In this document: positions 1-64,000 of the stretch, in pieces
How the letters are laid out: each line of letters begins with the position of its first letter
Numbering within the stretch: the first letter of the stretch is position 1
Assembly (NCBI RefSeq): GCF_019312595.1
Contig: NZ_JAHWDQ010000003.1
Span: forward strand, 1 to 64,000
Direction: 5' to 3'
DNA length: 64,000 bases
From: Zhongshania aquimaris
GTDB lineage: Bacteria > Pseudomonadota > Gammaproteobacteria > Pseudomonadales > Spongiibacteraceae
Translations under genes and position numbers: made by a program
Notes under the pieces: generated by a model
Told to the model about the DNA's origin: nothing
Databases searched by the model: none
The model's input: the letters and a program-made list of their open reading frames with translations, nothing else

Positions 1-66
1 ACGCCAATGGCAACTTTACTTGATGGTAAAACGATCTGGGCTGAGAAAAATTTAGCTCAGATCTAA
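1..66 (+). CDS. C-terminal tail of an IS481/IS3-like transposase (partial)
   Basis: Frame 1 is open from the window edge and ends with TAA at 64-66. The tail reads TPMATLLDGKTIWAEKNLAQ plus one Ile. This TPM-x-T-x-x-D-G ... EKN ending is typical of the C-terminus of integrase-core (rve) transposases of the IS481/IS3 type. Only about 21 residues are visible, so the family call rests on that signature alone and no catalytic residue can be checked. It sits directly before an IS630-family gene pointing the other way, suggesting nested or adjacent insertion sequences. Confidence 0.5.
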   Translation, partial: TPMATLLDGKTIWAEKNLAQI

Positions 67-94
67 ACTGGCAGACACCGGTAAAAAACGGGTA

Positions 95-1159
95 ACTGTC
101 AGATCAAGTCTGAGCTACTACAGCAAAGGATACAGTCGCTTCTTTAAAAAAGGATTTTACGAGCTTCTTGTTTCGTCGAATTTTCTCTAAATCCACTATC
201 GCTCGATTTTTAAGCGACTCGCCTTTCTTAAGAGGCTTTTTCGATGTACCCATATTTCTCATCTGGTTCCAAACCAGTTCATCTGGGTTTAAATCAGGCG
301 CATAGGCAGGAAGAAAAACGATTTCGATCATTCCCTCCAAAGAATCAATATGCGCCATTACCTTTTTTGATTTGTGGACGGGATGGCCATCAACAATCAG
401 GATGACTGGCGCTCGTCGACCTTTCAAAAAGTGCTTTAAACACTCAACGTATTTGTCTGCGTTAAATTTCCCTTCGTACACGTGATACCAAAACCCGCCT
501 TTGTTAGACAAGGCTGAAATGGCATTAATTGATTGCCGTTGACCACTGGTTTTAACAACCGGTGTTTGTCCTTTGGCCCCCCAAGTTCGTTGTAGTGGAT
601 CATCGGATCGTATTGATGCCTCATCCAACCAAAATATCTCAGCACCCTTGCTTTTAGCGTGTTTCTTTACTCGCGGATAAACTTCATTAATCCACGCTTG
701 AACCGCCGCCTCATCTCGCTCGTAGGCTCTTCGCAATGGCTTCTGAGGTGTTAAGCCTAGCCGGTGGAGTAGCTCCCCTGTACTGGTCAAGCTTAGCGCA
801 ACATCAAATCGGTCTTTAATTAAATTCGATACGATTTCACGGGTCCACAAACCAAAGTCAAAACCAAACTGACGTGGATCATTTCCAATAATCCAGCGCT
901 TAACCTCTTGCTCTTCAATAGGAGACAGTTTTCGATTACGCCCCGTCCTCGCTTTAGGTGCTAGGGCGCTAATTCCCTTTTCTCGGGCTAATTTTAACCA
1001 TGGGTAAATCGTTCGAGCACCTAGCCCAAAACTTCGAGTCACCTCCGCGGCAGATTCACCATCAAATACCCGCTGCACCGCCAACCGTCGGAGGAGGTGC
1101 TGCTCTTCTGTGCTTAGTTTTCTTGCGTCAATTTCCATGCACGGTAGTCTAACACAGCG
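95..1159 (-). mobile_element. IS630-family insertion sequence, tentative limits
   Basis: IS630 elements duplicate a TA target. A TA lies at 93-94 just outside the transposase stop and another at 1160-1161 just outside its start. Reading inward from these, the left end starts ACTGTCAGA and the right end CGCTGTGTTAGA; both share CTGT then AGA, a weak terminal inverted repeat. The limits are therefore inference; the transposase inside is clear. Confidence 0.4.
104..1138 (-). CDS. IS630-family transposase
   Basis: A full-length 344-residue DDE transposase that cuts and pastes the surrounding insertion sequence. The N-terminal ~130 residues are two helix-turn-helix segments (a homeodomain-like repressor/winged helix pair). 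The DDE_3 catalytic domain follows, with the first acidic residue in FWLDEAS, the second in LIVDGHPVHKSKK and the third in LPAYAPDLNPDELVWNQ; this last block is a hallmark of IS630/Tc1-mariner enzymes. Length fits the family, and no frameshift is seen, so the copy may be active. The ATG at 1138 is the natural start. Its C-terminal codons overlap the presumed end of the element. Confidence 0.93.
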   Translation of the reverse strand: MEIDARKLSTEEQHLLRRLAVQRVFDGESAAEVTRSFGLGARTIYPWLKLAREKGISALAPKARTGRNRKLSPIEEQEVKRWIIGNDPRQFGFDFGLWTREIVSNLIKDRFDVALSLTSTGELLHRLGLTPQKPLRRAYERDEAAVQAWINEVYPRVKKHAKSKGAEIFWLDEASIRSDDPLQRTWGAKGQTPVVKTSGQRQSINAISALSNKGGFWYHVYEGKFNADKYVECLKHFLKGRRAPVILIVDGHPVHKSKKVMAHIDSLEGMIEIVFLPAYAPDLNPDELVWNQMRNMGTSKKPLKKGESLKNRAIVDLEKIRRNKKLVKSFFKEATVSFAVVAQT

Positions 1160-1376
1160 TATTGATTATTTCCGCCTTATTAGTAATACACTCACTCCAC
1201 TATTAAAAGCTTGTCCATGCCAGGTGATATGGAAGCGACCGCCGAATTGTGACAGCGGTAGCGATCGAGAAAATTGTATTTAGCCGATTAGATTAGTGCG
1301 TACAAAATACAGAGAGTCGTTTGAAGCTTCCTACTAGAGCTTGTTGACTGCGCTCGACGCAATTTACGAACCATCA

Positions 1377-1742
1377 CTATTGATTAAGTAATGTATCAGT
1401 TTGCTGTAATGTGTTTTTTAACTGCGCTAGTGATTCTTCTACACTTTTAATGTAGTCGAAAGAGTACTTGCTCATTTTTTCCTTGATATGAGGATAATCG
1501 CTAGCCATCAAATTTCGTATCATAAGTATTTTACTTTCCATGGCGGTAATTTGGTCTTGGAGATTTTCTATTTTTTGCCCTGAGTACTGTAATTGATCAA
1601 ATTCGGACTGTCGGGTCGCAATCGTCTGATCTTTTTTGTGAATTTCCTTAACAGGGTCATGTGCTGAGTGGGCTGCGGCGAAAAGGGGGCTAAGGATGAA
1701 TACTGCCAGCATATATTTCAAAGTATAATTAGCGCTTGCCAT
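1377..1742 (-). CDS. Small secreted coiled-coil protein, unknown function
   Basis: A 121-residue protein I do not recognise. Residues ~8-25 form a hydrophobic signal peptide ending near AAAHS, so it is probably periplasmic. The mature part (~40-121) is rich in Gln, Glu, Lys, Ser and Leu with heptad-like spacing, consistent with an alpha-helical coiled coil. There are no Cys residues and no metal motif beyond HSAHD near the cleavage site. It lies downstream of the cytochrome c and copAB genes on the same strand, separated by a strong hairpin, so it may be the last gene of the copper cluster or a separate unit. Confidence 0.65.
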   Translation of the reverse strand: MASANYTLKYMLAVFILSPLFAAAHSAHDPVKEIHKKDQTIATRQSEFDQLQYSGQKIENLQDQITAMESKILMIRNLMASDYPHIKEKMSKYSFDYIKSVEESLAQLKNTLQQTDTLLNQ

Positions 1743-1836
1743 GGCTATTTCTCTGGTTGTTAGTAGAGTTTTTAAATGTCATCACAGAAGGGTAGTGCGG
1801 TATTCATATTGAATTATCGAGTGTATAGCGTTAATT

Positions 1837-1867
1837 GGAACATTGATTAGGCAGTAATCAATGTTCC
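1837..1867 (-). terminator. Strong hairpin at the 3' end of the copAB-cytochrome operon
   Basis: Perfect 13-bp arms (GGAACATTGATTA at 1837-1849 and its complement at 1855-1867) enclose a 5-base loop. The cytochrome c stop codon lies inside the arm. The minus-strand tail is only moderately T-rich, while the plus-strand side is followed by a T-run, so it is a 3'-end hairpin or terminator rather than a certain intrinsic terminator. Confidence 0.6.
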
Positions 1868-2439
1868 TGTTTTTTGGTGTTGTCACTACGTGCAGTGAGA
1901 ACCTGGTACTGCCCAGTACTTAGTTCAGGTAATCGTTGTAAAAATGACACCATATTCCATATACGCTCATCGTCATGCCCAGGTGCCCATGATGGCATGC
2001 CAGATGCTTTGATACCGTGTTTAATAATCCAGAATTGGCGTTGTAAAGCATAGGTGTTGTCATCGTGGCCGCCATCATGGCCATGATCATCACCCTTCTG
2101 TGCGAGATTGGGTGGGGCAGGGTAGAGGCCCAAAGTAAAGTCGCTTTGGTTTTTACCAGGTTTCAGGTGGCAGCTCGCGCACATCGCATTGTAGTCAGCA
2201 GCACCTTTTAGCAGTCGCTCTGATGAGGCTAGATCATTGGGAACCTCAATCGTACTTGCCGCTCGGGAAATGGAGCGTTCCCGCATCGTTTCGAGCCCCC
2301 AATATGTTAGGCCATTGTGCGGCACATCAGCTCCCATCGGGTAGAGACCAGAGTAAAGAAATGCTAGACCGCCCAACATCGCGACAACGGCGGTAATCAT
2401 CAAACATTTACCACAGCGTAGAAATTTGTTTGCGGCCAT
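1858..2439 (-). CDS. Periplasmic c-type cytochrome of the copper cluster
   Basis: A 193-residue monoheme class I cytochrome c. A hydrophobic segment at ~13-32 anchors or exports it. The heme site is CASCH (Cys87, Cys90, His91). The probable distal ligand is Met148 in ASGMPSWAPGH, the usual position for cytochrome c domains in copper operons. A His/Asp-rich loop (DDHGHDGGHDD, ~118-128) between the two could bind metal. It is downstream of copA, copB and a Met-rich protein on the same strand and is probably cotranscribed. A likely role is electron transfer linked to the CopA oxidase or copper reduction/oxidation in the periplasm; that role is inferred from context. Confidence 0.85.
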   Translation of the reverse strand: MAANKFLRCGKCLMITAVVAMLGGLAFLYSGLYPMGADVPHNGLTYWGLETMRERSISRAASTIEVPNDLASSERLLKGAADYNAMCASCHLKPGKNQSDFTLGLYPAPPNLAQKGDDHGHDGGHDDNTYALQRQFWIIKHGIKASGMPSWAPGHDDERIWNMVSFLQRLPELSTGQYQVLTARSDNTKKQEH

Positions 2440-2500
2440 AATATTTCCAAATCGTCTAAAGAGTTAATGAAGTCTTGCTGGGTGACTCGAAATAGTTATA

Positions 2501-2803
2501 TCAGTGATTATGGCCAGTCTGTTCCGTGCTACTTTCATTTCCGTGTTGCGCCGGTTTAGCGCCTTGAGGCGCTTCACTGCCACTCATACCTTCCATACCT
2601 TCCATGTCGCCCATGCACTGTTTCATCATGGCTTGCATGACAGGGTCGTTCATATCCATTTTGCTGTGATCCATATTTTCCATGGCCGCGCAATCTGGCT
2701 TTTCTGCGTTGTTCATGTGCTCTTTGGGATCATGAGCCTGGGCTGATAAAGTAAAAGCCAGCGTAGAGATTGCAATTGACATTGTTATAAATTTTGAGCG
2801 CAT
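2501..2803 (-). CDS. Met/His-rich periplasmic copper-binding protein
   Basis: About 100 residues starting at the ATG at 2803, which precedes a clear signal peptide (MRSKFITMSIAIS ... SAQAHD). An upstream in-frame start at 2842 would only add an unlikely N-terminal extension. The mature part is full of Met, His and Asp: HMNN, MDHSKMDMNDP, MMKQCMGDMEGMEGM and a C-terminal GHNH, with two Cys. Such methionine motifs bind Cu(I). It lies between copB and a cytochrome c gene on the same strand. Function as a periplasmic copper sponge or chaperone is inferred; I cannot assign it to a named family. Confidence 0.8.
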   Translation of the reverse strand: MRSKFITMSIAISTLAFTLSAQAHDPKEHMNNAEKPDCAAMENMDHSKMDMNDPVMQAMMKQCMGDMEGMEGMSGSEAPQGAKPAQHGNESSTEQTGHNH

Positions 2804-2854
2804 TGGAATAATCCTTAATCTTTGAGTTGGGAATATGAGCAATCGATAATTTAA

Positions 2855-3694
2855 TTAAAACCAGAACCGCAGGCCTGCTACTAATTGCGTATCGTTAATG
2901 TCCTGTCCTGCAGCTTGTCGATAATCAGCGGTACCGCCATATGCGTCCGACCACTCCACGCCGACATAGGGGGCGAATTGACGGCTGATTTCATAGCGCA
3001 GTCGCAAGCCTATAGATAGATCTGATAGACCGCTGCCAAGGCCATTACTCGGGTCATCTTTACCGTAAAGGTTAAGCTCGGCTCGAGGCTGTAATACTAA
3101 CTTTTGGGTTAGTAATAGCTCGTATTCCGCTTCGAAGGTAAGCGCCGTACGTCCATCGTCACCGAGATAAGCGGTAGCGTCTAGCTCAAACCAATACGGC
3201 GCTAAACCTTGGATGCCCGCAGCGAGCCATTGGCGATCGCTACCTTCTTTGTACTGATCCAGCCGCACACCCAGCTGAGTATCAAAGAAGACGCTGATAG
3301 CGTGACTCCAGAGTAGATCTGTCTGACTTTCTTCCAATTGACTACCCTTAGTATCACCTTCAGCTTTTACAACGAGACTATCGTAAGTAGTACCATACCG
3401 AGCTAAAAGGTCGAAGGTCGTATCGCCACTATCCTCGCTGTATTCAAGGCGGTCGCCTAATACAGAAAGGAACGCATGTTCATCAGCCAGCTTTAGTTGC
3501 CTCGGGCCTTGTTGGGCATATGGGCCGTCTGTAAGCGTGTAGCCATCTGAATAGGCATGTGGGTCGCGAGCGTTATCTGGTGCACTACCACCTTGCATTT
3601 GCATTTCGCCATGATCCATTTGCGCCCATGAGGTCGAGGCATTAAAAGCTGCGCTAATCACCGCGAAGCCGACGATATGTTTCATATTACTCAT
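2855..3694 (-). CDS. copB: CopB-family copper resistance outer membrane protein
   Basis: A 279-residue outer-membrane protein of the CopB/PcoB family. The start at 3694 overlaps the copA stop as ATGA, indicating translational coupling. A signal peptide is followed by a short Met/His segment (MDHGEMQMQGG) and then a beta-barrel of about 230 residues with repeated aromatic, alternating strands and a terminal Phe (LVAGLRFWF), the outer-membrane insertion signal. The family binds or sequesters copper at the outer membrane alongside CopA. A second copB with the same ending is found at 47681. The N-terminal metal-binding part is much shorter than in some CopB proteins. Confidence 0.92.
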   Translation of the reverse strand: MSNMKHIVGFAVISAAFNASTSWAQMDHGEMQMQGGSAPDNARDPHAYSDGYTLTDGPYAQQGPRQLKLADEHAFLSVLGDRLEYSEDSGDTTFDLLARYGTTYDSLVVKAEGDTKGSQLEESQTDLLWSHAISVFFDTQLGVRLDQYKEGSDRQWLAAGIQGLAPYWFELDATAYLGDDGRTALTFEAEYELLLTQKLVLQPRAELNLYGKDDPSNGLGSGLSDLSIGLRLRYEISRQFAPYVGVEWSDAYGGTADYRQAAGQDINDTQLVAGLRFWF

Positions 3695-5544
3695 GACACC
3701 ACCACTTCGCGGAACATCCCCGCATCCATATGAAATAATAGGTGGCAATGCCACGCCCAGCGACCAAGGTCATTGGGGGTTGTTAAAAAGCTGATGCGTT
3801 GCGATGGCTGAACGGGAATGGTGTGGCGCCGAACTCGCAACTCTCCCTGGTCGGTTTCGAGTTCACTCCACATGCCGTGTAAATGCATTGGATGCGTCAT
3901 CATGGTGTCATTTTGCAGAATAACTCTAACGCGCTCACCGTGTTTCAACGACACCGGTGTGCTTTTACCAAACTCCAAACCGTCGAATGACCAGCTGTAG
4001 CGCTCCATATTGCCTGTGAGGTGTAGTTCAAGTTCCTTGGTTGGTGTGCGACGATCATCCAGCAGCCCGTTAATTGATTTCAGGTCGGCTAGGGTCAATA
4101 CTCGTCGGCCGTTGTTACGTAAACCGATACCTGGATCATCAAGATTGGTGCGCGGTGTATCCACTCGCATATCGACAGACGCGCCGTATTCACTACTGGC
4201 GTGGTTGACAGTGCTAGAGGGCTTGGCCAAAGGATTCTTTGGCTGGTGATTCATGGCGGAATGATCCATACCCTTCATTCCTGCCATGCCCTTCATACCG
4301 TCCATGCTGCCCATTCCCTGCATGCCCTTCATCGAGCCATGATTCATTCCTTCCATACCTTTCATGGAATCATGATTCATGCCGGCCATGCTGCCCATTG
4401 CACCCATCATATCTGACATCGTCAGCCACTCTGCCGGATCAAGCGCAGGGACTGGCGCAGATAGACCTTGCTGCAATGCTAATGTGCCTCGGGTATAACC
4501 GGTGCGATCCATACTCTGGGCAAAGATGGTGTAGGCATCGTCTGCAGGTTCAACCAATACATCGTAGGTTTCGCCGGGGCCAAAGCGAAATTCATCGACG
4601 GAAACCGGTTCGACATCTTGGCCGTCGGCCTGAATGACCGTCAATTTTAAGCCGGGAATACGCACATCATAAAAGCTATTGCTTGCCGCATTAATAAAGC
4701 GCAGGCGTATGCGTTGCCCTCTTTGGAACAGTCCCGTCCAATTACCATTAGGCGCTGTACCGTTCATGAGGAAGGTCAGCGTGGCCGCCGATAGATCGTT
4801 TAAGTCGGTGGGATTCATGCGCATCTGGTTCCACATCTGACGCTTTTCCAGTGCGCCCTGTAAACCGACCTTTGAAACATCTTCGCTAAAGTCAAAGAAG
4901 GTGGGCTGATTGAAATTGTAGACATCGCTCTGCATTTTCAATTTACTGAAAGCGCGCATAGGATCTTCGTCAGTCCAATCTGAAAGTTGCACCACATAAT
5001 CCTGGTCAGAACGGTGTCTTTCGCCTGCTCTAGGCTCAATGATTAGTGCGCCATACATCCCCGTCATTTCTTGAAAACCGGAATGGCTGTGATACCAGTA
5101 GGTACCGCTTTGCTGTAGGGTAAATCGATACGTAAAGGTCTCGCCCGGCGCTATGCCTTTGAAACTGATGCCAGGCACGCCATCCATTTGGTAGGGTAGA
5201 AGAATGCCATGCCAGTGGATGGAGGTGGCAACTGCTAGGTGATTGGTGACGCGAATCGTCACTTCATCGCCTTCGCGCAGACGCAAAGTAGGAGCGGGTA
5301 TGGAACCGTTGATCGTTGTTGCCATACGTGTCACGCCGGTAAAGTTGACGGGACTTTCGGCTATAACAAGATTGATTTCACGCCCACTTAGAACAGGCGT
5401 TTGCCCCTGTGCCACTTTGCTGCTCATTGCTGCCTGTAACCAAGTGGGTGTTGCCGCCAGTACGCCGCCAGCCGCAAGGCCTTGCACAAAGCGACGGCGG
5501 TTTGGTTGCAAAGATCTTTTTTGTTGGGGAAGCCATTGGCTCAC
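3691..5544 (-). CDS. copA: CopA/PcoA-type periplasmic multicopper oxidase
   Basis: A 617-residue copper-resistance oxidase, exported folded through the Tat system: twin-arginine motif RRRF (residues 16-19) before a hydrophobic stretch. All four copper-ligand blocks are visible: HWHG, YHSHSG, HPMHLHG and WHCHLLFHMDAGM. A Met-rich insert at ~375-431 made of repeated MKGM, MNHGSM and MDHSAM units is typical of CopA and binds extra Cu(I). I chose the GTG at 5544, because GAGG stands nine bases upstream; the TTG at 5550 is too close to it. It starts an operon with copB and faces the copR gene across a perfect palindrome at 5611-5648. A second, related copA is at 45828. Confidence 0.95.
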   Translation of the reverse strand: MSQWLPQQKRSLQPNRRRFVQGLAAGGVLAATPTWLQAAMSSKVAQGQTPVLSGREINLVIAESPVNFTGVTRMATTINGSIPAPTLRLREGDEVTIRVTNHLAVATSIHWHGILLPYQMDGVPGISFKGIAPGETFTYRFTLQQSGTYWYHSHSGFQEMTGMYGALIIEPRAGERHRSDQDYVVQLSDWTDEDPMRAFSKLKMQSDVYNFNQPTFFDFSEDVSKVGLQGALEKRQMWNQMRMNPTDLNDLSAATLTFLMNGTAPNGNWTGLFQRGQRIRLRFINAASNSFYDVRIPGLKLTVIQADGQDVEPVSVDEFRFGPGETYDVLVEPADDAYTIFAQSMDRTGYTRGTLALQQGLSAPVPALDPAEWLTMSDMMGAMGSMAGMNHDSMKGMEGMNHGSMKGMQGMGSMDGMKGMAGMKGMDHSAMNHQPKNPLAKPSSTVNHASSEYGASVDMRVDTPRTNLDDPGIGLRNNGRRVLTLADLKSINGLLDDRRTPTKELELHLTGNMERYSWSFDGLEFGKSTPVSLKHGERVRVILQNDTMMTHPMHLHGMWSELETDQGELRVRRHTIPVQPSQRISFLTTPNDLGRWAWHCHLLFHMDAGMFREVVVS

Positions 5545-5610
5545 GGGCAACTACCTCATACATTCAGTGATTTGTGTTCGTAATACTAGAGACCTACACC
5601 TGTCACTCGC

Positions 5611-5648
5611 ATGACTTAAAGATTACAAATCTGTAATCTTTAAGTCAT
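5611..5648. promoter_or_regulatory. 38-bp perfect palindrome, probable CopR operator
   Basis: Two exact 17-bp inverted arms (ATGACTTAAAGATTACA and its complement) flank AATC. The core TTACA-N6-TGTAA resembles boxes bound by CopR/CzcR/CusR-type response regulators. It is located between the divergent copA and copR genes, 66 bp from copA and 71 bp from copR, and so could control both. A partial copy (GACTTAAG) lies near 5687, close to copR. Confidence 0.75.
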
Positions 5649-5719
5649 CTTGGTGTTGGAAGGCCTCATCCATAATGTTTATCAAACTGACTTAAGCCAA
5701 ACGACGGAGCGACGCAATT

Positions 5720-6412
5720 TTGCGGATATTGGTAGTGGAAGATGAACTCAAGACCGGCGATTACTTGCGCCAGGGGCTTTCTGAGGCAGGATTTATGGTC
5801 ACGCTGGCGCGTAACGGCCTCGATGGCCACCATCTTGCAATGACGGAAGTTTTTGACCTGATGGTGTTAGATGTCATGTTACCCGATGTTGATGGCTGGC
5901 GAATTATGCAGTCCCTTCGGGAAGCTGGTCGGCAAACTCCAGTACTTTTTCTTACCGCCCGAGATAGCGTCGAAGACCGGGTTAAAGGACTTGAGCTTGG
6001 CGCAGATGATTATTTGGTTAAGCCATTTGCCTTTGCTGAGCTACTAGCTAGAGTTCGCACCTTGCTGCGCAGAAGTGCAGCGCCTGTGCTTTCAGATCAA
6101 ATTACTGTTGCAGACCTCACCTTAGATCTTCCGCGCCGCCGCGCTAGCCGTGGAGGTAAAAAAATTAGTCTTAGCCACAAGGAGTTCTGCCTGTTGGAGC
6201 TTTTAGCGCGTAGAGAGGGCGAGGTATTACCACGATCCCTGATAGCCTCCCAAGTTTGGGATATGAACTTTGATTCCGATACAAACGTTATTGACGTGGC
6301 GATTCGCCGTCTGCGTGCCAAAATCGACGACGATTTCCCAGCAAAGTTGATTCACACTGTGCGTGGCATGGGCTACAAGCTGGAGATCGAAGACGATAAT
6401 GATGTGGCTTAG
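5720..6412 (+). CDS. copR: Copper-type response regulator (CopR/CusR-like)
   Basis: A 230-residue OmpR/PhoB-family regulator. The receiver domain (1-115) has the acidic pair at residues 7-9, the phosphorylation site Asp51 in VLDVMLP and the Lys in YLVKPF. The C-terminal winged helix (~128-225) contains the typical [15 protein letters not shown] and [10 protein letters not shown] blocks. The start is a TTG at 5720, ten bases after GGAG; no nearby ATG gives an intact receiver domain. The next gene is the kinase, overlapping by about 14 bases. Copper specificity follows from divergence with copA and from similarity to CopR/CusR; the ligand is not proven by sequence. Confidence 0.9.
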
Positions 6413-7820
6413 TCGAGTTAAGCGTCGTCCTTTATCGCTAACGACAAGAGTGATGGTCTTCGTTGCCCTTGCCATCGGCCTAAGCCTACTGATGACTGCA
6501 CACCTTGTTCAACAAGCCGTAAAACGTCACTTTGCTGAGCAGGATGCCGATGAGCTCATTGTTATTACTCAAGCCGTGGAACGGGCGTTACGGGCAGGCG
6601 CAGACGACATCCCGCGGCTACCTGAAGTGCTATCCCACGCGGTTTCAGGACATCATGGCGTATATTTCCAAGTTTGGAGCCCAGACGGACAACTCATATA
6701 CGGGCCGAGTGATGACGAACTGCTCACGCCAGTGACTCTCTATACGCCCGTCTCTCGTATTTTAGCAGCTAATTTACATAGCTGGGGCGCAGGGGGAAAT
6801 GCTTATCGAGGTGCCATTACCCAAACTCTAATTAGTGGACGTAATTATCGTATTGTCGCGGCCATGGATATGAACTTCCATATCCTCTTTCTTGATAATT
6901 TTAGGCGCAGCCTGTGGCTTATTATGACTTTAGCTGGCGTCGTCACGTTGTTGGCCGCTTGGTTTGGCGTACATCAGGGGCATGCGCCGCTGCGCGGCTT
7001 AAGCGACACTATGCGCGATGTCCAAGCCGATCGCCTGCATGTGCGAATAGACCCAAATATTGTACCGGGTGAGCTGCGAGGGCTTGTTGACTCATTCAAT
7101 TACATGATCGGTCGTTTGGAAGACAGCTTTGCTCGACTTTCGCACTTTTCTGCTGATATCGCCCACGAACTGCGTACACCCTTAACAAATTCCATTACCC
7201 AAACCCAAGTCGCGCTTAATCGGGCCAGAAGCTTGGAGGAATACCAAGAGTTACTATACTCAAATTTAGAAGAACAGGAGCGCTTAGCGAAAATGGTCAA
7301 CGACATGCTGTGGTTGGCTCAAAGCGAACACGGTTTACGTAATCCAGTACGTGAGTGGCTGGATCTCGGGCATGAAGTGCGGGAGTTATTTGACTTTTTT
7401 GAGGCTTTGGCAGAGGAGAAACAGATTGTTCTGACTTTAGACGGAAGCACACCCATGCTGAGTGGCGATCGGGCTATGTTGAGGCGCGCCATATCTAATT
7501 TGCTATCAAATGCATTGCGATATACACCGGCCGGGCAAACAATTAACGTGAAACTAAAAAAAACAGATGATGCATGGGTAGAGCTCCGTGTTGAAAACCC
7601 CGGTTTAAAGATCCCCCCAGAACATCTACCAAAAATATTTGATCGATTCTATCGCGTTGATCCTTCGCGTCAGCGTCTGAGTGAGGGAGCCGGCCTGGGC
7701 TTGGCAATTGTTAAATCAATTGTTGAGGCTCATGGCGGCCACATCGATGCATTCTCAGATGACGATGTCACGTGTTTCTCAATTCGCCTGCCCCTAGTTA
7801 CTACAGACATAGGCGCCTAA
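6399..7820 (+). CDS. copS: Heavy-metal sensor histidine kinase (CopS/CusS-like)
   Basis: A ~473-residue inner-membrane sensor kinase partner of the preceding regulator. Order: first membrane segment (~19-38), a periplasmic loop of ~135 residues, second membrane segment (~170-190), a HAMP linker, the HisKA domain with the phospho-acceptor His in [15 protein letters not shown], and the ATPase domain with N box ([12 protein letters not shown]), DRFYRVD and G box ([12 protein letters not shown]). This layout is that of CusS/CopS heavy-metal kinases. ATG codons at 6399 and 6402 are both possible; either overlaps copR, so translation is coupled. A bidirectional terminator follows at 7860. Confidence 0.92.
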
Positions 7821-7859
7821 GTGTATCGATTGTCCGTGTGTGGAGGCATCTGAAAAAAT

Positions 7860-7879
7860 AATGGGTAGTTCCCCATTTT
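7860..7879. terminator. Bidirectional intrinsic terminator
   Basis: Stem AATGGG/CCCATT with a 6-base loop, preceded by an A-run and followed by TT. It separates the convergent copS and fatty acid hydroxylase genes and can serve both strands. Confidence 0.7.
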
Positions 7880-7913
7880 CACATAGTATAGATAAGTGCT
7901 GCGGGTCGGCGGT

Positions 7914-8771
7914 TCAGCGAAGGCGCTTGAACGGTGCTAGCATTTGTGGGAAATATGCCGTGGGATAATCTGGGGCGGTCGCAATGCCCAGATCTTCCGA
8001 ACAGATAACTCTCCTGTTGTCATAGTACGCAGTGCCTAATAGATGATCCGTTAACGTTGTGAATAGACCAAAGTTGACATCGCCTTCTTTTGCCGTATTC
8101 AGGTGGTGGAAGCGATGAACTTGATTGATAGCCAGAACATATCTGAGCGGCCCTGCGAAATAGGCAACATTGGAATGTTGCAGTAACAGCTGAATAACCA
8201 CCGCAACAACCAGCAGCAGTAAGACTTCTTGTGGAGCGCCCATCAAGAGTAGTGGGGCAGTACCTGCAAGGGTTTCAATGGTTTGATGCAATGGGTGTTT
8301 CATAAGACCGTTAAACCCATACATACGTTTCACACTATGATGTACTGCATGTAGCTGCCACAGCGCGCTGTACCTATGACTGGCGTAATGTGCCAGTGTA
8401 ATGCCTATATCGGCGATGATCACCGCCAACAACACTTGCAACCACAGCGGTGCGTAGGAGGGCCAAATTGAATTAAATGGGATAAAACTAGCAATGATTG
8501 GCACACTTAATACGCCGACAATACTCAGTGATTCATTGACTAAGGCATGAATAACATCACGCCCCGAGTCTGCTTGAGGCTTGTTGAATTCGGGACTAAA
8601 TGGCATCCATTGTTCAATTAAGAACGACACTGCGATGAGTAAGCCGACCCATGCCGCCAAGGCAAATTTTGAATAATCTTGTTCTGCCATATAAATAGCG
8701 ATGCCATTTCCTACGATCAGAAAGAAAGGCAAATACAGGGCTTTGACAAATATTTCCAATGTGCTTTTCAT
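7914..8771 (-). CDS. Fatty acid hydroxylase / sterol desaturase family membrane enzyme
   Basis: A 285-residue membrane diiron oxygenase. About four or five hydrophobic segments are visible. The histidine boxes needed for the diiron site are present: HYASHR, LHAVHHS, KHPLHQ and VHRFHHLN. The family hydroxylates or desaturates lipids, carotenoids or sterols; the substrate cannot be read from sequence. The ATG at 8771 was chosen over the TTG two codons upstream. It is followed upstream by a divergent-looking but same-strand AraC regulator at 8843, only about 70 bases away, so both may form one transcript. Confidence 0.85.
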   Translation of the reverse strand: MKSTLEIFVKALYLPFFLIVGNGIAIYMAEQDYSKFALAAWVGLLIAVSFLIEQWMPFSPEFNKPQADSGRDVIHALVNESLSIVGVLSVPIIASFIPFNSIWPSYAPLWLQVLLAVIIADIGITLAHYASHRYSALWQLHAVHHSVKRMYGFNGLMKHPLHQTIETLAGTAPLLLMGAPQEVLLLLVVAVVIQLLLQHSNVAYFAGPLRYVLAINQVHRFHHLNTAKEGDVNFGLFTTLTDHLLGTAYYDNRRVICSEDLGIATAPDYPTAYFPQMLAPFKRLR

Positions 8772-8842
8772 ATGCAAAAGCTTCCAGAGCTACAGAGTGC
8801 TTAGTTTGTCATTTTTCAATGGCGGCGCATTGAACGAAAAAG

Positions 8843-9598
8843 CTATTTTTGTAGCAGCAGTTGCTTAATGGTTGTAGCGCTAACGCCGAAGGCCTGCGTT
8901 ACTGCTCGGCAGAAGTGGGCCTGATCAGAAAAACCAGATAAAAGTGCTGCATCGGTGAGAGGCATTCGTCGCGATAGTTCAAATCCGACCAGCAGTTTAA
9001 GCCACTTCCTGTAACTGCGTAATGGCATGCCTGTTTGCTCTGTAAACCAATGAGAGAACCTGCTGGGTGAGAGATTTACCAAACTCGATAAGGTTTTCTG
9101 CGTAGTATTGCTGCCGCTACTAATATCATCGTTAAGTGCTGCCAAAATGACATTCAATCGCTCGTCTGGAGTGTCACTGAATTGACAGCGACATTGTTTG
9201 TCGAAGCTAATCAACGCTGCGTGGAGGTTTTTTACTTTGGCAAAGCGCGTTACATACGCGGATGAAATTTCTTCATTCAGCAAGGATATAGACCATTCCT
9301 CTACGGCTACCTGCGGTAGCAGTGTTTTACAAAAATCATGTGTTGGGTCGATATAGATGCATAATACATGTGCGGTTTCTAGTTGATGAGCGGTACCTGC
9401 AGGTATCCATAGCCCGCGTTCGAAATATCGTGTTTTGTCAGATAGCAGCGCTATTGGTTCTTCTAGGCCAATAGCGATTTGATGAGCCCAATGCCGGTGA
9501 GGTTTGTTGTCGCCCGAGGCGCCAAGAAATACCCCCATGCCTGCTGTTATGGCCGCCGACCCTAGCCAAGGCTGTGATAACAATTGATTATGATGCAT
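8843..9598 (-). CDS. AraC-family transcriptional regulator
   Basis: A 251-residue regulator. The N-terminal half (~1-140) looks like a cupin sensing domain (KPHRHWAHQIAIG, WIPAGTAHQLE). The C-terminal ~100 residues hold the two AraC helix-turn-helix motifs: SPSRFSHWFTEQTGMPLRSYRKWLK in the first half, written here only as landmarks SPSRFSHWF and RKWLK, and SGFSDQAHFCRAVTQAFG in the second. It lies just upstream of the fatty acid hydroxylase gene on the same strand and may control it. The effector is unknown. Confidence 0.88.
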   Translation of the reverse strand: MHHNQLLSQPWLGSAAITAGMGVFLGASGDNKPHRHWAHQIAIGLEEPIALLSDKTRYFERGLWIPAGTAHQLETAHVLCIYIDPTHDFCKTLLPQVAVEEWSISLLNEEISSAYVTRFAKVKNLHAALISFDKQCRCQFSDTPDERLNVILAALNDDISSGSNTTQKTLSSLVNLSPSRFSHWFTEQTGMPLRSYRKWLKLLVGFELSRRMPLTDAALLSGFSDQAHFCRAVTQAFGVSATTIKQLLLQK

Positions 9599-9862
9599 TT
9601 TATCGAGTCCTCAGGGTCTATCTTGGATCAACTATTTCGCTTTGATATCTTATATAAAGTCGTTAAGGAAAAGTCAGCCTAAATTTATCTATACGCTAGC
9701 ATGCACCTTTTCCAGAATAATTCTAATGGATCAGCAAACCTGAATATTTGAAACTCACTCCAATTCAATTACGCTGGCCGACTGTAAATTGAGATTCACC
9801 TAGGCTCCATTGTAATACGGCGCTATATATCGGAGGGAGACTTGCTGCGAATTTATAATAAT
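9599..9862. other. Intergenic region between araC-type gene and cusA
   Basis: About 265 bases before the cusA terminator. It must hold the promoter of the AraC-type gene. I see AT-rich stretches but no convincing operator, tRNA or further coding region. Confidence 0.5.
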
Positions 9863-9886
9863 GCCGGGTAGCCTTAGCTCCCCGGC
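9863..9886 (-). terminator. Terminator of the cusCBA operon
   Basis: GC-rich stem GCCGGG/CCCGGC with a 12-base loop, 19 bases past the cusA stop, followed on the minus strand by ATTATTATAAATT. Confidence 0.65.
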
Positions 9887-9904
9887 CAGCGTTAAGCAGT
9901 AGTT

Positions 9905-12900
9905 TTATGAGGATTTGATTGCCGGTACTACTTTTTTAGAGCGTTGCTTCCAGATCACGAACAATGCCGGAAACACCACTAGAACCATAATGAGCGAGGT
10001 CACAACCCCACCCAGCATTGGCGCAGCGACCCGTTTCATTAGATCGGCGCCGCTGCCATTACTTAGCATGATCGGTACTAAGCCCAAAATTAATGCGAGT
10101 CCAGTCATTAATTTTGGGCGTAGTCGTTTGGCTGCACCGTCGACTACTGCCTCAGTAAGGTCATTAAAGGAGTTGAGTAGGCCGTCATCACGACGTTGTC
10201 GCCAAGATATATCTAAATACAGCATCATCAGTAGACCAAGCTCTACCGCTAAACCTGCCACGGCGATCATACCCACGGCCACGGCGACTGATATCTTGTA
10301 TTCGAGCATCCACAAAAACCACAAGCTACCAACCAGAGAAAAAGGCAGCGCGAGCATGACAATGAGCGTTTCGACTAGCGATTTTCGATGAAAGTACAGC
10401 ATCATAAAAATCAGCCCTAGGGTCATCGGTACGAGAATTTCTAGACGCGATTTTGCACGCTCGTAATTTTCGAACTGCCCAGCCCAGGCGAGGCGATAAC
10501 CAGTGGGGATGTCGACATTTTCAGCGACCACTTTTTTGGCTAACGCGACGTAGTCCGGAATGCCGATATTGTCGGCAACGTCGACAAAAACAAAGCCGAC
10601 TAACTGGCCGTCTTCATTGCGAATCATTGGCGGGCCTTTGCGATACTGTAACGTCGCGACTTGGCTTATCGGGATTTGGCCGCCATGGCTGGTAGTGACG
10701 TAAGTACGTTCTATAGCTGCTATCGAGTCGCGATAGTCACGGTTATAGCGCATTAAAATATTGTATCGCTCACGTCCTTCAACTGTCTGAGAGACTACTT
10801 TACCGCCGATGGCCATCTCAATAACATCTTGAATATCAGCAACATTCAATCCATATCTCGACGCAGCGTCTCGGTCAATATCAAAATCTAAGAAGTAGCC
10901 ACCCGTGGTGCGCTCGGCAAATGCGCTTCGCGTAAAGGCAGTGGTACGACTATCACTTTGAAGTGCACGTTCGATCGCGGTCGCGGTGCTTTCAATCGTC
11001 GCGAGATCCGGCCCAAACACTTTTATGCCCAATGCCGAGCGAATCCCCGTAGCGAGCATTTGTGTCCGTGTCTGAATGGGCATCCACCAAATATTGGGCA
11101 TGCCGGGGAAGCGTAACTTTTGATCCATCTCGGCGATTAAGCTATCCCAATCCATTCCTTCGCGCCATTCGCTTTTCGGCTTGAGGGTGATATTGGTTTC
11201 AATCATCGATAGTGGTGCGGAGTCAGTAGCACTCGTTGAACGCCCCACTTTTCCAAACACCGTTTTTACTTCCGGGAAGGTCATTAGTTCCCGGTTCATT
11301 GTGTGGAGCGTCTTTTGAGCTTCACTGATCGACATTCCGGGTAGGGCTGTGGGCATATACAAAATACTACCCTCATTCAATGGCGGCATAAATTCACTGC
11401 CAAGTCCACGGAAGGGGATGATCGCGGACAGCAGCACAAGAACACTGACACCCACCACCAGCCAGCGCCTATCTACCACCCAGCGTACCACGGGCGCATA
11501 TAGCGCAATCAAACTGCGATTTAACCAACTGTATTCGCCGCGAATACGCCCGCGAATAAGTAAAACTGCTAGAGCGGGTATCAGAGTAACGGACAGCAGG
11601 GCTGCAAAAAACATGGAGTAGGTTTTGGTGTAAGCCAAGGGTTTAAAAAGCCGTCCTTCACTGCCTTCAAGGGCAAACACCGGCAAAAATGACACGGCAA
11701 TAATTAGTAATGCGAAGAAAATGGATGGCCCCACTTCTTGCATCGCGGCAATAATGACGTCTGTGCGGTTCTGCGAGCTATCAGTTTGCTCTCGCCACAG
11801 CGCGAGACGGCGGTGTATGTTTTCTACAATGGCGATCGCCGCATCGACCATCGCGCCAATGGCAACCGCAATTCCGCCGAGTGACATGATATTGGCAGTT
11901 AATCCTTGGTAATACATAGGAATAAACGCTAATAATATGGCGATAGGCAGGGTGATGATAGCGACTAGCGCCGAACGCAGATGCAGCAAAAATACAATAA
12001 TAACGAGCGAGACGATGAGGATCTCTTCACTCAGGGTTCGGCTTAAGGTATCGATAGACCGTTCAATCAGGCCGGAGCGGTCATACACGGGGATAATTTC
12101 AACTCCATCAGGCAAAGATGTCTTAACCTCATCCAAGCGAGCTTTAACTCGATTTATGACGTCTAAGGCATTTTCGCCAAAGCGCATGACCACGATGCCG
12201 CCGACGGCTAAGCCTTCGCCATTAAGCTCGGCACTGCCGCGCTGCATTGCGGGTCTTAGTGACACGGTCGCAATGTCAGACACCTTTACAGGAATACCAT
12301 CGCCGGTAGTGCTAAGAACGACGCCTTCTAGATCTGCCGTTGAGGTGATGTAGCCTCTACCGCGAATAAAATGTTCGTGGCCTGAAATCTCCAGAACCCT
12401 GCCACCCACATCATTATTTGAGCGTCGTAGTGCAGCGGCGACGTTTTGTAGCGGAATGTTATAGGCGGCCAAACGGTCAGGGTCGATATTAACCTGATAT
12501 TCTTTTTCATATCCGCCAACGGATGCCACTTCCGCAACACCTTGTACTGCCTCCAACGCATAGCGTAAATTGAAGTCTTGCAGACTGCGCAATTCCGAGA
12601 GGCTAGTGTTCCCCGTTTTGTCACTAAGGGCATATTGATAGACCCAGCCAACCCCAGTCGCATCCGGCCCTAAGGTCGGGGTAACGCCGTCTGGCAAATC
12701 GGCACTGGCACTATTGAGGTACTCCAATACGCGCGAACGCGCCCAATAAATATCGGTGCCATCTTCAAAGATGACGTAGACAAACGACAGCCCCATAAAG
12801 CTTTGGCCACGCACAAATTTCACTTCAGGTGCTGCGAGTAGGGTAGTGCTTAACGGGTAGGTGATTTGATCTTCCATTAAATCGGGACTGCGCCCCGGCC

Positions 12901-13090
12901 AGTCGGTAAAAACAATGACTTGGGTGTCTGACATATCGGGAATGGCGTCGAGCGGCGCGGCCATGAGAGAGCGCCAACCCCAGAGTGATGCTCCCACACA
13001 CAGCAGTATTGTGAGTAGCCAGTTACGGGCACAAAAGCTAATTAGCGACGCAAGAAAACCCTGCGGATGCTTACTTTGGGGGTTTACCAT
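9905..13090 (-). CDS. cusA: CusA-type heavy-metal RND pump (Cu/Ag)
   Basis: A 1061-residue inner-membrane proton-driven RND transporter. Twelve hydrophobic segments are arranged as one N-terminal, five central, one, then five, with two large periplasmic loops. The transmembrane block AIAIGAMVDAAIAIVENIHR is the form seen in HME4 (Cu+/Ag+) pumps, unlike the CzcA-type block of the pump at 26279. The Met residues needed for Cu(I) shuttling in E. coli CusA have plausible equivalents (MPTALPGMS). The ATG at 13090 overlaps the cusB stop by seven bases, so expression is coupled. It forms a tripartite exporter with the next two genes. Confidence 0.94.
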   Translation of the reverse strand: MVNPQSKHPQGFLASLISFCARNWLLTILLCVGASLWGWRSLMAAPLDAIPDMSDTQVIVFTDWPGRSPDLMEDQITYPLSTTLLAAPEVKFVRGQSFMGLSFVYVIFEDGTDIYWARSRVLEYLNSASADLPDGVTPTLGPDATGVGWVYQYALSDKTGNTSLSELRSLQDFNLRYALEAVQGVAEVASVGGYEKEYQVNIDPDRLAAYNIPLQNVAAALRRSNNDVGGRVLEISGHEHFIRGRGYITSTADLEGVVLSTTGDGIPVKVSDIATVSLRPAMQRGSAELNGEGLAVGGIVVMRFGENALDVINRVKARLDEVKTSLPDGVEIIPVYDRSGLIERSIDTLSRTLSEEILIVSLVIIVFLLHLRSALVAIITLPIAILLAFIPMYYQGLTANIMSLGGIAVAIGAMVDAAIAIVENIHRRLALWREQTDSSQNRTDVIIAAMQEVGPSIFFALLIIAVSFLPVFALEGSEGRLFKPLAYTKTYSMFFAALLSVTLIPALAVLLIRGRIRGEYSWLNRSLIALYAPVVRWVVDRRWLVVGVSVLVLLSAIIPFRGLGSEFMPPLNEGSILYMPTALPGMSISEAQKTLHTMNRELMTFPEVKTVFGKVGRSTSATDSAPLSMIETNITLKPKSEWREGMDWDSLIAEMDQKLRFPGMPNIWWMPIQTRTQMLATGIRSALGIKVFGPDLATIESTATAIERALQSDSRTTAFTRSAFAERTTGGYFLDFDIDRDAASRYGLNVADIQDVIEMAIGGKVVSQTVEGRERYNILMRYNRDYRDSIAAIERTYVTTSHGGQIPISQVATLQYRKGPPMIRNEDGQLVGFVFVDVADNIGIPDYVALAKKVVAENVDIPTGYRLAWAGQFENYERAKSRLEILVPMTLGLIFMMLYFHRKSLVETLIVMLALPFSLVGSLWFLWMLEYKISVAVAVGMIAVAGLAVELGLLMMLYLDISWRQRRDDGLLNSFNDLTEAVVDGAAKRLRPKLMTGLALILGLVPIMLSNGSGADLMKRVAAPMLGGVVTSLIMVLVVFPALFVIWKQRSKKVVPAIKSS

Positions 13091-15099
13091 TGCGCAATCC
13101 CCGTTTTCAGTTTCGCTTCGGCGGCAATTAAGAAATTACCAGACGTGATTACCTGTTCACCGCCGGATAAGCCCTCTGTAATTTCTATCCAGCCTTTTGT
13201 TCTTTGGCCAGTGTTGACTAAAACGGGTTTTATTTTCCCCTCGCTACCTAAATCCACAAAGACAACACGAGTTTCTCCCGCAATCATGACTCCCTCTTCG
13301 GGTACCCAAAGGCGTTTACCTAATTCCTTGTTGAAGTGAACCTGAGCGTACATATCCGGCCTGAGCTCGCCATCGCTGTTGTCGAGAACTAAACGAATGC
13401 GAGTGGTGCGGGTGAGGGGGTTGACGCTTGGGTAAATGTAATCGATTTTTGCGGGGTACTCTCGCTCACTGAGGTTTCGCATGTTAACAGTCGCAGACAT
13501 CCCCTTTTCCAGTAACGACAAATCCGCTTCATAGACCTCCGCCTCAACCCAAACAGTCGAGAGATCAGCCAATTGCAGCAGCGTACTGCCCGCTTTTGCA
13601 TAACTGCCACTCACGATGGATTTATTCACCACGACGCCATTTTTCTCGGCGTAAATTGGCAGAAACTCGATTGGCCTACCGCGCTGTTCTAGTGCGCGTA
13701 TGTCAGCACTTGAAATATTCCATAGACTTAAGCGGGAGCGGGCGGCCTTTAGCAAGCTGTCGTCTGATCCACGACTTGCTAATCGACCTCGAGTTTCTAA
13801 ATATTCTTGTTGTGCTGATAGCAGTTCTGGACTGTAAACCGTAAACAGTACTTGGCCACGCTTGACACGGGCGCCAATAAAATCGGCTTTTAACTCACCA
13901 ATCCAGGTATCGAATTTTAAATTTATTTCGCTAGCACTGTGCTGGTCGTAGGCAATACGTCCCACCGCCGTGATCGATTTACTGAGCTCTCGATATTCTG
14001 CTGTCGCCGTTTTTACGCCGATTAATTGTCTTCTGCGAGCATCAATACTAATGACTCCAGACTGCGTTTGTTGTTTGCTGACCGGCACTAAATCCATGCC
14101 GCAGATAGGGCAAGATCCCGGGGCGGCCGCGCGAACTGAGGTGTGCATTGAACAGGTGTAATGCGAAATTCCCGCAGGTGTTGCTGTTGCAGCATGTAAC
14201 TCACTGCTGCCAGTTTGACCGGTCAGAATTAAATCACCGTGGCCCAGTAATTCACTGGATACGTCGATAGCAAAGTCGTAATCCCCTGCTTGTGGCAGGA
14301 CAATAGTGCCGCGGTAACGGCCATCCGTACTTGGCAGTAACGTCACAAGGGCGGCATTGTCTTGCGCTGGAGTGTCCTCGGCACCGGGGTTTGTCATCGA
14401 CTGCGTGACTAGCAGGCGAATATCAATATTGTTCAGCGCATTATTCTGGCTGTCCTGCACAGTAATGATCAGCGGATTATCACCTTGGCGGAGTTTGGCA
14501 TTTTCTAATAACGCCACTTTGATAAGGTATTTGCCAACGGTATAGAAACCTTGCTTATTTGAACTAAGGTCGACACCTGGCGTAGAGGGAAATGTGGCTT
14601 GGTTGTCGTTGACGGGCATTTCACTAGCCATTGATACTCCGCCGCCACTGATTGTGAGGCTTGAGCGTCCAGTCGCCATATCAAAACTGAGATCGGCTGA
14701 CGTATTGTCTTTGCTGATCTGTAATTTTAATGGCCATTCACCGCGCATAGCGAGGTCGAATTCGGCAGTGTAAAAGCCTGGGGAAATCTCATTAAATATC
14801 ACGGGAGCCCGCATTGATGGCATGCTGCCCATTGCGGCCATCTCTGCCTGCCCGCGAATTTTAGCCTCCGAAACAGCATTTCCCTTGGCGTCTCGCAATT
14901 GCAAAATGGCCGTGTTGTTACCCACTGCGGGAACGCCATCTTCGAATGCAATGGCGATGCGATAATCGTCCGTGCGATATTCCTTTGCATCACTCATTTG
15001 CTGAGTGAAGGCATTGGTAGATGAACGATAGACATAGCTAAAATAGCTTAAAATCACGGCTAAAATAATAATGATACTGACAAGCAATCGCTGTTTCAT
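13084..15099 (-). CDS. cusB: CusB-type periplasmic adaptor with extra N-terminal domains
   Basis: A 671-residue membrane-fusion protein, longer than E. coli CusB (~400). After an N-terminal membrane anchor (~5-22) there are two FixH/YtkA-like beta domains (~40-300) with Met-rich turns (MAAMGSMPSM). A heavy-metal-binding domain with YTCSMHTSV and CPICGMDLVPV follows at ~315-345. The rest is the adaptor hairpin and barrel domains, with the usual LFTVYSPELLSAQQEYLETR region. It links CusA to the outer-membrane channel and delivers copper to the pump. ATGA overlap with the upstream cusC gene. Confidence 0.92.
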   Translation of the reverse strand: MKQRLLVSIIIILAVILSYFSYVYRSSTNAFTQQMSDAKEYRTDDYRIAIAFEDGVPAVGNNTAILQLRDAKGNAVSEAKIRGQAEMAAMGSMPSMRAPVIFNEISPGFYTAEFDLAMRGEWPLKLQISKDNTSADLSFDMATGRSSLTISGGGVSMASEMPVNDNQATFPSTPGVDLSSNKQGFYTVGKYLIKVALLENAKLRQGDNPLIITVQDSQNNALNNIDIRLLVTQSMTNPGAEDTPAQDNAALVTLLPSTDGRYRGTIVLPQAGDYDFAIDVSSELLGHGDLILTGQTGSSELHAATATPAGISHYTCSMHTSVRAAAPGSCPICGMDLVPVSKQQTQSGVISIDARRRQLIGVKTATAEYRELSKSITAVGRIAYDQHSASEINLKFDTWIGELKADFIGARVKRGQVLFTVYSPELLSAQQEYLETRGRLASRGSDDSLLKAARSRLSLWNISSADIRALEQRGRPIEFLPIYAEKNGVVVNKSIVSGSYAKAGSTLLQLADLSTVWVEAEVYEADLSLLEKGMSATVNMRNLSEREYPAKIDYIYPSVNPLTRTTRIRLVLDNSDGELRPDMYAQVHFNKELGKRLWVPEEGVMIAGETRVVFVDLGSEGKIKPVLVNTGQRTKGWIEITEGLSGGEQVITSGNFLIAAEAKLKTGIAQW

Positions 15100-16517
15100 T
15101 GGGCGTGCTCCGAGGTGGTATTTGGTTTGATTTTTGCGGTAGCGCTATTTTGACTCGTCGCCATGTTGGCGTGATGCTGGCTAGTTTTGGGTAAGGCCAA
15201 CGGTCCGCCGAGCGCGTTCTCAAGTGCGGCTTTTGCAATTAGGTAATCAGCGCGAGCACGCTCTAAGCTCAATTCGGCATCAAGATGAACTTGCTCGGCG
15301 CTTATCAATTCACTAAAACGGCCGCCGCCTGCGCCATAGGCAGCCCGCGTCGCGCTAAGATTCTCGGCTGTTCTCGGTAATAAATCGTGCTCATAGAGGG
15401 CTATGGTATGCAGTGCTTCGTTGACGAGGACACGGGCTTCTTCTAAATCTCCCAGCACCTGCGAGCGCAGCTCATCTAATTCAGATTGCCGGCCAACGGT
15501 GTTCGCCCGGGACTCATCCCTAGCCGCGCGATATTTATCCCGCCCTAGTGGTAAGTTAATACCAATACCGACTACCCAGCGTTTGGCCGTTTCATCCCAA
15601 AGGCTGTTATAGCCAGTGAATAATTTAAAATCTGGATAGAAATCTTTATCGGCCAGTTTTTCCCTGTCGCGACTTGCTGCTATTTGTTGCTTGGCAGCTG
15701 CTAGACCTGGGTGCTGACTCAGGGCGATAAGCCGAAGCGTATCGAAATCAGGGATTGCCGTTGGCGGCGGGAGAGCGTTTGAAAGCGCAATGTCGGCGGT
15801 TGTACTGCGATTGAGCAAGGTGTTTATTTGCGCACGCAGGGTCGCCATTTGCCGTCGCAATTGAACACTTCGGTGACGAATATGCTGAAGCTCTACCTCT
15901 GCGAGCAGCACGTCTGGTTGATTGGTTATCCCCGCGGCGTAACGCGCTTCTGCCACGCGACGAAGTTCATCAACTAAGGTGCTATTGCGCTCATTAATGG
16001 TAATGGCCTGATGAATGTAGTTCCACTGCGCATAGTAGCTGAGCGCCACTGTACGTAGCTCTAGCCGCCGCAGCGCGAGATTACCACGCTCCGCCTCCGC
16101 TGTTTTAGTCGCAGCGTCGCCGCGCAAACGAAGCTTTCCCGGCCATGGGAGCGTTTGCGTTAATTCCATTCGAACATTGCTACCGCGCCCGTTCGGCGAG
16201 TTGTAACCGCCAATGGTGTCGGGGGCAACCGCAGTAAAGAGTTGTGGATCGGGCAAGGCAGTAGACTGAACAATTCGTGCTTCAGCCCCCTGAATCGCAG
16301 CTTCAAGGGCAGTTATTCCAGGGTTGGCACGCAGCGCTTCGTCAACGAGCGCTTGGGCAGACATTACTGACCCCCATGACGATGAAAGCGTTACCGAGTG
16401 GGTGTATTCCTCAGCTGCATACAGTGCTTGGGCAAAAATCAGGGACAACACGGCGCCGACCGCAACAACAAAACGTCGGGACAGGGCGGCGATACACCAC
16501 CAATATTGGGCGAACAT
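15096..16517 (-). CDS. cusC: CusC/TolC-type outer membrane factor
   Basis: A ~473-residue outer-membrane channel of the tripartite Cus exporter. A signal sequence precedes two repeated OEP domains; typical blocks are GSNVRMELTQTLPWPGKL and AYGAGGGRFSELISAEQ. Start chosen as the ATG at 16517; a TTG at 16523 is less likely. Its stop overlaps the cusB start as ATGA. The C-terminus is an unstructured Thr/Asn/His-rich tail. Two small hairpins lie just upstream (16543-16587), between it and the Cys-rich leader gene. Confidence 0.92.
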   Translation of the reverse strand: MFAQYWWCIAALSRRFVVAVGAVLSLIFAQALYAAEEYTHSVTLSSSWGSVMSAQALVDEALRANPGITALEAAIQGAEARIVQSTALPDPQLFTAVAPDTIGGYNSPNGRGSNVRMELTQTLPWPGKLRLRGDAATKTAEAERGNLALRRLELRTVALSYYAQWNYIHQAITINERNSTLVDELRRVAEARYAAGITNQPDVLLAEVELQHIRHRSVQLRRQMATLRAQINTLLNRSTTADIALSNALPPPTAIPDFDTLRLIALSQHPGLAAAKQQIAASRDREKLADKDFYPDFKLFTGYNSLWDETAKRWVVGIGINLPLGRDKYRAARDESRANTVGRQSELDELRSQVLGDLEEARVLVNEALHTIALYEHDLLPRTAENLSATRAAYGAGGGRFSELISAEQVHLDAELSLERARADYLIAKAALENALGGPLALPKTSQHHANMATSQNSATAKIKPNTTSEHAQ

Positions 16518-16542
16518 AATCAATCCTCATAAAATACCTTTT

Positions 16543-16587
16543 GCTTGGCGCTATAAATAGGCCAAGCCACGCACCGTTATCCGGTGC
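16543..16587 (-). promoter_or_regulatory. Two tandem hairpins between leader gene and cusC
   Basis: GCTTGGC/GCCAAGC (16543-16549 with 16561-16567) and GCACCG/CGGTGC (16571-16576 with 16582-16587). They lie in the 81-base gap before cusC and could attenuate transcription or set an mRNA processing site. No T-run follows either stem on the minus strand. Confidence 0.45.
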
Positions 16588-16598
16588 CTACTAGTAAA

Positions 16599-16967
16599 TT
16601 ATGAAAATTTTGGGGGTCTGAGCAGTACGCGCTGAAACGCTGGATTGGGTGGCGGCGGGAGGGTGATTGTCTGCATCGTTGGTTTTTTTTCAAGTGCAGC
16701 GATAGGGAGGGGTGGTAGAAAACTTGCTGTTAGTCCACCAATGCCACAATCGATGTTTTCACAGCTATTATTGCTATCCACACAACAACAGTTTGCTGGC
16801 GAATCGCAATCAGCCTGCATATCGCTGGCTTGCATGTTCGGCGCCATGTGTTCAGCCGTAACGGACGTTGTTGGATCACAATAGGCGGCCTGTAATACGC
16901 TGCCCCAGCCCGATGTAGTAAACAACATCAGCGAAAGGATAAGTATGTAGGTGAGGCGCTTTTTCAT
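16599..16967 (-). CDS. Small Cys-rich secreted protein of the CopL/CzcI type
   Basis: 122 residues with a clear signal peptide (1-~27). The mature part is Cys- and Met-rich: MAPNMQASDMQADCD, then ANCCCVDSNNSCENIDC. It ends in a Pro-rich segment and the C-terminal block LLRPPKFS. Two other proteins in this window (31750 and 45295) have the same plan: signal peptide, a central Cys/His cluster and a terminal RPP. All three head metal-resistance operons. This resembles small leader proteins such as CzcI/CopL that modulate metal induction. The family assignment is by plan rather than by close similarity. Confidence 0.75.
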   Translation of the reverse strand: MKKRLTYILILSLMLFTTSGWGSVLQAAYCDPTTSVTAEHMAPNMQASDMQADCDSPANCCCVDSNNSCENIDCGIGGLTASFLPPLPIAALEKKPTMQTITLPPPPNPAFQRVLLRPPKFS

Positions 16968-17061
16968 TCGATGATTTTATTCTTTCCCTGCTTGAGCTGC
17001 AAGACGTTCATTTCAGATGGCTTTTTAGAATTACCATGAGGAGGTCATAGCTATAACATAT

Positions 17062-17081
17062 CCGATACGGTGACGTATTGG
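17062..17081 (+). promoter_or_regulatory. 20-bp dyad before the recombinase, candidate core crossover site or operator
   Basis: CCGATAC-GGTGAC-GTATTGG: 7-bp near-palindromic arms around a 6-bp spacer, 74 bases before the recombinase start. The same site, with spacer TGTGAC, stands before the truncated inverted recombinase copy (23506-23525). The arm-spacer-arm plan fits a tyrosine recombinase core site but could also be an autoregulatory operator. Confidence 0.5.
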
Positions 17082-17154
17082 AAATAGGGCGTGAGGGGTG
17101 CTAGAATACAGATAGTCGATTATATACTCTTATCTGTAGATATCAGGAAAATCC

Positions 17155-18387
17155 ATGGCTATTCCTAAACCTGTCCCGCTGTACCCGACATACAAAGACC
17201 TCAAAGCTGTAAAGCTTGAAGAGTTTCCCGACCTCGCAGCCGTGTTAGCCGATACCGATCAATGGAAATCTAAAGCGTGGCTATGGGGTCAGGAATTTCT
17301 ATCTTATATTGGTCGCAACAAATCAGAACACACATTCACGCGATTTCGTTCTGAAGTCGAGAAATTTCTGCTCTGGGCATTTCTCGTCAAGGATAAGCCT
17401 ATCGACCAATACCGAAAAGCCGACATTTTAGAATATGCAGATTTTTGCTGGCGACCGCCATTAACGTGGATATGTTTATCGAATGTTGAGAAGTTTCTGA
17501 TTAAAGGCGGCCTGTACATAAGTAACTCTGAATGGGCACCATTCCGGCTGATGATTGCCAAAGGCGACATATCAAAGCCGGACAAGAAAAAATACCGTCC
17601 CTCGCAAGAAACCTTACAAGCGACGTTTACCGCCGTTAATGCCTTCTATAAACATCTAACTGATGAAGAATACTGCTACGGCAACCCTGTTCAATTAGCC
17701 AAGAAGGATTGTCGATATTTGATCAAAGATGCACAGGTCAAGGACGTAAAACGCTTAACCGAAGACCAGTGGAATTTCCTGCTGGAGGTTGCTCATACCA
17801 TGGCCGATGACGACTCGCGATATGAACGAAACCTGTTTCTCATTGCATCATTAAAAACCCTTTTTCTGCGCATTTCTGAGTACTCAGATCGCGCAGAATG
17901 GTCGCCCACCATGAGTCACTTTTGGAAGGATAATGACAATAATTGGTGGTTGAAGATCTATGGTAAGGGTCGAAAAGTCCGAGATATTACGGTTCCACCG
18001 AGCTTTCTAAGGTATTTAACGCGCTACCGGCTCTACCGAGGCTTAAATAAGCTGCCTGTACCTGGTGAAAACCACCCTATTATTGAAAAACTCCGAGGCC
18101 GTGGGGGAATGACGGCGCGACAATTATCAAGATTAGTGCAGGAAGTATTCGACCAAGCGTACGAACAAATGAAGGCACGCTATGGTGAAGACAATGCTAG
18201 TAATTTTAAAGAAGCGACGTCACATTGGTTGCGGCATACAGGTGCGAGTTTAGAGATTGAGCGCGGCCGCTCACTTAAAGATGTATCCGAGGATTTGGGC
18301 CATGCGAGCATGTCTACGACTGACACCGTGTATGTTCAGGCAGATGACAAAAAGCGTGCAGCTAGTGGTAAAGAGCGGAAAGTTTAG
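17155..18387 (+). CDS. Tyrosine recombinase / phage-type integrase
   Basis: A complete 410-residue site-specific recombinase. The N-terminal SAM-like core-binding domain covers ~40-200. The catalytic domain has the whole active-site set: Arg239 (FLRISEY), Lys271 (YGKGRK), His357 and Arg360 (HWLRH), His383 (LGHAS) and the nucleophile Tyr393 (TDTVY). It is preceded by a 20-bp dyad that could be its recombination site. An inverted truncated paralog lies at 23117-23435, about 80% identical over the first ~100 residues by eye. It probably mobilises or rearranges the surrounding island. Confidence 0.93.
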   Translation: MAIPKPVPLYPTYKDLKAVKLEEFPDLAAVLADTDQWKSKAWLWGQEFLSYIGRNKSEHTFTRFRSEVEKFLLWAFLVKDKPIDQYRKADILEYADFCWRPPLTWICLSNVEKFLIKGGLYISNSEWAPFRLMIAKGDISKPDKKKYRPSQETLQATFTAVNAFYKHLTDEEYCYGNPVQLAKKDCRYLIKDAQVKDVKRLTEDQWNFLLEVAHTMADDDSRYERNLFLIASLKTLFLRISEYSDRAEWSPTMSHFWKDNDNNWWLKIYGKGRKVRDITVPPSFLRYLTRYRLYRGLNKLPVPGENHPIIEKLRGRGGMTARQLSRLVQEVFDQAYEQMKARYGEDNASNFKEATSHWLRHTGASLEIERGRSLKDVSEDLGHASMSTTDTVYVQADDKKRAASGKERKV

Positions 18388-18980
18388 CTGTGCTGCGCTA
18401 AGCGGACTCAGGGTAAGGCGCTAAATTAATTTAATAAAGGTACGCATGCAGTAACCTGACCTTTGGTTAATCGAAACTCTCTCTGCCAACTGGCTCTTGG
18501 TTTAGCCAACTCTGCTCTTCATCGCTGAGACCAAAATCGTCCGTAACTAGGTCTGTGGAGTTGAAAAACGAATCCCATGGACCATTTTCGTCAGGATTAT
18601 CGGTCGTTGTCTGATTATGAGTCTGATTTTTGCCACGATTCATGGAGGGCACCTTGTCAGATTAAAGCCGTATGTATTTTATGGCACTGCGAAAAAAGTT
18701 TTCCTAAACATCCTTGGAGAACCTAATCTCGATTACCCCCTTATAATTCAATGAGATAACCAGGATTCCAAAATATGATGGTGGGCTAAACTATTCAGTA
18801 CCCTCAGCTTATTAACGGTACGATACTTCGCTGGCAAAGGTTCAAAACACCAAGTTTAAACTTTTATGTATAATCGTACTCAAGGTAGAAGAAAGGTATT
18901 CCTAGAAGGAATAATTCATCTTGTTTTAATAACCAAAAATAGGATTTTGTGTAAAGTACGATACGCACAAATTTTAACCA
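18388..18980. other. Sparse region with GTACGATAC repeats before the SprT-like gene
   Basis: Besides one doubtful small reading frame, this stretch carries direct repeats GTACGATAC at 18818-18826 and 18956-18964, and an inverted related copy (ATAATCGTAC) near 18870. These could be binding sites, a resolution site or promoter operators for the SprT-like gene. No other coding sequence is convincing. Confidence 0.4.
18467..18652 (-). CDS. Doubtful small hydrophilic protein
   Basis: A 61-residue frame with an ATG start, very rich in Asn, Asp, Thr and Glu, ending GRESFD. There is no hydrophobic segment or motif. It could be a small acidic protein of the mobile element or a chance frame; I list it only because the codons look ordinary and the neighbourhood is otherwise empty. 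Confidence 0.25.
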   Translation of the reverse strand: MPSMNRGKNQTHNQTTTDNPDENGPWDSFFNSTDLVTDDFGLSDEEQSWLNQEPVGRESFD

Positions 18981-19778
18981 ATGGCTGAAATCAGCGAAGA
19001 AACATATAAGATTTTTGAGACTGCCTACGCGTTCTTTAATGCTAGGCTTTTTGAAGGTGCTTTGCCGAAATGCCTTATTACCTTCCAAAGGCAAAGCCGA
19101 CTTATGGGCTATGTTTCCTTTAATCGATGGAAAAATAAGCAACATGAATCCATCGATGAACTTGCGATAAACCCAGAATATTTCGCCAATTTTCCGTTAA
19201 CGGAAATCCTTCAGACATTATGCCACGAAATGACCCACGTATGGCAAGCCCACTTTGGGTCGCCCACGAGAAATGGATACCACAACCAAGAGTGGTCAAG
19301 AAAGATGATTTCACTTGGTTTAATGCCATCATCAACAGGCAAACCTGGCGGAAAGACGGTTGGCCAAGGAATGCTAGACTATGTCATCGAAGGTGGACTT
19401 TTTGAAAGCGCCGTAAAAGATATAATCCGAGAAGGTTTTGAACTGATTTGGTTTGATACCGTTTCAATTATCCCAAAACCCCCATCACAAACGGCTTCAA
19501 AAAATGTATCTCTATCTTCCGTGGCGGCGGATACATTGAGTGTAAGTTCAAATCATGTGAAAGAAATTGACTTGGGCGTGGATATGGATGCTTTTACAAC
19601 AGCCATAGAACAGTCTTTACTCAGCGATCTCCCCTGCGAAATCGTGACGTCCCGGCCAAAAAAAGCTTCAAGTAAGACTAAGTACTATTGTACGAATTGT
19701 TTTTCTCAGGTTTGGGGAAAATCAGGGCTAAATATTGTTTGCGGCACTTGCATTAAACCATATATACAAGATACGTAA
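18981..19778 (+). CDS. SprT-like zinc metallopeptidase
   Basis: A 265-residue SprT/Spartan-type protein. The zinc site HEMTH is at residues 82-86, followed by the expected downstream His region (YHNQEW). A C-terminal zinc ribbon has Cys237, Cys240, Cys254 and Cys257. Between them is a low-complexity Ser/Val linker (~160-230). SprT-like proteins cleave proteins crosslinked to DNA. Here it is a passenger on a mobile element, converging on the Tn3 transposase gene with only ten bases between the stops. A role in dealing with transposase- or recombinase-DNA complexes is speculation. Confidence 0.85.
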   Translation: MAEISEETYKIFETAYAFFNARLFEGALPKCLITFQRQSRLMGYVSFNRWKNKQHESIDELAINPEYFANFPLTEILQTLCHEMTHVWQAHFGSPTRNGYHNQEWSRKMISLGLMPSSTGKPGGKTVGQGMLDYVIEGGLFESAVKDIIREGFELIWFDTVSIIPKPPSQTASKNVSLSSVAADTLSVSSNHVKEIDLGVDMDAFTTAIEQSLLSDLPCEIVTSRPKKASSKTKYYCTNCFSQVWGKSGLNIVCGTCIKPYIQDT

Positions 19779-19788
19779 CTAAAACCCA

Positions 19789-22758
19789 TCATGCATTCAA
19801 TATATTAAGCGACAAATCCAAAATAGACGGCAGCTTAATTATATCGTCCAGAGAGTACTCGCCATTAAAGACTAAATGCCCCCAGGCAACCGGTGAGATC
19901 TTTTTTAACATCTCTATGTAAAGCTCCTTTTTCTCCCTTTCGAATCTCGTAAGCGCGTTGGACAAGAGAGCAGAATTATAAAAAATAATACAATTTGCAA
20001 GCAGCCGAGCGCATGAATACCAAATATCAATTTCTCTGTCACCTTGTCCGCGAAAATTAGATTGCCCATTCACTTTCGAAATTGCCCTTTGTAATTGATG
20101 ATACGCTTCTCCCCTGTTCAACGCTTTCTGTACATATCGCTTTAAATTATCGTCGTCAATGTACTCTAAAAGGTAAATAGCTTTGACTAACCTGTCATAT
20201 TCTCGTAAGGCATCCAGCATCCGATCAGATTCTGTTGATCGAGATATTTTTTTAACAATTTCATATTGACGAACTTCTTTTTGATGTAATGAAATGCATA
20301 TTCGTTGAGTATGCTTCCAGCCTTCTATGATCTTTTTATCATCAATCGGCTTCGCTAATTCAATGGAGAATCCATTTTCTGTTTCGCTAACGGAGAACAG
20401 TTTATCAAGTTCACTACCAACATCTTTGTAGCGCGGGGCAAAAGTCCAGCCAAATAAATCTAACAGTGCGAAGTTACATTTGTTTGTTCCATGTGTGTCC
20501 GTAGAGAGAACATCTGGTTGTAGCTGACTAGCATTATTATAAAGAAGATCAAAGGTATAGTGAGACTCGTGATGATTCAGAGGCATGATCTCAATGTTTA
20601 CTGGGACGTGGTTTATCGATAGTGTAAGTGCTGACAGTCCTTTTCCTTTCCCAAAATCTTTGCTTGAATAGCGTGTTCGAACTGTATTCCTCTTAGATCC
20701 AAATTTTTGACCATCAATACTCCCATGAAGAACATCGGGTCGAAAGTTGTAATATTTAAATATTTCCAACTTTGATATTTCGTCACTTATACAATCTGCC
20801 GCATTTCCTAATGCTGGCTCCCTAAAATAATTTGCTTCGAAATTTTTGAGTTCATCGTATGAAAATGGACAAAGATCCGCCATTTTATGAACACCAAGTC
20901 GAGTCGCATTTGCAATTAAACAAGATATAAATTTTCCGGAAAAATCTGAGTCCTTATGGCGGTACTTCATGTGCTTTATTCTATCGTAGAAACCAGTTTC
21001 GCGTGCGACGATTGCGATAACAGACGAAATTCCTTGTTTTGGTAGATTTGAAAAAATCCGATCATTGACCTCATTTCTACCTTTCAGTTGTTTTACAGTC
21101 CACGTTTTTTTACCGCTTGCTGTGGTTAAAATAACTGACTCATTCTCTCTGCTATTGATTCGCTCAACCACCCTCCTTTTTAGCGTATTAAATTGTTCAC
21201 GCTTCATAGCAAGCAGTTCTTCTATTGGCATATCGAGATTCGCTGAGTTGATTGCCTCAATCATGGTATCGCCGTCATTTTCGAACAAATCAATATCAAC
21301 AAGAGATTCCACTAAGGGGGAAAATTCGGAGCTGTTTTCTACTCCCCAATGTGATTTATAGAGGCGACTAGCAATTAAACGATAGGTATAATACTCCGCT
21401 CTGTGTGGAATAAGCGTTTTATCATCATTATATATATGCACTCTATTCTTCTTATAGATCAACCTATCATCAAACGTAATGCATCTATTTTCGGTTTCCA
21501 AGTCGAATTTTAACTTCAGGGTTTGATTGAACAAAGCCAGCTTGCTGGAGGGCTCAACGAACTTTAAGAAAGTAAATAATTTCCTAATAATTCTAAGGCT
21601 TTTCCCTTGTATTGAATCAATGTATTCCCAATAATACATTTCTTCATCAACGTCTATAGACTTGAGGTATTTTGCGACAATTTCTCTCTGATTTGATGGC
21701 AAAATCACTTCTGCTTTGTTTCTTAGGTCATTGTTAGTTACTGATTCATCACCGTGGAGATCTAAAACTCCACCAACTTTAATCATTAGGTCGGCCATAC
21801 CTTCACGTTCACTGATTATCCTTTTTTTTACATATTCCCTCGCGGATGAGTGAGTGGTTGTGTAATGAAAGTAGAAAGCTGACACGAAATAATCAGTTAT
21901 ATCCATAAATCTTTGACATACAAAGCATGAAAAATATAGATAAAAATTTAACTGATCAGACCTTTTGTGTTCCCATGCATCGTGGTAGTTGAATAATGCA
22001 GCATAGTGTTCAATGGCTGGCTTCGATAATTTCAGCACGGAAACCAGCATTTTAACGTCTTCATATATTTCTCTTAGACAATCATATGCTCTTGCTTCCT
22101 TGTTAATCTGAGATGGTCTAAAGTCGGTTGCCTGATATCGAATTGCATCAAATACATCTTTGGAATTTGGATCGTTGAGTAATCTTAGAAATATACTCTT
22201 TGTATTTTCGGTTAGATGATTTTTAACCAGCTCTTTAATTCTGGATTTTTCTAAATTAGTAACATCCGAGATAACCATATTAATTATACGGTAAGATGGT
22301 CGTTCAATGTTTTGGTGAGCAAGCCAATCTAATGCTTGGTCAAGTAACTCTCGCGGATCCAGCTTAGTTCTTACCTCTTGGGCAAGGTATGTCTGTAATT
22401 TTTCTTTTTCACTCAAATCAAATGAATTTATTCCAACGGCAGAAAAAATTCTGCTATAGATGTTAGATTTTCTAGCTGCCGATAAAGGTACAAGCTCTCT
22501 CGCCAATCCTGGATAGTACTTTTTAACTATATGTTTCAAATCGGGCTCTGATCTTGTTGGATCAAACTGAATTTTTATAGGTTTTAATCTGAAATAGCCA
22601 AGTAAGAGCCGATAATAGACTTGGATATCAACTGACTCTCGCTTTTTTATGAAAGAAAGTTCTTTGTCATCTAGCGAAAATTCGTAATCTTGGCTCTCTG
22701 CACTGATAGCTGGCGAGGCGTGATACTCGACGATTTCTTCTTCTGTTAATATCTTCAT
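19789..22758 (-). CDS. tnpA: Tn3-family transposase TnpA
   Basis: A 989-residue transposase of the Tn3 family, full length for the group. The N-terminal DUF4158-type DNA-binding region covers ~1-170. The catalytic core has the DDE residues in HGSIDGQKF, LSTDTHGTN and NRGEAYHQL, each in its family context (for example ARLLANCIIFYN after the last). The ATG at 22758 was chosen; an upstream start only adds ten atypical residues. Base composition is clearly more AT-rich than the flanking metal genes, a sign of separate origin. One probable terminal repeat is present 320 bases upstream (23079-23116); no matching left end was found. Confidence 0.94.
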   Translation of the reverse strand: MKILTEEEIVEYHASPAISAESQDYEFSLDDKELSFIKKRESVDIQVYYRLLLGYFRLKPIKIQFDPTRSEPDLKHIVKKYYPGLARELVPLSAARKSNIYSRIFSAVGINSFDLSEKEKLQTYLAQEVRTKLDPRELLDQALDWLAHQNIERPSYRIINMVISDVTNLEKSRIKELVKNHLTENTKSIFLRLLNDPNSKDVFDAIRYQATDFRPSQINKEARAYDCLREIYEDVKMLVSVLKLSKPAIEHYAALFNYHDAWEHKRSDQLNFYLYFSCFVCQRFMDITDYFVSAFYFHYTTTHSSAREYVKKRIISEREGMADLMIKVGGVLDLHGDESVTNNDLRNKAEVILPSNQREIVAKYLKSIDVDEEMYYWEYIDSIQGKSLRIIRKLFTFLKFVEPSSKLALFNQTLKLKFDLETENRCITFDDRLIYKKNRVHIYNDDKTLIPHRAEYYTYRLIASRLYKSHWGVENSSEFSPLVESLVDIDLFENDGDTMIEAINSANLDMPIEELLAMKREQFNTLKRRVVERINSRENESVILTTASGKKTWTVKQLKGRNEVNDRIFSNLPKQGISSVIAIVARETGFYDRIKHMKYRHKDSDFSGKFISCLIANATRLGVHKMADLCPFSYDELKNFEANYFREPALGNAADCISDEISKLEIFKYYNFRPDVLHGSIDGQKFGSKRNTVRTRYSSKDFGKGKGLSALTLSINHVPVNIEIMPLNHHESHYTFDLLYNNASQLQPDVLSTDTHGTNKCNFALLDLFGWTFAPRYKDVGSELDKLFSVSETENGFSIELAKPIDDKKIIEGWKHTQRICISLHQKEVRQYEIVKKISRSTESDRMLDALREYDRLVKAIYLLEYIDDDNLKRYVQKALNRGEAYHQLQRAISKVNGQSNFRGQGDREIDIWYSCARLLANCIIFYNSALLSNALTRFEREKKELYIEMLKKISPVAWGHLVFNGEYSLDDIIKLPSILDLSLNILNA

Positions 22759-23078
22759 AACAATACAACCTAAAAAATTTTGGGACACACATACCAGAGA
22801 GAACTTGAGTCATGATTACTTATCAAGCAGCAATTGTATAAAGCAATCGAGAAAAAGACAGGTAGGGAGGTTATAAGCACGACAAAATATCAAGAAAAAC
22901 AGGAAGTTAGGGATTTGGTCAATTCTACGAGTGCATGATAATCAGGCAAAGCTCGGCTGACGTCATCACTTCGTTGCCTCCCAATCCGCGGGGCGCGGGC
23001 CGATGCCTCCTAATATCGAGTGTAGCAAAGCGTATCTAAACAGATGATCCTAAAGCATGACCATGTTCCACGAATATG
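22759..23078. other. Upstream region of the Tn3 transposase
   Basis: About 320 bases between tnpA and the candidate inverted repeat. It should hold the tnpA promoter. A GC-rich patch near 22980-23010 (CCGCGGGGCGCGGGCC) breaks the AT-rich background. No gene recognised. Confidence 0.4.
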
Positions 23079-23116
23079 TTTCACGGAATAATGTGGTAAG
23101 AAGTGGCTAGCACCCC
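23079..23116 (-). repeat. Candidate right terminal inverted repeat of the Tn3 element
   Basis: Reading inward from 23116 the minus strand begins GGGGTGCTAGCCACTTC, and Tn3-family ends start GGGG and are about 38 bp. The base at 23116/23117 is exactly where similarity of the truncated recombinase to the complete copy stops, so this marks the insertion junction. No partner repeat is found near the other end. Confidence 0.5.
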
Positions 23117-23435
23117 ATATCCAAGATAAGGGTGGCTGCCAGCAAAAATCCGCATATTCGAGGATGTCAGTTTTTCGGTATTCATCTATGGGCTTATCCT
23201 TGATGAGAAACGCCCAGAGTAAAAACTTCTCTGTTTCTGATCGAAATCGTGTGTATGTGTGTTCGGATTTGTTTCGGCCGATATAGGATAGAAATTCCTG
23301 ACCCCAGCGCCACGCTTTAAATTTCCATTGATTGGTATCGGTTAACAATGCGGCAAGATCGGGAAACTCGTCAATACGTACAGCTTTAAGATCCTTGTAT
23401 ATTGGATAAAGAGGAACCGGTCTAGGAATAGCCAT
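23117..23435 (-). pseudogene. Recombinase gene truncated by the Tn3 element
   Basis: The first ~106 residues closely match the complete recombinase at 17155 (same MAIP-PVPLYP start, GQEFLSYIGRNKSEHT block, ILEYADFCW block), on the opposite strand. Similarity ends after PPLSWI, exactly at the Tn3 inverted repeat; the frame then runs into unrelated sequence to 23010. All catalytic residues are lost. The C-terminal half is not found elsewhere in the window. The two copies are diverged at many third positions, so this is not a recent duplication. Confidence 0.88.
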
Positions 23436-23505
23436 GATGTGTCCTGAAGTATGGATATCAGTGTGTTTAGTCGAATACCCACTATAACAGCCCTTCCCTC
23501 TAATT

Positions 23506-23525
23506 CCAATACGTCACAGTATCGG
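23506..23525 (-). promoter_or_regulatory. Second copy of the recombinase-associated 20-bp dyad
   Basis: On the minus strand CCGATAC-TGTGAC-GTATTGG, 70 bases before the truncated recombinase start. Arms are identical to the copy at 17062-17081 while the spacer differs in one base. Confidence 0.5.
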
Positions 23526-23713
23526 AAATAGTATAGGTGATGAAACGCTTCCCGCCTAAACGGCTCGGCCCTATTTCGTTAGACCTATTCCCACCCGAAA
23601 TTGTAAACATTCACCCTCCCGCGAAATCAAGGCGTCACTATTCCCAGATTCAGCTTACGGTAAAGATACCGATAACCTGCAAAGGGTGCATTTAGGATTC
23701 TTCACCAAGTTTT

Positions 23714-23730
23714 CTTAAGGGTACCTTAAG
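23714..23730 (+). promoter_or_regulatory. PmrA (BasR) box upstream of the phosphoethanolamine transferase
   Basis: CTTAAG-GGTAC-CTTAAG: two half-sites with the exact 5-bp spacing of the PmrA box, 87 bases before the start codon. The whole lies in a 9-3-9 palindrome (23712-23732). This predicts control by a PmrAB-type system, which is not encoded in the window. Confidence 0.75.
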
Positions 23731-23816
23731 AATCAAAGTCTAACGTTACGTATCTTGACCGAATGTGGTCTCGCAAAATCGTTTTTGCCGACTCTCATTA
23801 AAGAGAAGCTATAACA

Positions 23817-25424
23817 ATGCACTTTGGCCGCCGCCTAACTTCACATCAGCTATTGATTACCGTCGCCTTATTTCTAGCGCTAAGCGCAAACACCACGTTC
23901 TTTCAGAACATGCTGCAGATATACCCTTTGCAGGACAATACTGGCTTTCTTCTGTCAGTGTTCATTCTGCTTTTTTGTGCCCTTTTATTTATGCTCTCGC
24001 TGTTCAGTTTGATCATGCCGAGTAAATATGTGGCCATCCTCTTTATCAGTGTTGCTGCGTTCAGCGCCTACTTTTCCGACCGATACGGTACGGTTATTGA
24101 CGGTGAAATGATACGCAATATAATCGAGACCGACATGTCAGAAACCGTCGATTTGATTACCTGGGGATTGATGTCGAGAGTCTTTTTACTAGGCTTGCTG
24201 CCTGCCATTATTGTCTTTCGTCTCCGCCCCCAGAAAGTGAAGCTCCGGCGCTACTTAGCTGTGCACGCCTTAGTCATCGGCGTGTCGCTATGTGTGGCCG
24301 CGGCGTGCGTACTCAGCTCTAGCAGCCAGTACGCTAGTTTCTTCAGAGAACATAAATCTGTTCGATATTACGTCACGCCCGCCTATCCAATTTATTCGGC
24401 TTTGCAATTTGCAGCGAGTTTCACCCATATCGACACAGACCGACCTTTGACGTCACTCGACGCCATATCTAGTATTCTGGAAGACGAAGCTGAACACAAA
24501 GAACTTATTATCCTCGTCGTTGGGGAAACTGCTCGCGCAGACCACTTTTCCTTGAATGGATATTCGCGCGGAACCAACCCTTTATTAGCGAAAGAAAGTC
24601 GTATCATCAGCTATAGCCGCATCCAATCCTGCGGTACGTCCACCGCGATTTCAGTACCCTGTATGTTCTCTTATTCGGGCCATGACGGCTTTGACGTAGA
24701 AAGCGCTCGAAACACCGAAAATGGCTTAGATTTAATCCAAAAGGCTGGTGTGAAGGTTTTATGGCGAGACAATAACTCGGACTCCAAGGGTGTGGCTGAT
24801 CGTATCCCATTCGAAAATTATCGGACGCCAGACAAAAACCCTATTTGCAACCCAGAATGCCGCGATGAAGGGATGCTCGATGGTTTACAGCAGTATATCC
24901 ATAATCAAAACAGTGACATTCTCATTGTTCTCCACCAAATGGGGAGCCACGGCCCCGCCTATTTTCAGCGCTACCCACCAGAGTTCGAGCGATTCACCCC
25001 AGCATGTCAATCCGCTGAGCTTTCTGAATGCAGCCAAGAGGAAATCATCAATGCCTATGACAACACAATTGTGTATACCGATTATTTTTTATCGAAGGTG
25101 ATCGAATTCCTTAAAGTAAATACCCCAAAATACGAAACCGCAATGTTCTATGTCAGTGACCATGGCGAGTCCTTAGGAGAATCGGGAATCTATCTTCACG
25201 GCATGCCCTATCGTTTTGCTCCTGATGCCCAAACGCATGTGCCCGTAATTGCGTGGATTGGAGAGTCCTCCGACATCGATTACGAAGAATCTAAGCGACT
25301 GAAAGAACTGGACAATACCCACGACGAAGTATTTGACACCCTATTGACTGTTTTTGAAGTAAACACCGACCTTTTACCATCCGCAAAAGACAAGCTCATT
25401 GTTTTGTCAGATGAAGACGAGTGA
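23817..25424 (+). CDS. eptA: EptA/MCR-type lipid A phosphoethanolamine transferase
   Basis: A 535-residue inner-membrane enzyme that moves phosphoethanolamine from phosphatidylethanolamine to lipid A, reducing the surface charge and polymyxin binding. Five membrane helices fill ~10-180. The periplasmic sulfatase-like domain has Glu237 (GETARAD), the nucleophile Thr276 in the CGTSTAISVPCMF block, Asp448-His449 (SDHGESLGE) and His461. Paired Cys residues (CNPEC, SCG ... PCMF) match the disulfides of the family. Start at 23817 with AGAGAAG upstream. The PAP2 gene overlaps its stop, as pap2 follows mcr-1. Whether it gives polymyxin resistance here is not shown. Confidence 0.93.
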   Translation: MHFGRRLTSHQLLITVALFLALSANTTFFQNMLQIYPLQDNTGFLLSVFILLFCALLFMLSLFSLIMPSKYVAILFISVAAFSAYFSDRYGTVIDGEMIRNIIETDMSETVDLITWGLMSRVFLLGLLPAIIVFRLRPQKVKLRRYLAVHALVIGVSLCVAAACVLSSSSQYASFFREHKSVRYYVTPAYPIYSALQFAASFTHIDTDRPLTSLDAISSILEDEAEHKELIILVVGETARADHFSLNGYSRGTNPLLAKESRIISYSRIQSCGTSTAISVPCMFSYSGHDGFDVESARNTENGLDLIQKAGVKVLWRDNNSDSKGVADRIPFENYRTPDKNPICNPECRDEGMLDGLQQYIHNQNSDILIVLHQMGSHGPAYFQRYPPEFERFTPACQSAELSECSQEEIINAYDNTIVYTDYFLSKVIEFLKVNTPKYETAMFYVSDHGESLGESGIYLHGMPYRFAPDAQTHVPVIAWIGESSDIDYEESKRLKELDNTHDEVFDTLLTVFEVNTDLLPSAKDKLIVLSDEDE

Positions 25425-26146
25425 GACTAATGAGCCCCTTAAAGCAAATATTGTGGTCTATTCTCGCGCTGTTCGTGCTGTTGCTTTGTTTTGAGAATAC
25501 GAATCTCGACCTCCTTGTCCAAGACTACTTTTATAACGACAGCGCTCAACAATGGATTTTAGATACCTCGCACCCAGTACTGCACTTTCTTTTATATGAC
25601 GGTGCCAAGGCGGCCGTTATTTGCTGGGAGATACTACTGCTTATTGCGCTGATCTTTTTCAGAAAGAAACCAATCGTGAATGCGTATAGACAGGGAATCA
25701 CTATCGTTTTAATTGCCATCCCCCTGTCGGCAGGCTTGGTGTCAGCCCTTAAAAATTCGACCAATATCGCCTGCCCATACGCTTTATCCCATTACGGCGG
25801 GGATATCCCCTATGTCCGCATTTTTGATCTTTACCCTGTCGGTCTGCGCCCTCAAAAACAACAGCGTTGCTTCCCGGCGGGGCACGCGAGTGCTGGATTT
25901 GCACTCTTGGCGCTGTATTACTTGCCAAAGACCCAAAAGCGGAAAAATCAATTCCTTGCTTTAGCCCTAGGTGCTGGTATGGCGATGGGCACTTACAAAA
26001 TGCTGCTTGGCCACCACTTTATCAGCCACACACTGATCACAATGGTACTGTGCTGGTTAATGGTGAATATCGTCGCCTTATGTACACAGCGATTCTCAAG
26101 CACAGAACCATCTGAATACACGGCTATCAATAGCAAGACAGGCTAA
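25421..26146 (+). CDS. PAP2-family lipid phosphatase
   Basis: A ~240-residue membrane protein with six hydrophobic segments. PAP2 (lipid phosphatase) motifs are recognisable: Lys in ALKNSTNIACP (motif 1), PAGHASAGFALL (PSGH motif 2) and GHHFISHTL (motif 3). Such enzymes act on undecaprenyl pyrophosphate, phosphatidic acid or lipid A 1-phosphate. A GTG at 25421 overlaps the preceding stop as GTGA, while an ATG at 25430 gives a 5-base gap; both are possible. The pairing with a phosphoethanolamine transferase repeats the mcr-1/pap2 and eptA/lpxT-like arrangement. Confidence 0.88.
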   Translation: MRLMSPLKQILWSILALFVLLLCFENTNLDLLVQDYFYNDSAQQWILDTSHPVLHFLLYDGAKAAVICWEILLLIALIFFRKKPIVNAYRQGITIVLIAIPLSAGLVSALKNSTNIACPYALSHYGGDIPYVRIFDLYPVGLRPQKQQRCFPAGHASAGFALLALYYLPKTQKRKNQFLALALGAGMAMGTYKMLLGHHFISHTLITMVLCWLMVNIVALCTQRFSSTEPSEYTAINSKTG

Positions 26147-26242
26147 ACCTGTGTTCAATTGCAATCAAATAACTGAAAGTGCGTTACTACACCCCAAAAC
26201 TGTACGTAATTTGCGAACTGGCAGAAGACTTAAATTGGGGTT

Positions 26243-26264
26243 GGGTAGAGGCCTCCCCCTACCC
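26243..26264. terminator. Hairpin between convergent pap2 and czcA
   Basis: GGGTAGAGG paired with CCCCTACCC (one mismatch) around a 4-base loop. No marked T-run, so an intrinsic terminator is only likely from its position between converging genes. Confidence 0.45.
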
Positions 26265-26278
26265 CGCCCATCTTCTAT

Positions 26279-30339
<4,061 letters not shown>

Positions 30340-30412
30340 ATTGATGTCCTGAAAATGCTTTATCCATACGCTGACAGCGGGTCAATTTCTTTCATTAAGA
30401 CCCGTGTCGAAA

Positions 30413-31684
30413 CTAAAGTGGCTCTGCGATTAATTGTTCGATAATGGCCTGATTTAACGAGGCTGCTGCCGCATTATCGATAAGTGCCCGCTTGGCAGTG
30501 AGTAGTTCTTCTTGCGCGATAATCCAATCTTGATAGCGATAGCGGCCGGCCTGATAGGCTTTCTCTGTATCGCTGAGAATCGAGACCAAGGCGGGAATAA
30601 TGGTCTGCTGATAAACCCTGACCGATTTAGCATGCTGCTGATACTGCGAGTACGCTTCATATAGCTGCACATGGAATTTGGCGAGTCCGTACTGCTTTGA
30701 ATATTCAACCTCGTCGTACGCTGCCCGTGCCGAATTCGTCTCACTAGCGTTGCGTCGGTCGCTAAATAGGGGGATAGATATACCGGCTATCAATGCGTTG
30801 TCGCCAGTCTCCTCAAATCGTCGCACACCGACTTGCCAACTAATATCCGTGGAAGATTGGGTTTGTGCCAAGGCCAACTCGGCTTTTTTCAAACGCGCAT
30901 CACTGGCATATCGGGTGATGAAGGGGGAACGGCTGGCACGCTGGTAAAGATCGCTATAGCTTGGCGGTGAAGTAAAGTTGTAAAGACTGCCATCGACACC
31001 GTCCCAAGCTGGTGAGGTCTCCCGCCAAAAGGAAGCGAGCTTCATCACTAAACGCTGATGGCTTTGCTGTAATCCACTTAAGCGCAACTCGGCTTGAGCT
31101 AGTGCCGCGGCAGCCCGTTTCACCTCTAAGTCAGCGACAGCACCTTGCACTGCCCGCTTCTTAACTACGGTGAGTGTGTGCTTGGCGAGATCGAGCCCCT
31201 CCTTCGCAACGGCTATCATTTCCTGCGCTTTAATCGCCTTTATAAAGTTTGAGGTAAGCGCACCGAGAATATCGAGGGTAAAAATTTTTCGCTCATCTTC
31301 TAATAGCTGCAAGCGAGTAGAAGCAAGAGAAACTCGAGCACTGCGTTTATCGCCTAGTTCCATGACGGATGATAAGGCTAATGTTGTCTCCGCCGATTTA
31401 CTTGATGCGTAGTCGCCACTACCAGCAAAGTTTTCTACTTCAACACTGGCGCTCACGCGCGGTCGTAATTTTTGCGTTGCAAGCTGCGACGCTAGACCTG
31501 ATTGCTTAAGATCATACTGGTGGAGTTGAGGATTCTGCGCGAGGGTTTTTGTAATCGCTGTTGCTAAGCTTATATTTCGATTAGTAGCGTGCGCACAAAT
31601 CGGCGCATTAAACAAGCCGAATACAATCAAGCAAAGTGGTACTAGGCGGCGCGCACGCTCACCTAGGCGGTATGAGGAAGACAT
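30413..31684 (-). CDS. czcC: CzcC-type outer membrane factor
   Basis: A 423-residue TolC-family protein with a signal peptide ending near ICAHA, two OEP repeats and the characteristic GISIPLFSDRRNASETNSAR block in the second. It is the outer-membrane exit of the CzcCBA exporter encoded by the next two genes downstream. A gap of 73 bases separates it from czcB. The upstream spacer holds an 18-bp palindrome. Confidence 0.9.
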   Translation of the reverse strand: MSSSYRLGERARRLVPLCLIVFGLFNAPICAHATNRNISLATAITKTLAQNPQLHQYDLKQSGLASQLATQKLRPRVSASVEVENFAGSGDYASSKSAETTLALSSVMELGDKRSARVSLASTRLQLLEDERKIFTLDILGALTSNFIKAIKAQEMIAVAKEGLDLAKHTLTVVKKRAVQGAVADLEVKRAAAALAQAELRLSGLQQSHQRLVMKLASFWRETSPAWDGVDGSLYNFTSPPSYSDLYQRASRSPFITRYASDARLKKAELALAQTQSSTDISWQVGVRRFEETGDNALIAGISIPLFSDRRNASETNSARAAYDEVEYSKQYGLAKFHVQLYEAYSQYQQHAKSVRVYQQTIIPALVSILSDTEKAYQAGRYRYQDWIIAQEELLTAKRALIDNAAAASLNQAIIEQLIAEPL

Positions 31685-31714
31685 AGCAGTAATTTCCTGT
31701 GCAATAGAATCTGT

Positions 31715-31732
31715 TACCGATACATATCGGTA
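31715..31732. promoter_or_regulatory. Palindrome between the leader gene and czcC
   Basis: TACCGATACATATCGGTA: perfect 8-bp arms around CA, in the 65-base gap before czcC. It could be an operator for an internal promoter or a transcript hairpin; the 2-base loop favours a DNA-binding site. Confidence 0.5.
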
Positions 31733-31749
31733 GTTTCATACGACAAGAA

Positions 31750-32121
31750 CTAAGCTATGGGAGGACGATGCAATGAACTGCTGACTTTCCTTGGTTGCTG
31801 GATGACAGCGTTGAATTTAGTTGTGGATTGTAGTGATACGCCAAAATTCAAATCAGATGGCGGTAATACAGAGGTAGTGACGCCGTGGCAGTGACAGCAA
31901 TGTTGGCAATCGAGAGAGTTAGTAAGCGGTTCTGCTAAACCACTTTGAACCGGCACATGTGTAAGCTCAGTGTTTACACCGTGCGGAGCTACGTCCTCAT
32001 GTTGAGTAATAGCTTCGTGTTGACTAGTCGTTTGGTGAAAACGATGCACGTCAGCGATTGCCGCAAAAGATTGCAGCAATATCGCTATGGCTAAAAATAA
32101 GCGTATTGACGTACCTTGCAC
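31750..32121 (-). CDS. Small His/Cys-rich secreted protein of the CzcI/CopL type
   Basis: 123 residues: signal peptide (~1-23), many His residues (VHRFHQ, QHEAITQHED), a compact LDCQHCCHCHG cluster and the C-terminal LHRPPIA. It heads the czcCBA operon, the position held by czcI in Cupriavidus. The same layout is found in the proteins at 16599 and 45295. CzcI-like proteins are thought to modulate metal-dependent induction in the periplasm. The start is a GTG at 32121; a later start would lose the signal peptide. Confidence 0.75.
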   Translation of the reverse strand: MQGTSIRLFLAIAILLQSFAAIADVHRFHQTTSQHEAITQHEDVAPHGVNTELTHVPVQSGLAEPLTNSLDCQHCCHCHGVTTSVLPPSDLNFGVSLQSTTKFNAVIQQPRKVSSSLHRPPIA

Positions 32122-32382
32122 CTGCGCCTCGTTCCGATACTGGGCTAATTCGGTGTTAGTGTATAAGAAGCTGGTGAAAGTTCAAACCGATATTCTTTCT
32201 CCTATAGCGCCTCCAAAAGCCATCGCCATTATTAAACTGATTTGCGTATCACCGCTAGCAACTGACAGCAAGTCTCGGGAATGTTAACGCGGTCCGGTTT
32301 TTGCTCGTGGAATTTCGTACACTTGCTCGGGATTTTATACTCCCTTTTCATCTTGGCCTACAGGCTTATATCGAGTTAGTAC

Positions 32383-33369
32383 ATGACGTGTATTACAGAG
32401 CCTAATTTTCCGTCGACGAATGAAGACGCAAGTCAATTAGAAGCCATCCGTGCCCTGCCGGTAAGACCTGTTTTTATTATGGGCCTTCACCGTTCGGGAA
32501 CGACTTTTCTATATGACTGTATTGCGAAGTCATTTCCGGTAGCTCATCTAAGTCTTTATCACCTTCTGTATTTTGACCGCCTACTTGTCAACAAAGAGCG
32601 TGGCAGCGAGCAACAAGATAGAGATTTACTCAACCGCTACTTTGCAGATAAAGGCATTAGCGATAGAAATATTGATGGCACGCATATTAATGCAGATGCC
32701 GTTGAAGAATATGGTTTTTTGTTAAGAAAGAAGTCGGGTTCATTCAAACTTAATGATCACAATGCTGATTTCTTTGCACTCTTGTGTCAAAAATTACTAG
32801 CTGTCCAAGATGAAACAATGGCAGTTTTAATGAAGAATCCGTGGGACACAGGTAATGCCAAAAGAATTTTAAGCTACTACCCAGATGCCCGGTTTATTTA
32901 CATTTCCCGTGAACCTATTGCAGTACTCAACAGCATGTTAAATGCATTCCTTTCCTATCTTGAAGGTCCGCAAGATTATCTTGAAATACTGTTAAACGAT
33001 GGCAATGGACGCAGTAGTTACCGTAGCGGCTATATATTATGGATGGCGCTAAGAGGACTTCGTAAACTAGTTGGCCCTAAAATCACAGCCAGACTTGCGC
33101 GGGGGCTGCTTGCCAAGAATGTCGCGCATCAAGTCACAGTCTATCGCCAGGAGCTGCGCGATCTGCCAGCTAACCGAGCGATTGAGGTTGAGTATTCAGC
33201 GCTCATTGACAACCCGTCAGCCGTAATGAAAACAATCGCGTCGCTTGTAAATTTACCTCATAGCGATAGCGAGCAAAACATTAAGGTCACACAAAGAAGT
33301 AATCTAAATCCAGCCTTAATGAACTATGAAGAAAAATTAAACCAATTAGTTGATACGGCAGCATCTTAG
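32383..33369 (+). CDS. PAPS-dependent sulfotransferase family protein
   Basis: A 328-residue sulfotransferase_3-like protein. The 5'-phosphosulfate loop FIMGLHRSGTTFLYD is at ~31-45 and the 3'-phosphate motif RFIYISREPIAVLNSML is at ~170-186. It would move sulfate from PAPS onto a hydroxyl or amine of a small molecule or lipid. No membrane segment is obvious. It is 618 bases upstream of the NRPS gene on the same strand and could tailor its product, though the gap makes a shared transcript uncertain. Confidence 0.8.
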   Translation: MTCITEPNFPSTNEDASQLEAIRALPVRPVFIMGLHRSGTTFLYDCIAKSFPVAHLSLYHLLYFDRLLVNKERGSEQQDRDLLNRYFADKGISDRNIDGTHINADAVEEYGFLLRKKSGSFKLNDHNADFFALLCQKLLAVQDETMAVLMKNPWDTGNAKRILSYYPDARFIYISREPIAVLNSMLNAFLSYLEGPQDYLEILLNDGNGRSSYRSGYILWMALRGLRKLVGPKITARLARGLLAKNVAHQVTVYRQELRDLPANRAIEVEYSALIDNPSAVMKTIASLVNLPHSDSEQNIKVTQRSNLNPALMNYEEKLNQLVDTAAS

Positions 33370-33987
33370 CCCAGGAATAGTCATATCGCTGCTAAGCGAT
33401 TCTTTCGAAGTCCCCTCTCGCCAAGGCGTCATTCAATCGCGCGCTACGATAGCCCAATGTTTGATTTCCCTGTTTTCAATTCGCCGAACTTGGGCCTTGC
33501 TGCTTCTTACTACTTAGTAGAAAAGCCCGCTTGAATATCAGTAGCGCAATGCAAAATGACTCAATTAAAAATAACTATGTCTCACGCCACTATGACACAT
33601 AATAATAATATGAGCACTTCACACGGGCGTAAATATGTGTAATTGCAGCGTTTAACCTCTGATTTCCTTGTCATTAAAATCTATTCATGAGCACTATGTC
33701 ACACTATGATGCAAGTATTAATACGTATTATGTAGCGGCAACCAGAAGCAGGAATGGAATAAAGAGCGAAAAGCGTGCTAGCGGCTGTTAGGTGTAATTT
33801 CACCTCTAAAACACCTTGGTTTAAGGGTTTTATAACTAAGGGTTACACCGTAAAACGCCAGTATTTCAGCGCTTTTCTCAGATTTGAGCCAGCCCCTTTT
33901 TCCTGCTGTCGGAAATTTATAAGAAAATAAATGCGTAACCTGCATCAACTTATTTATATGTAATACGCCTAAATTGAGACTAGTAAA
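33370..33987 (+). promoter_or_regulatory. Long leader region before the NRPS gene
   Basis: 618 bases with no gene. It carries three TGACACA/TGTCACA-like words (near 33595, 33625 and 33698), a perfect TAATAC-GTATTA palindrome (33719-33730) and AT-rich stretches. This size and repeat content fit a regulated promoter for the NRPS gene. No terminator or known riboswitch is recognised. Confidence 0.45.
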
Positions 33988-36900
33988 ATGACCGAAAGCA
34001 TAGCCGCAAAATCAACTACTACTTCACAGAGTAGATCCGGCAAAGATGCTAACTACGTAGCCATCGACGCTCTGGCCTTTAACGATCTTAAACCCAACCG
34101 GTCGACGGGTCGCCCACTGGTATCACCGGAGCCTCGATTTTTGCCACTGGCGCAGTCTCAACGCGGCCTGTGGTTTGGCGAAAAAATTGGACCCAAAGAC
34201 GCGATATACAATATCGCTGAATACTGCGAAATTCTCGGCGACATTAATCCCGTTGTTTTCATCGCTGCTCTAAAGCAAATCACCAAAGAAGCCGAAACGA
34301 CCCGGGTAGAAATTCACGACACCGAAGCTGGGCCAAAACAGATAATACTAGATAGTTATAAAGGCGAATTTCCGTTTATCGACATGAGTGCCTTTGAAGA
34401 TCCGCGGGCATCGGCAGAAGCGTGGATGATGGAGGAATTGTGTAAGCCCGTTGATCTCGCCTGTGATCCGCTTTGGTTTTGCGCCCTACTTAAGATCAAT
34501 GAACAGTGCTTTTTCTGGTATCAACGCAGCCACCATGTAGTACTCGACGGCTTCGGCGCAGGGATAATTTCACGGCGTTGCGCCGACATCTACAACGCCT
34601 TGATGGAAGAGCGAGATATTGGTGCTAGTCCATTTTTACCCTTGGCGGCACAACTAGAACAAGAACGATCCTATCGCGAATCTTCGCGCCATGATCGGGA
34701 CCGCAACTACTGGTTGGAACAACTAAAATCGCTTCCAGACCCAGTGTCCTTAACGAGACGCAACGCCATTCGCGCCGGTGGTTTACGGCGCAGCACTGCT
34801 CGCCTCACTCCAGATTCAAGTAAAGCCCTACGTTCACTAGGATTGCAAGCGAAGGCAAGTTTGCCTCAGATTTTGATTAGCCTTTTTGCGGCGTACATAT
34901 ACCGTATGACCGGTGCTAACGATTTAGTATTCGGCATGCCGGTCACAGCGCGCGCCAACAGAGAGATGCGCTGTATTCCATCCATGATGGCCAATGCAGT
35001 GTCTATTCGATTAACCATGGAGTCTGATTTAACCCTGTCGGACCTAGCCAAGCAAGTTTCTAAAACTGTGCGCGGCTCTTTGCGGCATCAACAATTTCGC
35101 TATGAAGATCTACGTCGTGAATTAGGCTTATTGGGCCAAGGGCAGCAAATTTCTTGGGTTGGCGTGAACATAGAACCTTTTGATTACGACTTAAGGTTTG
35201 GCGGTCACAAATGCCTCGCGCACAACGTCAGCAATGGGACGGTCGAAGATCTCACTATTTTTGTATACGATCGCGGTGAGTACGACGGCCTGCGTATCGA
35301 CTTAGACGCCAACCCGGCACTGTATTCCCAACTTGAACTAGATGTGCATCGCGATCGTTTTGTCCGCTTGATTAACGCGATTCTGAGCGATTCGGCTACG
35401 CCCATTGGTAAAGTAAATCTATTGTCAGACGAAGAAGCGTATCAATTACTGAATACTTGGAATGCAACAGACAGAGCGCTACCGAACACGAATTTATTGG
35501 CGTTATTTGAACAGCAGGTTGCAAAAACGCCAGACGCCACGGCTATCACCTACGGCGATGATAAAATCACGTATCAGCGTCTAGAAGCCAATGTATGTGA
35601 ACTAAGTCAAACCTTGTTAGAACTCGGTATAGGCACTAGTGATATAGTGGCGATAGCCCTTCCTCGCGATATTTCAATGCCCACTAGCTTGCTCGCTATC
35701 ATGAAATCCGGTGCGGCTTATCTTCCCCTCGATCCCACTGCGCCTGCCGAGCGCCTGGAAATGATTTTAGAGGAAGCTAAGCCCAGTCTTCTCATTTCAA
35801 ATTCAACAATTAGTGAAACACTGCTTGGCAACACTACCGCGGTGTTAAATTTAGATGTTTCGAAGGATTTAAATCCCTCTCCATCAGGCTCTACCCAGAA
35901 CCTGCCAAAGGCACGTGAGATAGACGGTGACTCCAGTGCCTATGTAATCTACACATCGGGTTCTACCGGCCGCCCTAAAGGCGTTGAGATCAGCCATCGA
36001 GGCTTACTTAATTTTTTACTGGCAATGCAAGATGAGCTGCAAGTTCTGCCAACTGATAAATTGCTTGCGCTCACCACTGTAGCTTTTGATATTGCTGCAC
36101 TGGAGCTTTATTTGCCCTTAATAACCGGCGCCGAAGTGGTTATTGCAAGTCGGGAGCACGCCAAAGACCCTGCGAAATTAGCGAGCTTAATTAGTAAAGA
36201 ATGTATTACCGTGATGCAAGCGACACCGTCGCACTGGCAGGCTTTAATTGTCGATCATGCCGATCAATTGGGAAACATCCGCGCACTGGTTGGCGGTGAG
36301 GCTCTCCCGGCGCAACTCGCACATAAAATGCGTAAGCTTGGTCACCCTATTGTGAATCTTTACGGACCAACTGAGACCACTATTTGGTCAACCATTATGC
36401 GCCTGGATGGTGACGATTTAGACTCGCCACCGATTGGTCGGCCAATTTTAAATACCAAAGTCTATGTGTTAGATCAAGCCATGCAGCCTGTGCCACTGGG
36501 TGCTATTGGTGAACTGTTCATCGGCGGTGCTGGTGTAGCAAAGGGCTATTTACATCGGCCAGAGCTTACTGCCGAGCGCTTCCTCGCCAATCCCTTTGGC
36601 GATGGCCGCCTCTATAAAACCGGAGACCTTGCGCGGTGGCGATCAGACGGTGTACTCGAATACCTTGGCCGAAATGATTTTCAAATCAAAATTCGCGGCT
36701 TCCGTGTTGAAGCCGAAGAAGTAGAAGCTAAGATCCAACGTTGCGACGGTGTCCAACAAGCCGTCGTTACGCTTCGTGAAAACCCACATGGTGAGAAAAA
36801 ACTTGTCGCGCACATTGTGCCAGTGCAATTGGACAACAATCTTTTAGCAGAAATAGACACGACGGTACTGCGCAAGCGATTGGAACAAGCGCTGCCAGAT

Positions 36901-38082
36901 TATATGATTCCATCGATATTTATGTGCGTTGATTCTTTGCCTACCAATGTTAATGGCAAATTAGACCGCAACGCACTTCCAGCCCCCCAGTGGCAAGTAA
37001 GTCATGAATATATCGCTCCGCGTAACGAGTTAGAAGCTCAGCTCGCTAAGCTCTGGTGTGAGGTCTTTAATATAGAACGCATCGGTGTCCACGATAGCTT
37101 TTTCGATCTCGGCGGTGACTCCCTTACCGCGGCAAAGATGGTGTCAAAATTACGAGAACTGACCAAACGCGATATCCCGCTTGCCGCAATATTTGAAGCC
37201 AGTACCATCGCCGAGCTAAGTGAGCAGCTGGAGAACCAGCAAAACGTCGATCCACTAGGTATCGTGCTTCCGCTTAAAACCACCGGCACAACAAACCCAC
37301 TGTTTTGTATTCACCCAGTGATAGGTTTGAGTTGGGCCTATAGCGGCCTTGGCAAATATTTAGCTAGTGAGCAGCTGCTTTACGGTATACAGGCCAGAGG
37401 CTTAAGTGAGGAATTTCATAGTAGTGATGCTATTGGTTTACCGCAAAGCATTGGCGAAATGGCCGCTGATTACATTGAGCATATCCGCCACGTGCAGCCA
37501 GCAGGCCCTTATAAATTATTGGGCTGGTCCCTAGGCGGCTTGTTAGCACACGAAATTACTAGGCGCTTAGAAGAGGACGGCGAGCAGGTAAGCCATCTGA
37601 CTGTGCTAGATGCTTATCCGTATATTCAGAACCAAACTCCTAGCAGTGAGGCTCAGCTTGTTTGTAGTGCTCTAAACTTCATGGGACTGCCAACCACATC
37701 ACTGCCGTCTGGATCGGAAACTATGGCCGCACTCACCGACTTACTTTGTCGCGAGTACGATATTTATAATTTGCCTTTTGTGAAAGAAATGAAGCAAAGC
37801 AACGGCGATATTATTGACGAGGTCAAACAGATCATCGAGAACAACCTCGCTATTTCAAGAGAGTTTGTGCCCGGAAAGATCAATGCCGACATGCTATTTA
37901 TTGCGGCATCACAAACAGCAGAAACGGATATGAATAGCGTGTTGCACAATAATGCCGAGGTTTGGCGCGAGCACGTAGCTAAGTTGAGCGTGCACTCTGT
38001 GGACTGTCATCACCAGCAGATGTTTGACGCCCAGCCTTTAGAGATCATAGGCCCATTAATAGCGCAATCTATCAAAGCCTGA
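33988..38082 (+). CDS. EntF-like single-module NRPS (C-A-T-TE), probable glycine activation
   Basis: 1364 residues. Condensation domain ~45-480 with the HHVVLDG motif at 182-188 and the WYQRSHH context of EntF. Adenylation domain ~510-920 (YTSGSTGRPKG, NLYGPTETTIW, KIRGFRVEAEEVE). Carrier domain with Ser1045 in LGGDSL. Thioesterase with nucleophile Ser1181 (GWSLGG) and a late His (DCHHQQ). The specificity positions read by hand as D-I-L-Q-L-G-L-I-W-K, the code known for glycine. A complete C domain with no upstream module means the acyl partner comes from a separate carrier. A glycosyltransferase and an EntD-like enzyme follow. Not enterobactin: no aryl-acid genes are present. Confidence 0.92.
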   Translation: MTESIAAKSTTTSQSRSGKDANYVAIDALAFNDLKPNRSTGRPLVSPEPRFLPLAQSQRGLWFGEKIGPKDAIYNIAEYCEILGDINPVVFIAALKQITKEAETTRVEIHDTEAGPKQIILDSYKGEFPFIDMSAFEDPRASAEAWMMEELCKPVDLACDPLWFCALLKINEQCFFWYQRSHHVVLDGFGAGIISRRCADIYNALMEERDIGASPFLPLAAQLEQERSYRESSRHDRDRNYWLEQLKSLPDPVSLTRRNAIRAGGLRRSTARLTPDSSKALRSLGLQAKASLPQILISLFAAYIYRMTGANDLVFGMPVTARANREMRCIPSMMANAVSIRLTMESDLTLSDLAKQVSKTVRGSLRHQQFRYEDLRRELGLLGQGQQISWVGVNIEPFDYDLRFGGHKCLAHNVSNGTVEDLTIFVYDRGEYDGLRIDLDANPALYSQLELDVHRDRFVRLINAILSDSATPIGKVNLLSDEEAYQLLNTWNATDRALPNTNLLALFEQQVAKTPDATAITYGDDKITYQRLEANVCELSQTLLELGIGTSDIVAIALPRDISMPTSLLAIMKSGAAYLPLDPTAPAERLEMILEEAKPSLLISNSTISETLLGNTTAVLNLDVSKDLNPSPSGSTQNLPKAREIDGDSSAYVIYTSGSTGRPKGVEISHRGLLNFLLAMQDELQVLPTDKLLALTTVAFDIAALELYLPLITGAEVVIASREHAKDPAKLASLISKECITVMQATPSHWQALIVDHADQLGNIRALVGGEALPAQLAHKMRKLGHPIVNLYGPTETTIWSTIMRLDGDDLDSPPIGRPILNTKVYVLDQAMQPVPLGAIGELFIGGAGVAKGYLHRPELTAERFLANPFGDGRLYKTGDLARWRSDGVLEYLGRNDFQIKIRGFRVEAEEVEAKIQRCDGVQQAVVTLRENPHGEKKLVAHIVPVQLDNNLLAEIDTTVLRKRLEQALPDYMIPSIFMCVDSLPTNVNGKLDRNALPAPQWQVSHEYIAPRNELEAQLAKLWCEVFNIERIGVHDSFFDLGGDSLTAAKMVSKLRELTKRDIPLAAIFEASTIAELSEQLENQQNVDPLGIVLPLKTTGTTNPLFCIHPVIGLSWAYSGLGKYLASEQLLYGIQARGLSEEFHSSDAIGLPQSIGEMAADYIEHIRHVQPAGPYKLLGWSLGGLLAHEITRRLEEDGEQVSHLTVLDAYPYIQNQTPSSEAQLVCSALNFMGLPTTSLPSGSETMAALTDLLCREYDIYNLPFVKEMKQSNGDIIDEVKQIIENNLAISREFVPGKINADMLFIAASQTAETDMNSVLHNNAEVWREHVAKLSVHSVDCHHQQMFDAQPLEIIGPLIAQSIKA

Positions 38083-38176
38083 TTACACGAGTGTTTTTAA
38101 AAATACACGCCTGGGAATACGTTTCGTATAGAGATGTAGTTTAAGTAAAGCGTTTTACGCGGAAACCAAAGTAATA

Positions 38177-39577
38177 ATGAATATCACGATTTTTAGTATT
38201 GGCACCCAGGGTGACGTACGACCTTTTATTGCATTAGGAATCGGCTTGCAGGCCGAGGGCCACAAAGTCTGTATTGCCAGCGGTAAAACCTGTGAAGCCT
38301 TGGTAAAAAATCACGGTCTTAGTTATTCGCCATTAAGCGCTGACTTTCTTGAAGTAATGGCCAAGGATCCGCGTGCAATTCAACGCGGATTGAATCCGCT
38401 AAAATTAATGAATACCGCCCGCGCTCATCTGAAAGAGATGGCACAGCACTGGGCGGAAGAAGGCTTAGCCGCTGCAGAGGGGGCTGAGCTATTACTCGGC
38501 AATGGTATGATGGCTGTGCTGGCTAACTCTCTTGGCGAGGCCCTGAATATCCCCGCTGTCGAGACGCATTTGCAGCCAGTAACGCCCTGCCCTGACATTC
38601 CGCCGATGATGCTCACCCCGCCGGACAACCCCCGCAACGGCGCTATCAACGAGCTGCTTTACCACTTTTTGCGCGCGGTTACCTGGCGAATGCTGAGCGC
38701 AGCCTATGGGCCTGTTCGCAAATCTTTAAAACTTAGCGCCTTGCCCTGGTATGGCCCTTATTACCGCCAGAAAAAGCAAGATCGACGCATTCTTTACGGC
38801 TTCAGCCCCGCTTTACTGCCGCCCTCGTCAAGCTGGCCTACTGGCGTACAGGTATGTGGAAACTGGTTTTTGAGCGGTGAGTCGCAATGGCGAGCGTCAG
38901 AGGAATTACTGGGTTTTTTAGCTGCCGGCGAGAAACCAATCTACTTGGGCTTTGGCAGTATGCTAAGTGACGACACTGATAATCTAAGTGCAATAATATA
39001 CGAGGCCATTGCGAGAAGCGGCCGCCGAGCCATTATTGCCACAGGCTGGGGCGGACTCGCGGCACAAGTTCAAGACAATGAAAATATCATTGTTATCGAC
39101 GCGGCGCCGCACGACTGGCTGTTTCCTCAAATGGCCTTAGCGGTACATCATGGGGGCGCAGGTACGACAGCCGCGGCAATTAGGGCCGGGATACCGTCAG
39201 TGGTCATCCCCTTTTTTGGCGACCAGCCTTTCTGGGCATGGCGCCTTGCTCAAAATGGCGTCGCGCCCAAAATGCTTAAACGCAAATCACTTAGCGCCGC
39301 AGGCTTCGTCGACGCTATTGCAGAGGCAAGCGCCCTTTCTATGCAAAATAGCGCGCGTAAGCTCGCGCAGGAAATCGCAAGAGAAGATGGCGTTAGAACC
39401 GCAATTGAATTGCTTCGCCAGTGGGAATTGCTCGGACCATCTGCTAGCCAACCTACTTCTGAGCCGGCTAGAACTGATCGCGGTAGCACAAGTGACATTG
39501 GTAAACCTTGCGGAATGAATAGTGGGGGCACAAGTAAAATCACCGATGGCTCAGAAACTACAACATCAACTGTTTAA
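38177..39577 (+). CDS. GT1-family glycosyltransferase (UGT/MGT-like)
   Basis: A 466-residue two-domain glycosyltransferase. The N-terminus FSIGTQGDVRPFIALG is the acceptor-domain signature of sterol/macrolide-type enzymes. The C-terminal sugar-nucleotide site has APHDWLFPQMALAVHHGGAG ... PFFGDQPFWA, the GT1 donor motif. A low-complexity Ser/Thr/Gly tail covers ~430-466. It lies 94 bases after the NRPS stop and two bases before the next gene, so it likely glycosylates the NRPS product. Donor and acceptor are unknown. Confidence 0.88.
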   Translation: MNITIFSIGTQGDVRPFIALGIGLQAEGHKVCIASGKTCEALVKNHGLSYSPLSADFLEVMAKDPRAIQRGLNPLKLMNTARAHLKEMAQHWAEEGLAAAEGAELLLGNGMMAVLANSLGEALNIPAVETHLQPVTPCPDIPPMMLTPPDNPRNGAINELLYHFLRAVTWRMLSAAYGPVRKSLKLSALPWYGPYYRQKKQDRRILYGFSPALLPPSSSWPTGVQVCGNWFLSGESQWRASEELLGFLAAGEKPIYLGFGSMLSDDTDNLSAIIYEAIARSGRRAIIATGWGGLAAQVQDNENIIVIDAAPHDWLFPQMALAVHHGGAGTTAAAIRAGIPSVVIPFFGDQPFWAWRLAQNGVAPKMLKRKSLSAAGFVDAIAEASALSMQNSARKLAQEIAREDGVRTAIELLRQWELLGPSASQPTSEPARTDRGSTSDIGKPCGMNSGGTSKITDGSETTTSTV

Positions 39578-39633
39578 CATTGAGCGCGATAACACCAGCG
39601 GTAAACTTCGCACATAGGGCTGATAATATCGCG

Positions 39634-40311
39634 ATGCCTAAATTTCAGGGCATTTGTACCCATTATCGCTTCGATGTAAACCGGTATAGCGACGATCTAT
39701 ATATCCACCATCAAGTGCCCTTTCCCCGCGCATTTCATTCCGCATCGGCGCTGCGCAAGGCGGAGTTTATTGCGGGCCGTATCGCCGCAGAGCAGGCGTT
39801 TATCGACTTAGGCCTAAAACCACAAACAATAGCTATAGGCAATCTTCGCGAACCGCTTTGGCCCAATTCAGTCCTTGGCTCCATAAGTCACCACAACGGA
39901 CATGCTTATTGTTTGATGATGCCGCGACCAGCAAACCTGCATTCGCCAGTCAGACTAGGGATAGATGTAGAATCGCTTATTGGCAATGATGACGTAGATA
40001 TAATGGGAGAAAATATTATGTCGTCAGCTGAAATTAGCTTAACGTCGACTTATTTTGAACAGCCAGAATTCGCCCTGACCTTGATTTTCTCTGCAAAAGA
40101 GTCGCTATTTAAAGCGCTTTGCCCCGCTGTTGGACGCTATTTTGATTTTCTTGATGTTCGTCTTTCAAGCATTAATCTTGACGACAACAGTTTGGCATTT
40201 ACCTTACGCCATGATCTTTCAATGCACCTTTTAAGAGGATATACCGTCACCGTTCACTGGCAGCAACTCGCTAACGCCGTCGTTACTTGGGTATACCCTG
40301 AGCAAATCTAG
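39634..40311 (+). CDS. EntD-like 4'-phosphopantetheinyl transferase
   Basis: A ~225-residue Sfp/EntD-type enzyme that loads phosphopantetheine onto carrier domains. The substrate/Mg site is seen in SISHHNGHAYC, LGIDVESL and the FSAKESLFKALCP block near the C-terminus (WxxKES-type). It probably activates the carrier domains of the NRPS just upstream and of the ligase-carrier protein at 48433. A TTG at 39580 would add 18 residues and almost abut the glycosyltransferase stop; the ATG at 39634 was preferred. Cotranscription with the glycosyltransferase is likely. Confidence 0.85.
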   Translation: MPKFQGICTHYRFDVNRYSDDLYIHHQVPFPRAFHSASALRKAEFIAGRIAAEQAFIDLGLKPQTIAIGNLREPLWPNSVLGSISHHNGHAYCLMMPRPANLHSPVRLGIDVESLIGNDDVDIMGENIMSSAEISLTSTYFEQPEFALTLIFSAKESLFKALCPAVGRYFDFLDVRLSSINLDDNSLAFTLRHDLSMHLLRGYTVTVHWQQLANAVVTWVYPEQI

Positions 40312-40400
40312 GGCGTAAAAAACTTCCCTACTTTGAGCAAAGCGCTTAACCTCAAGAGCAGTAGATAATTGTAAAAACCAGTTCTGGGAAGGCGAAGTCA

Positions 40401-41306
40401 ATGCACGACCATCACCATCATCATACCGCTTCTGAACGCATAGGATGGGCTTTTGCCCTTAACTTCTGCTTTACCATCATTGAATTTATCGGTGGCTGCT
40501 TAACGAATAGCACCGCGATTATGGCAGATGCGGTACATGATCTCGGCGATTGTCTAGCCATAGGCATGGCGTGGTGGCTAAACAAACTTGGCACCAAAGA
40601 AGCCAATAAGCGCTTCAGTTATGGCTTTAGTCGCCTTTCCTTATTGGGCGCTTTAATTAATGGTGTAATTTTAGTATTGGGTTCTTTGTGGGTGCTAAGT
40701 GAAGCAATACCGCGGCTGATGAATCCCCAAATGCCGGACGCAGCGGGTATGCTCGGTTTGTCAGTATTGGGTATTGCGGTGAATGGCTTCGCAGCATACA
40801 AACTAAATGACGGTAAAACCCTAAATGAGCGAATGCTAAATTGGCATTTGCTTGAAGATGTTTTAGGTTGGCTGGCGATATTCCTTGTGTCTATTGTGTT
40901 GATGTTTATTGAATTACCGATTTTAGACCCGGTTTTATCAATAGGCTTTACGCTTTTTATTTTATTTAACGTAGCCAAAAACCTAACAGAAACCCTGCGC
41001 TTATTTTTACAGGCAACGCCGGATCATCAATTGCGTGAGCAGATTCTAGAAAATTTAGCCGAGCTGGAGCACGTCAGTGATATACACCACCTGCACCTTT
41101 GGTCACTCGATGGCGAGCAACATGTGTTAACGGCGCACTTGCTATTAAAACAACATTACCAGCAAACCGAATTACTGCGCTTAAAAACATTGATAGCCAG
41201 CGCGATGAAAGGCCTCCCCCTAAGCCACACAACCATCGAGTTTGAATTCCCCGATGAATCTTGTCGTGATGACCACCAATCTGAACTATCCCAACATCAT
41301 CATTAA
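40401..41306 (+). CDS. Cation diffusion facilitator (CzcD/ZitB-like)
   Basis: A 301-residue divalent cation/proton antiporter. A His-rich start (HDHHHHH) and a His tail (QHHH) bracket six membrane helices. The transport-site motif in helix 2 (DAVHDLGDC) has the H-x3-D order of Zn/Cd/Co exporters, and a similar HLLEDVLGW lies in helix 5. The cytoplasmic C-terminal domain (HHLHLWSLDGEQHVLTAHLLL) is typical. It is alone in its transcript and exports zinc or related metals from the cytoplasm. Confidence 0.9.
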   Translation: MHDHHHHHTASERIGWAFALNFCFTIIEFIGGCLTNSTAIMADAVHDLGDCLAIGMAWWLNKLGTKEANKRFSYGFSRLSLLGALINGVILVLGSLWVLSEAIPRLMNPQMPDAAGMLGLSVLGIAVNGFAAYKLNDGKTLNERMLNWHLLEDVLGWLAIFLVSIVLMFIELPILDPVLSIGFTLFILFNVAKNLTETLRLFLQATPDHQLREQILENLAELEHVSDIHHLHLWSLDGEQHVLTAHLLLKQHYQQTELLRLKTLIASAMKGLPLSHTTIEFEFPDESCRDDHQSELSQHHH

Positions 41307-41362
41307 ATGTCGTAAACGGTAAAAATAAATATTGTGGCGTCTAGCAGATCCGCTCAAACAGA

Positions 41363-42121
41363 CTATTCCACAAGTCCATAGCCAAAAGAGCGAATAATGG
41401 TCTTAGCTTTTTCCGATTTTAAAAAAGCGATAAATTCCTTAGCCGCAATACTATTTTCTCCCGCTTTAAGCAGTACTGCGTCTTGCTTGATTGGACGATA
41501 AAGTTTTGGGGGCACAATCCAAGCAGAACCACTTTTCAGCACGCTGTTTTTCATAATCTGAGACACCGCGACAAAGCCAATATCAGCGTTACCCGTACTA
41601 ACAAATTGGTACGTTTGGGCAATGTTTTCGCCCGTTACCCAGGAATTACGAGTTGAGTTTTCAAGAGATAAATGACGTAACACATCGAGCGCAGCGGTGC
41701 CGTATGGTGCCAGTAAGGGGTTAGCCAAGGCTAATTTATTAAAGTGTCCTAAACGCAAAACCTCGCCATTTTCATCCACAAAGTCCGATTTAGATGACCA
41801 AAGCGCTAAGGCGCCAACAGCGTAGGTAAATCGATTTTTAGGGGTAACTAACCCGGCCTTTATTAACGCCTCTGGTTTTGTTTGGTCGGCAGACAGAAAA
41901 ACCTGAAATGGCGCACCGTGGCGTATTTGCGCATAAAATTTTCCGGAAGAACCATAGGATACATTGAGGGAGTGACCAGTTGTCTCTCCAAATTCGTCGC
42001 CGAGCTGTCGCATCGCGGCGGTGAAGTTCGATGCAACAGCAACAGAAAGTTGGTCTGCATGACTAATGATAGTGATACACATTAAATTTAAACAAACTAG
42101 TAACTGACGAGCAGCCCCCAT
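41363..42121 (-). CDS. modA: ModA-type molybdate-binding protein, orphan
   Basis: A 252-residue periplasmic oxyanion-binding protein. Signal peptide (1-~22), then SVAVASNFTAAMRQLG and YGSSGKFYAQIRHGAPF, the oxyanion-contact blocks of ModA. The later GNADIGFVAVSQI block is also typical. No modB or modC is near, so transport would need a permease encoded elsewhere, or the protein has another ligand (tungstate, sulfate-like oxyanion). It is convergent with the CDF gene and divergent from the copper ATPase. Confidence 0.85.
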   Translation of the reverse strand: MGAARQLLVCLNLMCITIISHADQLSVAVASNFTAAMRQLGDEFGETTGHSLNVSYGSSGKFYAQIRHGAPFQVFLSADQTKPEALIKAGLVTPKNRFTYAVGALALWSSKSDFVDENGEVLRLGHFNKLALANPLLAPYGTAALDVLRHLSLENSTRNSWVTGENIAQTYQFVSTGNADIGFVAVSQIMKNSVLKSGSAWIVPPKLYRPIKQDAVLLKAGENSIAAKEFIAFLKSEKAKTIIRSFGYGLVE

Positions 42122-42309
42122 TTTTTTTCCTTGTCGAAATTTTTGTTAGCTAATACGTCTTGCATTCGATACATCATAGAGGAAACAAGTTTCATTCAGT
42201 ATTGGCAAGATTAAAAAGTATCGTGCAGCAGACCTTACAAGGGCGTAATGTTTGTCCATCACTCGATCTAGTGCAAGTGTCAAAAACATAATGACACGTT
42301 TTATGACGC

Positions 42310-42340
42310 TTGACCCTCCCATGATGGGAGGCATTACCCT
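42310..42340 (+). promoter_or_regulatory. CueR-type promoter of the copper ATPase gene
   Basis: -35 TTGACC (42310-42315) and -10 TACCCT (42335-42340) are 19 bp apart, the long spacing used by MerR-family activators. Between them lies the dyad CCTCCC-ATGAT-GGGAGG (42315-42331), close to the CueR operator. The regulator gene is at 44876. Confidence 0.82.
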
Positions 42341-42367
42341 CCATATCATTGAATCAAACTTTGGTTT

Positions 42368-44818
42368 ATGGAGTACAACATGTCAGCACAAAATATGGAA
42401 TTGCCGGATATAGAGCTTCCCATATTGGGTATGAGCTGCTCTTCATGCGTGGGGCGAGTTGAAAAGTCGCTTAGGGCGACGGATGGTGTTGTTTCAGTGC
42501 AGGTGAATCTTGCAACGGAATCTGCGTATGTCTCAGCGAATAAAGACGTTTCGCTGCAGACTCTATGCACGACGGTAAATAATGCAGGTTACTCGGTAGC
42601 TACCGAGGAATTTCAAATTCGTATAAGTGGTATGAGCTGCGCGTCTTGCGTCGGGCGAGTAGAAAAATCAATATATAAAATGGCTGGTGTCGTAAATGCG
42701 AGTGTTAACTTAGCGACAGAATCCGCATATGTGCAGGTCCTGCAAGGCCGCGTTACGATGTCAGACCTTGTTTCAGCCGTCGCCGAATCCGGCTATACGG
42801 CGACAGCCGCTGAAATACCAAGTAACGAACGTAATAACGGGGTTAATAATCAGAGTCAAAACTCAGAAACCGAGCAGAACAAGGAAACTCGCCATTTATT
42901 GATTGCAGCCTGCTTATCTGCGCCCCTGGTTCTAGGAATGCTGGCAAGTAGCGTGGGCTTCGATTTTATGCCCCCGCCTTGGTTGCAATTTTTGATTGCC
43001 ACACCAATCCAGTTTTGGCTTGGTGCCCGCTTCTATCGCGCGGCATGGTTTGCACTAAAGGCACGTACCGGGAATATGGATTTGCTAGTTGCCATCGGTA
43101 CGAGTGCAAGCTACGGCCTGAGTGTATTCGAATTGTTCAAACAGTATGTCATTCAACCGAGTCACACGATGGGGCACTATTATTTTGAAGCCTCAGCCGT
43201 TGTCATCACTTTAATACTTCTTGGTAAATGGTTGGAACGGCGCGCTAAACAGCAAACCACCGAAGCGATAAAAGCATTGCAATCCCTGCGCCCCAACACC
43301 GCGCGACTTCGTCAAAATGAGGTAGACACCGACACGCCTATAGAGCAAATACGCGTCGGTGATATTGTCGTTGTAAAACCTGGTGAAAGTGTTCCCGTCG
43401 ATGGCTCAATAGTGGAAGGCAGTGGCTATCTAGACGAGTCGATGATTACCGGCGAGAGTATGCCAGTGCATAAATCCCAAGGTGATTCTGTGGCTGGCGG
43501 CGTCATCAATACGGATGCATTACTCCTCATTAAAACGACATCGATAGGAGCAGAAACAACGCTTTCGCGCATTATTCACTTAGTAGAGAGCGCGCAAGCT
43601 GCGAAAGCGCCCATTCAAAGCCTTGTAGATAAAGTGAGTATGGTATTTGTGCCGGTGGTCATAGCCATCGCCATTGCCACCTTAGTGAGCTGGTTTTTGT
43701 ATAACGGCGATATTCAAAGTGCCATCATCAATTCAGTGGCGGTGTTGGTTATCGCATGTCCCTGCGCACTAGGTCTCGCGACACCGGCAGCGATCATGAC
43801 CGGTACTGGGGTTGCCGCTAAACATGGCATTCTCATTAAAGACGCACAAGCCTTGGAATATGCCCATAACGTCAACACCGTGGTGTTCGATAAAACTGGC
43901 ACGCTGACCATCGGCAAGCCCAGCTTACGAGAGTACATTGCTAGCGACGGCGATACTGACAGACTGCTAAGCATCGCTGCCTCAATCCAAAAAGGCAGTG
44001 ATCACCCATTGGCTCAGGCGATTCTTAACGAGGCTGCCGACAAAGCGCTTTCTATTGCATCCGCAAGGGAATCGAAAGCCCTTGCCGGACGCGGAGTATC
44101 GGCCACTGTGAACGGTAAGTTTTTTTTACTCGGCAATACTCGCCTAATGCAAGAATCCAAAGTGTCTTTGACTGACTTAGAGGCGAAAGCCAAGGAACTG
44201 GAGAATGAAGGCAGTACTATATCGTGGCTTGCAGAAGGTGGCGACACACCTAGCTTGATCGGTTTGCTTGCGTTCGGCGATGAAATAAAGCCCTCTGCGA
44301 AGTTAGCGATTGAACGCCTTAACAATAAGGGTATAAAAACGGTGATGATCACTGGTGATAATGAAGGTAGCGCCCGCGCGGTTGCCGCAAAACTGGGTTT
44401 GCAAGACTATATTGCCAACGTTCTCCCCGAGGGCAAAGCCGATGCCATTCGGGATTTGCGTAACGCAAACAATATTGTTGCCATGGTGGGCGACGGTATC
44501 AATGATGCCCCTGCTTTAGCCGCCGCTGATGTCGGCATAGCAATGGCAACCGGTACAGACGTAGCGATCCATACTGCGGGAATTACGTTAATGCGCGGTG
44601 ACCCTGCACTCATTGCAGACGCGATAGATATTTCAAAAAGAAGTTATCAAAAAATTCGCCAAAATTTATTCTGGGCATTTATCTATAATTTGTTAGGAAT
44701 TCCCTTGGCCGCAAGTGGATTACTCAGCCCAGTCATTGCAGGCGCAGCCATGGCGTTTAGTAGCGTAAGTGTCATTAGCAATGCACTATTGTTAAAACGT
44801 TGGAAACCGAAGGCTTGA
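42368..44818 (+). CDS. copA: CopA-type Cu(I) P1B ATPase
   Basis: An 816-residue copper-exporting ATPase. Two N-terminal heavy-metal domains carry GMSCSSC (~21-27) and GMSCASC (~89-95). Eight membrane helices, the CPC motif (VIACPCALGLATP), the phosphorylation site DKTGTLT, the SDHPLAQAI motif and GDGINDAPALA are all in place. It pumps Cu(I) from cytoplasm to periplasm. An ATG at 42380 is an alternative start. It is controlled by the CueR-type promoter just upstream; the cueR gene follows on the same strand after 57 bases. Confidence 0.95.
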   Translation: MEYNMSAQNMELPDIELPILGMSCSSCVGRVEKSLRATDGVVSVQVNLATESAYVSANKDVSLQTLCTTVNNAGYSVATEEFQIRISGMSCASCVGRVEKSIYKMAGVVNASVNLATESAYVQVLQGRVTMSDLVSAVAESGYTATAAEIPSNERNNGVNNQSQNSETEQNKETRHLLIAACLSAPLVLGMLASSVGFDFMPPPWLQFLIATPIQFWLGARFYRAAWFALKARTGNMDLLVAIGTSASYGLSVFELFKQYVIQPSHTMGHYYFEASAVVITLILLGKWLERRAKQQTTEAIKALQSLRPNTARLRQNEVDTDTPIEQIRVGDIVVVKPGESVPVDGSIVEGSGYLDESMITGESMPVHKSQGDSVAGGVINTDALLLIKTTSIGAETTLSRIIHLVESAQAAKAPIQSLVDKVSMVFVPVVIAIAIATLVSWFLYNGDIQSAIINSVAVLVIACPCALGLATPAAIMTGTGVAAKHGILIKDAQALEYAHNVNTVVFDKTGTLTIGKPSLREYIASDGDTDRLLSIAASIQKGSDHPLAQAILNEAADKALSIASARESKALAGRGVSATVNGKFFLLGNTRLMQESKVSLTDLEAKAKELENEGSTISWLAEGGDTPSLIGLLAFGDEIKPSAKLAIERLNNKGIKTVMITGDNEGSARAVAAKLGLQDYIANVLPEGKADAIRDLRNANNIVAMVGDGINDAPALAAADVGIAMATGTDVAIHTAGITLMRGDPALIADAIDISKRSYQKIRQNLFWAFIYNLLGIPLAASGLLSPVIAGAAMAFSSVSVISNALLLKRWKPKA

Positions 44819-44875
44819 GATTGGTCAAATACTGTACGGTTGTGATGAAATAGGGTACACAGAGGTAAATTTACT

Positions 44876-45298
44876 ATGAATATTGGCGACGCTGCGAGGG
44901 CCAGCGGCATATCTGTAAAAATGATTCGTCATTATGAATCGCTTGGTCTAATTAAAGAGGCCGAGCGCACTACGTCTGGGTATCGGGTTTATTCACAGAG
45001 CGACATCCATAGCCTGAGCTTTATAAAAAGCGCTCGATCTTTGGGTTTCTCTCTTGCGAAAATAGAACAGTTGCTATCTCTTTGGGCCGATCGTGATCGA
45101 GCCAGCGCCGATGTTAAAGCGCTGGCAACAGAACATATTGAAGAATTAGATGTTAAAATACACGAATTGACTGCAATGCGAGATTTACTGGCTGAATTAG
45201 CCTCGACTTGCCACGGCGACAATCGTGCCGATTGCCCTATTCTTTCTGGACTAGAACGCGATGGCCAATGTACTGGGCATAAAGAAAAATTGCCATGA
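44876..45298 (+). CDS. cueR: CueR copper-responsive MerR-family regulator
   Basis: 140 residues. The winged helix (1-70) has the MerR-type MIRHYESLGLI and TTSGYRVYSQSD blocks. A dimer helix follows, then a metal loop with two Cys eight apart in CHGDNRADC (Cys112 and Cys120), as in CueR for Cu(I)/Ag(I). A third Cys lies in GQCTGH near the end. It should bind the 19-bp-spacer promoter at 42310. Its stop overlaps the next gene as ATGA. Confidence 0.92.
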   Translation: MNIGDAARASGISVKMIRHYESLGLIKEAERTTSGYRVYSQSDIHSLSFIKSARSLGFSLAKIEQLLSLWADRDRASADVKALATEHIEELDVKIHELTAMRDLLAELASTCHGDNRADCPILSGLERDGQCTGHKEKLP

Positions 45299-45705
45299 GC
45301 AGATACAGTAGTAAAAAAGTCGCGTTTTGGATTTTGCTGATATTTTTCAGCAAGGTCACATTTGCTATTGTCCAGCCTTTGTCGGCAGTCTCAACTTCAG
45401 CAATATCGTCAGAGGCACCTTTTTCACACCAGCATATTGGCCAACAAGAGCATAACCCGACGTTGTCGATGAACAGTCATTGCAAACATAATCAAGATAG
45501 TGGCGTGTCCTCACATGAGCGCGATCACAATTCAAATTGCGATGTAAAATGCGATTGCTGTATTGGTCACTGCACCGCCCCTGCGCTGTTTATCAGCCCA
45601 TTAACTTATTCTGATAAGTTTCTACAACAAGCCGGCGATCAGCTGCGCTCCTCACAAACTATATCACTCTCCTCCTACTTGTTCAGGCCGCCAATTCTGG
45701 GCTAA
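45295..45705 (+). CDS. Small His/Cys-rich secreted protein of the CopL/CzcI type (third copy)
   Basis: 136 residues: signal anchor (~8-24), His-rich segment (HQHIGQQEHN, HCKHNQ, HERDHN), a Cys cluster CDVKCDCCIGHC and the C-terminal LFRPPILG. Same plan as the proteins at 16599 and 31750. It is translationally coupled to cueR (ATGA) and precedes a copA-copB pair, so it joins a copper operon. Likely binds copper in the periplasm and tunes the response; the precise function is unknown. Confidence 0.75.
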   Translation: MSRYSSKKVAFWILLIFFSKVTFAIVQPLSAVSTSAISSEAPFSHQHIGQQEHNPTLSMNSHCKHNQDSGVSSHERDHNSNCDVKCDCCIGHCTAPALFISPLTYSDKFLQQAGDQLRSSQTISLSSYLFRPPILG

Positions 45706-45827
45706 TACAGCATTATTGCGCCCGTTATTTGGGTATTGCAAAAACTGCATTCGCTTTGGAGCGTTTAGCGAGCATATCTGAGGCTCGTCACCCGCTGCTT
45801 TGGTCGACAGCTTTTCTAGGAATTATT

Positions 45828-47684
45828 ATGAAAACAACACACTACAGTCCTTCTCGCCGACGCTTTGTTAAAGGTGCCGCCGGCGCGAGTGCCTTAATTG
45901 GAATTGGCGGCGTGCCATTGACGATTGGCGCTGAGAATACGCCGAAAATGAAATCACCTGAGGTCATGCGAGGACGTCACTTCGATCTCAATATTGGCTA
46001 TCAAGCGGTAAATTTCACCGGCAGCAACCGCATAGCTACCGCAATAAATGGTAGTGTGCCCGGCCCGATTTTGCACTGGAAGGAAGGTGAACATATTACC
46101 CTTAGAGTACATAATCACCTTCATCACGATAGCTCCCTCCACTGGCACGGGATGATACTGCCCTCGGGTATGGATGGGGTGCCGGGAATGAGCTTTGCCG
46201 GAATAAAGCCCGGAAGTTATTTCGACTATGCCTTCCAAGTCCAGCAGAACGGAACCTATTGGTATCACAGTCACTCCGGATTTCAGGAACAAACGGGCGT
46301 CTATGGCGCTATCGTTATAGAACCAGCAAATCCAGATCCGGTAAGCTATGACCGAGATTATGTTGTGCAACTTTCGGACTGGTCAGATCAGCGACCTGAA
46401 GACATCTACTCCACCCTTAAGCAGCGCGGCGATTATTACAATTTTAAACACGCTACCGTCAGTGACCTATGGCAAGACATAAAGAATAAAGGCATAGCGC
46501 AAAGCTGGGCAGACCGCCGCATGTGGAATGAGATGCGCATGAGTCGTTCCGATATCGCCGATGTCACCGGCTACACCTATACCTATCTTATGAACGGGAA
46601 TACGCCTGAACAGGGATGGCAGGGGCTATTTAAACGCGGCGAAAAAGTCAGGCTGCGATTTATAAATAGCGCTGCAATGACTATCTTCGATGTGCGTATT
46701 CCCGGATTAAAAATGACCGTTGTCGCCGCTGACGGACAAAATATCGAACCAGTTAGCGTTGATGAATTTCGTATAGGTGTCGCGGAAACCTATGACGTTG
46801 TCGTGGAGCCGAGTGACGACAGAGCCTATTGCGTGTTTGCGCAAAGTATTGATCGGAGTGGTTACTGTCGTGGCACCTTAACTCCGAATCTAGATTGGCA
46901 AGCCGAAGTACCAGCTATGGACTATTCTCCCCTGCTCGCTCATAGAGATATGGGAATGGCTATGTCTGGACACGATATGGGCGCAGGTGCAATGCAAGGT
47001 ATGGATCATAGCGGCCATGATATGTCTGGCATGACACACAATATGCACATGGGGCAGCATAGCGACATGAACATGCAGCATGCTATGCACAAAATGCCTG
47101 TCGAAAAACCAGCCCCGGCGGGTATGGGAAGTCAGCGGAAAATAGCGCATGTAAACACCGAATTTGGGCCGCAGGTTGATATGCGTTCACAGTCGCCAAT
47201 GGACGGTTTAAGCGACCCAGGCATCGGTCTTCGAGATCACCAAGAACGTTACGGACGTCGAGTACTGCGTTATTCCGATTTGCGCAATTTATATCAAACC
47301 GAAGATCGTCGTGATCCCGAGCGGGAAATTCAATTGCATCTAACAGGCAATATGGAACGCTATATGTGGTCCATGAACGGCATACCCTTTGCCGATGCCG
47401 AGCCATTGCAATTTAAATACGGGGAGCGGCTGCGTATCGTTTTGGTTAATGACTCTATGATGACGCATCCTATACATATGCACGGGGTGTGGAGTGAGTT
47501 AGAAACTGGCGATCCTATGCATATTCCTAAAAAACATACCGTCATAGTTCAACCGGGCTCAAAAATAAGCTACTTGGTGAGCGCCGACGCCGTTGGTCGC
47601 TGGGCCTACCACTGCCACCTGCTCTACCATATGCCGGGAATGATGCGAGAAGTACACATTACCGAACAAGGAGACCTATCATGA
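45828..47684 (+). CDS. copA: Second CopA/PcoA-type multicopper oxidase
   Basis: 618 residues from the ATG at 45828 (AGG seven bases upstream); an upstream start at 45729 would bury the Tat signal. The Tat motif SRRRFVKG is at 9-16. Copper-ligand blocks HWHG, YHSHSG, HPIHMHG and YHCHLLYHMPGMM are complete. A Met/His-rich insert (~367-424) has MDHSGHDMSGM-like repeats, a different repeat pattern from the copA at 3691. It is followed by copB with ATGA overlap. The two CopA proteins are paralogs, clearly diverged rather than recent duplicates. Confidence 0.94.
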   Translation: MKTTHYSPSRRRFVKGAAGASALIGIGGVPLTIGAENTPKMKSPEVMRGRHFDLNIGYQAVNFTGSNRIATAINGSVPGPILHWKEGEHITLRVHNHLHHDSSLHWHGMILPSGMDGVPGMSFAGIKPGSYFDYAFQVQQNGTYWYHSHSGFQEQTGVYGAIVIEPANPDPVSYDRDYVVQLSDWSDQRPEDIYSTLKQRGDYYNFKHATVSDLWQDIKNKGIAQSWADRRMWNEMRMSRSDIADVTGYTYTYLMNGNTPEQGWQGLFKRGEKVRLRFINSAAMTIFDVRIPGLKMTVVAADGQNIEPVSVDEFRIGVAETYDVVVEPSDDRAYCVFAQSIDRSGYCRGTLTPNLDWQAEVPAMDYSPLLAHRDMGMAMSGHDMGAGAMQGMDHSGHDMSGMTHNMHMGQHSDMNMQHAMHKMPVEKPAPAGMGSQRKIAHVNTEFGPQVDMRSQSPMDGLSDPGIGLRDHQERYGRRVLRYSDLRNLYQTEDRRDPEREIQLHLTGNMERYMWSMNGIPFADAEPLQFKYGERLRIVLVNDSMMTHPIHMHGVWSELETGDPMHIPKKHTVIVQPGSKISYLVSADAVGRWAYHCHLLYHMPGMMREVHITEQGDLS

Positions 47685-48391
47685 AATACGGTTTCTTGAC
47701 TCCCGTTTTAGCCTGTCTACTTACAAGCGTTACTCCCTATGCATGGGCTCATTCAGAAGCTGATCCGATTGTCAGCATGCTGTCTTTCAAACAGTTCGAG
47801 CAAAGCAAAATAGGAGATGACACCGCAGCAATTTGGAATGTAGATGCTTGGGTAGGCAGAGATTTCGACAAGCTTTGGATTAAAACCAGTGGTGAATATA
47901 GCGATGGGAAACGACAGGACAGTAGCGTTGAGGTCTTGTACAGCCACGCAGTATCGACGTACTGGGACATACAAACGGGTTGGCGGGGGGATTTTAATGA
48001 CGCTGAAAATCGTCAGTGGTTCGCTTTCGGGCTGCAGGGCCTAACGCCCTATTTCTTCGAAACTGAACTAACCTTCTATGTTGGTGAACGGGGGCAAACT
48101 GCACTAAAACTCGACACTGAATATGAGCTTTTATTTACCCAAAAGCTGATACTTTCGCCAGAGTTTGAAGTAAATATCCACGGTCGAAACGATCGTCAAA
48201 ATGGCGCCGGACAAGGTTTGTCCGATATAGAGACGGGACTCAGGCTACGTTACGAATTCACTAGGAAATTTGCGCCGTATGTTGGTGTAAACTACCACAA
48301 GGAATACGGCCAGACGGCGGAGTACAGTCGAGATTCTGGAACAGATACCGAGACAATGAGTTGGCTTATTGGCCTACGTTTCTGGTTTTAA
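47681..48391 (+). CDS. copB: Second CopB-family outer membrane protein
   Basis: 236 residues. Signal peptide (1-~23) then a beta-barrel with the same landmarks as the first CopB: QGLTPYFFETE, TEYELLFTQKLIL, GLSDIETGLRLRYE and a terminal GLRFWF. It almost lacks the N-terminal Met/His segment of typical CopB, keeping only HSEAD, so copper sequestration would rely on other sites. Translationally coupled to copA by ATGA. A bidirectional hairpin follows. Confidence 0.92.
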   Translation: MKYGFLTPVLACLLTSVTPYAWAHSEADPIVSMLSFKQFEQSKIGDDTAAIWNVDAWVGRDFDKLWIKTSGEYSDGKRQDSSVEVLYSHAVSTYWDIQTGWRGDFNDAENRQWFAFGLQGLTPYFFETELTFYVGERGQTALKLDTEYELLFTQKLILSPEFEVNIHGRNDRQNGAGQGLSDIETGLRLRYEFTRKFAPYVGVNYHKEYGQTAEYSRDSGTDTETMSWLIGLRFWF

Positions 48392-48396
48392 TGTTA

Positions 48397-48430
48397 ACGT
48401 CGTCCCTGAGAATTGTCTTAGGAACGACGT
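48397..48430. terminator. Bidirectional terminator between copB and the ligase-carrier gene
   Basis: ACGTCGT pairs with ACGACGT, and CCTGAG with CTTAGG inside it, with a 6-base loop; CTTTATT follows. It sits in the 41-base gap between converging genes. Confidence 0.7.
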
Positions 48431-48432
48431 CT

Positions 48433-51144
48433 TTATTCATGTTTGCGAACAGTGTTTTCAGGGATGCTCAGAATGATATTCGCGCTATTGTTGGCGTAAA
48501 GTTCATTATCTGTGTTCGCAAATATGCTGCGTGTCAAAAACACGTTTAGCCCACCGTTATTTAGTAAATCTGCGAGTATACGGTGCCCCAGCTTTCCCGA
48601 ACTCAATGTTATCTCGACTGTATTGCCACCAAATAATCTAGAAATAACACGCGCATACTGCCGGTCTTTTTCGACCAGTCTAGAATAACTTAGTAGCACT
48701 TGCGGACGATGACCATTTAATTGGGCGCGCCAAATTGTATAAATTCGCTCTAAGATTTTGATGACACGTTTATTTTTGTGGAAGCGACCGCCGATACATA
48801 AGACCAGCTCTGCTCGTAATTGATAAGCCGCCAATAAGGCAGGATAACTTCCTGCGCTACAGCCCATCGTTCGGTATGTGCCGTACTGGCTTAACTGCTT
48901 ATGATTCACCAGCCAGTTAATAACATCGCTGACCTTGTCTCCTAGAAATGGAATACCCTGCCGGTAAGATTGATTTCTGGGCTCCGTGAGAATTAATACA
49001 TCGTAGTCCGCGGAATTAGTATGCTGAAGTAAAACGGGGTTTGAAATCATCATGCTGCGATCACCTCTTCCCGGAAAACATATCAAAAGGCCTTTTTCGC
49101 TTGGCACTCCGACGCCAATAAATAACGTGGCGGTGGGCGCGATTCGTTTTAATACAAAGGCTTCCGGCTTTAGCTTGAGGGACTCAGACAATTGTTTCTG
49201 CAGCGTGTCTAACCAGCTATCGATGGCTACCTGATACTTCTGATTCTGGTTTGCCGAGACGAGTTGGCATTGACGATTTCGGCTATGTAAAAGGTCAATA
49301 TCAAGCGGTGTCAGGCGGTATTCAAGCGTCGTTAGCGCTCGATTTAAATGGGCGACAGTCGGACAGACCCTAACGATGCGGCGAAAAAAACGTACTACAT
49401 AAGGTAATTCCTCTGTGATGACATCGTTGTCAGTGAAATGGGCTACCTTAGCGCCGATACCAGGCGGCTGTGATTGCAGTGTTAATACCCGCGCGACAAG
49501 ATTGCCAAGGTAGCGAAAACTAGCATACTCGTTGGGATGAATGACAACGTCATAGGCCAGCTCCAAGACCACTAATAATTCCATGCGGCCGATTGAATCT
49601 AAGTCAATTTTTCGAAGCGGAATATCTGTGTTACCAAGCTCGAATTCAGCGATTTGCGAAGCTCTTAGTGTTTTTTTTGCCTTGGAACTTAAGGCTTGAA
49701 TAATAGTTTTACGTATTGAGCCAGCTTTCGCGGAAAGTGTCACTGCATCTTGACGAACGATTTTTCCCGACGCATTTCTAGGGATCTCGTCGACAATAAT
49801 AAGTTGCCGCGGTGCTCTTAAGCCAAGTCGTTGCTTTAAAAATTTTTCTAAGTCTTTCAGTCTAGGTCTCACCTCTTTTGAAAATACCACAAGGGCAACC
49901 GGAATATTGCCGTGTACAGTGGACGGTTTGGATAAGACTGCGGTGTCTACGATATTTGGAAATTGGCTAATTTCAGACTCAATATCTTGCGGGTAAATAT
50001 TTATACTATTGAAGACGAACATATCGTCGCTGCGGCCGCATAAATGAATGCGCGCTGCTTTATCAAGATACGCGATATCACCCGTGTGGAACCAGCCATC
50101 AATCAGTCGGCTCGCGGTCAATTCAGGCTTGCCCAAGTAGCCGCGAAACATGCCGTCACAGCGTACAAACAACTCCCCCGCCTCGCGGTTAGTTAGTAGC
50201 TTTCCGCTTGCGCTGCGCACTTGTATTTCTATTCCCGGCAACGCTCGTCCAACACTATTATCTGAGCCGGCATCATCTGGGTCAGTAAAGGCGATAGCAC
50301 CGGTTTCTGTTGTTCCGTAGCCCGCCCGTAAATTGGGCGTAATATTATTTCGCAATGCTGTACGAAGCGTCGTTGAGACGTGAGAACCACCGAGTTTTAA
50401 TTGAATATTTGACAAGTCCTGAATGCGGGGTATTGCTAGTAACTCTTGGGCTTGAAACGCCGACACATGCATAACGTTGACGTTGAGAGATTGGCACTGA
50501 CTGAGCAGCGAGTTATCTCTAGTATCGATAAAAACGTTGGTGGCGCCCATCGCCACGCAATAGAGGCGATGGCGCTTAGCAAAATTGTGTTCCATTGAGG
50601 CCAAACAGACAAATCGCTCGTGGGCGGAAACGATGTGCCGATGGGCCTGTGCAACAATATCACTGTCATGATGCACGACCAGCTTTGGCGTACCAGTGGT
50701 CCCCGACGTTGAAAACAATAGCTTGGCTGTTGTAGCTGCGTTTAGACCGTCGGTATTTACTTGCGAAACGATAGCGCTTTTATTACCGACAGCGTAGCTT
50801 TCATCAATAACATGACTAACACCGCAATTCTTATTGATTGCCTGCTGAGTATCTTCAGATTCGTATAAGGGTATAGTGCAAGATGTTGCCCCTACATAGG
50901 CAGCGGCAAGGCAGAAAGTGAGATGTTGTGTGTCGTCGGCGCATTTAATTCCGAGCAGTGAACTAGATGAAATTCCTGCCTCATAGAATTTGTAAGCCTG
51001 AAGCTGCACAAGTGAAGCGAGTTTGGCGTATGACAGCGTAACGTCCAGACTAACAATGGCGTCCTGGTCGGGATGCATTTTTGCGTGGTAGAAGAGTCGG
51101 CCAATTAATGAGTGATATTCCTTAGTTTGAGCGGCTAACGTCAC
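48433..51144 (-). CDS. NRPS-like ligase-carrier-hydrolase protein of unknown product
   Basis: 903 residues with an unusual order. Residues ~1-480 are an adenylate-forming ligase (FSTSGTTGTPKLVVHH, AGYGTTETGAIAF, WFHTGDIAYLD, catalytic Lys in NASGKIVRQ). ~490-570 is a carrier domain with Ser517 in DLDSIGRME. ~600-900 is a poorly recognised domain with GCSAGS (Ser763) and a late His (GKLGHRIL), suggesting an alpha/beta-hydrolase-like release domain. The ligase is closer to aryl/acyl-acid ligases than to amino-acid adenylation domains, and there is no condensation domain. GTG start overlapping the methyltransferase stop (GTGA). The product is unknown. Confidence 0.85.
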   Translation of the reverse strand: MTLAAQTKEYHSLIGRLFYHAKMHPDQDAIVSLDVTLSYAKLASLVQLQAYKFYEAGISSSSLLGIKCADDTQHLTFCLAAAYVGATSCTIPLYESEDTQQAINKNCGVSHVIDESYAVGNKSAIVSQVNTDGLNAATTAKLLFSTSGTTGTPKLVVHHDSDIVAQAHRHIVSAHERFVCLASMEHNFAKRHRLYCVAMGATNVFIDTRDNSLLSQCQSLNVNVMHVSAFQAQELLAIPRIQDLSNIQLKLGGSHVSTTLRTALRNNITPNLRAGYGTTETGAIAFTDPDDAGSDNSVGRALPGIEIQVRSASGKLLTNREAGELFVRCDGMFRGYLGKPELTASRLIDGWFHTGDIAYLDKAARIHLCGRSDDMFVFNSINIYPQDIESEISQFPNIVDTAVLSKPSTVHGNIPVALVVFSKEVRPRLKDLEKFLKQRLGLRAPRQLIIVDEIPRNASGKIVRQDAVTLSAKAGSIRKTIIQALSSKAKKTLRASQIAEFELGNTDIPLRKIDLDSIGRMELLVVLELAYDVVIHPNEYASFRYLGNLVARVLTLQSQPPGIGAKVAHFTDNDVITEELPYVVRFFRRIVRVCPTVAHLNRALTTLEYRLTPLDIDLLHSRNRQCQLVSANQNQKYQVAIDSWLDTLQKQLSESLKLKPEAFVLKRIAPTATLFIGVGVPSEKGLLICFPGRGDRSMMISNPVLLQHTNSADYDVLILTEPRNQSYRQGIPFLGDKVSDVINWLVNHKQLSQYGTYRTMGCSAGSYPALLAAYQLRAELVLCIGGRFHKNKRVIKILERIYTIWRAQLNGHRPQVLLSYSRLVEKDRQYARVISRLFGGNTVEITLSSGKLGHRILADLLNNGGLNVFLTRSIFANTDNELYANNSANIILSIPENTVRKHE

Positions 51145-51941
51145 TTTGTGACCTTAAACAACACGTGCAAGGGTTCATTTTTCAGCGGCGAAAAAAATGC
51201 CTCATCAATGGCGATAAGTTCTGGTGTCACGGTTAATTCTTTTATTTCGGGCATGGTGTTAAAGCCCGCATCCCGCAAACAATCGAAATAATCACTAAAG
51301 GTTTTGTGCACACATTGTACGTGTAAGGGCTCCCCGCTTCGCTTCCAAATCTCCCCTTCAAACTTTTGATCCACGTCGGCAAAATAATTCTTGCCCGTGG
51401 AATTAAAGTAAAACGGCGCTGATTGCTTGTTGCGCGCAAAGGGAAAAAACGGATGGGGTACGCTAAAAATGAATTGTCCTCCCTCTTCCAAGGACTGGTA
51501 CACCATTGAAAATACAAGCTGCATTTCATCTACCCGAAGGTAGTTAAACAGAAATACCGCTACACTTAGATCGAACTTTCGTTCAGGGACGAACTCCAGC
51601 ACATTAAGCGCGCGGTACTCTATACCCAGTTGATCTTTCGCTTCTTGAACCTGCGCGGCTTCAATCATCTGTGTCGATAAATCCACGCCTAGATAATCAC
51701 CCGCCCCTCGCAGTTTCAACTCCCTTGCGCAGTACCCTTCACCACATCCGATATCTAACACTGAACGGTTATTAAGTTCTCCACATGCGTCGAACACAAA
51801 TGGACGTGCAGTGAAGTCGGATAGCGAGCTGGGGCTTAAGCGCAGCCATTTTTTGGCGTTGTCATTATAAACTTGTTTAGTATCCAAGGTCGGACGCCTC
51901 TTGAATAGCCGATTGATTTGTTGTGCCAACATACTGCGCAC
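51141..51941 (-). CDS. SAM-dependent class I methyltransferase
   Basis: A ~245-266-residue methyltransferase with the SAM loop VLDIGCGEGYCAREL, the acidic residue in YLGVDLSTQMIEAA and a later FDLSVAVFLFNYL strand. The listed start overlaps the HDO gene by 65 bases. A TTG at 51887, with AAGAGG ten bases upstream and an 11-base overlap, is a plausible true start that would remove a Lys/Arg-rich N-terminus. It sits between the HDO and the ligase-carrier genes with overlaps on both sides, so it probably methylates an intermediate of that pathway (N-, O- or C-methylation cannot be told). Confidence 0.85.
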   Translation of the reverse strand: MRSMLAQQINRLFKRRPTLDTKQVYNDNAKKWLRLSPSSLSDFTARPFVFDACGELNNRSVLDIGCGEGYCARELKLRGAGDYLGVDLSTQMIEAAQVQEAKDQLGIEYRALNVLEFVPERKFDLSVAVFLFNYLRVDEMQLVFSMVYQSLEEGGQFIFSVPHPFFPFARNKQSAPFYFNSTGKNYFADVDQKFEGEIWKRSGEPLHVQCVHKTFSDYFDCLRDAGFNTMPEIKELTVTPELIAIDEAFFSPLKNEPLHVLFKVTK

Positions 51942-52662
51942 GCTGTAATAGGGCGTCCCAGAATGTGGTTCGCAATGATAGCGCGGATTTCACCCCGAAC
52001 TCTATTTTCGCGCAGGCTTCTTCATCTGTTGCAAGATCGGTGGTTATCAACAACATCTGTGCCGCGTGATCGTCATCGCAGGTGCTATGCAAATCAAAAA
52101 AGACCCTTTCTTGCATGGTTAGCGTGCTGCAATTTATAAGGCCTGAAAGTATTTTTTGATAAATTTTAGATACTATCAACTCAGTGCCAATGCCGATCGC
52201 GCCAACGCCCACATGCTCATTAGTACTGCAAAGCCTTAAAAACTGCTGGCTCCACAAATTACCGGCGTGCTCGTCGGTTTGCCTTTCACGATATTCGGAA
52301 TTCACCCCTAAAGCGCATTGAAAACGTGTAAATAACTGCGCATGGGATTGCCCTTCTGCACTAGCTATAATCTCGGGTGGCAGCTCGTCCTCAGCAATAT
52401 GCCCCTTCTCTTCCGCTAAATTAGAAAGCAGTATTTGCCTGTGCGATCTATCCGATAAGCATGAGATCAAGGCTTTTAAATAGAGAGTAAATTGCGAGCT
52501 ATATAAACCGTACTGGAAAGCGAAATCCTTTAGCGCAATATCAACATTCGGGAAATCGCCTGTCTCTAGTGCCTGTAAATACGGGTGTGACACAGCCGTG
52601 GACGCTAATGCTTGATCACCTAATCGTCTGACGAAAGCTGCCGCTTTGTTGTTTTTATTCAT
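51877..52662 (-). CDS. Heme-oxygenase-like diiron oxidase (HDO/TENA-like)
   Basis: 261 residues, all-helical, of the iron-containing redox enzyme family. Candidate ligands: Glu84/Glu85 in NLAEEKGH, His88 or His107, Glu161 in GIGTELIVSK, and the set His192-Asp196-His199 in FFDLHSTCDDDHAAQ. The H-x3-D-x2-H spacing is that of CADD and related HDOs, which carry out N-oxygenation, C-C cleavage or desaturation with O2. ATG at 52662 chosen over an upstream start. First gene of the operon with the methyltransferase and ligase-carrier proteins. The substrate may be an amino acid or carrier-bound acyl group. Confidence 0.85.
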   Translation of the reverse strand: MNKNNKAAAFVRRLGDQALASTAVSHPYLQALETGDFPNVDIALKDFAFQYGLYSSQFTLYLKALISCLSDRSHRQILLSNLAEEKGHIAEDELPPEIIASAEGQSHAQLFTRFQCALGVNSEYRERQTDEHAGNLWSQQFLRLCSTNEHVGVGAIGIGTELIVSKIYQKILSGLINCSTLTMQERVFFDLHSTCDDDHAAQMLLITTDLATDEEACAKIEFGVKSALSLRTTFWDALLQRAQYVGTTNQSAIQEASDLGY

Positions 52663-52933
52663 GGTGGCTGTTTCGAGTTTTATGACAAATTCCCCCAATT
52701 GTGTGACAAAAACCTAACAAAAAGCAAATGCATAAAGCTCTTTGTGTCTACTGATCAAAAATTGCTCAACCTAGTACTTCTACAACTTGAAAAAGAGGTG
52801 TGACACTGTAAGTTGAGTTGAGCGGTTGCGACAAATTTGTGTATAACAAATTTGGGCAGCTATGCTGACCGCAAGGCCGAGGGGCGGATGCACCGAGTCA
52901 TACTCAATAAACCGTGTTCAGGCGTCACACAAA

Positions 52934-53020
52934 TGTTGGGTTTGATAAACCGCTTAGGGGCGCCCTGACGGGCGACCAGCGAGAGGGCATGTCGTTCCTC
53001 AATCCAACCTACGAGCTACG
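52934..53020. repeat. REP/MITE-like element
   Basis: It starts TGTTGGGTTTG and ends CAATCCAACCTACGAGCTACG with the central base removed here for length: landmarks are CAATCCAACC and ACGAGCTACG. Such TGTTGGGTT ... CAACCTACGAGCTACG units are common intergenic repeats in gammaproteobacteria. The ends are complementary and the middle is GC-rich. Confidence 0.55.
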
Positions 53021-53082
53021 CCTCAAAATGGTGCGCGCTAAGTCGCCATTACAGCGTAGTTAGATAACAGGAGTTTCGGCGA

Positions 53083-53148
53083 TGTCATTGAACTACTGAA
53101 AATAGCTTTGGAATGTCATATTCCGATTTTCGGTTCACTGAAATGACA
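53083..53148. repeat. Long imperfect inverted repeat
   Basis: TGTCATT (53083-53089) pairs with AATGACA (53142-53148), CTGAAAAT with ATTTTCGG, and GGAAT with ATTCC at the centre. It folds into one hairpin of about 66 bases, like a small MITE or a structured transcript end of the HDOD gene on the minus strand. Confidence 0.55.
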
Positions 53149-53217
53149 GAGAATATCGATTAGGATCCGATAATCATGCTTAGCTCATGTGCCAGAGAAT
53201 GTGGATGTTAAATTTAG

Positions 53218-54648
53218 CTATGCGTATAACGCCCGATTAGCTTCATCTATCCATTCATCGACATTTTTGAATTCGCTTTTATTGCCATGTGTAGCGATCC
53301 CCGTTGCCGGCTCTGCAAATAATGGCCCTTTGCGACTTCCTACCGCCAGTGTCCTGCTCGCATCCGCAAGTCGTAAAGCGATTTGCGTGGCTTCATCTTC
53401 TAGGGTGTCGTGAAGTAGAAATAGAAAGCTATTGTCGTTGTAGCGAAAAACCATATCACCAGCGCGCAGCTTAGTTTTGATCGCCTTCAATTGAGCGCAT
53501 AGAAAGGCATCCGTTTCGTCACCTAAAATTTTTCGCAGGGTTTTTATGTTTTTAATTTCGAGCAATAAAATACTTAGCACCCGCCCTGCTCGACAAGCCA
53601 AATTGAAGTCGTCAGGTAGATAGCTATTCATAAACTCTCGAGAAAAGGCCCCGCTTACTGAATCCATGCGGTTCTCTTTATCTAAAGAAATTGCGTTGCG
53701 GTTTTGCGCCCGCGATTTTTTAAGATTCTGCAAATTCAATTCTGCTAAGGTTTCATTCGCCTGCTCTAGTAATTCCGATTGACTGGCGCTCTCCGTGAGT
53801 TTGATATCGAATAAGGATTCCATTTCGGGGATTTGTTCATGCAGAAACGCGATTAGGTCATCCACTTGTGTTGGCGCCATACTGAGTACGCGCTGAGCCT
53901 GTAAATAAAGCTGTTTACGAGCGTCCACCGGTTCGCCAAGAATAATATAGTCGGCGGCAATACCCGATAAACAAACGCAACGCACAAATTGGCCATCGAC
54001 GTCGCTTTGAGCAAAGGTGGCCGGCCTGTGACTTGTAGCTACAGCAAGAGTTGTTCTGTCAGCCAAACCCCAGTGCTTGCACAGCCATGCGCCCGCCTCT
54101 GCATGGTCACCTCCAATACGCTCAATCTCGTATTCTCGGACGCGCTGATGAAAGACCTGATCACTGCGCAAATCGGTATAAAAATCCGGGTATAAGCGAT
54201 CTATTGCGATCATGCCAATGTCTTGGAGGAGCCCAGCCAGGAAGAGCTCCTCCAGGGCGCGCTCTTTCAGAGATCTGCCCAATTCTCGCGCTGCCGCCGC
54301 CGCTAATAATGAGCGCCGCCACAACAACGGATAGTGCAAGCCGGTGTGAGATTGTTCTTTTAACGAAGAGGTTAAAGAGAAACTTAGGGCCAAATTGACG
54401 GTTGTATCTAAACCCAGCAGAACAATCGCACGGCGCAGCGTCTCTATTTTTTGCTCATTGGCGTACATGGGGGAATTTGCGAACTGCAGTGTTTTTGCCG
54501 CCAAGGCTGGGTCGCTGGCAATCAGTACAGACAAGCTTTGAATGTCGACATCACCGGATCGCGCTAATTCGACTATTTTTGTCATAACGCGGGGAATCGA
54601 TGGCAAGCGAGCAGTATTGTCGGCAAAGGGGCTTAGGTCGATAGCCAT
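53218..54648 (-). CDS. HDOD domain protein with degenerate GGDEF domain
   Basis: 476 residues. The N-terminal HDOD domain (~10-210) is intact (LPSIPRVMTKIVELA, IASDPALAAKTLQFANS, LLQDIGMIAIDRL). A coiled linker (~280-330) leads to a GGDEF-like domain (~335-476) whose active-site motif is replaced by RYNDNSFLFLL, so it should lack diguanylate cyclase activity. HDOD proteins act in signalling without catalysis. A possible c-di-GMP-insensitive scaffold; its partner is unknown. Confidence 0.88.
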   Translation of the reverse strand: MAIDLSPFADNTARLPSIPRVMTKIVELARSGDVDIQSLSVLIASDPALAAKTLQFANSPMYANEQKIETLRRAIVLLGLDTTVNLALSFSLTSSLKEQSHTGLHYPLLWRRSLLAAAAARELGRSLKERALEELFLAGLLQDIGMIAIDRLYPDFYTDLRSDQVFHQRVREYEIERIGGDHAEAGAWLCKHWGLADRTTLAVATSHRPATFAQSDVDGQFVRCVCLSGIAADYIILGEPVDARKQLYLQAQRVLSMAPTQVDDLIAFLHEQIPEMESLFDIKLTESASQSELLEQANETLAELNLQNLKKSRAQNRNAISLDKENRMDSVSGAFSREFMNSYLPDDFNLACRAGRVLSILLLEIKNIKTLRKILGDETDAFLCAQLKAIKTKLRAGDMVFRYNDNSFLFLLHDTLEDEATQIALRLADASRTLAVGSRKGPLFAEPATGIATHGNKSEFKNVDEWIDEANRALYA

Positions 54649-54748
54649 TAAGTTTCCTTAGTTTTATTTAAAACTATCTAAACCCGTCGCCCCCTTGCTA
54701 GCAATACGGATTAGCCGCGATCGAACTTCGACATATGCGGATGACTCG

Positions 54749-55552
54749 CTATTTTTCAAACACGGTGGCAACTTGTCGGCTAAACATGACTGCCTGGCCA
54801 TTTGAGTCCCAGATTGTTGCGTAGTTATTGAAATAGCCATTTCCAGCAGCTTGACTGCGGTAATCATAAAACCACCAGTCTGACATTTGGGTATTTACTG
54901 ATTGGCTTGGAAACTCCAAATACCAACTCAGCGAGCTACCAACACCAGGGTGCTTAATCATGTTTAGACCCGGCATGGGCGGCACATCGGCGATGGCGAT
55001 TAAGGCGGGTACATCGAGCTCTCCCTTCTCTTTGAAGCGCAGCCACATCGAAAAATCTGCCGAGTCCGCTTGACTGAATGGCAGGCTGCCGGAGCATAAG
55101 CGCATATCAAAATGCTGTGTGAAGGTGGGTGTTATTCCTTCGATAAAGGGAAATGCATCAAAGGTCTCTGGCTGGGCGACCTGCGGCATAATGGGGCTGG
55201 CTAAGCTTGTCGATGAAGGACGGTCCTTTCCAAACGCAGCGCTCACCGTGGCACCAACCTCACCGTTGCAAATGATTTCACCCTGAATATGGGTGACCGA
55301 GCCGCCTGCGCGCAATTCACGCAGGACTATGCGGTGCTCTCCGGCTGCCACGGGACCCACAAACATAACCGCTAAAGAGCGCAAGCGCCTATCGTAAGGG
55401 AGCTGATTTAGCATCGCTTTTACGATCACGGCTGCACTCAAACCACCAAATGCCGTTCTGCCCTGTAACCACGTTTCTTCTATATCCACAGTGTATTCAT
55501 TGTTGTTTTCTGTAGCGCGGACGCTGCTCAGCAGCGTCTTAAAATCCTTCAT
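54749..55552 (-). CDS. Acyl-CoA thioesterase family protein (TesB-like double hotdog)
   Basis: 267 residues in two hotdog repeats. The first contains TAFGGLSAAVIVKAML and RSLAVMFVGPVAAGEH; the second SLSWYLEFPS and the DSNGQAVMFSRQ ending. It hydrolyses acyl-CoA esters, chain length unknown. It is followed upstream, on the same strand, by an acyl-CoA ligase gene 69 bases away, a sensible metabolic pair. Confidence 0.85.
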   Translation of the reverse strand: MKDFKTLLSSVRATENNNEYTVDIEETWLQGRTAFGGLSAAVIVKAMLNQLPYDRRLRSLAVMFVGPVAAGEHRIVLRELRAGGSVTHIQGEIICNGEVGATVSAAFGKDRPSSTSLASPIMPQVAQPETFDAFPFIEGITPTFTQHFDMRLCSGSLPFSQADSADFSMWLRFKEKGELDVPALIAIADVPPMPGLNMIKHPGVGSSLSWYLEFPSQSVNTQMSDWWFYDYRSQAAGNGYFNNYATIWDSNGQAVMFSRQVATVFEK

Positions 55553-55621
55553 TCTCTATCCTCTGCAGCGCGAGTCTGTGACTCGCGTGTTTCCTGAAAA
55601 TCAGAAATCTCGGACCTGTAT

Positions 55622-57250
55622 TTATTGCTCAGGCCAGCGGAAATCTGCATATTCCGCTCTAATATCTTTTTTACTGAGTTTACCTGTAGCGGTATGGGGA
55701 AGCGAAGTGACAAATAGGCACTCTTCAGGAATCCACCATTTCGCGACCTTGCCGTCAAACCACGACAGCATTTCTTCTCGGCTGAGGCTTTCACCCTCGT
55801 GCAAGATAACCAATAACAGCGGGCGCTCGCTCCAAGTTGGGTGCGGCATACCAACAACGGCAGCTTCGGCCACTTTCGGGTGATTTACCGCGCAATTCTC
55901 CAGTTCAATTGAGCTGATCCATTCGCCACCAGATTTAATGACATCTTTTACGCGATCGGTAATTTGCATATAGCCGTATTCGTCAATACTGGCGACATCT
56001 CCCGTTTCAAACCAGCCATCGTTATCTAGTGTTTGACCGTCATAGCGATAATATTCGTTTATTATCCACGGCCCGCGTACCTTAACCGCACCGGCACTTT
56101 TGCCGTCCCAGGGTAATGATTTGCCATCGGCATCGACAATTTTCATTTCAACGCCAAAAACGGGTCGACCCTGTTTTAAGCGCATTTTGTCGTATTGATC
56201 TGCAGGCAAAGCATTAACTGTTGAACTCGCATTACCATTGAAGGTTCCCAGCGGATTCATTTCGGTCATTCCCCAGCCCTGCTGGACGTCAACGCCGTAT
56301 TTTTGACGGAATTCGTCGAAAATCATAAACGGACATGCGGCGCCGCCGACGGTGAAGCGATTGAGACTTTCAACCGAATTACCCGATTTTTTAAGGTAGT
56401 TTAATAATGCGAGCCACACAGTTGGCACACCCGCGGAGACCGTGACTTTTTCTTCGTTTATTAATTTACAAAGGGTTTCACCACAACCCATTTTAGGCCC
56501 AGGCATCACTAATTTCGCACCTACCATGGGCGCTGAATACACTAAGCCCCAGCCGTTCACATGGAACATTGGTACGATGGGCAGTGCCACATCTTTGATG
56601 GACAAGCCAAACACATCCGGGGCAATACTTGCGTAGCAATGCAGCAAGGTAGATCGATGAGTATACAAAACCCCTTTAGGGTTGCCGGTTGTGCCCGAGG
56701 TATAGCAAAGCGCTGAAGGTGTATTCTCGTCTAACTCCGGCCAGTCAAATTCAGCGGGCTGAGCTGCAACTAAGGTTTCGTAACAATGGGCATTATTGAG
56801 TTTAGATTCAGGCATATGAGCTTCATCTGTCATCACCACAAAGCCTTTAACGTCAGGCATCAGATGCTGCAGTGATTCAAGCAATGGCACCATCGTGAGG
56901 TCTAGAAATATCCACTTATCTCTGCCGTGATTGACAATATATTCAATTTGCTCGGGGAATAAACGCGGGTTTATGGTGTGACAAATCATGCCACTACATG
57001 AAACTGCGTAGTAAATCTCTAAATGACGATAATCATTCCAGGCGAAGGTCGCGATCGTATCACCAGGCTCTAAGCCGAGCTCAGCGAGGACATTAGCAAG
57101 CTGCCTAACTCTGCCAAAGGCCTCACGGTAGGTGTATCGATGACAAGGGTTGTCGGCAGTGACAGACACCACCTCCACAGCACCGTTGATTTGCTCCGCG
57201 TGCTTCATTAGGGAGGTGATTGTCAACTGGGTGTTCATCATCGGTGTCAT
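55622..57250 (-). CDS. Fatty-acid (medium/long-chain) CoA ligase
   Basis: 542 residues from the ATG at 57250, which has AAAGGA upstream. ATP-binding motif CYTSGTTGNPKGVLYTH, QGWGMTEMNPLG, WFETGDVASIDEYGYMQITDR and the catalytic Lys in HTATGKLSKKD are complete. It is closest in form to AlkK/DmdB-type ligases. It activates free acids to CoA thioesters, probably feeding the acyl-CoA dehydrogenase encoded divergently at 57470. Confidence 0.9.
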   Translation of the reverse strand: MTPMMNTQLTITSLMKHAEQINGAVEVVSVTADNPCHRYTYREAFGRVRQLANVLAELGLEPGDTIATFAWNDYRHLEIYYAVSCSGMICHTINPRLFPEQIEYIVNHGRDKWIFLDLTMVPLLESLQHLMPDVKGFVVMTDEAHMPESKLNNAHCYETLVAAQPAEFDWPELDENTPSALCYTSGTTGNPKGVLYTHRSTLLHCYASIAPDVFGLSIKDVALPIVPMFHVNGWGLVYSAPMVGAKLVMPGPKMGCGETLCKLINEEKVTVSAGVPTVWLALLNYLKKSGNSVESLNRFTVGGAACPFMIFDEFRQKYGVDVQQGWGMTEMNPLGTFNGNASSTVNALPADQYDKMRLKQGRPVFGVEMKIVDADGKSLPWDGKSAGAVKVRGPWIINEYYRYDGQTLDNDGWFETGDVASIDEYGYMQITDRVKDVIKSGGEWISSIELENCAVNHPKVAEAAVVGMPHPTWSERPLLLVILHEGESLSREEMLSWFDGKVAKWWIPEECLFVTSLPHTATGKLSKKDIRAEYADFRWPEQ

Positions 57251-57469
57251 TATTATGTGTCCTTTTTTATAAAGTAGAATTGCCGTGCAAGCCTTGCGAA
57301 GCAATGCATGTAAGCAGAGAATACATATGACCTCAATCTTATGTGAATGCAGCTAATATTAGCAACAAAAGCTATATAAAATATTAAGGCCAAATGGCAT
57401 AGCTAGCTGGCCTACGAATAAAAGCGCAGTAAGCGATTTCAAAACCCGATAATAATTTAGGCAAATGCT

Positions 57470-59275
57470 ATGAGTACTACCCTGTTGAACAGTCGCGATC
57501 TTGAATTTTTGCTCTATGAGCTGCTTGATACTGAAGCCCTGCTAAATAGACCGCGATATCAAGATCATTCTCGAGAAGTGTTTAACGCGACGCTCGACAC
57601 CGCAAAAACAATTTCTGAGCGTTACTTTGCCAATCACAACGCGAAGGGTGATGCCAATGAACCGCATTTTGACGGTAAAGACATCCACATCATTCCCGAG
57701 ACCAAAATCGCATGGGACGCATTAGCAGAAGCTGGCTTTTTGTCCGCCCACTACGACGCTGACGAAGACGGCTTGCAACTACCAGAGATAGTCCTAAGGG
57801 CCTCAATGGCGTATTTCAACGCCGGCAATATCGCCAGTTCTGGCTACCCGTTTTTAAGCATTGGTGCGGCAAACCTGATCCACTCCTTTGGCAGTGCTGA
57901 ACAAAAAGCCCTTTTTTTACCCCCTATGCGCGAAGGTCGCTTTGCCGGCACGATGGCGTTAACTGAACCGAACCAGGGCTCAGCACTGGCAGATATTACC
58001 ACCACGGCAAAGCCCTGCGCCGATGGTAGTTATCTAATCAGCGGGCAAAAAATGTATATTTCCGGTGGTGATCAGAACATCACTGAAAATATCGTGCATA
58101 TGGTTCTCGCGCGCATAGACGGCGCGCCAATGGGAACCAAGGGCATCTCTTTATTTATCTGCCCTAAATTCCTTGTCAACCCCGACGGTTCTCTGGGCGA
58201 GCGCAACGACGTTGCCCTCGCCGGTTTGCTGCATAAAATGGGCTACCGCAACACCACCTCGACGGTACTGAATTTTGGTGAGAACGGGGGAGCCAAAGCC
58301 TTTCTGGTTGGCGAGCCTCATAAAGGCCTGCAGTATATGTTTCAGATGATGAATGAGGCACGTATCGGTGTGGGCTTAGGCGCCGCTGTGCTGGGCTATC
58401 AGGGCTATATTTATTCCTTAAATTACGCAAAAGAACGGCCACAGGGCCGCCTGCCTTCGAATAAAGACCCTAAATCAGCCCAAATCAATATTATTGAACA
58501 CGCTGATGTTAGACGAATGCTGCTGGCGCAAAAATCCTATGCTGAAGGCGCGCTGGCCCTCTGCCTGTACGCGACTTCGTTATACGAAGACTCGCGTACC
58601 GCGGATACTGAGAATCAACGGCAGCAGGCTTTTTTGCTGCTGGATTTGATTACTCCAATTGTAAAATCATGGCCATCTAAATACGGTTTAAAAGCCAATG
58701 AATTAGCAATTCAAGTCCTGGGCGGCGCCGGTTATATCCGCGAGTATCCAGTCGAACAGTATTACCGCGACAACCGGTTAAATCCTATACATGAGGGTAC
58801 TGAGGCAATCCACGGCATTGATATATTGTGCCGCAAGGTACTATTGAATAACAGTGCAGGCCTCATATTATTCAACGAGGCCGTGTCGGCAACCTTATCA
58901 GACGCCAGTACCTACCAAGACCTTAAAGACTTGATTCAGCCCGTGGCTGACGGCGTGCAGACTTTAAACACGGTCACCACAACATTGCTTGGCAATATGG
59001 CGGAACACACCGATCTCAGTCTGGCCAACGCGACAATCTATCTTGACCTATTTGGGCGAGTTCTGATGTCGTGGATATGGCTAAAGCAGGCGGTGTGTGC
59101 AGCGCGGGGGCTTGAGAATACCAGCGTCCATGAGGCGGATAAAAACTTCTATATGGGGAAACTCCAAGCCACACGTTTTTATATTCAATGGGAGCTTCCA
59201 GAGATTGGCCCCCAAGCGGACTTGCTATGCCGGTTTGACGATGTGCCCTTTAAAATGCAGGCGGATTGGTTTTAA
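57470..59275 (+). CDS. Acyl-CoA dehydrogenase (long form)
   Basis: 601 residues, longer than the ~380-residue core. N-terminal helical extension, FAD-binding core with GTMALTEPNQGSALAD and ISGGDQNITENIVH, and QVLGGAGYIREYPVEQYYRD with NPIHEGTEAIHGIDI at the active-site region; a C-terminal acyl-CoA dehydrogenase-specific helical domain follows (~460-601). It introduces the 2,3-double bond of acyl-CoAs. Divergent from the ligase with a 219-base shared promoter region. Confidence 0.92.
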   Translation: MSTTLLNSRDLEFLLYELLDTEALLNRPRYQDHSREVFNATLDTAKTISERYFANHNAKGDANEPHFDGKDIHIIPETKIAWDALAEAGFLSAHYDADEDGLQLPEIVLRASMAYFNAGNIASSGYPFLSIGAANLIHSFGSAEQKALFLPPMREGRFAGTMALTEPNQGSALADITTTAKPCADGSYLISGQKMYISGGDQNITENIVHMVLARIDGAPMGTKGISLFICPKFLVNPDGSLGERNDVALAGLLHKMGYRNTTSTVLNFGENGGAKAFLVGEPHKGLQYMFQMMNEARIGVGLGAAVLGYQGYIYSLNYAKERPQGRLPSNKDPKSAQINIIEHADVRRMLLAQKSYAEGALALCLYATSLYEDSRTADTENQRQQAFLLLDLITPIVKSWPSKYGLKANELAIQVLGGAGYIREYPVEQYYRDNRLNPIHEGTEAIHGIDILCRKVLLNNSAGLILFNEAVSATLSDASTYQDLKDLIQPVADGVQTLNTVTTTLLGNMAEHTDLSLANATIYLDLFGRVLMSWIWLKQAVCAARGLENTSVHEADKNFYMGKLQATRFYIQWELPEIGPQADLLCRFDDVPFKMQADWF

Positions 59276-59315
59276 TCGCTAAAAACCCGTGCTATTCCAC
59301 ATGGCGGGCAGGCGC

Positions 59316-59687
59316 CTACGCGGTTGTCATATTCGCCTCGCCCCAAAATGCCTTCATAGCGACAATCTTGTTGTCGTCGTTGAAGGTAAATTGGTCGATT
59401 ACATCGATGCGCATTTCACCGTTACCGGGATTCAGTTCAACCACAAACGGAAACACCGCGTGATTAGCGACAAGTCGCACTGGCCCGTCCAAGCGAGCAG
59501 ATATTCCGGAACTAAATGCGACTTCATAGAATCGTACAATAGCGGCCTTGCCGACAAGCGGGTCTGAACCAACTGGATCTTCAAGGACAGCATCGTCGTC
59601 GTATAAATCAGTGATAACCGCCATATCGTGGCTAGATAAGGCGCTGATATATTGTTCAACAGCGGCTAGTTTTGGATTTTTGCTCAC
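59316..59687 (-). CDS. SnoaL/steroid isomerase-like (NTF2 fold) protein
   Basis: 123 residues from the GTG at 59687 (GGAG eight bases upstream). The usual layout is seen: AAVEQYISALSSHD, LYDDDAVLEDPVGSDPLVGK, and a final FNDDNKIVAMKAFWG. This fold binds small hydrophobic molecules, and some members are ketosteroid isomerases. The catalytic Tyr/Asp set cannot be confirmed by eye. It sits between acyl-CoA dehydrogenase and Prc genes. Confidence 0.8.
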   Translation of the reverse strand: MSKNPKLAAVEQYISALSSHDMAVITDLYDDDAVLEDPVGSDPLVGKAAIVRFYEVAFSSGISARLDGPVRLVANHAVFPFVVELNPGNGEMRIDVIDQFTFNDDNKIVAMKAFWGEANMTTA

Positions 59688-59894
59688 GTAATGTGCTCCA
59701 TATACAAACTTATTGGCGTATATAGCAGTGTAACGCGGGAAAACATCAAGGAATATGTCGATTTGATAAATTATATTCGAAGAAAAGCAACAGGGAATTA
59801 GAGCGTGTAACGCCGGACTTCGTTTGAAATGTCCGTCATACCTGCATTTGGCAGGCTGGCGGTGTACCATAGTAACGTCCACCTAGGCTTTGAG

Positions 59895-62051
59895 ATGCGG
59901 TATTCAATGTTAACGATAAAATCCTCTCGCAACGGCAAATTCACCAGCGCGTTAATAGTCGCCCTGCTCCTTTCAATAGTCAGTCTGGCGAGTATTGCCG
60001 AAGAGGCTCTCAAGCCCCTGACTGCTGAAAAGACGCACAAGACAGCGATTCACGATATGGTTGATCAGCTTAATCGCCGCCACTACGTAAAACTGACCTT
60101 GAATGATGATTTTTCTGGCAAATTGCTCGATGCCTTTATCGATGATTTAGATCCTAACCGCCTATTCTTACTCAAAAGTGATATTGATGAATTTCAAAAA
60201 TATCGCACCCGACTCGATGACGAGCTCAAAAAATCAGACCTCAGCGCCGGTTTTTATATATTTAATCGCTACCGCGAGCGCATGATTGTCCGCCTTCAAT
60301 ACATCCAGGATTCGTTGGCTAAAACCGTCCCCGCAATGGATTTCAATGTTAATGAAGACATTGAACTTGATCGCACCGATGCGGAATGGCCCGCAGATCA
60401 AGCAGAAGCAAATGAAATTTGGCGCAAGCAAATTAAAAATCGTGTTTTAGGCTTACGCTTGGCCAAAAAAGATGACAAAGCGATAATCGAATTACTTACA
60501 AAGCGGTTTAAGAACCAAATTAAGCGCATGAAGCAGTTGGAGGCCGAAGACGCCTTCCAGATTTACGCCAATGCCTTTGCGTCACTTTACGACCCGCACA
60601 CCGATTACTTTTCACCGCGTATTTCTGAAAATTTTCAGATTAATATGAGCCTCAAGCTAGAAGGGATTGGCGCGGTGTTACAAATGGAAGACGACTACAC
60701 CAAAGTCGTGCGCCTGGTACCCGCAGGCCCCGCTGACAAACAGGGACAATTGCAGCCCGCCGATAGAATTATTGGCGTGGCACAGGGTAAAAAGGGTGAG
60801 ATGCAGGATGTTATCGGCTGGCGATTAGACGATGTCGTCGATCTTATCCGTGGAACGGCGGGTTCGTTTGTACGCTTGGAAGTTATTCCCGCCATCGCCA
60901 AAAGTGACGAAACCCATCATGAGATTATTATCGAGCGCAACGAGGTAAAGCTCGAAGATCAAAGCGCTAAGGGTGAAATGATCGATATCACCGACAGCGA
61001 CGGCGAAGTCCATCAAGTTGGCGTCATCCATGTGCCTACATTTTACCTGGATTTTGAAGCCTATCGAATGGGTGATACTGAATTCCGTAGCACAACCCGT
61101 GACGTGCATCGTATTTTAGGCGAACTACTTAGTCAGGGCGCCGAAGGCATTGTTATCGATCTTCGCGACAATGGTGGCGGCTCATTGGCAGAAGCAAATG
61201 GCATGGTTGGTTTGTTCATTGAATCTGGCCCTACTGTGCAAATTCGCCAAGCAAATGCCCGAGTTTTACGAGAAGGCAAACGTCGCAGTTCACCCTACTA
61301 CACCGGCCCCTTAGCGGTACTTATTAACCGTATGAGCGCTTCTGCGTCGGAGATTTTTGCAGGTGCCATTCAGGATTACCAACGCGGTTTAGTGATTGGA
61401 ACCCAGTCCTTTGGCAAGGGTACTGTGCAGTCGGTAAACGCGCTTGGCCACGGCCAATTGAAGTTAACAGAGTCTAAGTTCTACCGAATTTCAGGTGACA
61501 GCACCCAAAACCGAGGAGTTATTCCCGACATAGCCTTTCCTCCCCTCTACAACAAGGAAGACATCGGCGAAAGCGTGCTCGACAATGCGCTGCACTGGGA
61601 CAGAATTCCGCAGACAAATCACAATTATTATTTTGATTTAAAAGCGAGTATCGACACCTTACAGCGCAAACACGAGAAGCGCATAGCAAAAGATCCAGAT
61701 TTCCTTTTCTTGCAAGAGCAGATTTCAATAGTCGAGGGTTTGCGTAATAAAACCCATTTATCTTTGAATATAGATTTGAGGAAAAAGGAGCGCGACACGC
61801 AAAAGGTTCAACAGTTGGCAATGGAAAATCGCCGCCGTGTTGCCAAGGGCGAGGAACCGCTTGAGTCTCTCGAAGAAGACTCTGCCGACGAGCTCGCGAT
61901 GAGCGACGAAGAGGTTGAGGCAAAAGCAGAAACTGATAAAGACGACGAGGACAAGGACAAAGAGCCCGACCCCCTAATGACTGAGGCAAGTCACATACTG
62001 GTCGATGCACTACCGTATTTTCTACCCGAGCGTTTAGCAAGACGCCCGTAA
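59895..62051 (+). CDS. prc: Carboxy-terminal (tail-specific) protease Prc
   Basis: 718 residues. A signal anchor (~18-35), an N-terminal Prc-specific domain, a PDZ domain (LKLEGIGAVLQMEDDYTKV onward), the catalytic Ser in NRMSASASEIFAGA and Lys in GTQSFGKGTVQ, and a C-terminal DUF3340-like domain with an acidic stretch (EEDSADELAMSDEEVEAKAE). It degrades tagged and envelope proteins in the periplasm. The ATG at 59895 was chosen, with AGG eight bases upstream; 59907 is also possible. A 14-bp-stem terminator follows. Confidence 0.92.
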   Translation: MRYSMLTIKSSRNGKFTSALIVALLLSIVSLASIAEEALKPLTAEKTHKTAIHDMVDQLNRRHYVKLTLNDDFSGKLLDAFIDDLDPNRLFLLKSDIDEFQKYRTRLDDELKKSDLSAGFYIFNRYRERMIVRLQYIQDSLAKTVPAMDFNVNEDIELDRTDAEWPADQAEANEIWRKQIKNRVLGLRLAKKDDKAIIELLTKRFKNQIKRMKQLEAEDAFQIYANAFASLYDPHTDYFSPRISENFQINMSLKLEGIGAVLQMEDDYTKVVRLVPAGPADKQGQLQPADRIIGVAQGKKGEMQDVIGWRLDDVVDLIRGTAGSFVRLEVIPAIAKSDETHHEIIIERNEVKLEDQSAKGEMIDITDSDGEVHQVGVIHVPTFYLDFEAYRMGDTEFRSTTRDVHRILGELLSQGAEGIVIDLRDNGGGSLAEANGMVGLFIESGPTVQIRQANARVLREGKRRSSPYYTGPLAVLINRMSASASEIFAGAIQDYQRGLVIGTQSFGKGTVQSVNALGHGQLKLTESKFYRISGDSTQNRGVIPDIAFPPLYNKEDIGESVLDNALHWDRIPQTNHNYYFDLKASIDTLQRKHEKRIAKDPDFLFLQEQISIVEGLRNKTHLSLNIDLRKKERDTQKVQQLAMENRRRVAKGEEPLESLEEDSADELAMSDEEVEAKAETDKDDEDKDKEPDPLMTEASHILVDALPYFLPERLARRP

Positions 62052-62092
62052 TACGACTTGCAATCACACCCTGCGGTCTAGGTGTTCAAACG

Positions 62093-62145
62093 AGGTATGC
62101 CGCTAGCAAGACTATTTAAATTCTTCTAGCGGCATACCTTGTTTA
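62093..62145. terminator. Bidirectional terminator between prc and gor
   Basis: Perfect 14-bp stem (AGGTATGCCGCTAG at 62093-62106 with its complement at 62126-62139) and a 19-base loop, followed by TGTTT. It lies between converging genes and touches the gor stop. Confidence 0.75.
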
Positions 62146-63495
62146 GCGGGTCGCTTCCCTCATCGTCACGAACTCTTCCGCCACTGTTGGGTGTATACCA
62201 ATAGTGGAATCGAAGTCGGCTTTAGTCGCCCCCGCTTTAATTGCCACTGCCAAGCCTTGAATGATCTCACCGGCGTCGTCTCCCATCATATGAGCCCCAA
62301 CGACCTTGTCACTTTTCTTATCAACAATAAGCTTTAAAAACGTCTTGCTGCTATTGCCGCTCAATGTATGTTTGAGGTGGGTAAAACGCGAGGTAAACAC
62401 CGCTATCTCGCTATAGCGCTCTCGGGCCTCTTCTTCACTAAAACCGACCGTGGCAAGATTGGGCTGTGAAAAAATAGCGGTGGGGATAAAACTGTAATCG
62501 AGAACCGTGTTATCCCCTTTAAACAATCGCTTCGCCAAATTCATACCTTCAGCGAGCGCTACTGGGGTTAATTCCATACCACCAGTGACATCACCGACGG
62601 CGTAAATTGAGGGCTCCGCTGTTTGAAAACCGGTATCCACGTCAATATAACCCTGCTCGTTGAGACTAACCTTGGTATTTTCCAGACCGAGGCCCTCAAG
62701 CAAGGGTTTACGTCCCGTCGCATACAAAACCTGATCGGTAAGCAGCGTCGCACCACTTTCTAAACTTAGAAGATATTGACCGCCCTGCTCAGAAATTGCA
62801 GTGACATTGTCGTTGAAACGCAGCGCAATGCCTTTTTGCTTCATCTCTATGGCTAATTGCTCGCGTATCTCGGTATCAAAGCCACGTAGAAATAAGTCGC
62901 GACGATAGATTTGTTCAACTTCGACACCAAGACCGTGGAGAATGCCGGCAAACTCGGTAGCAATATAACCGCCGCCGACAACAACAGCGTGTTTGGGCAA
63001 TTTGTCTAGATAGAATAATTCATTAGAACTGATTGCGAATTCGCGACCGGGAATATTAGGAATAAACGGCCAACCGCCTACCGCGATCAGAATGTTTTTA
63101 GCGGTATATCTAACACCGTCAACTTCGATTGTATTGGCGTCGACAAAACGGGCGTGGCCATTAATGAGCTCGACGCCGGCATTGCGCAATAAATTGCCAT
63201 AAATACCGTTAAGACGTTCAATTTCCTTGGTTTTGTTATCCCGTAGACGCGGCCAATCTAAATCGCTCACAACGCTGTCCCAGCCAAAGCCGCGAGCGTC
63301 GGCAAAGTCCTCGCCGTAATGGGCTGCATAACTAAACAGTTTTTTGGGTACGCAGCCGACGTTTACACAGGTGCCACCCAAGTAGCGCGACTCTGCGATG
63401 GCGACTTTTGCACCAAATCCCGCCGACATCCTTGCTGCCCTAACCCCTCCGGAACCCGCACCTATAACGAATAGGTCGTAGATTGTGTCGCTCAC
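62143..63495 (-). CDS. gor: Glutathione-disulfide reductase
   Basis: 450 residues, the normal length. FAD site VIGAGSGGVRAARMS, redox-active disulfide GGTCVNVGCVPKKL, NADP site VVVGGGYIATEFAGILHGLG with the Arg pair (YRRDLFLRGFD) that favours NADPH, second FAD block YAVGDVTGGMELTPVA and C-terminal active base IGIHPTVAEEFV. It regenerates reduced glutathione, which also buffers copper and other metals. Upstream neighbour is a CobA/CysG-type gene on the same strand. Confidence 0.95.
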   Translation of the reverse strand: MSDTIYDLFVIGAGSGGVRAARMSAGFGAKVAIAESRYLGGTCVNVGCVPKKLFSYAAHYGEDFADARGFGWDSVVSDLDWPRLRDNKTKEIERLNGIYGNLLRNAGVELINGHARFVDANTIEVDGVRYTAKNILIAVGGWPFIPNIPGREFAISSNELFYLDKLPKHAVVVGGGYIATEFAGILHGLGVEVEQIYRRDLFLRGFDTEIREQLAIEMKQKGIALRFNDNVTAISEQGGQYLLSLESGATLLTDQVLYATGRKPLLEGLGLENTKVSLNEQGYIDVDTGFQTAEPSIYAVGDVTGGMELTPVALAEGMNLAKRLFKGDNTVLDYSFIPTAIFSQPNLATVGFSEEEARERYSEIAVFTSRFTHLKHTLSGNSSKTFLKLIVDKKSDKVVGAHMMGDDAGEIIQGLAVAIKAGATKADFDSTIGIHPTVAEEFVTMREATR

Positions 63496-63533
63496 GCCTT
63501 CTCCTTGCTATTTAGGATTTAAAATTTGTACCG

Positions 63534-64000
63534 CTAAACTGAGGGCGAGGCTAGGTCGTACTTTTCATACCAAGCGAGTTTTTCACGCAGTTTGACCACC
63601 TCACCCACAATAATGAGCGTCGGAGCCCGCACCGGCTCTTTTTTTAATGCGTCGACTATCGTCGCCAACGTAGCGACCACTACCTTTTGATCTGGTGTCG
63701 TTCCCTGTTGCACAACGGCAATTGGGGTGTCTTGCGGTCGCCCAAATTCAATGAGTTTTTCGCAGATACTCGGTAAACCAACTAGTCCCATATAAAAGAC
63801 GACAGTTTGCGACGGCCTTACCAATTCTTCCCAGGGCAAATTAATGCTGTGATCTTTGAGATGGCCAGTAACAAACCGTACCGATTGCGCGTAGTCACGG
63901 TGTGTAAGTGGAATACCCGCATAACTTGCGCAACCCGCAGCCGCGGTTATGCCGGGGACAACTTGAAACGGAATTTTGTGCTCAGCGAGCTCTTCAATTT
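63534..64000 (-). CDS. cobA: Uroporphyrinogen-III C-methyltransferase (partial, runs off the window)
   Basis: The C-terminal ~155 residues are visible; the start lies beyond 64000. Blocks [48 protein letters not shown] and [11 protein letters not shown] are characteristic of SUMT enzymes, which methylate uroporphyrinogen III with SAM to precorrin-2 for siroheme or cobalamin. The end SLASPSV-like tail has no oxidase domain. Whether it is CobA or the C-terminus of CysG needs the missing part. Confidence 0.88.

What the first reader, a model, noticed from the sequence alone, without database searches (positions are those of the whole stretch)
48433..52662. Coupled HDO - methyltransferase - ligase/carrier/hydrolase operon
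Three overlapping genes encode a diiron oxidase with the H-x3-D-x2-H ligand set, a SAM methyltransferase and a 903-residue protein with an adenylate-forming ligase, a carrier domain (Ser517) and a poorly recognised GCSAGS-containing C-terminal domain. I know of no described pathway with exactly this set. Enzymes of the HDO class make N-oxygenated or fragmented amino-acid products, some of which bind metals. The operon converges on copB with a 41-base gap.
Basis: partly seen in the sequence, partly recalled or inferred. Interest (0 to 1): 0.82.

Follow-up and report, generated by a model that had tools for sequence, protein, structure and literature searches.

The report
Mobile three-gene diiron-oxidase biosynthesis operon
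Three genes that travel together among marine bacteria look like a small unknown pathway, built around an oxidase and methyltransferase pair that recurs in six bacterial phyla, often beside a nitric-oxide sensor in cyanobacteria, so it is a good lead to undescribed chemistry.

Summary
The three genes overlap and are conserved as a block. They fit a 3-His/3-carboxylate HDO, a class I SAM methyltransferase (MT) and a ligase/carrier/alpha-beta-hydrolase fusion. The cassette is patchy: of 145 genomes (own included) 7 carry the HDO and 8 the hydrolase domain; the genes are adjacent in each, except where one contig ends.

Going outward, HDO and MT form a wider core: adjacent on one strand in 73 of 81 MT loci, in six phyla. 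A third module varies: ligase-carrier-hydrolase (gammaproteobacteria), a TauD-type Fe/2OG oxygenase (planctomycetes, Microbulbifer and others), or, in cyanobacteria, a probable Fe/2OG oxygenase plus an H-NOX sensor and kinase.

The copper link is not supported: in three congeners without the cassette copB lies about 50-420 bp from the same HDOD-GGDEF gene, and copAB flanks the cassette in only 1 of 14 other genomes.

Best reading: a horizontally moved pathway in which HDO and MT make an oxidised, methylated small molecule, and the fusion activates, carries and transfers or releases an acyl group. Substrate and product are unknown. Ten searches of open papers listed no description that I recognised.

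The parts
51877..52662 (-). HDO (haem-oxygenase-like dimetal oxidase/oxygenase), 261 aa; predicted metal ligands E85, H107, E161, H192, D196, H199
   Evidence: PF14518 61.2 bits; profile match to CADD 1rcw E 5.2e-11, used to map the ligands; these six residues identical in 75 of 75 aligned HDOs of MT-HDO loci, window included
51141..51887 (-). class I SAM-dependent methyltransferase, 248 aa, likely TTG start (GTG 51941 would add 18 residues)
   Evidence: Methyltransf_25 60.9 bits; 69-94% identity to seven homologues; best solved relatives 5jdz and ToxA 8rdl
48433..51144 (-). 903-aa adenylate-forming ligase / carrier / alpha-beta hydrolase fusion
   Evidence: ligase and carrier-hydrolase in separate reading frames in L057 and L080
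49762..51090 (-). adenylate-forming ligase domain (residues about 19-461)
   Evidence: AMP-binding and AMP-binding_C over their cut-offs; profile matches to NRPS, 4CL and fatty-acid ligase structures
49477..49695 (-). carrier domain (residues about 484-556), attachment Ser517 (codon 49594-49596)
   Evidence: PF00550 16.2 bits, below its cut-off; 28.6 and 28.1 bits in two relatives; D516-S517 invariant 8 of 8
48535..49404 (-). N-terminal helices plus alpha/beta hydrolase domain (residues about 581-870), likely nucleophile Ser763 in GCSAGS, with Asp827 and His854
   Evidence: three residues invariant in 15 of 15; AlphaFold model pLDDT 86.1, pTM 0.87; Foldseek best matches are kynurenine formamidase and esterases; triad geometry not measured
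48397..48430 (.). 14-pair hairpin in the 41-base gap between copB and the operon, probable two-way terminator

Best explanation
A self-contained biosynthetic operon acquired as one unit. Shown: three co-inherited genes, conserved catalytic residue sets, a flanking site that is empty in congeners, and membership of a wider family whose core is HDO plus methyltransferase. Inferred: the HDO uses O2 to oxidise a small, probably amino-acid-derived substrate; the methyltransferase methylates the substrate or product, most likely on nitrogen, as in the two characterised pathways known to me that pair an HDO with an N-methyltransferase (fluopsin C; streptozotocin, its methyltransferase recalled). The ligase domain adenylates a carboxylic acid, probably not an ordinary alpha-amino acid; the carrier holds it as a thioester; the C-terminal alpha/beta hydrolase transfers it to the HDO/methyltransferase product or releases it. 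In other phyla the same core stands beside a Fe(II)/2-oxoglutarate oxygenase instead.
For: Co-occurrence in the same genomes; adjacency in type A loci; HDO adjacent to MT on the same strand in 73 of 81 MT loci; MT and HDO distances correlate, r 0.94 over 75 rows against 0.22 as highest of 500 permutations, uncorrected for species history; six HDO ligands in 75 of 75; Ser, Asp and His in 15 of 15; alpha/beta hydrolase fold; carrier over the Pfam cut-off in L057 and L080; a PaaE-like reductase, a usual electron donor of diiron oxygenases, between HDO and MT in a Bacteroidota locus; empty site in congeners; a 4'-phosphopantetheinyl transferase in the same window.
Against: No substrate, product or expression data. 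The MT could act on oxygen, sulfur or carbon; its match to ToxA covers mostly the SAM-binding half. The hydrolase might be a plain thioesterase. Two Microbulbifer and one Myxococcales locus carry MT and TauD without a neighbouring HDO, and one cyanobacterial locus has MT alone, so the two core genes are not inseparable. In L057 and L080 the ligase genes lie on the strand opposite to HDO-MT. The ligase reading (N187 at the place of the Asp of amino-acid-activating domains) is an alignment made by hand from recall. Many of the loci are from metagenome assemblies.
Confidence: 0.55

Rival explanations
1. The operon makes a copper-binding metabolite that works with the neighbouring cop genes, as fluopsin C does in Pseudomonas aeruginosa.
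For: Fluopsin C biosynthesis joins HDOs with SAM-dependent N-methylation, and the product binds copper (PMC11363339, passages); the window has copAB 41 bases away.
Against: copB and the HDOD-GGDEF gene are close neighbours without the cassette in three congeners; copAB flanks it in 1 of 14 other genomes; no fumarase-type lyase among the genes scanned at 42.4-57.3 kb; the only other PF14518 match of the genome lies on another contig.
Confidence: 0.1
2. The methyltransferase and hydrolase act as a BioC/BioH-like pair: a carboxylate on the carrier is masked as a methyl ester and later unmasked.
For: MT matches BioC weakly (39.2 bits, cut-off 184.95); carrier and alpha/beta hydrolase are in the same operon.
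Against: Of the 73 adjacent MT-HDO pairs only 12 have the ligase-carrier-hydrolase within 6 kb, so the MT mostly does its work without them.
Confidence: 0.07
3. The HDO is a self-sacrificing p-aminobenzoate synthase of the CADD kind serving folate synthesis.
For: CADD is the closest solved structure (1rcw, E 5.2e-11) and the best NCBIfam match (57.9 bits).
Against: Score far under the curated cut-off of 200; the sacrificial Tyr27 and Lys152 of CADD (numbers recalled) fall on Leu (74 of 75) and Leu/Ile/Phe (75 of 75); usual partner is a methyltransferase.
Confidence: 0.03
4. The MT-HDO core makes a diffusible ligand or precursor for haem sensors (nitric oxide or an NO donor), and the gammaproteobacterial version is a relative without the sensor.
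For: An H-NOX-type gene within 6 kb of MT in 42 of 81 loci (PF07700 checked in L041 only, E 1.3e-56), nearly always with a kinase of the HNOBA-kinase type, in Nostocales, other filamentous cyanobacteria, Acaryochloris, a pleurocapsalean and one Rhizobacter; the HDO SznF of streptozotocin synthesis takes N-methyl-arginine towards an N-nitroso product (PMC13108848, passage).
Against: The sensor could simply control the pathway; 34 of the 42 loci belong to one order, Nostocales (by record title, orders recalled), with shared gene order, so they are not independent; no H-NOX match in the window's genome; SznF's cupin domain is absent from the window HDO and the L041 HDO.
Confidence: 0.08

Closest known systems
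CADD / NePabS p-aminobenzoate synthases (HDO)
   Same: Closest solved HDOs by profile; same six-ligand set
   Different: Sacrificial Tyr and Lys not conserved; a methyltransferase beside it in most loci
BesC, 4-chloro-allylglycine synthase (HDO)
   Same: HDO sequence relationship, weak: 22 bits, 7twa E 1.1e-3
   Different: Far under the NCBIfam cut-off of 500; no halogenase among the neighbouring genes scanned
Fluopsin C (flc) pathway
   Same: HDOs plus SAM N-methylation (PMC11363339, passages); a Microbulbifer relative also has a fumarase-superfamily lyase divergent to the pair
   Different: One HDO, no lyase among the genes scanned, plus a ligase-carrier-hydrolase
Streptozotocin (szn) pathway
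   Same: An HDO that works on a methylated amino acid (PMC13108848, passage; that SznE makes the methyl-arginine is recalled)
   Different: HDO here is a single domain of 261 aa without the cupin domain of SznF
NRPS-like A-T-TE proteins
   Same: Order ligase, carrier, alpha/beta hydrolase
   Different: Hydrolase not recognised by Pfam; ligase near acyl ligases and A domains alike
ToxA methyltransferase (toxoflavin pathway, N-methylation recalled)
   Same: ToxA 8rdl and 5jdz are the best solved relatives of the MT, 89 and 93 bits
   Different: Match covers about residues 29-152 only; no other genes of that pathway seen among those scanned

Membership tests
HDO superfamily (PF14518) | sequence match over the curated cut-off | tested here: met
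   61.2 bits against 28.9
HDO superfamily (PF14518) | three His / three carboxylate ligands in order E-H-E-H-D/E-H | tested here: met
   E85, H107, E161, H192, D196, H199 in 75 of 75, mapped on CADD (CADD ligand numbers recalled)
HDO superfamily (PF14518) | dimetal centre and O2 activation | not testable with these tools
   needs protein
CADD-type pABA synthase | sacrificial Tyr27 and Lys152 (numbers recalled) | tested here: not met
   Leu in 74 of 75 and Leu/Ile/Phe in 75 of 75 at the aligned places
CADD-type pABA synthase | NCBIfam TIGR04305 over its cut-off | tested here: not met
   57.9 bits, cut-off 200
BesC | NF042919 over its cut-off | tested here: not met
   22 bits, cut-off 500
SznF-type N-nitrosating enzymes | C-terminal cupin domain | tested here: not met
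   261-aa protein with PF14518 at 46-231 and no cupin match
Fluopsin C cluster | two HDOs and the FlcB and FlcC enzymes (fumarase-type lyases, recalled) with the N-methyltransferase | tested here: not met
   one HDO and no lyase among the genes scanned at 42.4-57.3 kb
class I SAM methyltransferases | Methyltransf_25/11 match and glycine-rich SAM motif | tested here: met
   60.9 and 53.5 bits; D45, G47-C-G-E-G-Y52 conserved in at least 97% of 75 rows
class I SAM methyltransferases | N-methylation rather than O-, S- or C- | tested here: inconclusive
   nearest solved relative with a known name is ToxA (N-methylation recalled), over the SAM half only
NRPS-like A-T-hydrolase | phosphopantetheine attachment Ser | tested here: met
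   D516-S517 invariant 8 of 8; PF00550 over the cut-off in two relatives, under it in the window
NRPS-like A-T-hydrolase | alpha/beta hydrolase fold with conserved Ser, Asp and His | tested here: met
   geometry of the triad not measured
NRPS-like A-T-hydrolase | Asp that binds the alpha-amino group of the amino acid | tested here: inconclusive
   invariant N187 at that place by a hand alignment to recalled PheA residues

The most novel reading that the evidence does not exclude
The MT-HDO core, found in six phyla with an exchangeable third module, is a widespread non-haem route to a small reactive nitrogen molecule, and in cyanobacteria the product is sensed by the H-NOX protein encoded beside it: a diiron-based counterpart of nitric oxide synthase. 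The window's operon would be a version whose product is further acylated.
Probability: 0.08. Interest if true: 0.92.

Novelty: new variant of a known kind. Interest (0 to 1): 0.62.

Why it matters
Only about a dozen HDOs have a validated function (PMC13108848, section 4 read). This is a compact, cross-phylum family in which the HDO has a usual partner and three alternative third modules, so comparing them would narrow the shared chemistry. The tie to an H-NOX sensor in filamentous cyanobacteria, with tractable genera such as Nostoc and Anabaena, offers a direct genetic test of whether an HDO pathway makes or answers to a gas signal.

Tried and rejected
Copper link: rejected. HDO ligand shift: I first took H88 of the window against H90 elsewhere as a moved His ligand; the profile alignment to CADD showed that the ligand is the invariant H107. 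Foreign base composition: cassette GC 0.462, window 0.471, no signal. Promoter and terminator scan: 7 and 5 sites found, 8.8 and 6.3 expected, no signal. Hydrolase homologues outside the cassette: three further class genomes with matches at E 1.5e-25, 6.7e-7 and 3.7e-6; no HDO or MT model match in the stretches fetched, one of which starts at a contig end. Fold of the 340-355-aa cyanobacterial partner: model poor (pLDDT 54.9); the 50 matches listed are, as far as I can recognise them, Fe/2OG oxygenases, but none passes E 0.001, so I rely on the invariant H186-x-D188 and H264. Plasmid search with the 903-aa protein: 2772 records, none covering 80%; the best places cover the ligase and carrier part. 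Literature: ten searches; none listed a paper that I recognised from its title and abstract start as describing the MT-HDO pair, the three-gene operon, or an HDO beside H-NOX. Papers: PMC13108848 abstract, introduction, sections 4 and 11 and one passage; PMC11363339 passages and section 10; PMC13185094, PMC12614342 and PMC13232832 passages only; the others search listings only. Supplements were not open to me.
Full report
What is there. On the minus strand of the window lie an HDO gene (52662-51877), a methyltransferase gene (to 51141) and a 903-codon gene (51144-48433). In the congener L018 the methyltransferase frame has no start before the equivalent of TTG 51887, so I take the protein as 248 aa; the overlaps are then 11 and 4 bases. 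copB ends 41 bases from the end of the operon, and the gap holds a 14-pair hairpin, as expected of a shared terminator, although the consensus scan did not list it.

Protein by protein. The HDO passes the PF14518 cut-off. A profile of seven homologues finds CADD (1rcw, E 5.2e-11; 8va9, 6.5e-11), another pABA synthase (9pj4, 3.9e-4) and BesC (7twa, 1.1e-3). That alignment, with the CADD ligands recalled, puts the six metal ligands at E85, H107, E161, H192, D196 and H199, and these are identical in 75 of 75 HDOs taken from MT-HDO loci, window included (loci without an HDO match over 150 bits, or with a methyltransferase shorter than 200 residues, were left out). The window group has an insertion between E85 and H107 compared with CADD and the cyanobacterial HDOs. 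The residues that make CADD self-sacrificing are not kept. The methyltransferase is a class I enzyme whose best solved relatives are 5jdz and ToxA. The 903-aa protein has an adenylate-forming ligase, a carrier and an alpha/beta hydrolase. The carrier is under Pfam's cut-off in the window (16.2 bits) but over it in two relatives, L057 and L080, in which ligase and carrier-hydrolase lie in separate reading frames on the strand opposite to HDO-MT. The C-terminal domain models well (pLDDT 86.1, pTM 0.87, 15 sequences) and matches kynurenine formamidase, esterases and PET hydrolases (TM-scores about 0.2-0.5, a fold match and no more). S763, D827 and H854 are invariant in 15 of 15.

Are the genes really a set? 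Of 145 genomes, the window's own included, 7 have the HDO and 8 the hydrolase domain: the same seven plus G031, whose contig ends before the HDO. In the seven regions fetched the three genes lie together, G031 excepted. In an even sample of 369 gammaproteobacterial genomes only the window's own had the methyltransferase at E 1e-40; 4 had a hydrolase match at E 1e-5, of which three are other loci without an HDO or MT match in the stretches fetched. So the set is rare, and complete in every genome of the 145 where the contig allows a view.

A wider family. A scan of one genome for each of 84,980 species with the methyltransferase alignment found 148 relatives, of which the best 80 were returned; one more is on an alphaproteobacterial plasmid. 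Of these 81 loci, 73 have an HDO adjacent on the same strand. The eight others: L035 and L095 end at the gene; L099 has the HDO about 2 kb away behind a cupin-like frame (by eye) and a PaaE-like reductase; L091 has it on the other strand about 4.4 kb away; L064, L077, L081 and L085 have none within 6 kb. Origins of loci with the pair, by record title: Pseudomonadota, Cyanobacteriota, Planctomycetota, Verrucomicrobiota, Kiritimatiellota and Bacteroidota; a Myxococcota locus, L085, has MT and TauD without HDO. Many are metagenome assemblies. The 80 are the best of 148, so breadth and co-occurrence are those of the nearer relatives.

Three alternative third modules. (A) Ligase-carrier-hydrolase, 13 of 81, in gammaproteobacteria (L080 is titled only 'Bacterium'). 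(B) A TauD-family Fe/2OG oxygenase nearest gamma-butyrobetaine and trimethyllysine dioxygenases in the two NCBIfam scans made, 19 of 81, with H144-x-D146 and H290 kept in at least 16 of 17 aligned members. (C) In most cyanobacterial loci MT-HDO is followed by H-NOX and an HNOBA histidine kinase (Pfam-checked in L041), with a 340-355-aa protein beside MT that has no Pfam match but carries H186-x-D188 and H264 in 13 of 13; in L090 that protein is fused to the HDO, and a poor model resembles Fe/2OG oxygenases. H-NOX is within 6 kb of MT in 42 of 81 loci, 34 of them Nostocales by title; three Acaryochloris loci have both H-NOX and TauD. Seven adjacent pairs have no third module recognised, among them five cyanobacterial loci with an aldolase of one cluster upstream, DapA-like in the two scanned. 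In the MT tree the window sits in a starred clade of 12 type A rows, with L057, L080 and two rows of no type next to it at weaker support; type A as a whole is not one clade in it. MT and HDO distances correlate at r 0.94 overall and 0.76 within A and B; the permutation control does not remove shared species history.

Insertion history and copper. Three of the 18 genomes of the genus carry the HDO. Ten have the HDOD-GGDEF gene that flanks the operon; two of them, the window's genome and G005, have the cassette beside it, and of the other eight I fetched six (G002 and G015 were not examined). In G016 and G008 it lies about 70 and 50 bp from copB, in G017 about 410-420 bp; G003 has one other gene between; G006 and G010 have 5.3 and 7.1 kb of other genes there, and G006 carries its cassette elsewhere. 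The simplest account is that the cassette entered a place where copB was already the neighbour; loss in the others is not formally excluded. Among 14 other type A genomes only Zhongshania sp. BJYM1 (G005) has copAB beside it (the stretches searched are 8.7-20.7 kb long). I therefore drop the copper reading.

How it most likely works. Shown by sequence: a complete HDO ligand set, a SAM methyltransferase and a ligase-carrier-hydrolase, inherited as a set. Inferred: O2-dependent oxidation of a small, probably amino-acid-derived substrate, methylation of it, and coupling to or release of an acyl group activated by the ligase. Two characterised pathways join an HDO with a methylated nitrogen: fluopsin C (FlcE and FlcD with N-methylation by FlcA; PMC11363339) and streptozotocin (SznF on N-methyl-arginine; PMC13108848). 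They are models for the logic, not families to which this belongs: the membership rows give the features tested and not met.

Verdict. Real, conserved and, in the ten searches of open literature made, undescribed; a new variant of HDO-based biosynthesis rather than a new kind of system. The part with most promise lies outside the window: the cross-phylum MT-HDO core and its tie to H-NOX.

Noticed in passing
window 2855-5550: A second copA/copB pair (CopB 279.9 bits, multicopper oxidase) on the minus strand, 43-53% identical at protein level to congeners' copies of the pair that lies beside the operon.
   Followed up: no
window 39580-40311: A 4'-phosphopantetheinyl transferase (PF01648 and 4PPT_N), about 8 kb from the operon on the far side of the cop genes; it could serve the carrier domain.
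   Followed up: partly
window about 52930-53020: Imperfect palindrome with GTAGGTTGGATTGAGG and AAACCCAAC arms in the 555-base gap upstream of the HDO; by eye a dispersed repeat element.
   Followed up: no
site between copB and the HDOD-GGDEF gene, window 48392-53217: Variable insertion site within the genus: empty in G016, G008 and G017; pump-like genes (by eye) in G006; other genes in G003 and G010.
   Followed up: partly
L059, L063, L072, L074, L078: Cyanobacterial MT-HDO pairs downstream of an aldolase (DapA-like in the two scanned); in L059, L072, L074 and L078 near genes that look like cytochrome oxidase by eye, and in L078 the HDO is interrupted by an inserted reading frame.
   Followed up: partly
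L077, L081, L092, L093 (Microbulbifer): A lyase cluster (PcaB / adenylosuccinate-lyase superfamily in L093, the one scanned) is divergent to the MT-TauD pair; two of the four loci lack the HDO.
   Followed up: partly
G000 contig C5 355149-355649: A second, stronger PF14518 gene (115.3 bits) elsewhere in the window's genome.
   Followed up: no
L090 10747-12423: Fusion of the HDO with the 340-aa probable Fe/2OG oxygenase in a pleurocapsalean cyanobacterium, which suggests consecutive steps.
   Followed up: yes
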